Below, in pieces: positions 1 to 64,000 of a stretch of DNA of 64,000 nt (its first letter is position 1; every line of letters begins with the position of its first letter). Under the pieces are notes generated by a model, which ran no database searches, was not told the DNA's origin, and was given only the letters and a program-made list of their open reading frames with translations. The DNA is from Kiritimatiellia bacterium. GTDB taxonomy: Bacteria > Verrucomicrobiota > Kiritimatiellia > CAIVKH01. Position numbers and translations under genes: made by a program. The DNA is taken from positions 929,651 to 993,650 of the forward strand of contig JAOSKE010000001.1 in NCBI GenBank assembly GCA_027493775.1. Direction: 5' to 3'.

Positions 1-13
1 CACGGGAGTTGGC

Positions 14-661
14 TCAGCTTTTTGCGCGGAACTTTTTGTACCAGATGGTGTAGCCGATTAGAACGATAACGCAAAAGGCGAGCGCACCTAAAAGGGCCTG
101 GTGGGAGTAGCGTCTGATCAGCTCTTCGTTCTGGCCGGCGACGTAGCCGATGGTTGTCAGAATGGCGACCCACAGCCCCGCGCCGAGTCCGGTCCAAAGC
201 AGAAAGTGCGCGATGTTCATTCGCGCCAATCCTGCGGGAAGCGAGATGTATTGACGAACAACGGGAACAAGTCGGGCGGTGAAGGTTCCGACTTCGCCGT
301 GGCGCTGAAAGAAGCGCTCGCCCTTCTCGAAGTTCTTTTCAGAAATGAAGAAATATTTGCCCCATTTCAAAAGAAGCGGGCGGCCCAAGAGCATTGCGAG
401 GTAGTAGTTGAATAACGCGCCGAGCCAGCTTCCCACGATTCCCATCACAATGACCACGATAAAGCTCATCTCATGCCCGGCTTGGTAGTTCGCCGATTGC
501 AGATAACCGGGCGAGGCGAGATAGCCCGCTGGAATCATCACGACTTCACTCGGAAACGGGAAACAGGAGCTTTCCAGAAACATCATAATCACGATTCCGG
601 GATAGCCCCACTGCCCAACAAGCTGCACAATCCAATCAACCGCCTGATGCAAAAATTCCAC
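14..661 (-). CDS. DedA family membrane protein
   Basis: 215 aa ORF; [19 protein letters not shown] and [18 protein letters not shown] motifs typical of DedA/SNARE-associated proteins. Confidence 0.88.
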
Positions 662-672
662 AAAAAGCTCCT

Positions 673-1401
673 TTAGTCCCTGCCTGTTTCGACCGACCGA
701 TTTTCCATCTCACGCCGACTTTCACGGTGAAGGCGGCGCAGCATAGCGAAAAACCGCGCGGTGTCAGCAAATGGATTTATTTTGCTCTTCGGCGCCGCAT
801 GATAAATCGTGCGAATGGGGACGGATTCGATTCGATATCCGGCGCGGCCCAGCCAAACAAGCACTTCAGATTCTGCATCGTATCGGGTGGTTTTGGTGAA
901 CAAAAGCGGCAAGACGTCCGCACGGTAAGCGCGGTAGCCGCATTGCGTGTCGGCGACGCGCTGTCCGATCATCAGACTCAGCAGCCAGCTCATAAATCGG
1001 TTTGTGAGCCGACGAAGCCTCGGCATATCCGCGATGTCGCCCATCCGATTTCCGACGATCACGGCGATGTCTCCCGACGCCAGTGCGCAGAAGGAAGGTA
1101 AATCGGCAGGGTCGTGCTGCCCATCAGAATCCATGGTCACGATCCAGGAGACTCCCTGCTGAATGGCGTGATGGAATCCCGTCTGAAGGGCCGCGCCCTT
1201 GCCGCGATTCACGGGGTGTCGCAGGACTGTCGCGCCGGCGGCGACGGCCTGTTCTGCAGTGGCATCGGTGGAACCGTCATCCACAACGAGCACACTCATT
1301 CCCTGTCCGCGGATGCCGCGGACGACGTCCGCAATGTTTCGCTCTTCAAAATAGGCGGGGACAATCGCAAGCCAAGTCGAGAGATCATTTTCGGCAATCA
1401 T
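673..1401 (-). CDS. Glycosyltransferase family 2 (dolichyl-phosphate-mannose synthase-like)
   Basis: [40 protein letters not shown] motifs. Confidence 0.87.
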
Positions 1402-2273
1402 CTTTCGCCCCGTTGTTCGGGTTTCCAGAACTCATGAAACACAAACCACTGGCAAGGGCGCTCGCCGACCTCATTTTCAATGGCATCGCGAATGCGCTCG
1501 ATAAGCCGCGCGGGATCAGAAGCTGCATCAGGAATAATCGGTTCGTGGATACGCAGCAGAAAGGTATCATCGGGCAGCCGCAGCAGAAATGCGGGCACAA
1601 TCGGTGCGCCGGTTCGCGCAGCAAGCCATCCCGCGCCGCGTGGAAAACGAACCTGTTTGCCAAAGAGTTCGAGCGTGTTGTTTTCGTTCGAAAAATCGCG
1701 ATCAGACAAGAGCGCGACGATCTCACCGTTTTTCAAACAGCGCAACAGAGTTCGTCCGGAAAAGCCGACATGGACGACGCGGAATCCGCGTTCTTCGCGG
1801 AATTTTTGAAGCAATCTTTGTACGCGCGGCATTTCAGCGGGCGCAGCGACAACGTTCACGGGGTAGCCCAGCGCATGCAGCATCGCGCCGCCCACCTCCC
1901 AATTTCCGAAATGCGCCGTGACGATAATCACGCCCCGCCCCAGCCCAAACGCATATTCCAGTCGCTCGCGGTGTTCGATACTGACGATGCGCTGCAATTC
2001 CTCGCGACTCACTTTTGCGTAGCGAAAAAAATCCACGAGGTATTTGCCGAAATTCTGAAAGGTCTTTCGCGCCAAACCGCGCAGAACGGTGGCTGAGGGT
2101 TCGATCTGTCGCGCTTTATAGACCTGCGCAAGGTTGGCCGTGACGGCCCTTCGCGAGGTGCGTTGAAAGAAATAGAAAAGGTCGGAGATCCGGAGGCCGA
2201 TCCAGTAGGCAAAGCCTCCGGGCAGATATCGGCTTACCGCCGCTGCCAAACGATAGCTAATATAACCTGACAT
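1398..2273 (-). CDS. Lysophospholipid (lauroyl/myristoyl) acyltransferase, LpxL/HtrB family
   Basis: VIIVTAHFGNWEVGG (HxxxxxE-like) and late PRGAGWLAARTGAPIVPAF motif. Confidence 0.85.
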   Translation of the reverse strand: MSGYISYRLAAAVSRYLPGGFAYWIGLRISDLFYFFQRTSRRAVTANLAQVYKARQIEPSATVLRGLARKTFQNFGKYLVDFFRYAKVSREELQRIVSIEHRERLEYAFGLGRGVIIVTAHFGNWEVGGAMLHALGYPVNVVAAPAEMPRVQRLLQKFREERGFRVVHVGFSGRTLLRCLKNGEIVALLSDRDFSNENNTLELFGKQVRFPRGAGWLAARTGAPIVPAFLLRLPDDTFLLRIHEPIIPDAASDPARLIERIRDAIENEVGERPCQWFVFHEFWKPEQRGER

Positions 2274-2283
2274 GCACCTCCGA

Positions 2284-3165
2284 TCAGGAAGCGACGGTCA
2301 TCGCCTCTCTCGCGATCTGCAACAGTTCTTCCGCTCGATAAGAAGAGCGGACAAGCGGGCCGGACGCAATGCCGAGAAAGCCCATCGCCTGCGCTTTTTC
2401 TTCCAGCTCCTTGAACTCGCGCGGCGACAAGTAGCGATCCACTGGGCGGTGATTGCGTGACGGCTGCAGATATTGGCCAATGGTGAGCAAGCGCACCCCC
2501 GCGTCATAAATATCGCGAAAGGTCTCCAGCAATTCATCATCCGTTTCGCCGAGTCCGACCATCACGCCGGACTTTACAGCGATGTTTTTTGAATAACGCA
2601 CGGCGGCATTCAGCACCGCGAGTGAACGGCCGTAGGAAGCCTGCGGGCGAATCGCGGCCTGCAGACGCTTCACCGTTTCGACATTGTGATTGAACACATC
2701 CGGCGCGGCTTCGAAGACATTGTTGAGCGACGATTCAACACCTTGAAAATCGGGCGTAAGCACCTCCACGGCTGCACCCGGCAGAGCGCGGCGGATGGCG
2801 CGAATGGTTTCCGCAAAAATGCTGGAACCGCCATCGCGCAAATCGTCGCGGGCAACACTGGTGAGAACGACATGTTTGAGGTTCATTCGCCGCGATGCCT
2901 CAGCGACGCGGCGCGGCTCATCAAGATCGGGCGGCTTGGGACGGCCTGAAGGTACGACGCAGAATTTGCAGGCGCGTGTGCAATAGTTGCCCAGCAACAT
3001 AAACGTGGCGGTGCCGCGTCCCCAGCAATCATTGATGTTCGGGCATTTGGCGCTGCGGCACACCGTATGCAGGCCGAGGTCCATCAGTACGCCGGTAACC
3101 TTGCTGAAGTCCTCGTCCTTGGTAGTTGGAGCGCGCAAACGAATCCATGGAGGTAGTCGAGACAT
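2284..3165 (-). CDS. lipA: Lipoyl synthase
   Basis: CPNINDCWGRGTATFMLLGNYCTRACKFC double Cys motif; likely start MSRLPPW at 3165 rather than the longer ORF start at 3237. Confidence 0.93.
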   Translation of the reverse strand: MSRLPPWIRLRAPTTKDEDFSKVTGVLMDLGLHTVCRSAKCPNINDCWGRGTATFMLLGNYCTRACKFCVVPSGRPKPPDLDEPRRVAEASRRMNLKHVVLTSVARDDLRDGGSSIFAETIRAIRRALPGAAVEVLTPDFQGVESSLNNVFEAAPDVFNHNVETVKRLQAAIRPQASYGRSLAVLNAAVRYSKNIAVKSGVMVGLGETDDELLETFRDIYDAGVRLLTIGQYLQPSRNHRPVDRYLSPREFKELEEKAQAMGFLGIASGPLVRSSYRAEELLQIAREAMTVAS

Positions 3166-3349
3166 GCGGGCAATGTAGCAGGGTTCGAGTAAAGTGCAAC
3201 GTCCGGCGAGCGGATAATCGCGCAACGCGCCATCCATAATTTAGATGCAACACGGAGGCAAACATTCAACCCGCCCGACACCTCCCGTCACGGCGCGTGC
3301 GATGATGATTTTCTTCGCGCACGGAGCCTTGCGCCGGTACACTGGCGGG

Positions 3350-3852
3350 ATGGAAAATGAAATGCAGGATGGCGTTTCTGCCTTGCGCGATGCGGGGTGG
3401 ACGCCGCAGGAAGGCTTCATGCGCGTGGCGCTGCGGCAGGCGCAGCGGGCAGCGGATGCGAAAGAGGTTCCCATCGGAGCGGCTATCTTTAAGGGGTCGC
3501 GGCTGATCGCCCAGGCATATAATCAGGTGGAGATGCTGAAGGATCCGACGGCCCACGCGGAAATCATCGCGATCACTCAGGCGGCGAGCGCATTGGGCGA
3601 CTGGCGGCTGACCGATTGTGCGCTGTATGTGACGAAGGAGCCGTGTCCGATGTGCGCGGGCGCGATTATTTTGGCGCGAATCCCGATGGTGGTTTGGGGG
3701 TGACGGACCCGCAGCGCGGTGGCGCGATTTCGCAGTTTCAGATTTTACAAAATCCGGCGCTGAACCATCGCGCGGAGTTTCGCGCAGGGTTTATGGAGGA
3801 GGAGTGCAAGGCTATCCTTCGTGGATTCTTCAAGGATCTGCGCGCCAACTAA
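3350..3852 (+). pseudogene. tadA: tRNA/nucleoside deaminase (TadA-like), frameshifted near G5 at 3696-3700
   Basis: HAEIIAI and PCPMCAGA zinc motifs in frame 1 to 3703; C-terminus [27 protein letters not shown]...GFMEEECKAILRGFF continues in another frame to 3852. Confidence 0.8.
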
Positions 3853-5431
3853 ATTCACAGATCGTCGGCGGCAGCTCATCCGCTGGACACTCAAACAATC
3901 TCATCAGCGCCGCGTCACCGTGCGACCAGAGGACGCCGTACTGAACTTTTCGAAACGCGAGGTAATCGCGAAGTCCATCCGCATCACGAACGCCACTCGC
4001 CGTCACGTAGTCCAGGAGGACGGGCTGGAGCCGGCCCTGCAAGTCGAGCGCCGATTCATACCCTTCATAAAGCAACCAGCCCGGCGCATCGCTCGCCAAA
4101 ACAGTCTCCTTTGACACTACTTTTGCGCTCAGACTCTTCGCCAGCGCGGCCCGCGCTTCCATTTGTTCGCCCTGCGCCGCACGGTGTTCGCGCCAATGCG
4201 AACCTTGATCGCGCACCCCTGCGAAAAGTGGAATGACGCCGATCAACACGGCGACGATGACGCTTACCCATTTTCCCGGAAGCGGAAGTTGTGCCTTCTC
4301 GACAAGGCGATCAACCACCCGCACAACTGCAACCACGGTGTAGCCGATGAGGAGAAGCCAAAGCGGGGTTAGCGCGGTCATTAGCGCGGGCAATCCGCTC
4401 ACGCCGAGAAATGGATAAAATGGGGCAAAGGCAAATGGAACGATAAAGCCGAACAAGAGGGTCGTTGCCGCCCAGTCGAGCTGTTTTCGCAGAATATCCA
4501 CGAGCACGAGAACCACGCCGATGACTGCGAAGAGTTTCAACAATGCGTTTTCGAGCAACGGCCCGTGCCAGATGGAAGAGAACGCGGCGCTCAAGCCGAG
4601 TACGGCAAAGTTGTGGATTGCGCTCGGATGCTCCACCGCGTTCAACGTGAGCGTGGTGTCGGGCGCGGGCGGCCACGGGACTCCGATTGCCCGCATATTC
4701 CACCAGATGATCGGGCATAGGACGATGGCAAAAATGACCACACCGGTGAGCCAGCGAATGAGCAGGGTGACATAGCCCGCGTTGACTCTGCGCAGGATGC
4801 GGAGCAGCAACACGTGAAATCCACACGCGAGCCAGAGCGCAACAAATTCAATTCGGAAAAGAGCGGCAAGCGCGATCCACAGCGCGGCGGCAACGGGGAG
4901 CGGCGTTTCGTCCGAACGCAAAGCATACGCGTGAGCAAAGAGTGCGCAGAGAATGAGCAGCGCACCGACAGTGAGCGGCTGCCCCGTGAAGGCATCGGGA
5001 ATGACCGGACCCATCAGCGCCCATGCAATAATCGCCCACCACATCAGCGATGCGCGCACGGCCACAACACGGGAAAGGGAAAGGAACGCAGGAATGGAAA
5101 GCAATCCGGCAAGGAGCGAGAGCAGCGTCGGACTTCCCGCCAAATCCATTCCATATTTTACCGCTATGGAAATGATTGCGCGCCACAGGCCGTTGTTTTG
5201 GAGCGGAACCAAATCCGATCCGAGCATGGGCAGTCCCGTCTCTGCCCATGATCGGGCAACGGCGAGGTCAATATAGGACTCGTCCGACGGATAGCTGAAA
5301 AGAGAGCCTTGCCCGTTTTGTTGCCACCAGAGCAGCGCGGCAAACGCGATAAAGAATCCGAAGCCCGTCAGCAGAAAACGCAGAAGCGACGGGGCGCGGG
5401 GGGGCGCTGGGATGGGGTCGGAATTCGTCAT
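3830..5431 (-). CDS. Multi-spanning membrane protein, glycosyltransferase (GT39/PMT-like) candidate
   Basis: 533 aa with many hydrophobic segments and N-terminal periplasmic loop; no catalytic motif verified. Confidence 0.5.
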   Translation of the reverse strand: MTNSDPIPAPPRAPSLLRFLLTGFGFFIAFAALLWWQQNGQGSLFSYPSDESYIDLAVARSWAETGLPMLGSDLVPLQNNGLWRAIISIAVKYGMDLAGSPTLLSLLAGLLSIPAFLSLSRVVAVRASLMWWAIIAWALMGPVIPDAFTGQPLTVGALLILCALFAHAYALRSDETPLPVAAALWIALAALFRIEFVALWLACGFHVLLLRILRRVNAGYVTLLIRWLTGVVIFAIVLCPIIWWNMRAIGVPWPPAPDTTLTLNAVEHPSAIHNFAVLGLSAAFSSIWHGPLLENALLKLFAVIGVVLVLVDILRKQLDWAATTLLFGFIVPFAFAPFYPFLGVSGLPALMTALTPLWLLLIGYTVVAVVRVVDRLVEKAQLPLPGKWVSVIVAVLIGVIPLFAGVRDQGSHWREHRAAQGEQMEARAALAKSLSAKVVSKETVLASDAPGWLLYEGYESALDLQGRLQPVLLDYVTASGVRDADGLRDYLAFRKVQYGVLWSHGDAALMRLFECPADELPPTICEFSWRADP

Positions 5432-6327
5432 GGGGCGCGTCGCTCAATTCGTTCGAGGACAACGACTGGTTGCTTCACGCCCTGCACCCAATATTCACGT
5501 CCGAAAATGGTAAGCGTTTCGTTCATGAGCGAGTTGAGCTGCGCGGTGTTTCCCCGGACATAGCATACCGTGACCATTTGCACTCCCTCCTTCTTAACAA
5601 GGCGAAATGCGCTCGGACGACCGAATAGGAACGGCGCGGGTTTCAATTCTCCCTCTCGCTGAACCTGCTGTCCCTGCCCCTCCAACGGCACTAGCGTCAA
5701 GTCAGACGGGGGCGGCGCGGCCCGCGCTGGAGATTGCGAAGGTTGCATCGGCTGCGGCGAAATGGGCGCGATGACTTCACCCAATGCGGGCGCAGCTTCA
5801 GCGGGCGGCAATAGCGGCGGTCCGGCGGGTTCGCTCTCTTCCACGGCAACCGGAACGGGCGGCGAAGCCGCGCGGACGGATGTAACCACATCCACAAGTT
5901 CGCGACTGATCCAGAGCACGCCGTTGGAAGGCGCCACTTTCATCCACTCGCCAAATTGGCCGCGCACGTCGAGCTTCACTCCGCTCTCCACGGAGCCGAC
6001 AATGGAATAGTTGATCCCCGGCCCGGCGCGGAGATTGAGTTTGTTCACCGTACTGACTCCGTCCTTCACAAAATCGCGATGCGCCCAAAAATCCACGGAC
6101 TCGGGCGGAACGATTGCGACCCAGTCGGCCTGTGTGCTGACCACAGTGAAACGGTCTCCCGCATTGGCCTGCACAATCACTTCCGCAGAGGTATCCGGTC
6201 GGGCCCGAAGATTTACCCGATCTGATCGGACTCGCGCCACCAGCTCCTCCGCGCGCACAGCCGTTCCAACGGCCAGATACGCAGCGACCAGAAAAAACCA
6301 CCGCCATGACGAATTGCATCTGCTCAT
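5428..6327 (-). CDS. Secreted protein with two bacterial SH3 domains
   Basis: Signal peptide; RVRSDRVNLRARPDTSAEVI and NKLNLRAGPGINYSIVGSV repeats. Confidence 0.78.
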   Translation of the reverse strand: MSRCNSSWRWFFLVAAYLAVGTAVRAEELVARVRSDRVNLRARPDTSAEVIVQANAGDRFTVVSTQADWVAIVPPESVDFWAHRDFVKDGVSTVNKLNLRAGPGINYSIVGSVESGVKLDVRGQFGEWMKVAPSNGVLWISRELVDVVTSVRAASPPVPVAVEESEPAGPPLLPPAEAAPALGEVIAPISPQPMQPSQSPARAAPPPSDLTLVPLEGQGQQVQREGELKPAPFLFGRPSAFRLVKKEGVQMVTVCYVRGNTAQLNSLMNETLTIFGREYWVQGVKQPVVVLERIERRAP

Positions 6328-6378
6328 GAATCCGATATTATGACGAAATAACTTTTACGCGAATGTTTTAATGACGAG

Positions 6379-8457
6379 TTGCGCATGTTGAACAGGTTGT
6401 ATCCCCGCCGATCATGGACCGCCGACGAGCTGCTGCTTCCACCGTGGAGCCTAGGCAGCGCGGTTCCAATAGCTCCGGCTTGGCAACTGTCAACGGACGC
6501 GGGCAGAATCCACCCCGCCGAAGCAGCGGCTCTATGGTCTTTGGAATGGACACCGACCGCGCAGGTCCATGTGACGCCTCATGGGGTCATTGAAGGCTCC
6601 GGGGATTTGGAAAAATCACGGACATTCTGCGCCTTCTGCCCAGAGCCGGATGTATTGATCGGCGAAACGGACGCCACGCATGTCCCCGCGTTGAATGCGA
6701 ACGGCGTGGGAACGGTCACCGAGACGGAGAATGGCGAATATCTGGAGACGCGGTATCACTCTGTTCACCTCCACCAAGTCCAACACAAGAATCGCATCCG
6801 GTTCGTTCTCACCATTCTGCGCGACCAGGCCGATGAAGACGCCAGAACCATACTGGAGCGTTATGCATCGGTGGATCCGTTCGCCTTGCTCTTCGACGCG
6901 CTCGCGCCATATCAAGACTTCGCGCAGCGTCAGACCGGCCTGCAACCCGATGACTTCGCAGCGGTTCAAGAAAGCCTGTTCCCGCTCATTAGCGGATTGC
7001 GCACGTCCCGCGATGGCGCCCACTTATTCGGGGATCCCGACGAATCGGGTCAATTTGAAACAAGGCGAATTTTCCCTCTGATCAAAGCCTGGTCCGAAGT
7101 ACGCGTTGACGTTGCGGTCGCCCTCCTCCGCACCGTGCTGGAGCATCAAAAACCCGATGGTGCGGTTCCCATCGCATTGGATAAACTGGGCGCCCCCATC
7201 GCTGGCGCATTGCATTTCCCCATCCTCGCGCACTGCTTTCACCTGATCTGGACCGTCCGGCCTGAACGCGCATGGTTCGACTCCATCGCGCCAGGCATTC
7301 AAAAACACCTTGAATTTCTAATCCAAACGCTGGACCCGGAGCGAACCGGCCTTCCGCAATGGCCGTCTCCCAAAGAATCGCTGCTCGCGGACATCTATGA
7401 AGCCGATACGATCTCGGCTGAACTTCCTGCATTACTCGCGCGGGAGATCACCGAGCTTGAAGAAGTATCCGGCACAATCCCCGTGGGCGGATTGGATTTG
7501 ACTGATCTGCTTCAATATCGCGACCTGCTTTTCACCCAGCTCCGCACGACGCTCTGGAGCGTCGAGACGGGAAGTTTTTCGGAGCATTATGCCGACGGGC
7601 GTCCCGTAATGCTGCCAACCATCGCGAGCATCCTCCCTCTGCTCTGCCGCGAATTGACGCAACAGGAAAGCGCCCCCTTACTAAACATCCTGCTCAGCCG
7701 CCGACACCTGCTCGACGCGAACGGCATCCGGTTGCAGGTGCCCGCAGCAAGCGAAGGCGAACCGCGTCTAGCCGGAAGCGCACTTCAGCTCTTGCTGGTC
7801 GAGGCGCTGGAGACGCAAAACGCAACCACGGAATCGGCAACGTTGCGATCCGTTCTGGTCCCGAATCTTTCGAAGCCGGAAAGCGCGGAGGCGAGTGCGC
7901 TTTCCATCGCCCTGCTCGCGGTGCCTTCGGCCAGCAAATTCAACAGTCGCGTTTTGTCGCCCGCCCTCTTGTGGGTGGTTCGCCATCAGCGCGCGGTACT
8001 CGCCACAGCGGCGTGTTTTTTTATCCTCTTCAACATCGTCGTATTCGCCTACTCCTGCGGCAACCAGAAACTGACCTTGCAGACCATCGAGACAACCGGC
8101 GGAATGGCCCGGCGTTATTATCAGGAAGGCAACTACACCGCAGCAGGGGAGCTTCTCAGCAGTATCATTGCAAGCAAGCTGCCCTACCCCAGCGCTTATT
8201 TGGATATGGGGAACATCAAATATCATCTCGGTGAATGGGATGAGGCGGAGCGCTACTACCGACAACCCTCCTCCACTCCGGCCATTCAAGCGCAGGCCCT
8301 TCATAATCTCGCCGTACTTCTCTTGGAGAGAGGCCGCACCAACGAGGCCATCGCCGCATGGGAACAGGTGCGCACCGACTATTCCGTCACCGCGCCTGAT
8401 ATGACGAAACGGGCGAACACCGCCCTGGCATTACTGGGTGTGGAAGATGAAAAATAA
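6379..8457 (+). CDS. Large protein with probable alpha/alpha-toroid glycosidase-like N-region, TM segment and C-terminal TPR
   Basis: Continuous 692 aa ORF (TTG start or internal ATG 6385); hydrophobic helix VLATAACFFILFNIVVFAY; TPR-like AYLDMGNIKYHLGEWDEAERYY ... ALHNLAVLLLERGRTNEAIAAW. Confidence 0.6.
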   Translation: MRMLNRLYPRRSWTADELLLPPWSLGSAVPIAPAWQLSTDAGRIHPAEAAALWSLEWTPTAQVHVTPHGVIEGSGDLEKSRTFCAFCPEPDVLIGETDATHVPALNANGVGTVTETENGEYLETRYHSVHLHQVQHKNRIRFVLTILRDQADEDARTILERYASVDPFALLFDALAPYQDFAQRQTGLQPDDFAAVQESLFPLISGLRTSRDGAHLFGDPDESGQFETRRIFPLIKAWSEVRVDVAVALLRTVLEHQKPDGAVPIALDKLGAPIAGALHFPILAHCFHLIWTVRPERAWFDSIAPGIQKHLEFLIQTLDPERTGLPQWPSPKESLLADIYEADTISAELPALLAREITELEEVSGTIPVGGLDLTDLLQYRDLLFTQLRTTLWSVETGSFSEHYADGRPVMLPTIASILPLLCRELTQQESAPLLNILLSRRHLLDANGIRLQVPAASEGEPRLAGSALQLLLVEALETQNATTESATLRSVLVPNLSKPESAEASALSIALLAVPSASKFNSRVLSPALLWVVRHQRAVLATAACFFILFNIVVFAYSCGNQKLTLQTIETTGGMARRYYQEGNYTAAGELLSSIIASKLPYPSAYLDMGNIKYHLGEWDEAERYYRQPSSTPAIQAQALHNLAVLLLERGRTNEAIAAWEQVRTDYSVTAPDMTKRANTALALLGVEDEK

Positions 8458-8542
8458 TGGAGGACGCGGCACGCCAAGGAGGTTGGGGTGAGAGGCCCCA
8501 ATTGGATAAACGCGCCCACGCCCTCCAAAGTAAAATGTACAT

Positions 8543-8578
8543 CGGCTACGACTTAATTCAAACGAAGCCGCTTTTTTA
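8543..8578 (+). terminator. Intrinsic terminator candidate after the TPR gene
   Basis: CGGCTACG...CGAAGCCG hairpin followed by CTTTTTTATT. Confidence 0.5.
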
Positions 8579-8684
8579 TTGTCTCACCGTGTTTTGACAA
8601 CCGCTCTCAAGGAACGTTGACCGAAAAAATGTAAAATCATACGGTGTCCCTGTTTTTAGAACACACCCATACAAGGTCCGCACT

Positions 8685-9017
8685 ATGTACAAATTCCGCT
8701 TCCTTATCGTCATTTCCTGTCTTGTCGCGCTGGCGGCGACCGGCTGCTTCCGGCAAGATCACAGAACCATCACAATCAGCGTCCCGCAATTGAAGTCGCC
8801 CGAATGCTATGCCATTTTGCAGGAGACGCTGAAGTCGGCCCAAGACATCGAAAGCACACGCCCCAATTACGACGAGCGCACGCTCGATGTCTCCTACAAC
8901 GCGCTTAAGCTCGGCATCAAAAATATCGAATTCGTAATCTCCAACGCCGGGTTCTCCGCAAATGACACGGAAGCCGCACCGGAAGCTCGCGCAAAATTGC
9001 CGGAAGGCTGCCGCTAA
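8685..9017 (+). CDS. Small lipoprotein, HMA-domain-like
   Basis: Signal peptide with lipobox-like ALAATGC; TISVPQLKSPECYAILQETLKS...LDVSYNALKLGIKNIEFVISNAGFSAN resembles a heavy-metal-associated fold. Confidence 0.45.
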   Translation: MYKFRFLIVISCLVALAATGCFRQDHRTITISVPQLKSPECYAILQETLKSAQDIESTRPNYDERTLDVSYNALKLGIKNIEFVISNAGFSANDTEAAPEARAKLPEGCR

Positions 9018-9019
9018 CA

Positions 9020-10528
9020 ATGAAAATATCCGTTCTATCCGAACTCACACCCTCCCAACTGAGCCACGCCGCAGCCCTGCCCCTTTGCACGGAAGACATT
9101 TCAAAAGACGCCCCGCTTCCCGGCCTGCCGAAGGATATTGCAAAAGGGGTTCGCGAGTGGGTGCAGCACACGGGTTTCAACGCAAACGCGCGCGAATTTT
9201 CGCTTTGCACCCTCCATACCCCGCGCGGGCGGCTGGATATTTTTCTGCTCGGCTGCGGGCCGGAGCCGGCCTTGCACGCGGGAATCCTCCGCGTCGCGGG
9301 CGGACGCGCCGCCATGGAAGCGCGGCGCCTCGCCATCAACAATGTGGATCTTTTTCTTTCCCACTCCGAACGATTCGCAAACCCCAAGCCCTGGGTTCGC
9401 GCGTTCACAACAGGGTTCATCGAGGGAACCTATCACATCCGCAAGTCGGCGAATGCAAAACCCTCCGCCCTTTCCATCAAAGCATTGCGCATCGTCACGG
9501 GTTCCAAGTCGCAACTTGTGATCGCCCGCGACGAATCTGTGCGCGGCGCGGAAATCGGCGGAACGATTAATCGCATCCGGGACATCGCCAATCGTCCGGG
9601 CAACGAAGCGCCACCGCGCGTCATCGCGCGCGAATCACAGAAGATTGCAAAGAGCTGCGGGCTGAAATACTCCGCATGGAATCGCGCGGAATTGAAACGG
9701 CAGCGCTGCAACAGCATCCTTGCGGTTGCGCAGGGAAGCAAAGAAGAACCATACCTGATCCAACTGACCTATCCCGGACGGAAACGCAAGCTCCCGCCCC
9801 TCGTCGTTGTGGGGAAAACCATCACATTCGACACCGGTGGAATTTCGCTAAAGCCGGGCAAAAATATGGAATGGATGAAGTTCGACAAATCCGGGGGGAT
9901 GGCCGTTCTCGCATTCATGTCCCTCGTCGGCGCCGTATTGAAACCCGACCGACCCGTCATTGGCCTGCTCGCGGCAGCGGAAAATATGCCCGGCAGCACG
10001 GCGACCCGACCCGGCGATGTCATCACGAGCAGAAACGGGAAGACCATTGAAATCATCAATACCGACGCAGAGGGCCGCCTCGTTTTAGCGGATGCGCTGG
10101 ATGTCGCCAGCGGACTCAATCCCGCCTGCATCATTGACTTTGCAACACTGACCGGCGCGGCGCTGGTTGCGCTCGGTCGGCAGGTCTCCGCCATAATGAG
10201 CAACCACGCAGAACTGAGCGAGTCGCTCCAAAAAGCGGGTGAGCGCACGGGAGACCGCCTGTGGCCGCTGCCGCTATATCCCGAATACGCCCATCTTCTC
10301 AACTCGCCATTCGCCGACGTGAAAAACATCGGCGATGGAACCGCCGGAACCATCATCGGCGGGATGTTTTTGAAAGCCTTCGTCAAACCGGGAATACCGT
10401 GGGCACACATTGATCTGACTTCGGCGTGGGAAGAACGCCCCACCTCGCACGGCCCGGCGGGCGCGACGCTGTTTGGCGCGGCGCTCCTCGCCGAATGGCT
10501 GGACTCGAAAGGACCGGAGACCACTTGA
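9020..10528 (+). CDS. pepA: Leucyl aminopeptidase (M17)
   Basis: NTDAEGRLVLADAL signature and VVGKTITFDTGGISLKP. Confidence 0.93.
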   Translation: MKISVLSELTPSQLSHAAALPLCTEDISKDAPLPGLPKDIAKGVREWVQHTGFNANAREFSLCTLHTPRGRLDIFLLGCGPEPALHAGILRVAGGRAAMEARRLAINNVDLFLSHSERFANPKPWVRAFTTGFIEGTYHIRKSANAKPSALSIKALRIVTGSKSQLVIARDESVRGAEIGGTINRIRDIANRPGNEAPPRVIARESQKIAKSCGLKYSAWNRAELKRQRCNSILAVAQGSKEEPYLIQLTYPGRKRKLPPLVVVGKTITFDTGGISLKPGKNMEWMKFDKSGGMAVLAFMSLVGAVLKPDRPVIGLLAAAENMPGSTATRPGDVITSRNGKTIEIINTDAEGRLVLADALDVASGLNPACIIDFATLTGAALVALGRQVSAIMSNHAELSESLQKAGERTGDRLWPLPLYPEYAHLLNSPFADVKNIGDGTAGTIIGGMFLKAFVKPGIPWAHIDLTSAWEERPTSHGPAGATLFGAALLAEWLDSKGPETT

Positions 10529-11427
10529 TGAATCTGCCACCCGTGCTCACGCAAATTGACCTGCCTGGAATCCCCCATGTGTACAGCGGCAAGGTGCGCG
10601 ACGTCTTTGACGCGGGCGACAACCTCCTCTTCGTCGCTACCGACCGAATTTCAGCGTTCGACAGTATTCTTCCCACGGGCATATCCGGCAAAGGCTTCGT
10701 CCTCAACCAGCTTTCAGCGTGGTGGTTCGACCACCTGAAAGACATCGCGCCGAACCACATTGTTTCAACAGACCCGCGCGACTACCCACTCGAAGCGCAG
10801 CGACATGAAGCAGTGCTTCGCGGACGCTCCATGCTCGTGCGCAAGGCCGAAGTTTTCCCGATCGAGTGCATTGCGCGCGGTTACCTGATCGGAACCGGCT
10901 GGCAGGACTACGAACGCACAGGGAGTGTCAGCGGAATCCCGCTGCGAAAGGGTTATCAACTCGCGGACAAACTCGACGAGCCGATTTTCACCCCCGCCCA
11001 CAAGGCGACCACCGGTCACGACGAGAACATCACCTACGCGCAAATGGTCGAGCGTATCGGCCCGGCCCACGCGGCGATCCTCCGCGACCTGACCCTGCAA
11101 CTCTATCAAGCCGCTGCCACGTACGCCGCTTCGCGCGGAATCATTCTCGCGGACACCAAATTCGAATTCGGCCTCTACAATAATCAGATCCTCCTCGTGG
11201 ACGAAGCGCTCACGCCCGATAGCTCCCGCTACTGGCCCGCAGAAACGTATGTCCCCGGAAAATCACCCGTCTCCTTCGATAAACAGTTCGTCAGGGATTA
11301 TCTCGAATCGGTGAAATGGGATAAGCGACCGCCCGCGCCACACCTCCCCGATGAAGTGGTCTCGCGTACGGCCGAAAAATATATCGAGGCCTTTGAACGG
11401 CTGACCGGCGAAAAAATTTCTTTCTAA
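10528..11427 (+). CDS. purC: Phosphoribosylaminoimidazole-succinocarboxamide synthase
   Basis: YSGKVRDVFDAGDNLLFVATDRISAFD and LADTKFEFGLYNNQILLVDEALTPDSSRYWP; start MNLPPVLTQ at 10528. Confidence 0.93.
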   Translation: MNLPPVLTQIDLPGIPHVYSGKVRDVFDAGDNLLFVATDRISAFDSILPTGISGKGFVLNQLSAWWFDHLKDIAPNHIVSTDPRDYPLEAQRHEAVLRGRSMLVRKAEVFPIECIARGYLIGTGWQDYERTGSVSGIPLRKGYQLADKLDEPIFTPAHKATTGHDENITYAQMVERIGPAHAAILRDLTLQLYQAAATYAASRGIILADTKFEFGLYNNQILLVDEALTPDSSRYWPAETYVPGKSPVSFDKQFVRDYLESVKWDKRPPAPHLPDEVVSRTAEKYIEAFERLTGEKISF

Positions 11428-11430
11428 GAT

Positions 11431-12318
11431 ATGCAGGTTCTGCTCGACCAGTTTTTGGATTACATCACTCTCGAAAAAGGGCTTAGTCCGAACACCCGCT
11501 CGGCCTACGCCTCCGACCTCGCGCATTTCATCCCGTTCATCCAGCGCGCCGGAGTCTCCACACTGAACAAACTGACCCGCCGCCAGTTGCTCGATTACCT
11601 AATGTGGGAAAAAGAGCGCGGCCTGAACGCCTCATCCCTCTCGCGCCGGCTGGTCGCAATTCGCGTATTTCTGCGTTACCTCCAGCAAGAGGGCCTTCTC
11701 GCGGGCAATGTAACGGAAACAATGGATTCGCCGAAAATCTGGAAACTGCTGCCCTCAACACTTACACCGGCAGAAGTGGAGCGGCTGCTCGAAGCGCCAA
11801 AAATTGACAAGCCCATCGGACTGCGAAACCGCGCCCTGCTCGAAACACTCTACGGCGCCGGACTTCGCGTGTCCGAGCTCGCGTCGCTGAAGATCGAAGA
11901 TATTCAATTCGACGCCGGATACCTTCGCTGCTTCGGCAAGGGCAGCAAGGAACGGGTCGTGCCCCTCGGCGGCGCGGCAGCCGCCTATCTGAAGAAATAT
12001 ATCGAAGAAGCGCGACCGCAATTTGATCGCGCCACACAAAGTCCCTATGTCTTTCTTTCCAATCGCGCCCGGCCGCTAAGCCGAAAAACAATCTGGCAGC
12101 TCATTCGCCGCTGCGCGCACGACGCGGGTATCACAAAAACCGTGTCGCCGCACACCCTCCGACATTCCTTCGCGAGTCATCTCCTTGCCAACCAAGCGCC
12201 GCTGCGCGTCATCCAAGAAATGCTCGGCCATGCCGACATCGCCACAACACAAATCTATACCCATATAGATGCCCCACGCCTGCAACAAGTTCACCGCCAA
12301 TTTCACCCCCGCGCATGA
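11431..12318 (+). CDS. Tyrosine recombinase XerC/XerD
   Basis: SPHTLRHSFASHLL...LGHADIATTQIYTH catalytic motif. Confidence 0.92.
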   Translation: MQVLLDQFLDYITLEKGLSPNTRSAYASDLAHFIPFIQRAGVSTLNKLTRRQLLDYLMWEKERGLNASSLSRRLVAIRVFLRYLQQEGLLAGNVTETMDSPKIWKLLPSTLTPAEVERLLEAPKIDKPIGLRNRALLETLYGAGLRVSELASLKIEDIQFDAGYLRCFGKGSKERVVPLGGAAAAYLKKYIEEARPQFDRATQSPYVFLSNRARPLSRKTIWQLIRRCAHDAGITKTVSPHTLRHSFASHLLANQAPLRVIQEMLGHADIATTQIYTHIDAPRLQQVHRQFHPRA

Positions 12319-13015
12319 TTGGTCGAAAAAATCCATACCGTGATTTGGAAAAGGCGCTCGGCTACCGCTTCCGTCAACGCCGTTGGCTCGAACAAGCGCT
12401 GACCCACCCCTCCTTCGCCCACGAACAAACACCAGAGCTTCCGGACAACCAACGAATCGAATTTCTTGGAGACGCCGCCCTCGGACTCGTCGCCGCCGCT
12501 TTCTTACACAACACCCACCCGAACGCGGATGAAGGGAAGCTCACTAAAATGCGCAGCTTGCTGAGCAACACCAAGGCGCTTGCTCATCTCGCCACCCGGA
12601 TTAATCTTGGAAGTTTCCTTCAACTCGGCAACGGCGAAGAGCACGACGGCGGACGCGCACGCCCCACGATTCTTGCCGACGCCCTGGAGGCGGTCATTGG
12701 CGCGGCCTATCTCGACGGGGGCAAAAAGCGGTGGAAAAAATTTTCCACTGCGTCTTCAAACCCCACAGCGGCGCACTGATCGAAATCCCGCAGGATGGAA
12801 ATCCAAAAGGTGAACTGCAAGAGCGCGTGCAAAGCGCCGGAAAAGGTATTCCTCAATATCGAATCGTCAAAGAAGAAGGCCCGCCGCATCAAAAAACCTT
12901 TACCGTTGACGTGTTGATTGGCAACGAGCGTCATGGAACGGGCGAAGGTCGCACCAAACGCGAGGCGGAAACCAACGCCGCTCTCGTTGCTCTGCGAGAA
13001 TTCAATCCCAAGTAA
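12315..13015 (+). pseudogene. rnc: Ribonuclease III, frameshifted near A5 at 12723-12727
   Basis: RIEFLGDAALGLV and ALEAVIGAAYLDGG in ORF 12315-12779; dsRBD PKGELQERVQ...GRTKREAETNAALVAL in ORF 12731-13015 in another frame. Confidence 0.85.
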
Positions 13016-13090
13016 TATGGCTTATTATTATTGCATTATGAATTTAAGACTATAAGTTAGTGTTGGTAAACTTAAATAAGGGAAAGACAA

Positions 13091-13546
13091 ATGGCAAAAT
13101 CAGTTAGTTCACTCAGCACGCTGGAATTAATAGCAGAAATCAATCGCCGCCGGCAGCAACAGCTTCCTCGTTTGAAGGAACAGGCCGCAAAAATCGAAAA
13201 ACAATTGTCAGCCATTAACGCCCAAATCGCAGAGTTGAGCGGAATCGCTCCCGCTGCGCCTCAAACGCGCGGCAAGGCGAAGAAAAAAGCCGCTGCAAAA
13301 TCGAAGGCAGCTCCGGCGAAGGGTGGCGACAAGCGTCCCCACAACAAGATCAGTCTTGCGGATGCAATTCTCGCCGTCCTCACCAAGGACAATCCGATGA
13401 ACGCTAGGCAGATCATCGCGGCGGTAAAGAAAAACGGCTACAAGACCAAGTCCGACAACTTCGAGACCATTGTCTATCAGACGCTCGCGCGCGAAAAGAA
13501 GCGCATCGCCAAAGCCTCGCGCGGGCACTACGTCCTTAAAGGTTAA
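13091..13546 (+). CDS. Coiled-coil / Lys-Ala-rich linker / HARE-HTH-like winged-helix protein (H1-like)
   Basis: GKAKKKAAAKSKAAPAKGGDKRP linker followed by SLADAILAVLTKDNPMNARQIIAAVKKNGYKTKSDNFETIVYQTLAREKKRIAKASRGHYVL. Confidence 0.6.
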   Translation: MAKSVSSLSTLELIAEINRRRQQQLPRLKEQAAKIEKQLSAINAQIAELSGIAPAAPQTRGKAKKKAAAKSKAAPAKGGDKRPHNKISLADAILAVLTKDNPMNARQIIAAVKKNGYKTKSDNFETIVYQTLAREKKRIAKASRGHYVLKG

Positions 13547-13556
13547 TCTCCTTTAC

Positions 13557-13725
13557 TTGACATCCGGCAGGGCTTCTATACTGTCGCCCTGCCTTTCAGG
13601 TTCCGGCGTAGCTCAATGGTAGAGCAGGGCGCTGTTAACGCCAAGGTTGTAGGTTCGAGCCCTACCGCCGGAGCCACTATCCCTCCCCCCGACCCGGCCG
13701 AGTTGCCTCTTCGGCAGATCAACAG
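13557..13725 (+). repeat. Left copy of imperfect direct repeat (promoter + tRNA-Asn + 3' flank)
   Basis: TTGACA...CTTCT...CCCTGCCTTTCAGGTTCCGGCGTAGCTC...CTCTTCGGCAGATCAACAG matches 21734-21901. Confidence 0.75.
13602..13676 (+). tRNA. tRNA-Asn (GTT)
   Basis: Cloverleaf TCCGGCG...CGCCGGAGCCA, anticodon loop CTGTTAA, TTCGAGC T-loop, encoded CCA. Confidence 0.94.
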
Positions 13726-13941
13726 TCACCGCGCCCCTACCCTTATTCGCTCGCGCACTCCTTGCCGATGCGCCGCACCGTGTGACACGGCAAAAACGTT
13801 CAGACGGTGTGCCCATTATGGAAGGCGTAAGCAATCTGCGGGGATGATTCCGTCTATTTTCCGGTCAACAACAAACCGAAGGGCTACGATGGTTTGTCAC
13901 TCCCCTCTCCTCCTGAGACGCAAATTAGACTCTTTTTTTTC

Positions 13942-13996
13942 TTGCATGGCCGACCCGATATGCTACTATGCGCCACGTAGTACATGACACATAGTA
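13942..13996 (+). promoter_or_regulatory. Putative padR promoter with overlapping TACTATG-N19-CATAGTA dyad
   Basis: TTGCAT (13942-13947), 16 bp, TACTAT (13964-13969); inverted arms 13964-13970 and 13990-13996 just before ATG 13999. Confidence 0.5.
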
Positions 13997-13998
13997 CC

Positions 13999-14343
13999 AT
14001 GGGAACGGAAACATCCATTAGTCAGTGGCGGCGAGGCGTAATCGAATACTGCCTCCTGATTTTCCTGAGTCGGGGGGAGAATTACGGGTATGAAATCGTG
14101 CAGGCGCTGCGCTCCATCGAGGCGCTGGCGGTTTCGGAAAGCACGGTATATCCGATTCTCTCCCGCTTGCGGGCGGACCGCATGTTGAAGGTGCGGGATG
14201 TCCCCTCCGATTCCGGCCCGCCGCGTCGTTACTTTTCACTCACCCCTGCCGGGCGGGAGCGCCTCGCAGAAATGGAAGCGTACTGGATCACACTCTCTGA
14301 TGCCGTCAACCAATTGAAAAAAAGCAAGGGGGCTTTAAAATGA
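13999..14343 (+). CDS. PadR family transcriptional regulator
   Basis: SRGENYGYEIVQALRSI...SESTVYPILSRLRADRMLKVRDVPSDSGPPRRYFSLTPAGRERL is the PadR winged helix. Confidence 0.9.
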   Translation: MGTETSISQWRRGVIEYCLLIFLSRGENYGYEIVQALRSIEALAVSESTVYPILSRLRADRMLKVRDVPSDSGPPRRYFSLTPAGRERLAEMEAYWITLSDAVNQLKKSKGALK

Positions 14344-17300
14344 ACGCTGCACTGCAACGCTATTTGGAAGAAGTGGAACGACGCCTGACTGAAAGGCCGC
14401 CGGAGGAACGAGCGAGCATTCTCACGGGCCTGCGGGAGCATATCCGCGAGCTGCTGGTCGTACACAATGGAAACGTGGATGCGGTGCTCGCCGCGCTGGA
14501 TGACCCGTCGGCCTATGGCACATTGCCCGCAGACGCTCCACCCATTCGCCACGCGCGGCCGTGGATGCTGATTGCGCTGCTTTCCCTGGCGCTCAATGTC
14601 GTGGGCGCGTGGTTTCTGCTTGGGCAGGATCGGGCAACGGACACGAACTCCTTCGGAAATATTCAGCAACCGGCCACAGAGCTTATTCTACAGAAGATCG
14701 AACAACTCGATTTCGCCCCCAATCGCGCAGCGTTGATTGCCTTGGAGTTCTCCGAAAAACCCGACGCACGCGTGCTTGAAAATTATCTCGAACTGACGGA
14801 TGGGGACGGTCAGTTGGACTATTCCGTCGTCTCTTCCACCGACTCGAATCGTGTCGTGATCCGAACCAGAGAAATCGCCGGTAACGGGGTGTCCATTCTC
14901 CTCGCCAAGGGATTTCCGGCGTTGAATTCGGAATGTTGTTCTGGAAAACCCGGTCACGAAAAAGCTCTCGGTCACGAGCAATCTGCAGATTGCCGAGATA
15001 TCCGTAAAGGCGCCAGCCTTTGAAGAAACATCCATTGTCGTCAGCAGCACGTTGGAAGTGGATGCGAGCACGGCGAATAAGTTTATTTCGGTGGATCCTG
15101 CCGTCCGTTTCACCATTCAGCCGCGCGAATCCTGGTATGATAACAAAATCCTGCTCAACGGGGACTTCACGCCGGAGACGCTGTACACGCTCCGCTTTAA
15201 AAAGGGATTGCGCGCAAAATCCGGAGCTGCTCTGACCCAGGATGTGGTGCGCCGGATACAGATACCTATGCGCTCGCCCGCGCTTGCGTTCCCGACGTCC
15301 GGCCAATATCTCTCTCCGCAGGGCAATCTTCATATCCCGCTGTCGGCGATGAATCTCAGCGAGGTGGAGCTTTCGGCGGCCCGCGTGCTTCCGCAAAACC
15401 TGGTTCAGTTTATCGGACGTGAAACGGACCTGCTGCCGGACTACTACGGCGATCCGGAGGAGCTGTTGACGCAAAGAGGGCCGACGCGAACAAATCTGCT
15501 GGTCGGCGCGGCCAATCACGAAATAAAGACGCGCGTAAGCCTGCGCGATCTCGTTGAAGGGGAACCGATTGGAGCCTTCTTTGTCACAGCAAAATCTAAA
15601 AAGATCACGGCCAAACAACTGGTGGTCGCAACGGACATCGGACTCAGTGCGCGGCTCAGCCAGGGCACCCTCTTCGTCTGGGTCAACTCGCTTGCGACAG
15701 CCCGACCGCTCCAAGGGGTCGAGGTTGTCGCTTATGGAGCAAATAACGCCGAGCTGGTGCGCGGCAAAACTTCTGACGATGGAACACTGTCGTTGCCGAT
15801 GGGTTCTGGAGGAACGAAGCCTGCGGTCTTGATTGCTTCCACAGGAAACGACCTTTCCTACCTTGATCTTGTCTCGACTGAAGTGACGCCAGCGGACACG
15901 CAACGCAGTGCCGCCTATCTGGCGGATGGGTATGAAGCCTTTGTTTTCACCGATCGTGGCGTCTATCGCCCGAATGAGACGGTTCACGTCAAAGCGATTC
16001 TGCGCGATAAAGAACTAAATCCGCCAAAATCGTTTCCCATCCGCTTTCGCGCGATCCGACCGGATGGCCAGCTCTTTCGCGAGTGGCCGTTGCTCTTGGA
16101 TGAATGGGGCGCGGCAGAAACGAACTTTGTCGCAAAGGATTTTCTGCCGACCGGTCTCTATCGCCTGCAAGTCCTGTTGCCCACCGATGGCGAACCGCTC
16201 GGATCAACGACAGTTGCCGTGGAGGAGTTTGTGCCGCCACAGATTCGCGTCTCTCTCGATTCTCCGACCGCGCCGCTGCCCGCGTCTGCTCCGTTCACAT
16301 TCGCGGTGAAGAGTCAGCATTTGTTCGGGCGGCCTGCAGCAGGTCTCGCCGTAAGTGGCCGGGCGCAATTTGAGGCAGTCGCATTCACTCCAGACGGTTG
16401 GGCCGGTTTTGTGTTCGGCGACAGAGAAAAGAAGTTCGACCCGATTTTTTCCGAGTTGGGCTCCGGCCATTTGGATGAAAACGGCGTCGGGCAATTCAGC
16501 GTGTCGCCCTCTTCCGCGTGGAGCCCGCCGGCCCGCGTGAAAGCCACTCTTGGCGCGACCGTGCGCGAGGCCGGAGGACGCACGGTTTCGGCCTATGGAT
16601 CTGCGTTGGTGGACGTCTATCCCTTCTACATCGGACTTCGCTTCGAAACGGATGGAGCGGTGAACCCGAGCAAGGAACAGCGCGCGCGTGTCGCGGCGGT
16701 ATTGCCGGACGGCGCGCCGGCCTTCACGAACGGCGCATTGAAATGGACGATTTCCACGATCTCCGGCGCGTATGTGATGAAGCGCGATTCAAACAAGCGA
16801 TTCTCCTTCCTCTATCAGGAAACGGTCACACCTGTTCACGAAGGAGTTCTGGTTGTCGGCGCGACGGCGGCTGACCTCGTCTTTCCCGCAGAGTCATCCG
16901 GTGAATATCTCCTTGTTGTCTCCGATCCGGCGAGCGGCGTATCGGCAAGCAAGCGGTTCACGGTCATCTCGCCTAACGATCCGTGGCAACGCGTAGGACG
17001 CGAGCGACCGGACACCATCGAACTTAAATGCGAACGCGAACGCTACGCCCCCGGCGACACAGCGAAAGTACTGGTGAAGCCGCCATTCGCTGGCCCTGCT
17101 CTGCTTACGATCGAAACGGATCATATCCTAGAGCATCGCCTTGTCGAATTGGACGGCAATGCGACGGAACTCGCAATTCCCGTCAAAGCCGACTACGCGC
17201 CGAACGTGTACGTCACGCTGACCGTGCTCCGCCCCGCCGTGGCGGAACGAACATGGAGTGCGCATCGCGCGGTGGGCGCAATTGCGTTGCGCGTGCAGCC

Positions 17301-19608
17301 GACACAACGGAGGCTCAACATCGCGCTGGATGCGCCGGGTACCAACCGCCCACAGGCCCAGCTCAACGCCCGCATACGGGTCACGGATGAATCGGGCAAC
17401 CCGGTCCGCGCATCGGTGAATGTCATGGCGGTGGACGAAGGAATCTGTGCGTTGACGGGATTCAATACACCCGACCCGCTTTCATTCTTCCTCGCGCAAC
17501 GCGCCCTCGGTGTGTCATGGTTCGATCTGTATAGTTTGTTGATGCCGGTGATGGAGGATGAGATCAACCGGACCACGTCTCACATGCCGGGGGGCGCTGC
17601 GGCTTCGCTGCTGCGACGCCTGAACCCGATTCGGACCCAGCGTTTCAAGCCCGTTGCGCTGTGGAGCGCTCCGCTGCTCACGGATGAAAACGGCGAAGCC
17701 ACGGCGACGTTCAATGTGCCGGAGTTCACCGGTGAATTGCGCATCATGGCGGTGGCGAATGATCGCCAGCGCCTTGGCTCCGCCGAGCGCGCGGTGAAAA
17801 TTAAACGCCCGCTGGTGGTCGAAACCACGCTCCCCCGCTTCCTCGCGCCGGGCGACACATCGAGCATCACCATTCAGATTTTCAACGAAACGGGCGCGGA
17901 TCAGTCCGTGCAACTCCGCGTCACAAGTGGCGGACCGTTGTCCATTGACGCTCCGGACAAAACATTCCAACTTGCGGCAAATAAGACACGCACGGAAACG
18001 ATCACGCTGCGCGCGGACGACGCGCCGGGCCGCGGCCTCTGCACGGTTGACGTGACGGCCGGTTCGGAACGCTATTCGGAAACAGTCGAGCTGGCCGTTC
18101 GCCCGGCATGGCCGGAACAGAGTATGTCCGAAGTAGGTTCCTTGTCAGCGGGCAAATCCCATTCATTTGGCGGAAATGCAAACCTGTTGCCCGGAACGGA
18201 AGAAAATGTGATCTGGAGCGGCGGCGCGCCTTCCATCCAACTCGGTCAGGCGGTCAATCAACTCGTGGGCTATCCCTACGGCTGCCTGGAGCAAACGGTC
18301 TCACGCGCCATTCCGATGTTGTATCTGCCGGAGCTGGCGAATCGCCTTCTGCCGAAATCCATGAATCCTGAGGAAGTCGCCTCGTTCATTGACAGCGCCG
18401 TACTGCGCGTGCTTTCGATGCAGCAACCGCAGGGCGGCTTCGGAATGTGGCCTCGTGTCAGCTCAACGTGGACGTGGGGAAGCGTGTACACCGCCCACTT
18501 CCTCGTCGAAGCGCGACGCGCGGGCCACGAGGTGCCATCGTCATCGCTTGATGCTGCGCTTCAATATCTGCGCACGCAGCTTGATCGCCCGCTGAATAAT
18601 ACGGTGGATGAGGCATGGCGAACCGACATGGAAGAGCGCGCCTATGCGGCTCGTGTTCTCGCATTGGCCGGCCAGCCCGTACCCGGTTGGAATGCACGGC
18701 TCGCGGAACTCTATCCCGCTCTCACGCCCGCCGCGCGCATTCATACAGCCGTTGCGCTTTCACTCAGCGGCGATCCACGGCAGGGGAATGAACGCCTGAA
18801 GCAAGTGACGAACGATGGCGTGGAGGGTGTCGAAGACCTCTCATGGCTTCTGCTTGCGTCGCTCGATCTCGATCCCAAGGCCGATGTCGTAGCCGATCTC
18901 GCCCGCCGGATTGAGGCCGCGCGGACAAACGGCGATTGGGGCGCCACCACGCCCAACGCACTCGCTCTTCTTGCGCTGGGCCGCTATGCGACACTGGTTC
19001 CCGCGGAGCAGAAGCCGTTCGTGGCGCGTATGGAGGAACGCGGGGTATCCACGGCCATCGAACCGCACGGAAGCACATGGACCAATACCGGTCCCTTCAC
19101 ACTCGTCAATGAAGGCCCGGGTGCGCTCTACTATTCGCTCCGCCAACGGGGTGTGCCAAAGCGGCAGAAACTCGTCCTGCGCGATAATGGAATCGTGGTG
19201 CGTCGTCAGTGGCTGGATCTCAAGGGAAATGCCGTTGCACAGGGTGTCGCCAAACAAGGCGAACTCGTCATCGTGAAAATCACGGTTTCGGTTGATGCCA
19301 AGCGCGCCGACAACCTGATCATTGAAGACCTCCTGCCTGCCGGCTTTGAAATTGAGAATCCGGCGCTCGCCACCGCCGAACGCTTCGCATGGATGAAGGG
19401 CGACGAGAAGTGGATTCTGCACCGCGAAGTTCGCGATGATCGCCTCCTCCTCTTCAGCGGGGCGTTCAGCGACGAACAGACTTTCTTCTACACCATGCGC
19501 GCGGTCACGCCCGGTCGCTTCGCTCAACCTCCAATCACGGCCAGCGCCATGTACGCGCCGGATTTGCGCAGCGTGGCTGGCGCCGGAGAGGTGACGGTTA
19601 TCCCATGA
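14340..19608 (+). pseudogene. HAAS-like domain + TM + bacterial alpha-2-macroglobulin (thioester CLEQ), frameshifted near 14935-14945
   Basis: ORF 14340-15023 (HAAS-like N-terminus, TM, MG-like start) is continued in another frame by VLENPVTKKLSVTSNLQIAEISVKAPAFEETS into ORF 15052-19608; thioester motif YPYGCLEQTVSRAIPML with CLEQ at 18283-18294. Confidence 0.8.
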
Positions 19609-21716
19609 AATGGGTTTTACGCTTTCTCGTTCTGCTCGTGGCGCTCTGTGCGCTCGCGTGGTTCGCCATCCCCTTTCCCACCGATGCGCTTGATCGCTTT
19701 CCCGGCGGTACGGTGCTGACTGATCGCGCCGGGCAGGTTCTGCGCGTGACCCTCGGCCCCGGCGATCTGGACTGTCGCCCGGTATATGAACCGGATCCCA
19801 CGGATTGGATCGTGAAGGCCGTTGTTGCTGCGGAAGACAAGCGCTTTTGGAAACACCCCGGCGTGGATCCGCTGGCCCTCTTTCGCGCTGTCTTCCAGAA
19901 CATCAGCGCCGGACGGCGCATCTCCGGCGCATCCACCCTCTCCACGCAAGTCATCCGCCTGATGCATCCGCGCAAACGAACCCTGCCGACGAAGTTCATC
20001 GAGGCCTTTCGCGCACTGCAACTGGAACGAAAGCTCAGCAAAACAGAAGTCCTGCGCCAATATCTGAACCGAGCGCCGTTCGGCGGAAATATCTATGGCA
20101 TTGAAGCCGCCGCCCAACGCTATTACGGGAAAAGCGCTCACGACCTGAGCCTCGCCGAAGCCGCACTCCTCGCAGGTCTTCCCCAGTCGCCCACCCGATT
20201 CCGACCCGACCGCCACTTGGAAAAGGCGCAACATCGCCAAGTCGCCGTATTAAAACAAATGGTCGCGGCTGGCTTCATTACCGACGAGGAACACCGCAAC
20301 GCAAGCGCACAAAACGTCGCCTGCCGCGCCACCACCTATCCGTTCAAGGCCCCGCACTTCGCAGACTACGTCGCCTCACAACGCACGGAGCAGAGCGGCG
20401 TCGTCCGCAGCACACTCGACAGCGATCTGCAGGCCATCGCCGAAACCGCGCTGGCACAGGACAGCGAAGCCCGACGTCGCGCCGGAATCCGCGGCGGCGC
20501 AGTGGTTGTGCTCGAAGTAAAGACGGGCGCGATTCGCGCACTCGTCGGCTCGCCTGATTATTTCGACGCGACCGCTCACGGCCAGGTCAATGCCGCGCTG
20601 GCCTCTCGTTCCGCCGGGTCCACCCTCAAGCCCTTTGCATTTGCACAAGGATTCGATCGCGGGCTCATCACGCCCCGCTCGATGCTGGCGGATGCGCCAC
20701 TGAACTTCGCCGACTTCACGCCCTCCAATTTTGACGGCGATTTTCACGAAAGTGTTTCCGCTCGGGACGCCCTGATCCTCTCTCTCAATCTTCCCTCCAT
20801 TGATTTGGAACGCAGAATCGGCCAACCCAACTTTCATCAGTTGCTGCTCGATGTGGGACTTCGCACGCTGAACCGCCCTTCCGCGCAATACGGCCTGGGC
20901 TTGGCGCTCGGCAACGGTGAAGTGCGCACACTGGACCTCGCCAACGCATACGCCGCCCTTGCCCGCGGCGGCGAATGGAAACCGCTCCGCTGGCGCGAAG
21001 ACGCGCCCGCTGCCAAGGGGCGGCACGTGATATCGCCGGAAGCGGCTTGGCTGGTATCCGAAATCCTAAGCGGCCCCGAACGCGCACTCGATGCCACCGG
21101 CCATGCCGCCGATGTCCGAATGCCCCGCATCGCGTGGAAGACGGGCACCTCTTCCGGTTTTCGCGACGCATGGACGGTTGCATGGAACCCGCGCTACGTC
21201 GTCGCGGTCTGGATCGGAAATCCCGACGGCGCGGCATCGCCTCAGCTTGTCGGCAAACGCGTCGCCACGCCGATCGCGTGGAACGTGTTTCGCCAGTTGC
21301 TCCCCGCGAACGAAGCGCCGTGGTACCCGCAGCCCGAAGGACTCGCCACACGCGACATCTGCATGGAGAGCGGGGACGTCGCCGCCCCCGCTTGCGAACG
21401 CGTCGGATCGGATTACTACCTCTCCGGTGTGACCCCCTACGTCACCTGCGCACAAAAGCACACGCATGCTATGGTGGAACCGCCCAATCCGAAAATCAGC
21501 TCCCCCGCCAACGCATCCGTCTTTCGCATCGCTGGCGCGAATGAAACCCGGCAGCAACTCGTTCTCACCGCCAATGCCGACAACCATTGGTTTGTTGATC
21601 AAGCCTACGCGGGGAAAGGAAAGACCATCCCGTGGCGTTTCACACGCGGCCGACACGAAATTGTCCTGAGCGACAACCGAGGTCGCAGCGACCGAGTATC
21701 CGTGACCATTGAATGA
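19605..21716 (+). CDS. pbpC: Penicillin-binding protein 1C
   Basis: AAEDKRFWKHPGVDP and GASTLSTQVIRLMHPR transglycosylase motifs; SAGSTLKPFAF transpeptidase SxxK; WKTGTSSGFRDAW KTG motif; C-terminal PBP1C-type domain. Confidence 0.92.
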   Translation: MKWVLRFLVLLVALCALAWFAIPFPTDALDRFPGGTVLTDRAGQVLRVTLGPGDLDCRPVYEPDPTDWIVKAVVAAEDKRFWKHPGVDPLALFRAVFQNISAGRRISGASTLSTQVIRLMHPRKRTLPTKFIEAFRALQLERKLSKTEVLRQYLNRAPFGGNIYGIEAAAQRYYGKSAHDLSLAEAALLAGLPQSPTRFRPDRHLEKAQHRQVAVLKQMVAAGFITDEEHRNASAQNVACRATTYPFKAPHFADYVASQRTEQSGVVRSTLDSDLQAIAETALAQDSEARRRAGIRGGAVVVLEVKTGAIRALVGSPDYFDATAHGQVNAALASRSAGSTLKPFAFAQGFDRGLITPRSMLADAPLNFADFTPSNFDGDFHESVSARDALILSLNLPSIDLERRIGQPNFHQLLLDVGLRTLNRPSAQYGLGLALGNGEVRTLDLANAYAALARGGEWKPLRWREDAPAAKGRHVISPEAAWLVSEILSGPERALDATGHAADVRMPRIAWKTGTSSGFRDAWTVAWNPRYVVAVWIGNPDGAASPQLVGKRVATPIAWNVFRQLLPANEAPWYPQPEGLATRDICMESGDVAAPACERVGSDYYLSGVTPYVTCAQKHTHAMVEPPNPKISSPANASVFRIAGANETRQQLVLTANADNHWFVDQAYAGKGKTIPWRFTRGRHEIVLSDNRGRSDRVSVTIE

Positions 21717-21733
21717 AAGTGGAACACGATTGC

Positions 21734-21901
21734 TTGACAAGCTCTGTGCTTCTTTAATGCCCCCTGCCTTTCGGGTTCCGGCGTAGCTCAATGTAGGAAC
21801 AGGGCGCTGTTAACGCCAAGGTGCAGGCTCGATCCCTGCCGCCGGAGCCGCTATCCCCCCACCCCCGCCTGACCGATTTGCCCTCTTCGGAAGATCAACA
21901 G
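21734..21901 (+). repeat. Right copy of imperfect direct repeat (promoter + pseudo-tRNA-Asn + 3' flank)
   Basis: TTGACA...CTTCT...CCCTGCCTTTCGGGTTCCGGCGTAGCTC...CTCTTCGGAAGATCAACAG matches 13557-13725. Confidence 0.75.
21777..21850 (+). pseudogene. Degenerate second tRNA-Asn (GTT) copy
   Basis: Near-copy of the tRNA at 13602 with altered D-arm (GTAGGAAC vs GGTAGAGC), shortened variable region, T-loop CTCGATC instead of TTCGAGC, and CCG instead of CCA. Confidence 0.75.
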
Positions 21902-21991
21902 GGTTCTCCACCAGAGACCGGGTCACAGGACCTCTGCTCAACAACCGGACATCAAATCGGTATCATGCATTTGTCGAAGGAGGATACGGGA

Positions 21992-23716
21992 ATGCAATGC
22001 CGGTTGCTTTTGATCGCGGCGCTTCTGTCTGCTTCTGTTGTCTGGGCCCAGGATATGGAGTCACCGTCGTACGATATCGGAACCCCGGTCGTACAGGATA
22101 TCTGGGTCAACCCCATCGGCGGAAATGACGGCAATTCAGGGAACACCTCCAATCAAGCCCTGCGCACAATCACAGCGGCGTGGAACAGGATTCCGCAAGG
22201 TCAGACACTGACCAACACCGGCTACCGCGTGCGACTGCTGCCGGGATCTCACACGAGCATTCCAAACTACTGGGAATCGCGATACGGCACCGCGTTGCGC
22301 CCGATCATCTTTCAGGCGGAAGGCGCGCCCGGCAGCGCGGTCCTCCCCGACCCGAACATCTTTGACTGTCGCTATCTCTATTTTATCGGCATTCACTTCG
22401 ACAAGCCGTTCAGCGGCGGCGATGCGTTCCACCTCGAACAGTGCGAGAACGTTCTCCTGCGCAACTGCACGGTGTCGGGCCATACCTTTGCCCAGGAAGG
22501 AATCAAGGTGAACCAGTCGCAGCACATCTACATTGAAGATTGCGACATCTCTGGCGCGGACGACAACGCGATTGATTTTGTCGCCGTACAGTACGGTCAC
22601 ATCGTGCGCTCCAAGATTCACGATGCGGCCGATTGGGTTCTGTACGTCAAAGGCGGCTCCGCCTACATCACCATTGACGGCAACGAAGTGTACGACTCGA
22701 GCGGCAACGGCGGGATCACCGCCGGGCAGGGCACAGGATTTGAGTTCATGACCAATCCGTGGCTCCACAACGAGGCCTACGACATAAAGATCGTGAACAA
22801 TCTCATTCATGACACGTACGGCGCGGGGCTCGGCGTCAATGGCGGCTACAACATTCTCATGGCCTATAACACACTCGTGCGCATCGGGCAGCGAAGCCAC
22901 GTCATCGAAGTCGTACATGGCCGTCGCGGGTGCGACGGAGATTCGGCCGCGTGCGAAAGCAATCGCGTCGCCGGCGGCTGGGGCACAGCGGGCGCCGAGG
23001 CCCAGTATATCCCGAACCGCAACGTCTATATTTTCAATAACATCGTGTACAACCCCGCGCCCTATCAAAGTGAGTGGCAGCATTTCGCGATTGCGGGAAA
23101 TGTCACGCCGCCCCGCACGTCGAACGTCGCCTCGCCCGCCGCCGCCGATGACAACCTACGAATCTGCGGAAACTTGATTTGGAACGGCCCGCAGAATCTC
23201 AGCGTGCTCGGCGACTCCAGCGGCTGCCAGAATGGGAACCCGACTTGCAACGAGGCACAGCTTCTGGCCAACAACCAGATCAACACGCTGTTCCCACAAT
23301 TTGTGAATGCAAGCAATGGCGATTTTCGCCCCGCCATCACCGGCAACATTTTCAACGCCGTCACCTACCCCATCCCCGCCTTCCCCGGCGGCGACCGCCC
23401 GGCTCCGCCAGTCCAGCCGACTGGCGTGCTGGACAACACCGTGCCGCACGAGCGCACCGGCTATCCGCGCTACGCCCGCCATCGCCCACCCGGCGCCTAC
23501 ACCGGCGGATCGAGCATGCGAATGGAGCAAATCGCACCCGACACCGTCGGCCTGCGCGCAGAGCGCGGCTACCGCTATGCGATTGACGCCAGCAGCGACG
23601 TCAAGAGCTGGGCCCCGGTTGCGGTGATGAGCAACGCAACGGAAACCCTCCTGCAAGTCCCCGTCTCTGCGACCAACGAAATCCGCCACTACCGCGCACG
23701 CCTGCTGCCACCCTGA
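21992..23716 (+). CDS. Secreted right-handed parallel beta-helix protein
   Basis: SD AAGGAGG before ATG 21992; signal peptide MQCRLLLIAALLSASVVWAQ; repeated beta-helix turns (LLRNCTVSGH, IYIEDCDISGADDNAIDF, ITIDGNEVYDSSGNGG). Confidence 0.75.
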   Translation: MQCRLLLIAALLSASVVWAQDMESPSYDIGTPVVQDIWVNPIGGNDGNSGNTSNQALRTITAAWNRIPQGQTLTNTGYRVRLLPGSHTSIPNYWESRYGTALRPIIFQAEGAPGSAVLPDPNIFDCRYLYFIGIHFDKPFSGGDAFHLEQCENVLLRNCTVSGHTFAQEGIKVNQSQHIYIEDCDISGADDNAIDFVAVQYGHIVRSKIHDAADWVLYVKGGSAYITIDGNEVYDSSGNGGITAGQGTGFEFMTNPWLHNEAYDIKIVNNLIHDTYGAGLGVNGGYNILMAYNTLVRIGQRSHVIEVVHGRRGCDGDSAACESNRVAGGWGTAGAEAQYIPNRNVYIFNNIVYNPAPYQSEWQHFAIAGNVTPPRTSNVASPAAADDNLRICGNLIWNGPQNLSVLGDSSGCQNGNPTCNEAQLLANNQINTLFPQFVNASNGDFRPAITGNIFNAVTYPIPAFPGGDRPAPPVQPTGVLDNTVPHERTGYPRYARHRPPGAYTGGSSMRMEQIAPDTVGLRAERGYRYAIDASSDVKSWAPVAVMSNATETLLQVPVSATNEIRHYRARLLPP

Positions 23717-23766
23717 TCCCACTGCAAATCAAACACCCATTGGTGTCGCGGTTCATTAGAGGCCGC

Positions 23767-23936
23767 GTCTAGATATTTGGTTCTGCTTAAAATCCCACAC
23801 TGCAACAATCTGCCTTGAAAAAGAGTGCAAAACACAAGCGGCAGGAAGAGGTCGTGGCTCGTGGGCATTTGGCGAGGTCGTTTTTCGGAAAAATTTTCCC
23901 GATATTTTGAGCAGGGGTTTTTAGCAGAACGACATT
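23767..23936. repeat. Possible MITE-like segment bounded by imperfect inverted repeats
   Basis: GTCTAGATATTTGGTTCTGCTTAAAATCCC (23767-23796) inverted relative to GGGGTTTTTAGCAGAACGACATT (23914-23936). Confidence 0.4.
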
Positions 23937-24530
23937 CGACGTTTGCGCTTGTGCCGCTAGGTCGAAATGAAAACGAAGGAGTGGGGAACAATCTTCATTA
24001 TCGGTGATTTGGGACAAGGCAAAAGGCGTGTTGGCGGTGCGCGGCAAAGGGTTGATGATTAACTGCGTGGTTCGTTTGCGGGCCGAACTATGACGCGGAA
24101 TCGTGGGAAACCAGACATGTTGCAATCGAGTGAACTTTCCTGCCGTGGCTTTGACTCCCTCTCTGAATCCTTCGCCTCGTTCTCGTCACCAAACCCTGTG
24201 ACAACTCACTCGAACAACCGCCTGCAACAGCACCGTATTGGCCGACTTCACTCGCCCGCCTCAGCGGTCAATTCGTCCCGAATATGCGTCCATCTGTACT
24301 GCGAGAAGGCGCTAAATGTAAAATGTCGGTTCTGCTGAAAAACCCCTCTTTAAAAAACTCATCGCTCAACAAAACTTACAGACCTGCATTCTTATATGCA
24401 GTCGCTTCGCCACAACACATACGTAACGTGCGGGGTGGCATGCGCATTGCCATACTGTATTCGTTCGATTGCTCATTTTTGCCCGCGCCTTCGTTCTTTT
24501 GGATGGCGTATTACGCCCTGACTGCTTGAT

Positions 24531-26159
24531 CTATTCCGATCTCATCATTTCCAAGCGCTTCCCAGGCCAAGCGGCGGCCCACCGCTTGATGTTGCAGGCG
24601 GCCCCAATGAGGTAGTTTTGCAAACTGGTTTTTATCAACCCTCGATACCGACACCGCCTCAGTCCGTAGCCTCTTTTTAGCTCGCTGATCGTTCCTTCCA
24701 CCCCATTGCGTTTGTGCATCCGCTCTTTGAACGCCCCCGTTTTCATTTCGCGGCGACGGGCCTGAATGTGTGAATGATACTGACCCACCAGTAGCGTCCG
24801 ATGGCGTTGGTTGGCTCCCAGGCAACGGCTGCGAAGCTCACACGCTTGGCAGAGATGGTTATTCCATTCGAAGCGGTAGTGGATCTTACCACTGACTTCA
24901 TCGAGGCGACTGCAGTTGGTGCTGGCATGGCGGGCCGGGCAGATCGCCACCCGCTGATCGATGTCCACGTCAAAACTCTCAGCGCTGAAGCGGTCGCCGC
25001 GCTTCGGGGCCGGTTGAACGGGACCATGAATCTCGCGCTCTTCACGCCCCGCATCGGCCAGCGCCTCCCCGGAGATATAGCCGCCATCCACATAAAGCTC
25101 TTTCGGCTTGTCCAAATCTTCGCGCTTCCACTCCTCTTCCACATCCGCGATTGCCCCGTGATCGCTCGCTATGGCCGGTTGGGTGACCATGGCGGTGATC
25201 ACCGCGTCGGTGGGCGCCTTGAGCTCCGGATTGGCGCTTGGCAGGGTCTCCGCGACCTGGGTTTTGTAACCTACCCACTCCTTGTTCTTGCCAGCGATCG
25301 TCCCCTTGGCGCTCCACTGCGCATCCGGGTCGTGGGGATTATAGACCGCACCGGACGGTCGCGAGTGGGTCTGCTCGGTCTGACCGCCCACTTCTTGAAA
25401 GTTTTCCTCGTATACCCGTCGTAGAACGACCACCGACTTCATGTTTTTGACCGCATCAACCTGCGTCTCGATCCATGCCAAGATCGCGCGGGCGTCCTCG
25501 CCCGCCTGAGTCATCTTCTGCTTGAGCGTCTCTACATCCGTTTTGAAGTCCAAGGCGCTCTGCACATACCGTTCCCACCACAGGGACCATGATCCGGGAT
25601 GGGTGCTTTCGGGCAACTCCGCCAATACCTCCATCGCCAGCCGCATGGCCTCTCGAACGCATTCCAATCGGCTCATGTGGCTGACCAGGCCAATGACATG
25701 CGTCGAGTCCAGGCGCTGCGCTTTATGGGCCTTGAGATAACCCGCCTTGCGCATGGCGTGGAGCACGGCGTCAAATCCGATCTCGACGAGGTTGTGTTTC
25801 AGGAGTCGATTGCGAAACTTCACCAAGCTGGTGGCATGAAAGGCCGCTTCATCCGTTTCCATCCATAGCGCCATCTTCCATCGCAGATCATAGGTGCATG
25901 CCTCCACCGCCTTGCGGTCGGGCAGTCCCTCCATGAATTGCAAGATCAACACGGCCAACATCCGCGAGGGTTCCTCCGCGGGGCGGCCATTGTCCGCGCA
26001 ATACATCGCTTCAAGTTGCGGACGCAGGTCGCGCAGTTGCGGCATGATCGTGTCGCTGAAGAAGCGAAAGCGATCCGCTGGCGCTGACGTGAACAGGCCC
26101 GCGAACTGCACGCTGACCTCAAAGAGACTTCGTTGTTGCTGGACGGGCGGAAGACTCAT
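24531..26159 (-). mobile_element. IS1182-type DDE transposase
   Basis: 542 aa intact ORF; FMEGLPDRKAVEACTYDLRWKMAL, ...FRNRLLKH..., RLDSTHV, C-terminal RNGVEGTISELKRGYGLRRCRYRG. Confidence 0.85.
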
Positions 26160-26329
26160 GATAATTTCCTTCTTGCTAATCGCTAGTCTATCAGATAGCG
26201 TACTGAAATGACAACAACCTATCCATTAAAAGTGCAGGCCATTCGATCCAAGGGCGTAAAGGTCCGCCTTTACGTCAACATCCCCATTCCGCTGGCTGAG
26301 CTTCCCCCGATTTGTGAACAGTGTCGGGT

Positions 26330-27274
26330 CTAACGGTTGGTGGGGTACTCCTTTTTGTTGTTGTTTTCAATGTCAGTTTGCTGGATGGATTGGGTGTCCA
26401 CGGAAACGCAAGCGGGCTCTGCTGGAGAGCAACTCGCCGAGGGATACGTGGATATTGCGACCACAGGTCGGGGCCGGGGAGTCATCTCCCCGGCCTTTTC
26501 CTTGCCGACCTGGGGAGCAAGCGATGCCTCTGAAAACTCCGCCGAAGGCGTCTTGGGCAACGACTGCCTTTCGAAGGCCGCTGGACTCATTCCCAGCGCG
26601 GTGTGGATGCGGCGCCGATTGTAGTACGTTTCGATATAGTCAAATACGCGATAGCGAACCGCGGCCAGATCGGGCATTTCCCACCGGTTGAGTTCTTCGC
26701 GTTTGATCACCCCGAAAAAGCTCTCCATGGTGGCATTGTCGTAGCAGTTTCCCCTGGCGCTCATGCTGCGAATGAATCCGAAGGCCTCCGTCCGTTGAAT
26801 AAATGCCGCGCTGGCATATTGGCTACCCCGATCGGAGTGGACCACCACGCCGGTCGGCCAGCCTTGGCGTTGGGCGGCCATCTGCAAGGCATCGGTAACC
26901 AAGCTGCTTTCCATATGATCGCCGAGTTGCCAACCGACGATTTTGTGCAGATACAGATCGAGTGCGGCGGCCAAATAGACCCAGCCCTGCCCGCAGTGGA
27001 CATAGGTGATATCCATGGCCCACGCCTGATTGGCATGGGTTATTTCCATGCTTTTGAGCAGGTTGGGCGCAATCGGGCCACCATGCGAACTCTCGGTGGT
27101 TCGCGGCGCCTTGCGGTGCGGGGTGATCGCGTACAGACCGGCTTCACGCATCAGGCGTGCCACACGATTTTCACCGCAACTCATGCCTTCGGCACGAAGC
27201 TGGATGCAAATGCGTGGACTTCCGTATCGCTGTTGATGCTCCTGGTACACCCGGTCAATGGCCTGCGTCAGCAC
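26330..27274 (-). CDS. IS3 transposase OrfB (rve integrase core), N-terminus displaced by a frame change near 27300
   Basis: WAMDITYVH, VVHSDRGSQYAS, NATMESFFGVIKREEL DDE motifs; RTSVYRSAELRS in another frame upstream. Confidence 0.82.
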   Translation of the reverse strand: MLTQAIDRVYQEHQQRYGSPRICIQLRAEGMSCGENRVARLMREAGLYAITPHRKAPRTTESSHGGPIAPNLLKSMEITHANQAWAMDITYVHCGQGWVYLAAALDLYLHKIVGWQLGDHMESSLVTDALQMAAQRQGWPTGVVVHSDRGSQYASAAFIQRTEAFGFIRSMSARGNCYDNATMESFFGVIKREELNRWEMPDLAAVRYRVFDYIETYYNRRRIHTALGMSPAAFERQSLPKTPSAEFSEASLAPQVGKEKAGEMTPRPRPVVAISTYPSASCSPAEPACVSVDTQSIQQTDIENNNKKEYPTNR

Positions 27275-27385
27275 GGCGTTTTCTTGGGCACGAGGACCGG
27301 AGCTCGGCGGATCGGTAAACGCTCGTGCGCGACACGCTCAGGACTTCGGCCAACCGTTGCACCGGAAACTCGTCGGCCAGTTGAT

Positions 27386-27733
27386 TCATCGCCGACCTCC
27401 TTTGGGCATCTGTTGGCTGAAAATATTCAAAGCCTTTTTTAAAATGTCGCGTTGCTCTCGCAGATCTTCCGCCTCCAGACGGGCGGCCTCTAAGGCCGCC
27501 ACCAACTCGCTCGGCTTCATCTGATCAGTTCCGGTCATTGCCTGATCGGCCCGTTCCAACTGCTCCCGCTTCCAACGGGCCAGTAAATTGCCTCTGATAC
27601 CCAGTTCGCGAGACACCTCGGCGCATGGCTTGTTGGTCCGGATGACTCGATTAACAGCATCGCGTTTGAATGAATCATCAAAATGACGCCTCGTTTTCGC
27701 TTGGTTGGTCGTTGTGGTCATAACTTTTTTCAC
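27386..27733 (-). CDS. IS3 transposase OrfA (HTH)
   Basis: RRHFDDSFKRDAVNRVIRTNKPCAEVSRELGIRGNLLARWKRE...DLREQRDILKKALNIF. Confidence 0.85.
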   Translation of the reverse strand: MKKVMTTTTNQAKTRRHFDDSFKRDAVNRVIRTNKPCAEVSRELGIRGNLLARWKREQLERADQAMTGTDQMKPSELVAALEAARLEAEDLREQRDILKKALNIFSQQMPKGGRR

Positions 27734-28049
27734 TATCAGCTAAGACCCAACGCTGTCTACTTTTTCGGGGGAGGCTCAGGCCGCAGCCATTGGCTTGGAG
27801 GGTGGTGAGGAAGTCGAGTGGGAACTACTCGACCGCCATGAACTTCACCTTATCCGAACGCAGCCCGCCAAACCAAAAGGGCGCATCCGCAAGTAGGGGG
27901 TTTTTCAGCGGAACCAAATGTCTAGACTCGACCCCAATAGACCGACCAATCACTGCTGTCCAAAACGCGCGAAAGTCTGACGAAAGAGGGGCCTTATTCC
28001 CTGAAAAAAGCATCGTTGGGTCGTTTGCGCAAAACCGATCCCCCCCCTT

Positions 28050-29247
28050 TTATGAAGGACATGGGTTCTGCTGTCCAAGATCGAGTTCCCAGAACTCAGC
28101 TTGAACGAAAGGGGGCGGAAACGGCGGTGTTTCATAGTGACGCTCGATCCAGACCCACAAGTCCCGGTAGGTGAAAAGGTTCAGCCGCAGCAGCGCCACG
28201 AGGTTGGAGAGGTGCCAGCCGCATTTGGATTTGAACTGCAGATACTTGATCAGGAGTATGGCGATCAATGCTGTCCAAATCTGGATATGCACCGCGTTGG
28301 CGGAGGTGCCGACGAAGGTCTTGATGCGGAGATTCTGCTTGAGGTCGCCTGAAGAACAGTTCGATCTGCCAGCGGGCTTTGTAGATCTGGGCGATGGTGG
28401 ATGCGGCCAGATGCAGATTGTTGGTGAGAATCACCAGTTCCTCCTGTTTGTCTTCCCGCCAGACCGTGATCCGGCGGTACTGCCTTTGATCCGCCGTCCA
28501 GCCTGAAAGACGTGAAACTCCCCGATCTCATCGGCGCGGACGGGTGAGTCGGCAGGCACCTCGCGCGACTCGGTGCGATACCAGTCGGCGTGCTTCTTCA
28601 TCCGTGTCACGAAGAACACGCCCTCGGCGCTCCAGCGCTCAAAAAGGTGGTAATCCACATAGGCGCGGTCCATGACCACGATACTGCCCTTGGGCAACGG
28701 TAAACCCCGAGCAGTCTTTAACTCGTGCTCACGACCCTCGGTGATATGCGCAAAGACCGGAAGACAGCCGTCATGGTCCAAAAGAAGGTGCATCTTTACC
28801 GCCCCTTTGGTCTGGCGGTATTTCGCCCAGTCGAATGCGGAAGCACACAGGTCAATCACCGTGGCATCGAGGCTCATCAGTTTGTTTTTGAAGCGGAATG
28901 GCTTGCCTGGGGCGACCGCCCGACAGGTTCCAAGCAGATCGTAGAAGAGCCGTTGAAAAAAGCTGCCAGGGGCGATGTTGGTTCGCGTAGGCCAGCGTCG
29001 AGCGCGCCGGACCGACACTCATCCCCAGATGGGATAGTCGGCCTTCACAACATTGCAGACCCTGCGTGATCTCCCGGAGACTGCGACTGTTGGTGAGCTG
29101 GCAGAAGAGCATGGCCACAAACTGATCCCAGCAACTGAAGCCCTTCGATCGGTACTCGGCATTCACCTCGCGCACGTGGTGCGAAAAGTCATTCCGGTTG
29201 AAAAGGGAAAGCAGTTGGCTGAACAGACTGGCCTTGTGTGCGCTCAT
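28050..29247 (-). pseudogene. IS4-type transposase, broken by several frame changes
   Basis: Pieces in ORFs 28852-29247 (DUF4372-like N-term), 28431-29018 (DDE core LDATVIDLCASAFDWAKYR..., MDRAYVDYHLF), 28132-28434 (IAQIYKARWQIELFFR) and 28050-28292 (HIQIWTALIAILLIKYLQFKSK). Confidence 0.78.
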
Positions 29248-29470
29248 CTTGCGGGGTCTCCTGGTCGGGCTTGTTGGATATTTTCACCTTCAGCCTACCT
29301 CCAGACCCCGTTTCTAAAAACTTGTTTTGGACACTACTGCCGACCAATAGACCTGGACCCCAATAGACCTCGATATTTAGTGGACACCGGGGGGGCGACG
29401 AAGGCCAAAGGGGGATGCCCGCCTACGCTGAAGCTACGGCGTGGCAACTTTTTCGCGGATGCGAAAAAGT

Positions 29471-29546
29471 TGGTGGAGCGGAAGGGACTCGAACCCTCTA
29501 CCTCCTCGTTGCGAACGAGGCGCTCTACCAGATGAGCTACCGCCCC
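29471..29546 (-). tRNA. tRNA-Ala (CGC)
   Basis: Reverse complement GGGGCGGTAGCTCATCTGGTAGAGCGCCTCGTTCGCAACGAGG...GGTTCGAGTCCCTTCCGCTCCACCA; anticodon loop TTCGCAA; encoded CCA. Confidence 0.94.
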
Positions 29547-29550
29547 ATTT

Positions 29551-30739
29551 TTAATGTTCCGGGGTGGAACCAAGAGACGCGAAACTAGCAAGGCTCTCGT
29601 CCGGGAGCAAGTCCTTTGCGCCGGGATCTCGATACCGATAAAGCTTCCCGTCGTGATTCCTTAAAACAAGGTCTTCGCCTTGTCGCCCGACAATGTAGGA
29701 CGGAGTCAAAGGAACCTTTCCACCGCCGCCGGGGGCGTCCACCATATACGTCGGCACGGCGTAGCCCGTGGTATGGCCGTGAAGTCCACGAATGATCTCC
29801 ATTCCCTTCGCAATGGAGGTGCGAAAGCCCATCGAACCCATGATGGCGTCGCACTGATGCAGGTAGTACGGCTTCACCCGCATCCGCAGTTGGCCGGTGC
29901 AGAGACGACGCATCGTGTCAATGTCATCGTTCACCCCCTTAAGTAACACCATCTGTCCGCCAATCGGAATTCCCGCATCGGCAAGCCGGTTGCACGCACG
30001 TTCCACTTCCGGCGTCAGTTCATCGGGGTGAATCAGGTGAAGGCTGATGAACAGGGGATGAACTTTTTTTTAACATTCGACACAGCGCCGGAGTGACCCG
30101 TTGCGGGAGAACCGTCGGAACTTTTGTGCCGAGGCGCAGGAGTTCCACATGCGGAATTGCGCGAATTCTCGATAGCAACCACTCGATCCGCTCATCGGAC
30201 ATTATCAACGGATCGCCACCCGAGACCAACACGTCACGCACTTCCGTGTGCTCGCGAATGTATTCGAGCGCTTGTTCCCACATCGCCAAATTCGGTACAT
30301 ACGTCCCCTGCCCAACCAGTCGGGAGCGCATACAGTAACGACAAAATGTGGCGCAAAAATCCGTTGCGAGAAACAGCACTTTATCGGGATAGGTGTGAAC
30401 CAATCCGGGCGCTACACGATGTTGCTCTTCGCCCAGTGGGTCGTTGTATTCGCCGGGTGAAAGAATGAACTCCGCAGTAGTCGGAATTTTCGTTTTACGC
30501 AGCGGATGATTCGGGTCTTCCAAATCCAACAGGCTCGCGTAGTACGGCGTAATCCCCAACGGCAGACGATTCAGGTCTGCCACCGCTTTTCGTTCATCGT
30601 CGGATAGCTTAAATATCCGCTGCAGCTCTTCCAAATCACTGATGCGTCGTTTCAACTGCCAGCGCCAGTCATTCCATTCACGGGCGGTGGCGTCGGGATA
30701 AAAACGACGCCGAAAAGCAGCTCTGCTCAAGACACTCAT
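29551..30739 (-). pseudogene. kamA: KamA family radical SAM protein (lysine 2,3-aminomutase), frameshifted at T8 (30064-30071)
   Basis: ATDFCATFCRYCMRSR in ORF 30020-30739; MVLLKGVNDDIDTMRRLCTGQLRMRVKPYYLHQCD in ORF 29551-30006; LKKVHPLFISLHLIHPDELTPEVERACN restored by one-base deletion. Confidence 0.87.
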
Positions 30740-31939
30740 TTACAAATCTTCCAAACGCTTCTGCGCCAGTTGCGCGACGGTCGCGCCAATACTCAGCGAA
30801 GCCGTGGCGGCGGGCGAAGGCGCGTTCAGCACATGCACCATACGCTCGCTTTCTACAATATGGAAATCATCCACCAATTTTCCGTCGCGCCCAACCGCCT
30901 GTGCGCGAACGCCCGCGCCCGCCGGCACTAGATGCTCCGCCCGAATCGCAGGCATCAAGCGTTGCAACGCGGTGACGAAGGCGGCCTTGCTAAATGAGCG
31001 ATGAAACTCGCCTGCCCCCGTACGCCAATAACGCGAAGCCATTCGCCAAAAACCAGGATACGTCGCCATATCCACGCTGTCCGTGAGCGAAAAATCCAAC
31101 CGGTGATAGCCTTCGCGACGGAAGGCGAGGACCGCGTTCGGCCCCGCCTCCACCCCACCCCCGATCATCCGCGTGAAGTGAACGCCAAGAAAGGGGAACC
31201 GCGCATCAGGCACGGGATAGATCAAGTTGCGAACAAGCCCGCGCTGTTCAGGAATCAACTCATAATACTCGCCGCGAAACGGAATGATTTTCACGCCCGG
31301 TTCAACACCGCACAACTGCGCGATACGGTCTGATTGCAACCCCGCGCAGTTAATCAACAGGTCCGCTCGGATTTCGCCGTTTCTTGATTGAATCAAAAGC
31401 TTTGCGCCATCGCGCCGCACATTGCTGACGCGCGCATTGGTCCGCACTTCTCCCTGCGCCTCGGCAATCAACCGGGCATACACGCGGGCAACGTCCGTAT
31501 AATTTACGATTCCCGTTTGCGGCACGACCAACGCAGCGACGCCCCTTGCCTGCGGTTCGATCTCCTTTAATTCCTCGGGGCCGATTCGGCGAATGCCTTC
31601 CAGTCCATTCGCGACGCCGCGCCGCTCCAATTCCTCCAACGCGGGCAGATCGCCCTCTGTGACGGCGACAACGACTTTACCACAGCGCTCGTGTCTGATT
31701 CCGTGCTCCTCGCAGAACGCATACATCGCATCGCGTCCCGCCGTGCAGTTGCGCGCCTTGAGTGAGCCGGGTTTATAGTACAGGCCGGAATGAATCACGC
31801 CGCTGTTGTGTCCGGTCTGATGTGCCGCCACTTCGGCCTCGGCCTCCAGCACCGTCACGCGCATCCCCGGCTGCCGACTTAATGCCAAACCGGAGGCCAA
31901 ACCGACGATTCCACCGCCAATAATCGTAATATCTTTCAC
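30740..31939 (-). CDS. lhgO: L-2-hydroxyglutarate oxidase (FAD-dependent)
   Basis: IIGGGIVGLASGLALSRQPG, GHNSGVIHSGLYYKPGSLKA. Confidence 0.88.
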   Translation of the reverse strand: MKDITIIGGGIVGLASGLALSRQPGMRVTVLEAEAEVAAHQTGHNSGVIHSGLYYKPGSLKARNCTAGRDAMYAFCEEHGIRHERCGKVVVAVTEGDLPALEELERRGVANGLEGIRRIGPEELKEIEPQARGVAALVVPQTGIVNYTDVARVYARLIAEAQGEVRTNARVSNVRRDGAKLLIQSRNGEIRADLLINCAGLQSDRIAQLCGVEPGVKIIPFRGEYYELIPEQRGLVRNLIYPVPDARFPFLGVHFTRMIGGGVEAGPNAVLAFRREGYHRLDFSLTDSVDMATYPGFWRMASRYWRTGAGEFHRSFSKAAFVTALQRLMPAIRAEHLVPAGAGVRAQAVGRDGKLVDDFHIVESERMVHVLNAPSPAATASLSIGATVAQLAQKRLEDL

Positions 31940-32038
31940 ATTTACCCGTAAATTAGAGCAATTCCGTCGCTAAAAACCATCCTTGTACGCCCGCCTTCCG
32001 ATATTGCCAAGGCTTTGCCGTCGCGTACACTGAATCGC

Positions 32039-33262
32039 ATGGAACCCGAAAAGCGCCTTGAAGGCACAACAATTCTCGACACGACCACGCGCGAAAAAAC
32101 AATGGCCGTGGAAATCGAGCCGACTGAGGTCATGCCCCACGTTGCGGGCAAGGGGCTGCCACAACTCGTCGCAAATTACCGCGCCATCGTCCAAGCGCGC
32201 GCGATTTACTATCCCGTGGCCTACCGCTTCACGCAGGAACTGGGCCGCGGACGACAGGGCATTGTCTATCTCGGCCTCCGCCAGGGCGCACGGGGCTGTG
32301 TCACGCGCCACGCGATCAAGGTCTTCGACCCCAGCATCTATCCCAACGCCAAAAAATATTGGACCGACATGGGCCGTATCGCCGCTCAAACATCCAAACT
32401 GCAAACGCTGAAAAGCCCGAGCCTCGTCGCGCCGGATATTTATGAGGAATATAACGGCATCGGCTATGTGCAAATGGAGCGCGTGGACGGCGTCGGGCTC
32501 CGCTACCTGCTCGATGGCCAGCATCTCCCGCGTGTGCAGGCGCTGAGCAACGAAAAGCAGTGGCAAAGTTTCACAGACGTGATCTTCCGCTTGCGGGACA
32601 GACGAATCTCCATTCAGCCCGGCGTCGCCATCTACATCATGCGCCGGGCGCTGCGCGCGCTGGAATCGCTGCACGACCTCGGCTTTGTCCACTGCGACGT
32701 GAAGCCGTCAAACATCATGATTGACCGGCTCGGCTACGTGAAGCTCATTGACTACGGCCGCGCCACGGTCATCCACGAAAAACTTTCCTTCCTCCTCGGC
32801 ACCCCGCTTTTCATGGCGCCCGAAATGCACCGCCGCGAAACGGCGCTCGTCCAGTCCGACATCTACGCCGTCGGGCTGGTTGGACTGGAAATGCTGCGCG
32901 GCGAACCACTAATGACCGGCAGCGGAATCACCGAAAGCGAGCTGCTTCAATTCAAACTGACCCTGTGCGAGCGCCTCCCCCAACTTCTGCCCGAGCATGT
33001 CCGCCGGAACACCGAGTTTGTCGAGTGCATGCGCCGATTCCTCAATCCAGACCCCGCAAAGCGGTTCACTTCAGCCCAAGAGGCCGAATCCGGCCCCGGT
33101 GGTCTAATTCTTGTGCACAAGCAGCTTGCGTTACTCGGGCAAGATACGGAATATGGGCGCGAATTGGAGGATTACCTGTCCAAGCTCGTGGACCCTCGCT
33201 CCGGGCAGGTCGAAACTGAGAAAACGCTCGCCGATTCAGAAAATATTAACGCATTGTCATAG
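32039..33262 (+). CDS. Serine/threonine protein kinase
   Basis: LGRGRQGIVYLG, HAIKVFDP, HCDVKPSNIMIDRLGYVKLIDYG, GTPLFMAPE. Confidence 0.85.
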   Translation: MEPEKRLEGTTILDTTTREKTMAVEIEPTEVMPHVAGKGLPQLVANYRAIVQARAIYYPVAYRFTQELGRGRQGIVYLGLRQGARGCVTRHAIKVFDPSIYPNAKKYWTDMGRIAAQTSKLQTLKSPSLVAPDIYEEYNGIGYVQMERVDGVGLRYLLDGQHLPRVQALSNEKQWQSFTDVIFRLRDRRISIQPGVAIYIMRRALRALESLHDLGFVHCDVKPSNIMIDRLGYVKLIDYGRATVIHEKLSFLLGTPLFMAPEMHRRETALVQSDIYAVGLVGLEMLRGEPLMTGSGITESELLQFKLTLCERLPQLLPEHVRRNTEFVECMRRFLNPDPAKRFTSAQEAESGPGGLILVHKQLALLGQDTEYGRELEDYLSKLVDPRSGQVETEKTLADSENINALS

Positions 33263-33281
33263 AAGTATAGAAGGAAGACGA

Positions 33282-33920
33282 ATGAACGTACTGCATGTAA
33301 TCGCCAATCCGCGACCGATTGAAAAGTCAGCGTCTAAACAACTGGCCACCTCATTTTTCGCCAAGTTGTTGGAGACCAACCCCGACGTCGTGGTCAACAA
33401 CATTGACTTGTATCAAGAGCCGCCTCCCTACCTCTCCCTGGATGCGTACAACCGCCTCAACACCCCCCTGCTCAATCCCGATTATACCCCGAGCAAGGCA
33501 GAAGAACACGCGATCACCTACGCCAAGGCGCAGGCCGAGGGCCTCCGCCAGGCGGACGTTCTTGTTCTGACCATGCCGATGTGGACGGGCGGCCCGCCGG
33601 CAATTATGAAGGCGTGGTTCGACCAAGTCATGCAGCCCGGCCTGATGTTCAACATTGAAAGCGGCGTTGTGATTCCGCTCCACCAGTTGAGCAAAGTCAT
33701 TCTCCTCGTCTCCTCCGGTCAGGTGTACAAGGAAGGCGATGAACGCGACGGCATCACCCCGATCATTCGCAACATCTTCAGCTTTATCGGCGTCACCGAC
33801 ATCGAAGTCGCATGGGCCGATGGGCAAAGCCCGCACTTCTTCACCGATGGCGAATCCCGCAAACAATCCGCCCTCGAAATGGCCGAAGAGCTTGCCGAAG
33901 AACTCTCCGAATCGCCGTAA
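33282..33920 (+). CDS. azoR: FMN-dependent NADH-azoreductase/NAD(P)H dehydrogenase (quinone)
   Basis: Flavodoxin-like fold; VLTMPMWTGGPPAIMKAWFDQVMQPGLMF. Confidence 0.82.
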   Translation: MNVLHVIANPRPIEKSASKQLATSFFAKLLETNPDVVVNNIDLYQEPPPYLSLDAYNRLNTPLLNPDYTPSKAEEHAITYAKAQAEGLRQADVLVLTMPMWTGGPPAIMKAWFDQVMQPGLMFNIESGVVIPLHQLSKVILLVSSGQVYKEGDERDGITPIIRNIFSFIGVTDIEVAWADGQSPHFFTDGESRKQSALEMAEELAEELSESP

Positions 33921-33946
33921 ACGGCACCCTTAGCTGCAATCTCCCT

Positions 33947-35199
33947 TCAGGGAGATTCGCACAGTTGGCGGACGAACATTTCTGTGAGACGTGTTCGTCC
34001 GTCGCTCGTTACATGGGTCATATCGCGCCACTCTGATGCGGGAATATCAAGTCCCTGCTGTTCGCGCGTGATGTAGGTGATCCGCCCCAGCTCTTGCTGC
34101 TTCAGCAAAAATTTGTTCATCTGGGCCGACATGACGGCGAGTCGCTCTTGGGCCGGATATGCGGGATTCACCTGACCTTCAAAGACGACAATTTTGCGAA
34201 CGCGGCCAGAAACCTCTTCAAAAAATTTGTCCAACGAACGCAGCGCCACATCAACCATCTCCGTGCGCTCGCCCATCTCGCGATAGGCATCACGCTGCGT
34301 GGCCAGCTCGATTTCCTCTCCCTGCGTATGCGCGGACTTGTACGCAGAAAAAGGGTTTTCGATAAGAAAGCGGATGTAATCACGCGAACGCCATAAATCA
34401 CAACTTGCCGCGCTAAAGAGATCAACAAAATCGCGCCAGTGGCGAAGGATGAATTTTGGCTCCGACGCCGCGAAAACATTCCGCATGCCCCTCATCGTCG
34501 CCTGCGGGCGCATCGCAGCGGGTGTGAGATCGGAACGTGCGCCCAAGTCGAAGCCGGATAACATCGTGACCAACATATTGTCGCCGTCAAAGGTGAGAAA
34601 CTCCTGGCTGGCTGTCAGCTCGACAGGAAACAATCCCGCAACGGCACGACGATAGATCGGCTTGCCACACGCGCGCCCCAGCTCCGCCACATCCAATCCA
34701 TAGACGAGCTGACTCGTGCCGGATACCACATAACCGGAGGGGTGTTTTCCGTTTTGCGCAGAAGCGGCGTCCAGGCGAAACAATCCAACCTCACGCGCCT
34801 GGAACTGTTCACCCGCGCGCGCAATAACCGAGTGCCAGAACACGTCTTGAACCCGAAATAAGCGGAAGGCCGATTCCGCCCCAAGGACAACCACCAGCGC
34901 CAAAAACGGAGCAACGGAAAATTTCCGTAGCGCACCCCCATACCTCGCGTCAAAAGCCAGACAGACCCGCCAGATCGCTGGAATGAGCGCAAGTCCGAGA
35001 CCCAGCACAAGACCTCGACGTGTCACCCACTGCAGCCAAGTGGCAGGGAGCCACTGACGATCCAGCAACACTCCACTCCACCAGCCCGCGCCGACAAACA
35101 ATCCGACGGCGACGCCGAGAAGGGCAAGCCCCCATCCGTAGCGACGCAACCATACCCGCTCCGTCTCTGCCGTTATTTTGATTGGCGTATTTGGATTCA
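33947..35199 (-). CDS. Membrane-anchored SGNH/AlgJ-DltD-like protein, partner of the MBOAT gene
   Basis: N-terminal TM segments, large extracytoplasmic domain ending ASEWRDMTHVTSDGRTRLTEMFVRQL; directly adjacent to the MBOAT gene. Confidence 0.5.
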
Positions 35200-35207
35200 T
35201 CGTTTCA

Positions 35208-36623
35208 TCAAAATTGGAAATAGATAAATGCGCGGCTGCCGGTGTTCGCAAAGGCAATCAACAACAATGCAGCACATGAATACAACAGCGCGCGGGGAAA
35301 AAGAGAGAGGCGCAACGGCGCGAGCTGATCCTTCGTCTTCTCTTGAAGAATCTGGACAATCAGCAGCGGCACGGCGAACACGACGCCCTGAAACACCCAC
35401 GCGCTACACGCCGCAGACCAACCGGGCTGAAAGACCAACGCCTTGAGCATCGCAAGAACATCGTGAATGGAAACGGCACGGAAAAGCAGCCAGCCGAAGC
35501 AGACGGCATGAAACATCGCAACGCGACGCCAAAGCTTACCAAACCCCGAAAGGCTGCGCTCGCTCGTCCCCTCGCCTCGAACAAAACGATGAACCGCCAG
35601 CAAGGCCCCATGGAATGCGCCCCACCAAATAAACGTCCACGCCGCGCCGTGCCATAATCCACCCAGGAGCATGGTGAGCGCTAAATTAATGTACGTTCTG
35701 CGCAGGCCTTTTCGGTTTCCTCCGAGCGGGATGTAGAGGTAGTCGCGCAGCCACGTGGACAGACTGATGTGCCAGCGTCGCCAAAAATCGCTCGGATCCA
35801 GCGCGAAATACGGGTTTCTGAAATTGATCATGATGTTGAAACCCATAAACGAACCGAGTCCGCGCGCCATATCGCTGTAAGCCGAAAAGTCGCAATAGAT
35901 TTGGAGCGCAAACGCATAGATAGCCGTCAGCACGGTCCCCGTCGTCCACTCAACCTGCCCGGAAAAAACCTGATCCGCCCAAACGGCAAGGTTGTCACCG
36001 ATTACAACCTTCTTAAATAACCCCCAGAAAAACAACCAGCAGCCCATTTGAATACCCGACCACGTAACCACACGAGGACGCTGTACCTGCCCCAAAAGAT
36101 TCGAAGCGCGCTCAATTGGTCCGGCAACCAACTGGGTGAAGAACGACACAAACAGCGCGTATTCAAAAAACGAATTCGCCGGCTTCAGCTGCCCGCGATA
36201 CACGTCGAGCGTGTAACTCATGGACTGGAACGTATAAAAAGAAATGCCAACCGGCAGAATGATTCGCAGGTGAAGGTGCGTCGGGTTAAATCCGAATGCC
36301 GCAAGCAGTGTTTCGGCGCTGTCTGCGAAAAAGTTGAAATACTTGAAGAACGCCAGCACCCCGAGATTGACGATAACGCTGAACGCCATCCATCGGTGGC
36401 GGGTATGCATCGCATCACTACGCGCAGCAAAAATTCTGCGGGATGCGACGTAGTCCACGCTGGTGGATAGCGCGATCAAAGAAAGAAAGCGCCAGTCCCA
36501 ACAACCGTAGAAAAAATAACTGGCTACAAGGAGAAGGTGATTTTGCCAACGATGGTTCAACAGCAAGTAAGCTGAATACACCACCGCGAAGAAGACGACA
36601 AAATCAAGTGAGTTGAACAGCAT
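35208..36623 (-). CDS. MBOAT family O-acyltransferase (AlgI/DltB-like)
   Basis: FNSLDFVVFFAVVYSAYLLLNHRWQNHLLLVASYFFYGCWD; CDFSAYSDMARGLG; FWRRWHISLSTWLRDYLYIPLGGNRKG; GLWHGAAWTFIWWGAFHG. Confidence 0.93.
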   Translation of the reverse strand: MLFNSLDFVVFFAVVYSAYLLLNHRWQNHLLLVASYFFYGCWDWRFLSLIALSTSVDYVASRRIFAARSDAMHTRHRWMAFSVIVNLGVLAFFKYFNFFADSAETLLAAFGFNPTHLHLRIILPVGISFYTFQSMSYTLDVYRGQLKPANSFFEYALFVSFFTQLVAGPIERASNLLGQVQRPRVVTWSGIQMGCWLFFWGLFKKVVIGDNLAVWADQVFSGQVEWTTGTVLTAIYAFALQIYCDFSAYSDMARGLGSFMGFNIMINFRNPYFALDPSDFWRRWHISLSTWLRDYLYIPLGGNRKGLRRTYINLALTMLLGGLWHGAAWTFIWWGAFHGALLAVHRFVRGEGTSERSLSGFGKLWRRVAMFHAVCFGWLLFRAVSIHDVLAMLKALVFQPGWSAACSAWVFQGVVFAVPLLIVQILQEKTKDQLAPLRLSLFPRALLYSCAALLLIAFANTGSRAFIYFQF

Positions 36624-36686
36624 GCTCTACTTCAAACGGATGCAGTCTCTGTCTCCAGCAGTCGAACTTCAAGCCTAAGTGTGGCT

Positions 36687-37256
36687 CTATTTGCTCCCCG
36701 GATGAGTGATCGGTTCGCTCTTCGCGCACAGGGGACAGTCTTCTGGTTTCCAGGTTGTGGGTTCCCACCGTAAGAGGCTGGTGACGGGGACATCGAAAGC
36801 AGCTTTGCCGCCGCTGCGATCCACGAGGACGCAGATGGAGTCAACGATCCCACCGTTGGCGCGGACGATTTCAATGGTTTCTTGAATCCGGCCGCCGCGT
36901 GTCATCACGTCTTCGGCAACCAGAAAACGTTCGCCGGGTTTGATGGCAAAGCGGCGCAACTCCAATTTGTTGTTTTGCTTTTCGACGAAGATAAATCGCT
37001 TATTAAGCGCACGGGCCATTTCCTGGCCGATGACCAACCCGCCCATTGCAGGCGCAATCACGGTATCAATCGGCGCGTTACGCTCATTCCACTTCCCGGC
37101 GAGCGCAGCGCAGAGTTTTTCCACGACGCGCGGCCACTGACAAACCAACGCGCACTGAAAATACTGATCGCTGTGCAGACCGGAACGCAGCTCAAAGTGA
37201 CCCGAGAGCAACGCATTCGTCTCGCGAAAAATCTGAAATACGTCTTCTGAATTCAT
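36687..37256 (-). CDS. pyrE: Orotate phosphoribosyltransferase
   Basis: PAMGGLVIGQEMAR, RFLVAEDVMTRGGRIQETIE PRPP-binding motif; start MNSEDVFQIF. Confidence 0.88.
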   Translation of the reverse strand: MNSEDVFQIFRETNALLSGHFELRSGLHSDQYFQCALVCQWPRVVEKLCAALAGKWNERNAPIDTVIAPAMGGLVIGQEMARALNKRFIFVEKQNNKLELRRFAIKPGERFLVAEDVMTRGGRIQETIEIVRANGGIVDSICVLVDRSGGKAAFDVPVTSLLRWEPTTWKPEDCPLCAKSEPITHPGSK

Positions 37257-37264
37257 GTCCGTAT

Positions 37265-37320
37265 TTTTCCAAGGGTTGGAAGTCCGGCGAGAACAAACTT
37301 CCAATCCTTGGAAGTTTTTT
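37265..37320. repeat. Bipartite palindromic element, copy 1
   Basis: TTCCAAGGGTTGGAA (37267-37281) and ACTTCCAATCCTTGGAAGT (37297-37315). Confidence 0.7.
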
Positions 37321-37329
37321 CGCCCCCAT

Positions 37330-37663
37330 TTACGCGCCAAGGCGCAGCAGCGCGACACCACCGATAATTGACGCCACGCCAAGGAAGCGCAACGGCCCGG
37401 CTGCGTCGCCGAAGAGCGCAATGCCTAAAAAGAAAGGTGCCGACGGCCCCAATTCCTGTCCACACCGCGTAGGCGACGCCGATGGGGATCACGCGCTGAA
37501 CGTGATAAAGCAAAAACATGCTCAGCGCGAGACACCCCACCGCCATCATCAAACCTATCGCATAGGCGCGGCCACCGCCTTGGGCCACTTTGAGACCGAG
37601 CGCCCAGCCCATCTCGAACAAACCCGCGATAACGAGCACAACCCAAGCGATGCCGTGCGACAT
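37330..37663 (-). pseudogene. Small multidrug resistance (SMR/SugE-like) protein, frameshifted near 37427-37435
   Basis: AWVVLVIAGLFEMGWALGLK...PIGVAYAVWTGIGAVGTF then FLGIALFGDAAGPLRFLGVASIIGGVALLRLGA* in another frame. Confidence 0.85.
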
Positions 37664-37671
37664 TTTACGAA

Positions 37672-39081
37672 TTAGTAGCGATAGTGCGCGGCCTTGAACG
37701 GGCCGTTCACCGGTATGCCCAAGTAAGCGGCCTGCGCCTTCGAAAGCTTGTCCAGCGTGATACCGAGCTTCTGCAAGTGCAGTTGTGCGACACGCTCATC
37801 CAGATGCTTCGGCAGGGTGTACACGCCCACCGGATATTTCGCAGTGTTTGCGTACAGCTCAATCTGAGCCAGAACTTGATTCGTGAAGCTGTTCGACATC
37901 ACAAAGCTCGGGTGGCCCGTCGCACAGCCGAGGTTCACCAAACGGCCTTCCGCGAGAAGAATAATGCTCTTCTTGTTCGGGAAGGTGATCTGATGGACCT
38001 GCGGCTTGATCTCCGTCCACTTGTACTTCTTCAGCGCTTCAACCTGAATCTCGCTATCAAAATGACCAATGTTGCAGACAATCGCCATGTGCTTCATCTG
38101 GCGCATGTGTTTCTCTGTGATGACATCGCAGCAGCCGGTGGTCGTAACGAAAATATCGCCGTGTTTCACCGCTTCGTCCATCGGCATCACTTCGTAGCCT
38201 TCCATCGCAGCTTGCAGTGCGCAGATGGGGTCAATCTCAGTGATGATCACGCGGGCGCGCTGACCGCGCAGAGATTGGGCAGAGCCTTTACCTACGTCGC
38301 CGAATCCGGCAACGACGGCAACCTTGCCCGAGAGCATCACGTCTGTCGCACGGTTGATCGCGTCCACCAATGAATGGCGGCAACCATAGACGTTGTCGAA
38401 CTTCGACTTCGTCACAGAGTCATTCACGTTGAATGCGGGGAAGAGCAGCTCGCGGCGGTCCATCATCTGATACAGGCGATGCACACCCGTCGTGGTCTCT
38501 TCGCTTACGCCGCGAATTTCACGCGCGAGGCGGTGGAAGCGTGTCGGATCCCGCTTCACGGACTTGCGAGCTTGTGCGAGAAGAACGGCTTCCTCCACAC
38601 TGCCCGGTTTGCGATCCAATACTTTCATGTCTTCTTCCGCGCGGAAGCCGAGGTGAACGAGCAACGTTGCGTCGCCACCGTCGTCGAGAATCATATTCGG
38701 GCCAGCGCCGTTGCCCCAATCGAGAATACGGTCTGTGAACTCCCAGTACTGCTCCAGCGTCTCGCCCTTGAACGCGAACACCGGCGTGCCAGTGGCCGCA
38801 ATCGCAGCCGCTGCGTGATCCTGCGTGGAGAAAATATTGCAGGACGCCCAGCGCACTTTTGCGCCGAGATGTTGCAGCGTCTCGATCAGCACGGCGGTTT
38901 GAATCGTCATGTGCAACGAACCCGCGATGCGTGCGCCCTTCAACGGCTTCTGCTTTCCATACTCTTCGCGCAGCGCCATCAGGCCCGGCATCTCGTACTC
39001 AGCCAGCTCAATTTCTTTCCGGCCAAAATCCGCCAGCTTGATATCCTTCACCACGTAATCTTTTGACACGTTCTTCGCCAT
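37672..39081 (-). CDS. ahcY: S-adenosylhomocysteinase
   Basis: [51 protein letters not shown]-terminal FKAAHYRY. Confidence 0.96.
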
Positions 39082-39131
39082 TCTACTCTCCTGTTTGTAA
39101 AAGGTTTTTCACTCCACACTCGATTTTTCGG

Positions 39132-39157
39132 TCATCGCGCCGGTTGGCGCGCGATGA
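39132..39157. promoter_or_regulatory. 9-bp perfect inverted repeat upstream of ahcY
   Basis: TCATCGCGC CGGTTGGC GCGCGATGA about 50 nt 5' of the ahcY start. Confidence 0.45.
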
Positions 39158-39185
39158 ATGAATCCACTTCGGCGCCTTTCGTTGC

Positions 39186-40127
39186 TCAGTTGCCCGCCTT
39201 GCGCCCCACCACCAACAATACGGTTAGATCAGTCGGTGCTGTCGCGCTTGCCATCGGCAACCGCTCGACGCGCTCCGCGTTCAGATCGGCATCGCGCAGC
39301 CATGCGCGAAGCTCATCTTCCTCGAAGCCCATCCACTGATCCGCCCATTCCTTGCGCACCCATTCCTGATCGTGTCGCGCAAGATCCAAAATCACCAACG
39401 TCCCGCCCTTGCGGAGCAAGCGCGCGGCCTCGCGTATCGCACACTCGGGACGCGCCGCATGGTGCAGGGACTGACTGAAAAACACCGCGTCGAAAGCGTC
39501 ACCCGGAAGCGCGATTTTTTCAAAATCGCTTTCCACCGTCTTCACCTGTGGGGCAACTCCCGCCTCTTTTGCGCGTGAATGGAGCAGGCGCAACATTGCC
39601 TTCGATTGATCCACCGCCGCGACACTCTTCGCGAATCGGGCGAGCAGCAAGGTCAGCGCGCCTTCGCCGCAACCAAGATCGGCCACACGCTGACCGGAGA
39701 ATCCCGCCGCGAGTCCGGTCGCAAGTGCCGACCAGCCGCCACCCGGTTGCGTCAGCTCGCCGTATCGGCCAGCGAGTTTTTCAAAAAAATCCTTACTCCG
39801 TTTGCGACGCTGGTCCAGTATGCGACGAATCGCCACGGCATCGCTCTTGGTCGTTGAGAGTTTGCTGAAGCGACGCTCCAACACGGTGGTCAATTCACGA
39901 TCTTCTAACAGTTTGCCGCGCCGGTTGTAAATCGAAGTACCCTCGCGGCGGGCCTCAATCAATCCAGCTTCTCGCAAGATTTTTAATTGGCGGCTCACCG
40001 TGGGCTGTGCCGTACCCATCACCGTCGCCAATTCTGCAACGGATAATTCCGCCGCCATCACGACGTTCAGCAGTCGAAGCCGGACATCATCCGCAAGTGC
40101 GCGAAATAGATTGGTTGAACTCGCCAT
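39186..40127 (-). CDS. ArsR-type winged-helix regulator fused to SAM-dependent methyltransferase
   Basis: NLFRALADDVRLRLLNVVMAAELSVAELATVMGTAQPTVSRQLKILREAGLI followed by VADLGCGEGALTLLLA...SQSLHHAARPECAIREAARLLRKGGTLVILDL. Confidence 0.9.
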   Translation of the reverse strand: MASSTNLFRALADDVRLRLLNVVMAAELSVAELATVMGTAQPTVSRQLKILREAGLIEARREGTSIYNRRGKLLEDRELTTVLERRFSKLSTTKSDAVAIRRILDQRRKRSKDFFEKLAGRYGELTQPGGGWSALATGLAAGFSGQRVADLGCGEGALTLLLARFAKSVAAVDQSKAMLRLLHSRAKEAGVAPQVKTVESDFEKIALPGDAFDAVFFSQSLHHAARPECAIREAARLLRKGGTLVILDLARHDQEWVRKEWADQWMGFEEDELRAWLRDADLNAERVERLPMASATAPTDLTVLLVVGRKAGN

Positions 40128-40157
40128 ATATTTATATTTCCGCATACAAGAATATAT
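40126..40157. promoter_or_regulatory. AT-rich inverted repeat at the ArsR-methyltransferase gene start
   Basis: ATATATT (40126-40132) ... AATATAT (40151-40157). Confidence 0.35.
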
Positions 40158-40350
40158 CCCCCCCTCCCCTTTGCAAAGCCTGAAAGCGCCTGAATTCTGG
40201 GCGACAAAAATGGGCCGTGCGCAACTTTTCGCCCAAGGAGTTCGCACAACAAATGGGCGAGCGCGAGTCGGTCGCCTCAAAAAAGTGGACGGGATGGCGC
40301 ATCATAGCGCACAGTAAGTGGTTGTTGGTGCTGGATGAACCGGGAGGAGC

Positions 40351-41865
40351 ATGTTGCCTGAACACAAGCCGTTGAAAGACGCGCCGACCTCGTGCGCAGA
40401 GCGTTGGTTCAAACTGTCAGAAAACAACACCACCGTACGCACGGAAATTGCAGCGGGCCTGACGACGTTTCTCACCATGGCGTACATCATTTTTGTGCAA
40501 CCCGCTGTGTTGTCCGGTTCCATGTTTGGGTTCTCCACCGGTATTGATTTCGGCGCCGTGACCTTTGCCACGTGTGTCGCGGCGGCGATTGCCACTGCGA
40601 CAATGGGACTTTATGCGCGCTACCCCATCGCCCTTGCACCTGGAATGGGAGTTAACTTTTTCTTTGTCTTCTCCATCCTCCCCGCTGCTGCCGCAGCGGG
40701 CTTCGAGGCTCCGTGGCAAACTGCGCTCGGCATTGTTTTTATCTCGGGTGTCTTGTTCCTCCTCATCTCGTTAACGAGTTTTCGTACGCAACTCATACAC
40801 GCGCTCAGCCCGAGCATGAAAAACGGGATTACGGTCGGAATCGGTCTTTTTATCGCCTTCATCGGGTTGCAAAATACGGGGTTGATTATCACGGGAGCTT
40901 CTATCATCCCCAGCGATCCGCCCACACTCGCTTCCGGCACGCTTGTAAAACTTAACCCACAGTTTTCCTCGCCGGACCTGCTGATCTTTTTTTGTTGGCC
41001 TTCTTCTCACGAGCGTACTCCATGCGCGGCGAAAATGGGGTCGGTACTGTGGGGCATTCTCGGGAGTGGCGCACTGGCTATTCTGCTCCGTCTAGCACTG
41101 CCGGAACTCGCACCGGGAATCTGGGAGCTTCCCGTTGTTCAATCCTCTGCTCTCGCAACAAAGCTTACCCTGCCCTCTACTGCAACTCCGGTGTGGCAGT
41201 GGTTTTTCTCAAAACCTCCTTCGCCCGCGCCAGTCGCATTGCGCTTTGATCTCATCGGTGCACTTTCCGTAACGATGTGGCCGTTCATCCTCATTTTCCT
41301 GTTCATGGACATGTTTGACACCATCGGAACCCTCGTGGGGATTGCCGAGCAGGCAGGTTTCATAAAGAACGACAAACTACCCCGCGCAAAAGAGGCCCTG
41401 CTTGCCGACGCGGTTGGGACCGTCGTCGGCGCCAGTCTCGGAACGAGTACGGTCACCAGTTTTATTGAAAGCGCCACCGGGGTTGAACAAGGCGGGCGCA
41501 CGGGACTGACAAGCCTCACAACTGCTTTGCTGTTTATTCTCGCTCTATTTTTCAGCCCGTTGATTGAGCTGATCGGCAGCTATCCACCCATCACTGCGCC
41601 AGCACTTGTAACGGTCGGTGCATTGATGATGCAAAATGTCACAAAAATTACATGGAACGATCCCAGCGAAGCCATCCCCGCTTTTCTCATTCTACTCGGC
41701 ATCCCACTCAGTTTCTCCATCGGCGATGGACTCGCCCTTGGATTCATTAGCTACCCGATCATCAAATTACTTTCAGGGCGCGGTCGCGAAACGAGTTGGT
41801 TGATGTACATCCTCGCTGCCATCCTCCTCGCCTACTTCATACTGATTCGCGCACGATTGGGATAA
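40351..41865 (+). CDS. NCS2 family permease (AzgA/PbuG-like), with an internal compensated frameshift 40987-41040
   Basis: TEIAAGLTTFLTMAYIIFVQPAVL, ALAPGMGVNFFF, LFMDMFDTIGTLVG, GTSTVTSFIESATGVEQGGRTGLTSL. Confidence 0.9.
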   Translation: MLPEHKPLKDAPTSCAERWFKLSENNTTVRTEIAAGLTTFLTMAYIIFVQPAVLSGSMFGFSTGIDFGAVTFATCVAAAIATATMGLYARYPIALAPGMGVNFFFVFSILPAAAAAGFEAPWQTALGIVFISGVLFLLISLTSFRTQLIHALSPSMKNGITVGIGLFIAFIGLQNTGLIITGASIIPSDPPTLASGTLVKLNPQFSSPDLLIFFCWPSSHERTPCAAKMGSVLWGILGSGALAILLRLALPELAPGIWELPVVQSSALATKLTLPSTATPVWQWFFSKPPSPAPVALRFDLIGALSVTMWPFILIFLFMDMFDTIGTLVGIAEQAGFIKNDKLPRAKEALLADAVGTVVGASLGTSTVTSFIESATGVEQGGRTGLTSLTTALLFILALFFSPLIELIGSYPPITAPALVTVGALMMQNVTKITWNDPSEAIPAFLILLGIPLSFSIGDGLALGFISYPIIKLLSGRGRETSWLMYILAAILLAYFILIRARLG

Positions 41866-41918
41866 TCAGCCGATTTTTGACGGGAAATCGCCCCGCTAAA
41901 AGCTTTCGGCTTCTTCTG

Positions 41919-43037
41919 TCAGCGACCGCTCTTTCGGAAATTTTGTACCGGAGGCTCAGTCGCCTGGTTCGCAATGGCAAGGAGAAGGCCGATCATCGTC
42001 AATGTTACGACCATGCTGGTGCCGCCAAAGCTGATGAAGGGGAGCGCGATTCCCTTTGTCGGCACAGCGCCGGTGACGACGGCGATATTGATCGCGGCTT
42101 GCAGAGTAATCACGCAGGTCAGGCCGAGCGCGAGCAAGCGATTAAAAGAGTCGGCAGCGCGCAATGCGATTCGCAGGCCGCAGAAAAATATCACACCGAA
42201 CAGCGTCAGCACGCTGAGCGTGCCGATCATGCCCAGCTCTTCGCCAATGATTGCAAAAATGAAATCGGTGTGGGCCTCGGGCAAATAATAGCGCTTCTGC
42301 AAACTCTCCCCCAAGCCCACCCCCCGCCAGCCGCCCGCGATAAATGCGTAGAGCGCATTGAGCAACTGATAGGCTTCCGTGTCCGCATACATCTCGGGAT
42401 TCCGAAATGCGATGATTCGGCGCATACGCACCGGATTCTGCATAATCATCACAACCATGCCGCTGACAGATGCGGCACCAGTAAGGAACCAGTGACTGAA
42501 CCGAGCGCCATTAGCCCACAGCATTACAAAGGCAACAGCACCGAGCAAAATCGTCGTACCGAAGTCAGGCTCAACAAAGATCGGAAAGATTAGCATTCCC
42601 ATCAGAATCAATGGGACGCCAACACCGGGCCAGTACTCGGATGCGCGACGCTGATTCCGACTCAACCACCAGGCACCGAGAACTACAGTGGCAATTTTCG
42701 CAACTTCAGAGGGCTGCATCCGAATTCCCAAATGCAACCAGCGGCGGCTGCCCTTCACCGCTATACCAACACCAGGAGTCAGCACCGCGATGAGAAGGAT
42801 AAAACTGATCACACCGCCAACGAGCGCAACTCTTTTCCAGACTTCTGGATTTATCCGAGAGGCAATCAGGGCACAAATGATGCCAATAATCAGCGCAACG
42901 GCCTGACGTTTTAGAAAGTAATGCGCATCATTATACGCAGCGAGCGCTTGGGTGGAACTGGCGCTGGACAGCATCACAAAGCCCAGCGCAAGAAGCGCCA
43001 CGACCGACAGAATTAAGACAGTTTTTGTCCGCAACAT
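41919..43037 (-). CDS. ftsW: Lipid II polymerase/cell division protein FtsW
   Basis: SEDS family: YFLKRQAVALIIG, LHLGIRMQPSEVAKIA, FAIIGEELGMIGTL, GIALPFISFGGTSM. Confidence 0.92.
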   Translation of the reverse strand: MLRTKTVLILSVVALLALGFVMLSSASSTQALAAYNDAHYFLKRQAVALIIGIICALIASRINPEVWKRVALVGGVISFILLIAVLTPGVGIAVKGSRRWLHLGIRMQPSEVAKIATVVLGAWWLSRNQRRASEYWPGVGVPLILMGMLIFPIFVEPDFGTTILLGAVAFVMLWANGARFSHWFLTGAASVSGMVVMIMQNPVRMRRIIAFRNPEMYADTEAYQLLNALYAFIAGGWRGVGLGESLQKRYYLPEAHTDFIFAIIGEELGMIGTLSVLTLFGVIFFCGLRIALRAADSFNRLLALGLTCVITLQAAINIAVVTGAVPTKGIALPFISFGGTSMVVTLTMIGLLLAIANQATEPPVQNFRKSGR

Positions 43038-43131
43038 TCAAGCAACTCGCCTGTGTTCATCCACAAAAGAAAAGGGGCCTTATGCGCGGCTGCGCAGAAG
43101 ACCCCTCTTCCACAATCACATCATTCTTAAA

Positions 43132-44163
43132 TTACTGCGCAGGCGGGGGAATCTTCAACGTCGTTCCGGCGGAAATCCCCGATGCGTCCGACAGGTTGTT
43201 GAGGTTCAGAATATCCTGCTCCAACACCCCGAAGTTTTGCGCTATTTCGCGAATGGTTTCGCCGGAGCGCAAGGTGTAGTCAAAGGGAATCTGGGCCGGA
43301 TCGAGCAATTGAGCAGGCGCACTTTGCACTGCGGGCGGCGCCGAAGTTTCCACAGCCGACTCAACCGCAGGCGGCGGCTCACTCACTGCGGACGCTGGGG
43401 CTAGCGCTGGGGCGGACTCCTCAGCTTTAACTGCGGGGGCTTCGCTCTTCTTCGCGGGCGCCGCAGCTTTTGCCGAACCACCCGGAATCAGCAATTTCTG
43501 GCCAACGCGAATTCGATTCAGGTCCCTGATCCCATTGGCCTCTGCCAGATCGCGAGCTTTCACTCCATGACGCGCTGCGATTTTTGAAAGGCTGTCGCCC
43601 GACTGCACAACATATTCGCCCGCGCCCGCTGCGGCAGGCTGTGCGACCTTTTTCTGCGCTGGCGCCGCTTTGGCGGGGTGAGCTTTCGCGGCATGAACCG
43701 GAGCCGATTCATCCAAACTCGCATAACTCGGCAGTTTCAACTTCTGACCGATTCGGATCTTGCCGGGGTCTTTGATCCCGTTCAGTTCCGCGATCTCACG
43801 AACCGTCACTCCATGACGCGCCGCAATCTTCGAGAGCGAGTCGCCGCTGGCAACGGTGTACGTTTGTACGGAAGCGGCATCGAGCGAAGATGGCGCGTAT
43901 TCCACTGCGACCGGCGGTTGAAATACCGGGCCGGGCAGCGCTTCGACGGCAGGCACATCCACATCAGCGCGCGGCGGCATAACCGGTGTCGGCGGCGACT
44001 CGACCATTGTTGGTTTTGTGGCGCAGCCCTGAATTACCAAAAAGCCCGCGATGGCCACCACGTGCAATCCGGCAATAATGCCCAACAGCACGGGGCCGCG
44101 CATCTTGCTCCGACGATCATCCGTACCTTGCATGATTACGCTCCAGTTTTTCTTATTTTTCAT
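43132..44163 (-). CDS. LysM-domain protein (three LysM-like repeats)
   Basis: YTVASGDSLSKIAARHGVTVREIAELNGI, YVVQSGDSLSKIAARHGVKARDLAEANGI, YTLRSGETIREIAQNFGVLEQDILNLN. Confidence 0.9.
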   Translation of the reverse strand: MKNKKNWSVIMQGTDDRRSKMRGPVLLGIIAGLHVVAIAGFLVIQGCATKPTMVESPPTPVMPPRADVDVPAVEALPGPVFQPPVAVEYAPSSLDAASVQTYTVASGDSLSKIAARHGVTVREIAELNGIKDPGKIRIGQKLKLPSYASLDESAPVHAAKAHPAKAAPAQKKVAQPAAAGAGEYVVQSGDSLSKIAARHGVKARDLAEANGIRDLNRIRVGQKLLIPGGSAKAAAPAKKSEAPAVKAEESAPALAPASAVSEPPPAVESAVETSAPPAVQSAPAQLLDPAQIPFDYTLRSGETIREIAQNFGVLEQDILNLNNLSDASGISAGTTLKIPPPAQ

Positions 44164-45470
44164 TGTACCCGCTCCCCGGCCATGGCTACCGCCGTTCGCC
44201 GGAATATCTCACCACGTTCTTCAAAATTTTTGAACTGATCGAAACTCGCACAACCGGGCGACAACAAAACGATTTCGCCGGGCTGCGCGTCGTTCGACGC
44301 GTCCACCATCGCCTGCTCCAGTGTCCCGCTCATCCTGCACAGCACAACGTCCGACCAGGAAGCTGACATTTCTTTAGCGGCTTTCCCAATAAGATAAACA
44401 CCACGCGCGTGAAGCGCCAGCATTTCTTTGACTCCATTCAAGTCTGTTTCCTTGAGCAATCCCCCCGCAATCAATCGTGTCGGACCGCCCGCCATTTTCA
44501 GCGCCGCGCCGACTGCCGTAAGCGTGGTTGCCTTGGAGTCGTTAACATACCGAACACCATCCGCCTCCGCCACCAATTCCATCCGATGTGGCAGCGGCTT
44601 GAATGTGTGCGCAACCGCCTTGGCATTCCCAAGCGGAATGCCCGCCGCGCACAGCCCGCCAGCAACCGCCGCCGCATTCACGCCTAAAATCGGATTGTCG
44701 AAATACGTCCCGCGCAAATCCATTACCTCACGCTCCAGATGCCAAACACCACCGGCGCGCCAGCAGTACTCATCATCCACTGCGCTTCCAAACGTGTGCC
44801 AAGCGCCTCGACCGGACGATGTTTCGCGCATCCGGGTCATCCACTCGCGCGGCGCGAGACCATGATCGCCCTCTCCAACCCGCGCAAACAAACGCGCCTT
44901 CGCAGCGATATAGTTCTCCATCGTGCCATGACGATCCAGATGGTTCGGCGCGAGATTCAGCAGAATGCCAACCTCCGCGCGAAACGCCCGCGCTGCCTCC
45001 AACTGAAACGAACTCAACTCCAACACAAGCCAGTCAGGCGATGATCGCTCCAGTGCAATGCGGCAAACTGGAACGCCATAATTCCCGCCAATTGCAACGC
45101 GAAGTCCCGCAGCCTGCAACAACTCCGCCGCAAATTTTACGGCCGTGCTTTTCCCGTTCGTGCCCGTCACGGCAACGACGCGCGCGTGGAGGCGACTCCA
45201 ACCGAACTCAAATTCGGGAACCACCTCAATGCCACGCTCCCGAACACGACGCACCCAGGGATGATCGGAGGAAACGCCGGGACTGAGCACACACAGATCA
45301 CTATCGTCAGGAATCGCCGTTTCCGCAGACGCGGCAATCACCGTCGCGCCCAGCGATGTGAGAACGGCAGCGCGCTCGGCCGACGGACGCTCATCAAAAA
45401 TCGTCACACTCCGCCCTTCAGTGCGCAACAAGCGCGCAGCGCTTTCACCGCTCGCGCCGAGGCCGAGCAC
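44160..45470 (-). CDS. murD: UDP-N-acetylmuramoylalanine--D-glutamate ligase
   Basis: VLGLGASGESAARLL, VTGTNGKSTAVKFAAELL, NDSKATTLTAVGAAL, SPGCASFDQFKNFEERGEIF; 5' end uncertain (GTG start). Confidence 0.92.
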   Translation of the reverse strand: MLGLGASGESAARLLRTEGRSVTIFDERPSAERAAVLTSLGATVIAASAETAIPDDSDLCVLSPGVSSDHPWVRRVRERGIEVVPEFEFGWSRLHARVVAVTGTNGKSTAVKFAAELLQAAGLRVAIGGNYGVPVCRIALERSSPDWLVLELSSFQLEAARAFRAEVGILLNLAPNHLDRHGTMENYIAAKARLFARVGEGDHGLAPREWMTRMRETSSGRGAWHTFGSAVDDEYCWRAGGVWHLEREVMDLRGTYFDNPILGVNAAAVAGGLCAAGIPLGNAKAVAHTFKPLPHRMELVAEADGVRYVNDSKATTLTAVGAALKMAGGPTRLIAGGLLKETDLNGVKEMLALHARGVYLIGKAAKEMSASWSDVVLCRMSGTLEQAMVDASNDAQPGEIVLLSPGCASFDQFKNFEERGEIFRRTAVAMAGERVQ

Positions 45471-45494
45471 AAGGGCATGAGTTCCTTCGGAACA

Positions 45495-46626
45495 TCACCG
45501 GAGCTTCAACGTCGCAATTCCAATCAACGCAAAAATAATTCCGAGAATCCAAAAGCGCGTCGTGATCATCGTCTCAATCACTTCCACATCGCGCCCTTCC
45601 GCCGCCGCGCGTTCTTTCTCCACCTGCTCGAAGTGGTGGTGAATCGGTGCGCATTTAAACACGCGCCTCCCGGTTAACTTGAACGACGCGACCTGAATCA
45701 TCACGCTCAGCGCCTCTATCACAAAGACGCCGCCCACAAATATGAGGAGCAGCTCCTGCTTGATCGCCACCGCCACCATCGCAATCGAGCCGCCGAGCGC
45801 AAGGCTCCCCGTATCGCCCATAAATACACGCGCCGGATGGCAGTTATACCAGAGAAAGCCCAGCCCTGCGCCGAGCAGGCAGCCGCAAAACACCGCCAGC
45901 TCACCGCTCCCTGGCACATACGGCACGAACAGATAATTCGCGGCGACCATGTTTCCGGCGACATACGAAAGCGTCAGATACGCCGCCGCCGTCGAGTTCA
46001 CGCAACCGATCGCAAGCCCGTCGAGACCATCCGTCAGGTTCACCGCATTCGCCGAGCCGACCAGCGCCAACACAATAAAAATCGCGACCCCTACGATCCC
46101 CAGATTCGCAATTAGAGGGTCCTTTAAGAACGGCAGCATTAACTTCGTCACATGCTCGCGCGACGGCTCCCAAGCATACAACACGCCGATCACAACCAGC
46201 GCCCACGCAATTTCGAGCAACAACTTGAAGCGGCCCGGCAGTCCTTTTGCATTTTTCTTCGAGACCTTCAGATAATCGTCCCAGAATCCGATTCCGCCCA
46301 TCACCACCATCGTGCCGAGCGCGAGCAACACATACACATTTCGCGGGTCGGCCCAGAGCAGCGTCGAAATCAGTACCGAGGCGATAATCAAAACACCGCC
46401 CATCGTCGGCGTGCCCGATTTTTTGCGGCGATGCTGCTCCAGCACCGCGTCATCGCGGACGTACTGGCCGAATTTCAACCGGCGCAACCAGGCGATGATC
46501 GGCGGCCCCAACCACAGCGCCAGTGCAAACGAAGTTCCGGCCCCTAACAACGCGCGAAACGTGATATAGCGGAAAATTCGTAGCGGCGCCCAGTACTCAA
46601 CGTATTGATGTAGAAAATACAGCATT
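45495..46626 (-). CDS. mraY: Phospho-N-acetylmuramoyl-pentapeptide-transferase
   Basis: KKSGTPTMGGVLII, NAVNLTDGLDGLAIG, FMGDTGSLALGG; likely start MLYFLHQYVEYW at 46626, ORF extension upstream reads through the palindromic repeat. Confidence 0.93.
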
Positions 46627-46629
46627 AGA

Positions 46630-46685
46630 AAGTTCCAAGAGTTGGAAACCCTTCGGCGCGCGACTTCCAAGGATTGGAAGTTTTT
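46630..46685. repeat. Bipartite palindromic element, copy 2
   Basis: TTCCAAGAGTTGGAA (46634-46648) and ACTTCCAAGGATTGGAAGT (46664-46682). Confidence 0.7.
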
Positions 46686-46698
46686 ACGACGAAAAATT

Positions 46699-48051
46699 TC
46701 ACAGGTTCTCCAAAATTGTTTCCAAGCGGTCTCCCCGCGACGCCTTGAGCAATACGGCATCGCCCGGCCGAATCAAGTCTTTCAATACACGCGCCGCATC
46801 CGCCGTGTTTTCTGCGCCGTACAACCGCAGAAAGCCGCCCGCCTGCGCGCCTTGTCGAATCCACGCCCCCGCAGCTCCCACCGCGACGAGCCCCGCCCAC
46901 GGTCCGCCAGAAATGGCCCGGCCAAGCGCAATGTGTTCGCTTTCCGAAATGGCGCCCAGCTCGCGCATTGAGCCAAGCGCCAACCAGCGTCGTCCAGCCA
47001 CCGGAGTCTCTGAAAAAGCCTCCAGCGCCGCCCGCATGCTCATCGGATTCGCGTTGTGCGCGTCGTTAATAAACAGCACACCGCCGATGTTTGTTTCTTT
47101 CCAGCGCATTCCCGGCGGATGGAACGTGCGCAGCCTTTCCGCGAGCGCCTCCCAAGCAAGACCGTAGTGCCGAGCGACGGCAATCGCGAGACCCGCGTTC
47201 AACAAAACATGGCGGCCGGGCAACGGCGCATCGAATGCAGCGCTCTCGCCGGTCGCATTTTCGCTAATCGCAAAGCGAGGTGGAACACCCGCTTCAATTC
47301 GATACTCCGCGTTCGCGACAAGCGACACTGTTTTGACGTTGCATTTTGCATAAGAAAGTAACACGCGAAACCACGGGTCGTCGGCGGGCAATACCGCGAC
47401 GCCATCGGGCGAAAGGACACGAATCACGGCGGCTTTCTCCCGCGCGATCGCTTCCTCCGACTCAAAGAATTCGATATGCACCGGGCCCACGTTCGTCACC
47501 ACGGAAACGTGCGGCTGCAAAATGTCGCACAGCGGAGCAAGCTCGCCCGGATGATTCATCCCGACTTCAAACACTCCGAAATGGTCCGACGGTTTCATCG
47601 TCAGCAGACTCAACGGCAAACCAAGGTCGTTGTTCCAATTCCCGTGCGTCCGCGCGGTCGGTCCGGAGATGGAAAGCATGTCCGCCACCATTTCTTTCAC
47701 GCTCGTCTTTCCGCTGCTTCCGGTGATGGCAATGAGCTGCCCGCGCAGCCGTGCGCGATGGGCGCGCGCCAATTCTGTGAGCGCAGCTTTCGGGTCAGCG
47801 ACTTCGAGCAAGGGAAAATCATCCAAGGTTGTGCCCCGGCGGACCATCGCGCCCGCCGCGCCGCGTGCGCGGGCGGCATCGAGGAACGTATGGCCATCCC
47901 TGCTTTCGCCCGGCAGCGCGATAAAGAGTTCGCCCGGCGCAACCGCTCGGGAATCTATCGCAAACCCGGTAATGGGCTGCGCGGGTTCGCGCGTCCATTG
48001 TCCGCCAGACCATTGCGCGAGGTCGCGCGGGTTGAATACAGCTTCACTCAT
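46699..48051 (-). CDS. murF: UDP-N-acetylmuramoyl-tripeptide--D-alanyl-D-alanine ligase
   Basis: ITGSSGKTSVKEMVADML, THGNWNNDLGLPLSLL, NDAHNANPMSMRAAL. Confidence 0.92.
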   Translation of the reverse strand: MSEAVFNPRDLAQWSGGQWTREPAQPITGFAIDSRAVAPGELFIALPGESRDGHTFLDAARARGAAGAMVRRGTTLDDFPLLEVADPKAALTELARAHRARLRGQLIAITGSSGKTSVKEMVADMLSISGPTARTHGNWNNDLGLPLSLLTMKPSDHFGVFEVGMNHPGELAPLCDILQPHVSVVTNVGPVHIEFFESEEAIAREKAAVIRVLSPDGVAVLPADDPWFRVLLSYAKCNVKTVSLVANAEYRIEAGVPPRFAISENATGESAAFDAPLPGRHVLLNAGLAIAVARHYGLAWEALAERLRTFHPPGMRWKETNIGGVLFINDAHNANPMSMRAALEAFSETPVAGRRWLALGSMRELGAISESEHIALGRAISGGPWAGLVAVGAAGAWIRQGAQAGGFLRLYGAENTADAARVLKDLIRPGDAVLLKASRGDRLETILENL

Positions 48052-48104
48052 GGCAAAAGTTGTTGCCTCCGGGGCGTTCGGCGATGAAGGGGCGGCGCGC
48101 TCCT

Positions 48105-49593
48105 TTAAAGGTAACGGCGCGCCACTTCACGGTCATCGAAGGGCACCACGGTGCTGGCGAATTCCTGTGTGTTTTCGTGGCCTTTGCCGGCGATGAGGAC
48201 AATGTCGCCCTCCTGCGCCATTTCGATGGCGCGCGCAATGGCCTTTTCACGATCAACAACAATTTCGTAGCGGCCGCGACCGGTCATCCCCTGCTCAATC
48301 TCGGCGATGATCGCCTCCGGCTTCTCACGGCGCGGATTGTCGCTGGTCAAAACGGTAACATCCGCGTTCGCAGCCGCGACCGCGCCCATGCGCGCGCGCT
48401 TGCCGCGATCACGATCGCCACCGCAACCGAAAACGGTGATTAGACGATTCGGATTCAACTCGCGCAGCGTTTCAAGCGCGTGCTTCAAGGCGTCATCCGT
48501 ATGCGCGTAATCCACAAAAACATTAAATCCGCGCGGCGAAACAAAACGTTCCAATCGTCCCGGCACCACGCGCATTTCACCCAGCGCGGCGGCGCTGCGT
48601 TCCGGCGAGATACCCAACGCCCCGCACGCGGCGATCGCGGCGAGCGCGTTGGAGACATTGAAACGCCCGAGCAAATGCAAGTGTACGGGAGTTGATCCCC
48701 ACGGCGTTTGAACGATGAAACTCGTGCCATTCGCGCCCAGCTTCACATCCTCCGCGCACACGTGCGCCGAAGGATTCTCGCCGTACGTGATGATCCTGGC
48801 CTTCAGGCCATTCATCCGGACCAGTGCATGCCCCCACTCGTCATCGAGATTAACCACTGCGGCGGCCTGTTTGTGATGCTGACCGAGTTCGAGAAACAAC
48901 TGCGATTTTGCCGCGAAGTATTCCTCCATCGAGCCGTGATAATCGAGGTGGTCGCGCGTCAAATTCGTGAACACGCCGACATCGAAGTCCGTTCCGCGCA
49001 CGCGCTGCTGTTGGAGGGCGTGAGAGGACACTTCGAGCACGGCGCTACGGCAGCCGGAGCGCACCATTTGATCCAGCATAAACTGAATATCCGGCGCTTC
49101 CGGCGTTGTGCGGATGGCGGGGATGCTGCGGGAGCCGATTTCATAACGAACGGTGCCGATTAAACCTGGCTGTTTCCCTTCAGCAGCCAATACGTGGCGA
49201 ACCATAAACGACGTTGTGGTCTTTCCATTCGTGCCGGTAACGCCGATCACCGGAATTTTTTTGCGAGGGATGGTCGTAGAACGCGGCGGAGATTTCCGCG
49301 AGCGCGCGGCGCGCGTCTTTCACCAGAATGTGCGCAATGTTGCGACGCGGCCAGCGGTCTTCTTCCGAAATGATCGCCACCGCGCCGCGGCGCAACGCAT
49401 CCTCAATATATTGTGCGCCATCCGCGCGTTGTCCGTGCAATGCGACAAAGAGGTAGTTCTCCTTCACCTGACGCGAGTCGTAGGCAATGCCTTCGATCTC
49501 AAAATGCATCGGGCCGCGTGTCTGCACCGGCTGAACAAGTCGAGCGATAGATTCTAAACGCATGGTTTCCATACAAAACTTGCCAAAAATCAT
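48105..49593 (-). pseudogene. murE: UDP-N-acetylmuramoyl-tripeptide synthetase, frameshifted at T7 (49256-49262)
   Basis: ORF 49180-49593 ([20 protein letters not shown]) and ORF 48105-49250 ([46 protein letters not shown]); removal of one base joins [18 protein letters not shown]. Confidence 0.9.
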
Positions 49594-49608
49594 AACTGCG
49601 GGCCTTCC

Positions 49609-51447
49609 TCACAAAATCTCATCATCCGTGTTGAGTCGAATCAGCCGCGCTTGATCAACGCGCGGAATATCCAGGTAGCGCGTGGCATATTCGGCGATCT
49701 CGCGAAACACCGGCGCGGCGACCTGACCACCCTGGGTGAACTTTTCCGGCTCATCAAAACTGACCAAAATGCTGATTTCGGGATTCTCCGCAGGAAGGAA
49801 CCCGATGAAAGAGGCGATATTCTTTTTATGATCGTATCCGTTCGGGCCAGGCTTTTCGGCCGTTCCGGTCTTGCCCGCAACAGTGTAGCCGTCCAGTTGC
49901 GCACGTTTGCCGGTGCCCTCTTCGGTGACGTGAACCAGCATCTCCGTGAACGTGCGCGCGATTTCCGGACGGATCGGATGCCCCAGCGATTCCGGTTCCG
50001 ATTGACGAATCGTACGACCGTGCGCAGTGGTGACACGGTCCACGACACGCGGGCGCATGAGTTCACCGCCGTTCGCAATTGCATTCAACGCATTGACAAT
50101 CTGCAAACCGGTTGTGGCGACCTCGTGTCCCATCGGAATGCGGGTGATGCTTATTTTGCTCCACTTGTTTCGCGGATGGAGAATGCCGTACTCCTCACCC
50201 GGCAGCTCAATCCCAGTCTGTTGGCCGATTCCAAACGCGCGCAAATAGCGGTACAACTTGTCCTCGCCAATTTTCAGCGCGACCTTGGCTGCAGCGATGT
50301 TGCTCGATTTTTTCAGCGCATCGGTCGCGGTGAGGCGCCCGTACGGATGGAAGTCGCGCAATCCCTTTCCGCCGTACACCCAATATCCGTTCTCGCAATC
50401 AATGATCTCGTCCGGTTTCAGCACGCCCTCGTTCAGCGCCGCCGCGTAAACGATGATTTTGAAAACGGAGCCCGGCTCGAAGACATAGCCGATCGCGCGA
50501 TTCAATCGCTCTTCAGGAGTGACTTTTCCGTATTCATTAAGGTCATAGTCCGGGCGGGAGGCCATTGCGAGAATCTCGCCCGTGCGAACGCGCTGCACGA
50601 TGGCCCACGCGCCCTTCGCGCCGTTTGTCGAAAGCGCGGCGTCCAGCGCGCTCTCGGTGAAGTACTGCAAGTTCTGATCCAGCGTGAGATAGATATCGCC
50701 GCCCGCCTGCGGGGAAATGTCGAGGCTACGCCGACTGCGGATCTCCTGACGACGGCCATCCACCTCAATCTGACGCACACCGGGGATTCCGCGTAGGTAG
50801 CGGTCAAATCGTTGTTCGACGCCGGAGCTGCCGACACCATCCGCGTTCGCAAAACCGACGACATGCGCCATCAGTGATTTCTGGGGATACTCGCGCGCCA
50901 TCCTCTCGTCACAACGGACGCCCGGCATCTTCATCCACTGGATGTTATCCGCGACGTCTTCCGGCACGCGCTTTTTCAGCAGCTCATACTTGCTGTTCGT
51001 TTTGGAAATTCGCGCAAAGACAACGGCGGGGTCCAGCTCAAGAAGACGCGATAGCTGGGACGCGGAAAAATAGGGATTTCCGTACGCCTTCATAAACGCG
51101 GGATCCACGGCGACATCGCGCGTCGAAAGGTCTGCAGCGAGAACGGCGCCATTTCGATCCAACACACGCCCGCGGCCCACGAGCACCTCGACCTCGCGAT
51201 GCCGCACGCTCTCCAATTTTGCAAGATAGCGCGCATGATCACCGAGATGCAAATCGCTGATGCGATAGCCGAGCGCACAGCAGATGGCCGACATCCCAAG
51301 GACGACCAGTGCCATCCGGAACCGATGACGTTTCTCTGTTTTCATTCCATTAATTACGCGCCAGTGAGCTATCCTGACCACGCCCGGCAGAAGAACGTTG
51401 GACACGAACAATCTGCGCTTCCGTGGGCCAATCCATCTGCACCCCAT
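49609..51447 (-). CDS. ftsI: Peptidoglycan D,D-transpeptidase FtsI / PBP2-3 class B PBP
   Basis: FEPGSVFKIIVYAAAL, LKKSSNIAAAKVALK, YTVAGKTGTAEKPG. Confidence 0.9.
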   Translation of the reverse strand: MGCRWIGPRKRRLFVSNVLLPGVVRIAHWRVINGMKTEKRHRFRMALVVLGMSAICCALGYRISDLHLGDHARYLAKLESVRHREVEVLVGRGRVLDRNGAVLAADLSTRDVAVDPAFMKAYGNPYFSASQLSRLLELDPAVVFARISKTNSKYELLKKRVPEDVADNIQWMKMPGVRCDERMAREYPQKSLMAHVVGFANADGVGSSGVEQRFDRYLRGIPGVRQIEVDGRRQEIRSRRSLDISPQAGGDIYLTLDQNLQYFTESALDAALSTNGAKGAWAIVQRVRTGEILAMASRPDYDLNEYGKVTPEERLNRAIGYVFEPGSVFKIIVYAAALNEGVLKPDEIIDCENGYWVYGGKGLRDFHPYGRLTATDALKKSSNIAAAKVALKIGEDKLYRYLRAFGIGQQTGIELPGEEYGILHPRNKWSKISITRIPMGHEVATTGLQIVNALNAIANGGELMRPRVVDRVTTAHGRTIRQSEPESLGHPIRPEIARTFTEMLVHVTEEGTGKRAQLDGYTVAGKTGTAEKPGPNGYDHKKNIASFIGFLPAENPEISILVSFDEPEKFTQGGQVAAPVFREIAEYATRYLDIPRVDQARLIRLNTDDEIL

Positions 51448-51640
51448 GGGTTTTGAGCAGCTTCATCACGTTTTCGTACGACACGAGATTGCTCCACTTG
51501 GCCTGCTCATTCGCAACGAGTCGGGTGAGGTCCGCCTTCTGTCGCTCCAACTGCTTGATCTGAGCGCTCGTCGCGTCGCAACGGGTGTTCAACCACAAGT
51601 AACCGAATGCGCCAAAGGCCCCAATGGCGATGATCAGCAA
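51350..51640 (-). CDS. ftsL: FtsL-like small bitopic division protein
   Basis: Short ORF with TM and coiled coil (IKQLERQKADLTRLVANEQAKW) in the canonical rsmH-ftsL-ftsI position. Confidence 0.6.
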   Translation of the reverse strand: MLIIAIGAFGAFGYLWLNTRCDATSAQIKQLERQKADLTRLVANEQAKWSNLVSYENVMKLLKTHGVQMDWPTEAQIVRVQRSSAGRGQDSSLARN

Positions 51641-51715
51641 GGTGATGTTTCTTGCCGGCGACGGACGAGTGTTGGTGCGCTTTCGATAATTTTTTTCTGC
51701 TGCGGCGTGCCATTT

Positions 51716-52636
51716 TTAATCAATCCTTTCGACCACCCGCAGCCGCGCCGAACGCGCCCGCGGATTCCGTTTCATTTCCGTTTCACCCGCCATTGCGGGG
51801 GTCTTCACAATCCACTTCACACGCGGAGGCGACACGATCCAACGCTCCCCTCCCGCTTCCAACGATTCGCGACGCCCGACATGCGCCGCCATCCGCTGCT
51901 TCACAATCCGGTCTTCCAGACTGTGAAATGAAATTACCGCCAGACGCCCGCCTGACTTCAAAAGCGAAAGCGCCGACTCAATCCCCTCCTCCAACGCGCC
52001 CAACTCATTGTTCACCGCGACACGCAGCGCCTGAAACGTCTGCGTCGCCGGATGAATTCGCCCGCGCTGGCCACCCTTTGCGCGCACGACCAACTCCGCC
52101 AATTCGCTCGTTGTACGAATCGGCGCGCGTTGCCGCGCTTCCACAATAAACCGGGCGATTCGACGGGACGCACGCTCCTCGCCGAATCGCCACAACACAT
52201 CCGCTAAATCGGACTCCGATATCTGATTTGCCCAATCCGCCGCACTGCGCGGAATATCCGGATCCATCCGCATATCCAGCGGCGCATCCGCCTGAAAACT
52301 GAAGCCGCGTTCCGGCGTGTCGAGCTGCATCGAAGAAACTCCGATATCCAGCAGAACACCATCCACACCGCCGAGGCCGTGCTGTTGCGCAAGGGTTTTC
52401 ATTTCAGAAAAATTCCCCCGCGCCAGCGTTGCATTGGGGAGATCGGCAAGACGCGCCTGAGCGAGAGCGAGGGCATGGGGATCGCGGTCAATTCCCAACA
52501 ACCGGCCTTTCGGTCCCGCCTGCTCCAGAATGGCTCTCGCATGTCCTCCGCCTCCAAGTGTTCCGTCTATGTAGTGGCCGCCCGGCTTGACAGCCAGACC
52601 GACCAGCACCTCCTCCAACAAAACCGGCTCATGCAC
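51716..52636 (-). CDS. rsmH: 16S rRNA (cytosine1402-N4)-methyltransferase
   Basis: [55 protein letters not shown]. Confidence 0.95.
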
Positions 52637-52666
52637 GACATCTCCGCTCGTTCAAGAAATTCCCTG

Positions 52667-53266
52667 TCAGTTTCCCATCACAAACGGCGTCCCGATCGGA
52701 CGCCCCTTCCACAAATCAACTTGCGCAAAAAAGCGGTGGCGCGGCATTTCGACCGCAGGCATCCGCCGAACGCCATTCACGCCCTCGTTGACCTCCAGCA
52801 AACGCGCAATCTCTTCGCGATGCGCTGTGCGGCGGCTGTCGGCGTAATTCATCGAAGTGGGGGCCATTCGCAACTTGCGCACGGTTTTTGCAGGCGCGGG
52901 CTTGGAGAGCCTTTCCGCACGCGTGCGGGGAGCCGATTCCGCCGCCGGACGCGCAGGGGGCGCGGCCGGAACGGCGGAACGGTCTGCAGATGGCTCAGGA
53001 ATGAGCCATCCAAACAAATCGGGTTGCCCTGCTGCGCTCGCCTGTGCGCGCGGTGCGACGGGAGTGCGACGGCCGTGCTCCCAAAAAAGGTCCTGCCAGT
53101 GCCCCATCGGCGCAAATTCAGCTTGTTCGACGCGGACGGCGCGGGGCGATGACCCAAAGGCACGGCCTAGAAGCCAACGTACCGGGCCGCTTCGCCCAAG
53201 CTCGTGGATGTGGCGGAAGATTCCTGTTGTTGTTTCCATTTTTCGGGACTCCATAGTTCGAAGCAT
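52667..53266 (-). CDS. Uncharacterised Pro/Ala-rich protein inserted between mraZ and rsmH
   Basis: Continuous 199 aa ORF in the dcw operon, overlapping the end of mraZ; likely start METTTGIF downstream of 53266. Confidence 0.5.
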   Translation of the reverse strand: MLRTMESRKMETTTGIFRHIHELGRSGPVRWLLGRAFGSSPRAVRVEQAEFAPMGHWQDLFWEHGRRTPVAPRAQASAAGQPDLFGWLIPEPSADRSAVPAAPPARPAAESAPRTRAERLSKPAPAKTVRKLRMAPTSMNYADSRRTAHREEIARLLEVNEGVNGVRRMPAVEMPRHRFFAQVDLWKGRPIGTPFVMGN

Positions 53267-53658
53267 TCGAACGCACCAGCTAGCACCACATCGGACTTCA
53301 ATCCGGCATAGGCCAGCAATTCATCCTTGATTCGGATGCGCCCCTGCGCATCCCACGGCACCAAGTCGGAACGCGAGGCGAGCGTGCGAAGGAAGTTGCG
53401 TCCCGTGTCGTCCGCAATAGAGAGGCTGCGTATCCTCTCGAGGCGTTTCGCCATTTCGCGGGCGGGGAAAACGCACAGGCAAGGAACGTTAACGCCGGGC
53501 AGGACAAACAACTGCTCCGGCACACCCACTTGCTCGCGCCAGCCGCTTGGAATGGTCAGTCTTTTCTTGGGATCGAGTAAATGTTGGTACTGCCCGACAA
53601 AAACGCCTTGCAGCATTTCCGTCATCGCGTTTCCGACATCTTGTTTCTTGCCCGCCAT
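53167..53658 (-). CDS. mraZ: Transcriptional regulator MraZ
   Basis: FVGQYQHLLDPKKRLTIPSGWRE and DAQGRIRIKDELLAYAGL AbrB-like repeats at head of dcw cluster. Confidence 0.9.
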   Translation of the reverse strand: MAGKKQDVGNAMTEMLQGVFVGQYQHLLDPKKRLTIPSGWREQVGVPEQLFVLPGVNVPCLCVFPAREMAKRLERIRSLSIADDTGRNFLRTLASRSDLVPWDAQGRIRIKDELLAYAGLKSDVVLAGAFECFELWSPEKWKQQQESSATSTSLGEAARYVGF

Positions 53659-53673
53659 TAGACTTTCCTATGC

Positions 53674-53698
53674 CCCACTTTGTCCCACTTTCCCCCAC
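53674..53698 (-). promoter_or_regulatory. MraZ operator: three GTGGG boxes at 10-bp spacing
   Basis: CCCAC on + at 53674-53678, 53684-53688, 53694-53698 (GTGGGGGAAAGTGGGACAAAGTGGG on -). Confidence 0.8.
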
Positions 53699-53810
53699 CT
53701 TGGGTCAACAGAAATTTGAAATTATTTTGGAATTTTTTTCCGTCGGCGAATTACCAAGGGGTTACAGAAATCGCAGATACGAACGCCACTCGCAGGCAGA
53801 TTGGCGGAAC

Positions 53811-53825
53811 CCCACTTTGACCCAC
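53811..53825 (-). promoter_or_regulatory. Second, distal MraZ-box-like pair at 10-bp spacing
   Basis: CCCAC on + at 53811-53815 and 53821-53825 (GTGGGTCAAAGTGGG on -). Confidence 0.55.
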
Positions 53826-53977
53826 GCAAAAAAATGATCGCGGCGCAGGGTTGGATGATCGCGAATTATGTAAGGAATGGCGCCGAATTCTTTGCGGGCT
53901 TCACGCGCCGCAGGCTTGAATGGCCCGATGCCGAATTTCGACTTCTCTCGTTACTCCCTAATGTTATCCGGCTTTGC

Positions 53978-54826
53978 TCACCATCCGGCAGACAACCAAT
54001 CGCGCACGGCAGACATGGCGTCGGGCTGAAAATCATGGCTGATGCCGATCATGGGCAACTCTGTTGCGTTGACTCCCGCCGCTTTCATCGCTGCAACAGA
54101 TTCCTTTGCGGCCGCAATCCACGGAATTCGATCCGGTGGTGTTGTCTGGTCGCCATACATCACGAGCACGCGTTTGTTCTCCAAGCCGGAAAATGTTGCG
54201 CGTTGAAAATGAACACCGCTTTCACTATCGCGATCTGACCCAAGCCAGAATCCGCCTTCGATTAAAATAAACGCTGAAAAGTCGTTGAGAAATTCCGGTG
54301 CACTCGCCCACAAAAATAGAGCGGCAGAATTTGCGCCATTGGAAAAACCCGCGAGTACACTCTTCGATTTATCGGCATTCGGAACCAGCCGATGCAGCTC
54401 CGCAAACAACACGCGATATGCATCCAATGCGTACGGCGCATCTGCCGGGGTAATGGACCACTTCACTTCATCCTTGTCCGTCTCCACCACTCGCTTGAAC
54501 AACGGCATGTTGCAAAGGATATACCCTTCACCTCCAAGAAATGGATCGGCCATATTCAACTCACCGCCCATCCCTCCATCACCACCATTCAGAAACAGCA
54601 ACACCGGATAGGGCTTTTCCGAATCGTAATCCGCAGGCAGTTTAATCGTCATGCGCACGCTCTCATCCGAATGCCGCAACTGAATAGCCATGGAAGCAGG
54701 TGCGTCCGCAACCTCGAACTCCACCGGCGTTCCGGGAATCAACTTGACGTCAACTTGTGCGCCCACATGAGCGCCCGACACGACGAAGAAAATCAGTGCG
54801 GCCCCTAACAAGCGAATCAATTTCAT
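53978..54826 (-). CDS. Secreted alpha/beta-hydrolase (esterase/PHB-depolymerase-like)
   Basis: Signal peptide; PYPVLLFLNGGDGGMGG and VLAGFSNGANSAALFL (GFSNG nucleophile-elbow-like). Confidence 0.68.
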   Translation of the reverse strand: MKLIRLLGAALIFFVVSGAHVGAQVDVKLIPGTPVEFEVADAPASMAIQLRHSDESVRMTIKLPADYDSEKPYPVLLFLNGGDGGMGGELNMADPFLGGEGYILCNMPLFKRVVETDKDEVKWSITPADAPYALDAYRVLFAELHRLVPNADKSKSVLAGFSNGANSAALFLWASAPEFLNDFSAFILIEGGFWLGSDRDSESGVHFQRATFSGLENKRVLVMYGDQTTPPDRIPWIAAAKESVAAMKAAGVNATELPMIGISHDFQPDAMSAVRDWLSAGW

Positions 54827-54934
54827 AGTGACACCTCCGCGCTCCTTTTACCGCACTCCCTTGTGCCGAGAGAAGATTTCTTAACCACAAATGAAAATCA
54901 GCGCGGCGCTAAACTACATATTTGTAATTATTTG

Positions 54935-54966
54935 GCCAACAATCCTACGTAATTGTCATTGTTGGC
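54935..54966. promoter_or_regulatory. Perfect 9-bp dyad upstream of gltB
   Basis: GCCAACAAT-N14-ATTGTTGGC in the divergent intergenic region. Confidence 0.4.
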
Positions 54967-55137
54967 GCGGATTCTATGTTGTGTATCCTGTTTGAACTAA
55001 AGGTGTTGCGATATTTTAGCAAGCCTGGAACGGTTCTCGCTAATTAGTCTGTGCGCCCGGAGTGTCGCGCACTGAATTTTGGAGCCGGCGACGGGGCGAT
55101 GGACTGAGGTTAAGTGATGAAGAGTGGACAGGATATT

Positions 55138-58100
55138 ATGTGTAATTCGACAACCCGCCTCACAGCGGCCCGGCCGGGCGCGCAGGGTCTTTATGATCCG
55201 CAGTTTGAGCGCGATGCGTGCGGCGTCGGAATGGTTTGCAAGTTAAGGGGCGAGAAGTCGCACGATGTGGTTCAGAAGGCGCTTCAGATTCTGGAAAATC
55301 TGTCGCATCGCGGTGCGTGTGGTTGCGATGAAACGACGGGCGACGGCGCGGGGATCCTGTTCCAGTTGCCGGATAAATTTCTCCGCAAGGTCGCGGGGGT
55401 GAACCTGCCGGAGGAGACGGCATACGCGGCAGGGTTGGTCTTTCTCCCGCGCAATCGGATGGAACGTGCGCACTGCATGGAGATGTTCCGAAAGCACCAT
55501 CCGCGAGGAGGGGCAGCAGTTCCTCGGCTGGCGGAATGTTCCCCGAAACAACGAGGCGCTGGGCGATTTGGCGCGACGCGTGGCGCCGGAGATCGAACAA
55601 ATTTTTATCGGACGCGGAAAAGGAATCCGGGATCAGGCGCATTTCGAACGGAAGCTCTATGTGATCCGCAAAGTCGTCGAGCGGCGCATCCGCGAGTCAG
55701 GGTTCAAGGAGGGGAATTTTTTCCATGTGCCGAGTCTGTCGAGCAAGACCATCGTGTACAAGGGTCTGATGCTGGCGGAACAGATCAAGCCGTTCCTTCC
55801 CGATCTTTCCGACCAAGATCTGGTGAGCGGGATGGCGCTGGTTCATCAGCGGTACAGCACCAATACATTTCCGACGTGGGACTTGGCGCAGCCCTTCCGT
55901 TTTCTCTGTCACAATGGCGAGATCAACACCCTGCGCGGAAACGTGAACTGGCTCACGGCGCGCCAACGGTTATTTCACAGTCCGCTGTTTGGCGACGATC
56001 TGCACAAGCTGTTCCCCATTGCCACGCCGGGCGCGAGCGATTCGGCGGTCTTGGACAACGCGGTCGAACTGCTCCATCACGCGGGCCGCTCGCTGCCGCA
56101 CGCAATGTGTATGCTGATTCCGGAGGCATGGCAGAATCACGAAACCATGAGCGCGGAGAAGAAGGCGTTTTATCAGTATCATGCCTGCCTCGGCGAACCG
56201 TGGGATGGTCCGGCCTCGATTCCCTTTTCTGACGGAACGTGTGTGGGCGCCGTACTGGATCGAAATGGATTGCGTCCATCGCGCTACACGGTAACAAAAG
56301 ATGGCTTCGTCATTATGGGGTCGGAGACCGGAGTCATCGAGGTGGATCCGGCGAATGTGGAGCGGAAGGGACGGTTGCAGCCGGGACGCATGTTCCTGGT
56401 GGACATGGCGCAGGGCCGCATTGTGGAGGACGAGGAGATCAAGCACGACCTCGCGGCGCGCCGACCTTACGGTGAATGGCTGAAAAAGCATCTCCTGAAT
56501 TTCGACACGCTGCCGCCGCCGTGCGCGGCAGCGCCCGCGCTGCGCGATGACCTCGCGGTGTTACAAAATCTCTTCGGCTACACGCTTGAGGATCAGCGCA
56601 TCGTCATGGCGCCCATGGCCGCGACCGGCGGCGAAAAAATCGGCTCGATGGGCGTGGACACTCCGCTTGCCGTCCTGTCGGATCGCCCACAGCTTCTCTA
56701 CAATTACTTCAAGCAGCTTTTTGCGCAGGTGACGAATCCGCCGCTGGACGCAATCCGCGAGGAAACGGTGACGTCCATGCACACCAGCATCGGCTCGACC
56801 CGCAATCTGCTGGAGGAAACGCCGGAACACGCCCATCAACTCGCGTTGAAACAGCCGATTTTGACGAACGAAGACCTTGTCCGTATCCGTGAGATCGAAA
56901 AACTGGGTTTTACCTCCATTACCCTGCCGACCCTGTTTCACCCCAACAGCGGCGCGGCGCTCGAAGCCGCGATGGACGGATTGTGCCGCGCGGCGGAAGC
57001 GGCGATTTTGGGCGGATACGAAATCCTCATTCTTTCCGACCGCGGCGCGGGTCGCGAGCAGGCGCCGATCCCCACCCTGCTCGCCTGCGCGGGCGTCCAC
57101 CATCATCTCATCCGCGCCGGCCTGCGGCAGCGCTGCGGCATCGTGATTGAAAGCGGTGAGCCGCGCGAGGTGCATCATTTCGCCACGCTCTTCGGCTACG
57201 GCGCAAGCGCGGTGAATCCATATCTCGCACTCGAAACGCTGAAGGGCATGATTGAGCAGGGGCTGTTGGAGAAGATTGATTTCGCGAAGGCGGAAAAGAA
57301 CTATGTGAAGGCGATCAACAAGGGCGTGTTGAAGGTGATGTCCAAGATGGGCATTTCGACACTGCAAAGCTACAAAGGCGCACAGCAGTTCGAGGCCATC
57401 GGGCTGGCGCAGCCGGTGATTGACCGCTATTTCACGTGGACCACAAACCGCATCGGCGGCGCGAGCATGGATACGCTTGCTGAAGAGGCGCGACAGCGTC
57501 ACGCGCGCGCTTATCCCCCGGCGCATGTGGCGGAAGCGCTCCCGCTCGACATCGGTGGCCTGTATCAATGGCGACGCACCGGCGAGCGACACATCCTGCG
57601 TCCGCTCGTCATTGCGAAGCTGCAGGAGGCAACACGAACCGGAAATCATGCAGTGTACGACGAGTTCGCGCAGATGGTGAATGATCAGGCCCGCGAGCTG
57701 AACACGTTGCGCGGACTGCTGGAGTTCACAACCGGAAACACCCCCGTCCCACTGGATGAAGTCGAGCCGTGGACGGAGATCGTCAAGCGCTTCAAGACCG
57801 GCGCGATGTCGTATGGTTCGATCAGCAAGGAAGCCCACGAAACCCTCGCCATTGCGATGAACCGTATCGGCGGCAAGAGCAATTCGGGCGAAGGCGGCGA
57901 GGATACGGACCGTTTCGGAACGCGACGCAAACGGCGACTGGCGCATGAGCGCCATCAAGCAGGTGGCGTCGGGCCGCTTCGGCGTAACCAGCCACTACCT
58001 CGCCAACGCGCGCGAGCTGCAGATCAAGATGGCGCAGGGCGCGAAACCCGGCGAGGGCGGGCAACTGCCGGCGGAAAAGGTCTATCCGTGGATTGCAAAG

Positions 58101-59696
58101 ACACGGCACTCCACACCGCACGTCCAGTTGATTTCGCCGCCGCCTCATCACGATATTTATTCGATCGAAGACCTCGCGCAGCTCATTCACGATTTGAAGA
58201 ACGCAAATCCGGAGGCGCGCGTCAGTGTGAAGCTGGTTTCTGAGGCGGGCGTGGGCACCGTTGCAGCGGGCGTGGCAAAGGGCAAGGCCGACGTGGTGCT
58301 GATCAGCGGCTATGACGGCGGAACGGGGGCATCGCCGGAAACTTCGCTCAAGCACACGGGCCTGCCGTGGGAGCTCGGCCTAGCCGAAACCCATCAGACG
58401 CTGGCGCTGAACGACCTGCGAAGCCGAATTGTTGTGGAGTGCGACGGGAAATTGCTGACCGGACGCGATGTCGCGATCGCGTGTCTGCTGGGCGCGGAGG
58501 AGTTTGGATTCGCGACTGCGCCGCTCATCACCATCGGCTGCATCATGATGCGTGTCTGCCATCTCAACACCTGCCCTGTCGGCATCGCCACGCAGGACCC
58601 GGAGTTGCGCAAAAAGTTCACGGGGAAGCCGGAGCATGTGATTAATTTCTTTCGGTTCGTTGCCGAAGATTTGCGTCGAATCATGGCGCAGCTCGGCTTC
58701 CGAACCATCGACGAAATGGTCGGCCAGGTGGACCGTCTGCAAGCGCGTAAAACGGAAGGACACTGGAAGACCGGCGGCATTGATCTGGCCATGCTTCTTC
58801 ATAAACCCGACGTGCCGCCGCGCGTCGGCTTGTTCTGTCGGCAGAAGCAAAACCACAACCTGGCTCAGGCGCTCGATCACGAATTGATCGAACGCGCAAA
58901 ACCCGCGCTGGAACACGGCGAACGCGTGGACTTCGAGCAGCGCGTCCGCAACGTGAATCGAAGCGTCGGCACGATGTTGAGCTACAAGGTGTCGAAGAAA
59001 TGCGGAGCGGCGGGATTGCCCGACGACACGATTGTCGTGCGCGCGAAAGGTTCGTGCGGACAGAGTTTTTGCGCATTCGGCGCTCCGGGGTTGACCTTCC
59101 ATGTCGAAGGCGACGCGAACGATTATTTCGGCAAGGGGCTGTCGGGCGCAAGGTTGACCATCCGACCGCCACGCGAGGCGGATTTTGTCGCCGAAGACAA
59201 TATCCTGATCGGCAACGTCGCGTTGTACGGCGCGATCAAGGGCGAGGCATTCATCCGAGGCATCGCGGGCGAGCGGTTTTGCGTTCGCAACAGCGGCGCC
59301 ACCGCCGTCGTCGAGGGTGTGGGCGATCACGGATGCGAATACATGACCGGCGGGCGCGTGGTGGTGCTTGGCGGAGCGGGACGCAACTTCGCCGCCGGCA
59401 TGTCGGGCGGCATTGCGTACGTGCTGGATGAGGCGGGCGACTTTAAGAAATACCGCTGCAACACGGAAATGGTGGACTTCGAGACACTCGATAATCCGGA
59501 TGAAATCGCGGAAGTGAAGGCGTTGATCGAGCGCCATCTTCACTTCACGGAAAGCGCCGTGGCCGCGCGCCTTCTTGCCCGATGGCCGGAGACGGTCGCG
59601 CGTTTCGTCAAGGTCATGCCGCGCGACTATAAGCGGGCGCTCGAACAACTGGCAGCGCAGGAAGCGGACAGCCAGGCCCGGCCGCTTGCGGTCTAA
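55138..59696 (+). pseudogene. gltB: Glutamate synthase large subunit, two frame changes (about 55491 and 57922-57931)
   Basis: Three overlapping ORFs (55114-56232, 55466-58243, 57945-59696) together carry [80 protein letters not shown]. Confidence 0.93.
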
Positions 59697-59717
59697 TTTT
59701 GGAAGAGGAACAGAATC

Positions 59718-61181
59718 ATGGGAAAGATCACAGGATTTATGGAGTACACGCGCGAGCTGCCGCACAAACGGCCGGTCGCGGAGCGCGTCAAATTTTATCG
59801 CGAGTTCTACGAGCCCTTCCCGGAAGAGAAGGCCCGCCAGCAGGCCGCGCGCTGCATGGATTGCGGCGTGCCCTTTTGCCACACGGGTTGTCCGCTGGGA
59901 AACATCATCCCGGATTGGAACGACCTCGTCTATCGCGGCAACTGGCGCGAGGCGAGCCATCGGCTGCACGCGACAAACAATTTTCCGGAATTCACGGGGC
60001 GCCTCTGCCCCGCCCCCTGCGAAGATGCGTGTGTGCTGGGGATCAACGAGCCGCCAGTAACGATTGAACAGATGGAGAAGGAAATCGTGGAGCGGGCCTT
60101 TGCCGAAGGCTGGATCAAGCCCGAACCGCCCGCAACGCGCACCGGCAAGAAAATTGCCGTGGTCGGCTCCGGCCCCGCCGGACTCGCCTGCGCACAGCAA
60201 TTAAATCGCGCGGGCCACACGGTCACCGTGTTCGAGCGCGACGCCCGCATCGGCGGCCTGCTGCGTTTCGGCATACCCGATTTCAAGCTGGAAAAGACGA
60301 TCATTGACCGGCGACTGCGCGTGATGGAGGCGGAAGGCGTCATCTTCAAAACAAACGCAAACATCGGCGCAGACATCACGGGAGAGCAGTTGCAGAAGGA
60401 GTTCGACGCCATTGTGCTCGCAGTCGGCGCAAAACGAGGACGTGACCTAAAAGCGCCAGGACGCGAGTTGAAGGGTATTCATCTCGCGATGGAATTTCTT
60501 CCGCAGCAAAACGACATCGTCGCGGGCAAATCCATTTCGAATCAAATACTCGCCACCGGCAAGCGCGTCATCGTCATCGGCGGCGGCGACACCGGGAGCG
60601 ACTGCATCGGCACATCAAACCGTCAGGGCGCGACCTCCATCGCAAACTTTGAATTGCTGCCCATGCCCCCGGTGGAACGACCGAGGCATCAACCGTGGCC
60701 GTATTATCCGATGAAACTGCGAACCAGCTCTTCGCACGAAGAGGGATGCGAGCGCGTCTTTGCTGTCTCGACCAAGGAGTTCATCGGCGAAAATGGTCGC
60801 GTCACGGCGCTAAAGACGGTGCAGGTTCGATTTGTTCCGGCAGCGGATGGCAAAACCCTGAAGATGGAAGAGGTTGCCGGTTCCGAACAAATCCATCCAG
60901 CGGAACTAGTGTTGCTCGCAATGGGGTTCACCGGCGCAGAACCCGATGGGATCGTCGCGCAGCTCGGCTGCGAGCTGGACGCGCGCGGAAACATCAAGAC
61001 CGACAAGCAATTTGCAACCACCGTGCCCGGCGTGTTTGCCGCAGGCGACGCGCATCGTGGGCAATCGCTCATCGTGTGGGCGATCTCTGAAGGACGCGAA
61101 ACCGCGCGCGCCGCGGATATTCACCTCATGGGCCATTCGGCGCTGCCGACCAAGTCGGACTACGACCTGCCACGACGTTAA
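59718..61181 (+). CDS. gltD: Glutamate synthase small subunit
   Basis: [63 protein letters not shown]. Confidence 0.95.
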
Positions 61182-61271
61182 TTCCACGATACCTCGAAAT
61201 GGGGCCAGGTTCCTCCCCTATGATCGCCACACCCATGCAGGAATAAGCGCAAACAAGTCGCGACCAGAAGG

Positions 61272-62472
61272 CTATCGTTTTGATAGCCTTTCGATATACT
61301 TTCGGTATTCCTTGTTTTCAGGATGGGCCTTCTCCAAATCCTGCAACAGGACAACCGCCTCTTCAACTCGCCCTTGAGGCGCGAGGACTTGAACGGCGAG
61401 ACGAAACGCGGAGCTTGGATAGTTTGGCGCAAGGCGCATGGCCTGACGAAAAGCGGCTTCCGCCTCGTTATACATTTCGCGCTCAGCGTAAACCCCGGCA
61501 ATCGCCGAGCGCATCAAGGCATAGGCCATGCCCGACCATTCGTTGGCGCTGATCTTGTAAGTGGCTGAAAGATGCAATTCGAGATCGCGCCAGAGCTGCG
61601 CGTCTTGCTGTACCTCTTGCGCGGAGATCGTGGTCACGGAGCTCGGGCATGAGTTCCATGACTAGGCCGTGTGGCTTCAAATACGGCAGCATCCATGGAA
61701 TTACATACGCTTCCTCCACAAAAATTCGGGAAGTGGCGCGATTCTCTTCGACAATGTTTTTCGCAATAAATCCATTAATTCGCATCACGTCGCTGGCATC
61801 GCCGACTGAGACAGAACCATCGGCAGGGTGTTCTTTGTTAACTTGCTCCACATACCGAGAAAATGCGGCGGTCAGTTCCTCATCGCTTGGAATCCGAATT
61901 CTCTCGCCATAAATGCTTCGCAGATATTCTTCATAGCTGAAAACAGCGAGGGCGTTTTGTGAAATAAACGCGATATCCCCTCGCCCACGTTGTTCCGCCA
62001 GCGAACCGATCAGGAAGCGCGAGCTATCCGAACCGGTAAAAAGAATGCTGTTGAAAGGTAAATCGCTCAGAACCATCTCACAGTATTCCTCGACCAGCTC
62101 CGGAGGCCATGCGCGAAGATAATTGAATGTCCAATAGGTCTCGTGCAGCGGATGAAACAGTTGCGTTACAAATCTCGGATCGTTCGGTTCATCGTGCGCA
62201 TACCAATGGCTTTTCTTTCGGATTTGTTCGTATTGATTCGAAACTGCCGGCCAATCGGCTGATCGCGCGGCTTGCATGAGATGATCAAACTCTTCGGGAA
62301 TGGGAATTCCCTGCTGTTCAGATATTTTGCGCATCCGTCCGTAAAGAGACTCAGCGACGGGAACGATGGTGCCCACCACTTCGGGCGGCTCGTTCCGGTG
62401 TACGCTCTGGCACGCTATCGTTGCACAGAGGGCAGGTAGAGGAACCGCACCTTTTGTAACTGCTGCGTACAT
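61272..62472 (-). pseudogene. TPR-containing protein, frameshifted near 61638
   Basis: ORF 61483-62472 is continued by ORF 61272-61637 (YNEAEAAFRQAMRLAPNYPSSAFRLAVQVL TPR); removing one base gives MPELVTTISAQEVQQD. Confidence 0.65.
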
Positions 62473-62700
62473 ACCACCTCATAGATCGTCGAACCTCTCC
62501 AGCGTTCATTCAACACGAAACGCTGTAAAGCCCAATCTCCTCGCTCGCGCCTTTGCAGGCGGTTTCACAAGAGCTTGGTTTTTTTGCCGTCCCTCACGAA
62601 ATTCACCCACGGCGCTTGCGGAAAGCGTTTATACCTGTTATCATGGGCCGTGTTGTCCCTCTGGTTGAGGGCGGGAACAAAAGCAGAGAAGGAGAATAGG

Positions 62701-63495
62701 ATGAGAAAGATATTGCAGCTAAGCTTGGGCCTTTGTGCCGGAGCATTCCTAGCGATGCCTTTGATCGCCACAGCCGAAGAGGCAGCGGCGGCAGCGAAGC
62801 CGGTAGGCACCGCGCGCGTTGACTTTTCATCGGCGCGTGTGTATCGCGGCGTCACGCTCAACGATGGGTTCGTCGCTCAGCCATCGCTCGAGGCGGGGAT
62901 TCTTCCCGGCCTGAAGGTCGGTGTATGGGGCAACCTCGACATTGACGACTTCGGCGGGCGCGTCAAAGACGGCCAATTCTCAAAAATTGACCTCTACGCA
63001 GATTACACGCTCCCAATCAATTGCGATTTGGTGGCGCTGACACTCGGCTATATCGAGCACACCTTCCCTCAGGGTGTACAGTCGCGAACAGAAGGCGAAA
63101 CGGTAGTCATTGATGGCGGCAAGGACGCAGAGCGCGAAGTGAAACTCGCAGCGGCGGTTGACGCCATTCTCAATCCGAAACTCGCCGTGTACTACGGGGT
63201 AGATGGAGCGATTGAAGAGGACTGGTACGTTGAAGGCGGTATCGGCCACGGGCTGGCGCTGACGGACGACGTGAACCTGAATCTCGGCGCAACCCTTGCC
63301 TATAAGAACCCGGACGAAGGCAAGAGCGGACTCAGCCACTGGACAGCCGGCGCAAAAGCCACCTACAAGTGGGTAGCGCTTGGCGTGCAGTATATCGGCC
63401 GCATTGACAGCGATGTTCTGCCGAAGCAGAGAGGCGATGCCCGCGGATACGACACGGAAGTCGTCGGCACCCTCTCGCTCGTGAAAAACTTCTAA
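62701..63495 (+). CDS. Outer-membrane porin-like protein (Gcw_chp/TorF type)
   Basis: Signal peptide; VDFSSARVYRGVTLNDGFVAQPSLEAGI; alternating beta-strands to a C-terminal F. Confidence 0.68.
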   Translation: MRKILQLSLGLCAGAFLAMPLIATAEEAAAAAKPVGTARVDFSSARVYRGVTLNDGFVAQPSLEAGILPGLKVGVWGNLDIDDFGGRVKDGQFSKIDLYADYTLPINCDLVALTLGYIEHTFPQGVQSRTEGETVVIDGGKDAEREVKLAAAVDAILNPKLAVYYGVDGAIEEDWYVEGGIGHGLALTDDVNLNLGATLAYKNPDEGKSGLSHWTAGAKATYKWVALGVQYIGRIDSDVLPKQRGDARGYDTEVVGTLSLVKNF

Positions 63496-63515
63496 TCGGC
63501 TGACGATTCGGAATG

Positions 63516-63547
63516 AAAAGCCCCGCCGCTTTGTGGCGGGGCTTTTT
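63516..63547 (+). terminator. Intrinsic terminator
   Basis: AAAAGCCCCGCCGCTTTGTGGCGGGGCTTTTT hairpin + T tract. Confidence 0.93.
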
Positions 63548-63698
63548 GTTTCTCCTTTTATGGAATTGTGTCGGTTGTGTTAGGGGTTGAATAGGAATTG
63601 AGAAATTTGCTGTTTTAGCTTTCCGGACGGCGCTACCTGCGTACGTTTGGCTCGGACGGCAAGCCTCGCGAATTTGCCGCGCTGTATCGGAGTTTTCA

Positions 63699-64000
63699 AT
63701 GAGTAGCTCGAATGAAAAGCCAAAACATTATTGCGGGTTGTTCGGTGTCTTCGGTGTCACTGATCCTTCAAAACTGATTTATGCCGGTCTGTTCGCTCTC
63801 CAGCATCGCGGACAGGAGGGCGCGGGGATGGTGGTGAGCGACGGCGAAAAGGTGCGCTCGGTCAAGGCCGAGGGTTTGGTCGGCGATGTCTTCACCCGTG
63901 ACCCCGATTGCCTCGCGAAATTACAAGGGTATCTGGGCATTGGGCATGTCCGCTATTCCACCACCGGCGCGTCGCGCCCGCAAAATGTTCAACCGCTCGT
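63699..64000 (+). CDS. purF: Amidophosphoribosyltransferase, partial at window end
   Basis: MSSSNEKPKHYCGLFGVFGVTDPSKLIYAGLFALQHRGQEGAGMVV...GIGHVRYSTTGASRPQNVQPL. Confidence 0.93.
   Translation, partial: MSSSNEKPKHYCGLFGVFGVTDPSKLIYAGLFALQHRGQEGAGMVVSDGEKVRSVKAEGLVGDVFTRDPDCLAKLQGYLGIGHVRYSTTGASRPQNVQPL

Follow-up and report, generated by a model that had tools for sequence, protein, structure and literature searches.

A Kiritimatiellia bacterium carries, directly downstream of padR, a gene that fuses a HAAS domain and a single transmembrane (TM) helix to an alpha-2-macroglobulin (A2M), followed by pbpC. Because this protease trap has a HAAS tail, with padR just upstream and a conserved operator-like site in front, it probably signals the state that it is in to the repressor of its operon. 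We lean toward a single operon of padR, haas-A2M, and pbpC that represses itself, with the state of the A2M passed to PadR via the TM helix and HAAS. The architecture and the operator-like element rest on sequence, from which we infer PadR binding, the signal, and its sign. The window analyzed here is a stretch of 64,000 nt (GCA_027493775.1, contig JAOSKE010000001.1, positions 929,651–993,650, forward strand).

The locus runs tRNA-Asn, padR, HAAS-TM-A2M, and pbpC, with the latter three genes all on the + strand (Table 1). As originally predicted, the stop codon of padR overlaps the start of the next gene (ATGA, 14340–14343), and the pbpC start overlaps the A2M stop in another ATGA. The padR product contains a PadR winged-helix domain and matches solved PadR chains by sequence (E down to 4.8e-22). 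In a search of the whole genome (assembly ~93% complete), it was the one PadR match, and the one HAAS match likewise fell at this locus. The padR start given by the ORF caller (13984) was rejected in favor of the conserved ATG at 13999. An ORF listed at 13616–13987 overlaps the operator-like element as well as the tRNA-Asn gene and is probably no gene; farther upstream, the product of 13091–13543 is rich in Lys and Ala, matches winged-helix families weakly (below cut-off), and may be a nucleoid protein.

Table 1. Features of the padR–A2M–pbpC locus, in window coordinates.
Feature	Position	Strand	Basis or remark
tRNA-Asn gene	13602–13676		upstream of padR
Sigma-70-like padR promoter (TTGCAT, 16 nt, TACTAT)	13942–13969	+	read from sequence
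36-bp operator-like element, overlapping −10 box	13962–13997	+	PWM over 29 loci
padR, PadR-family repressor	13999–14343	+	PF03551, E 1.3e-19
HAAS, TM helix, and start of macroglobulin domain	14340–14927	+	one frame
HAAS domain, residues 8–59	14361–14516	+	PF22564, E 2.7e-9
Single TM helix	14559–14624	+	alignment and AlphaFold model
First part of N-terminal macroglobulin domain	14676–14927	+	beta strands in model
Frame break in first macroglobulin domain	14922–14937	+	tblastn of intact relatives
Remaining A2M protein, to bMG10	14938–19608	+	Pfam, alignment, thioester list
A2M bait region	about 17020–17454	+	
A2M thioester CLEQ	18283–18294	+	
pbpC, penicillin-binding protein 1C	19605–21716	+	Pfam Transgly, Transpeptidase, BiPBP_C

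The N-terminus of the fusion scored 37.7 bits against the HAAS profile PF22564 (cut-off 27), and the HAAS domains of intact relatives also lay above the cut-off (E 1.4e-7 and 1.3e-7). AlphaFold predicted three HAAS-type helices (residues 3–18, 21–41, 46–52 and 56–59; pLDDT mostly ~89–95), the third of them kinked with a break at DDP; in seven aligned HAAS+ sequences, the Pro of this GxP kink motif is invariant and the Gly is replaced, mostly by Asp, so that the subfamily reads DxP, which departs from the HAAS motif. A linker leads from HAAS to the TM segment PWMLIALLSLALNVVGAWFLLG, modeled as one helix (residues 72–99) whose Asn N86 is invariant across the seven aligned sequences, and a beta domain follows. 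Mean pLDDT for this N-terminal part was 81.9; because pTM was only 0.40, the packing of domains in the model is not meaningful. Sequence and fold searches of the PDB returned no useful solved-structure match for the HAAS part; for the N-terminal macroglobulin part, 5a42 and 4zjg (both E. coli A2M) matched weakly by fold. The profile score and the predicted helices agree with the original prediction of a HAAS-like N-terminus followed by one TM helix, and argue against an N-terminus lacking the HAAS fold.

Within the first macroglobulin domain the fusion gene changes frame. In tblastn, residues 1–213 of a same-genus relative (G002) matched frame +3 up to 14921 and those from residue 219 matched frame +1 from 14938, which places the break within ~16 nt. 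Complete HAAS-TM-A2M proteins were found in a single ORF (1795–2084 aa, stop to stop) at 22 fetched relative loci; other fetched loci were truncated at contig ends or broken within the gene itself (G002 after 1025 aa, G051 at one stop). Pfam likewise placed HAAS and A2M domains on one reading frame in relatives. The earlier claim that HAAS-TM runs into a thioester A2M is thus confirmed by Pfam and by the single ORFs of relatives, and the alternative that 14340–15023 encodes a separate protein does not apply, since the relatives have one continuous ORF. A true mutation in this organism, by which HAAS-TM would be reduced to a stub and A2M be made separately or lost, would match the break present in the assembly, but we consider it unlikely given that the relatives are intact, that A2M and pbpC stay open for ~4.5 kb and ~2.1 kb beyond the break, and that the neighboring RNase III gene is also frame-split. 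In that gene (12315–13015, ~2 kb upstream), the nuclease and dsRNA-binding domains lie in different frames near an A6 run, which points to assembly indels in the contig; from the sequence, such an indel appears the likeliest cause of the A2M frame break. At the G002 locus (L012), the HAAS-A2M junction is intact, but beyond it A2M and pbpC are scattered over many frames, which suggests poor assembly or decay. TTG at 15052 was rejected as the A2M start, which would remove the first macroglobulin domain.

The A2M frame contains the Pfam domains bMG3, MG2, bMG5, bMG6, bait region, A2M, TED, and bMG10, with the thioester motif PYGCLEQ. Every intact HAAS+ protein that we checked retains a CxEQ thioester, so the body of the sensor probably works as a trap too.

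The padR promoter was absent from the list of a generic promoter scan, and most relatives have a TTGAC box at the same place. The upstream regions of padR have in common a 36-bp block, GgTAtTATGTATTaCGTAnTACgTaATGCGGAGTAG (37 bits in all), composed of three GTAnTAC-like palindromic units with centers 14 bp apart, symmetric about the middle unit; a dyad noted in the original prediction (13964–13996) is real and falls within it. In leave-one-out PWM scoring, the window copy reached 33.0 vs. a maximum of 7.2 in 200 shuffles, and the six copies tested in this way scored 10.5–36.7, with shuffle maxima of ≤7.2. All 31 HAAS+ loci scanned scored 20–55 and 27 of the 28 HAAS− loci scored ≤7.5; the remaining HAAS− locus, L071, scored 21.1, which we attribute to repetitive, low-complexity sequence ahead of the gene. 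The conservation of the third unit has two possible causes, since its GGAG may double as a ribosome-binding site. The core pattern (≤1 mismatch) matched the genome at this locus only, so that the regulon search found no second site with a pattern that misses some diverged true sites; further copies of PadR, HAAS, or the element are possible because the assembly is ~93% complete. From the conservation of the element we infer that PadR binds it, and by analogy autorepression would be the expected use of such an element.

A class-wide profile search covered 347 genomes, and the fetched loci were scored with local HMMs. The original prediction suggested looking for HAAS-TM-A2M fusions beside padR in other genomes, and these were found: padR immediately preceded the A2M gene at all 27 HAAS+ loci of the class whose upstream sequence was usable, and at none of its 14 HAAS− A2M loci with ~1 kb or more of sequence before the gene (Fisher 3e-11, ignoring relatedness of loci); most of the 14 keep pbpC. 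No pbpC was seen in the fetched stretch of three HAAS+ loci (L064, L065, and L067). A quick A2M tree, with SH-aLRT support only, requires four HAAS changes, readable as one gain and three losses; PadR changes along with HAAS in all four independent pairs, a number with which significance is out of reach (p 0.125). Because the TM helix (about WFxLAxAFLxVNxxGxW) forms the very N-terminus of proteins that lost HAAS, and the HAAS− outgroups in the class begin with it too, HAAS looks to have been grafted onto a pre-existing membrane-anchored A2M. HAAS-like domains also occur in proteins of ~200–585 aa in family f32 of this class (G116, G120, G121, G122, G130, and others).

Named genomes were scanned by the A2M body, the N-terminal alignment being too divergent for this use. 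In a set of 80 named A2M loci spanning many phyla, HAAS and PadR occurred together at L089, L091, L092, L094, and L100, which are labeled Kiritimatiellae, Lentisphaerae, or Verrucomicrobia; L090, labeled Spartobacteria, was cut at a contig end. Outside the class and within the phylum, three genomes of one family (L178–L180) carry the fusion with padR, the operator-like element, and pbpC. In Planctomycetota, the phylum of a Phycisphaeraceae MAG, one of 249 sampled genomes encodes a diverged PadR, HAAS-A2M, and pbpC; its HAAS copy reads GPP at the kink motif, and the 36-bp element was not matched at this locus. This operon (L177, G824), which lies outside the phylum and has the same gene order, is perhaps an independent fusion. 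No HAAS-A2M fusion was found in 247 genomes of Acidobacteriota, the phylum of a Thermoanaerobaculia MAG, where HAAS-like matches sit in shorter proteins.

In the circuit that we propose, PadR would bind the three units of the element, which overlies the padR promoter, and keep the operon repressed. The A2M protein is predicted to cross the inner membrane by its one TM helix, placing HAAS on the cytoplasmic side and the bait/thioester trap on the periplasmic side. A protease cutting the bait or the N-terminal macroglobulin domains would trigger a conformational collapse that reaches HAAS via the TM helix, and the altered HAAS would take PadR off the operator, so that the trap is refilled and the cell-wall synthase PBP1C induced; HAAS may either sequester PadR or act as its co-repressor. 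In this way the trap itself would do the sensing, replacing a two-component system. E. coli A2M undergoes a global conformational change on bait cleavage, and MG1-3 and MG7 are missing from its elastase-cleaved form (PMC4498604); by analogy, such changes could offer a physical signal at the N-terminal macroglobulin domains beside the TM helix. PMC11237479 proposes that HAAS passes membrane or intracellular state to PadR, and that HAAS-PadR is an alternative to two-component systems. Co-inheritance, the conserved element, and, by analogy, the known HAAS-PadR pairs are all consistent with a relay of protease attack to PadR. That firing of the trap acts through one TM helix to make HAAS release PadR, giving a one-operon protease-damage response in several PVC-group phyla, we judge to be evenly poised.

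Alternatively, the operon may be a homeostat in which HAAS reports the amount of A2M in the membrane, or general membrane stress, instead of protease cleavage, and PadR tunes operon output. The HAAS partners known so far probably sense membrane-linked states (PMC11237479), and with a single PadR and a single element match found in the genome the circuit is closed on one operon, both of which accord with such a role. We nevertheless hold it to be somewhat doubtful, given that it leaves unexplained a full-trap sensor body with a CxEQ thioester retained throughout the intact HAAS+ proteins checked. Many PadR proteins bind ligands, and this PadR could respond to a small cytoplasmic ligand of its own, with HAAS as a passive anchor or a co-repressor without signal; this we find quite improbable, as PadR is there when HAAS is and missing when HAAS is missing, even though a TM anchor alone suffices after HAAS loss.

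A trap that reports its own state to PadR would bear on two little-known matters, how bacteria detect proteases that attack their envelope and how they regulate A2M and PBP1C. With the trap covalently joined to its repressor's partner and a defined operator-like element, both questions become testable, in little-studied hosts (Kiritimatiellia and relatives), and HAAS-PadR signaling gains a possible mechanical sensor type. A full-text search combining HAAS, PadR, and macroglobulin did not return PMC11237479, and no report of PadR or HAAS combined with A2M was found in the literature searched (most subscription journals excluded). Separately, both the HAAS-PadR pair and the A2M-PBP1C operon were already known.

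The E. coli A2M, YfhM/ECAM, is anchored as a lipoprotein. It resembles the A2M described here in domain order, CxEQ thioester, RDDR motif, and pbpC neighbor, but has neither HAAS nor PadR (PMC4498604). The Listeria lltR operon (LltR, lmo0600 with DUF1700, and lmo0601) is, as the present one would be, an autoregulated padR-HAAS operon, in which mutation of LltR raises lltR ~150-fold and the adjacent DUF1700 (HAAS) gene ~118-fold, whereas its HAAS protein is multi-spanning and lacks an A2M (PMC6624303). As in the HAAS-PadR dyad described in PMC11237479, a predicted cytoplasmic N-terminal HAAS is carried on a membrane protein with a standalone padR adjoining. The HAAS fusions given there include PspC, LiaI-LiaF-TM, Toastrack, FtsX-like, FtsW/RodA-like, VanZ, and pentapeptide-repeat proteins, whereas here HAAS is joined through one TM helix to a predicted periplasmic A2M.
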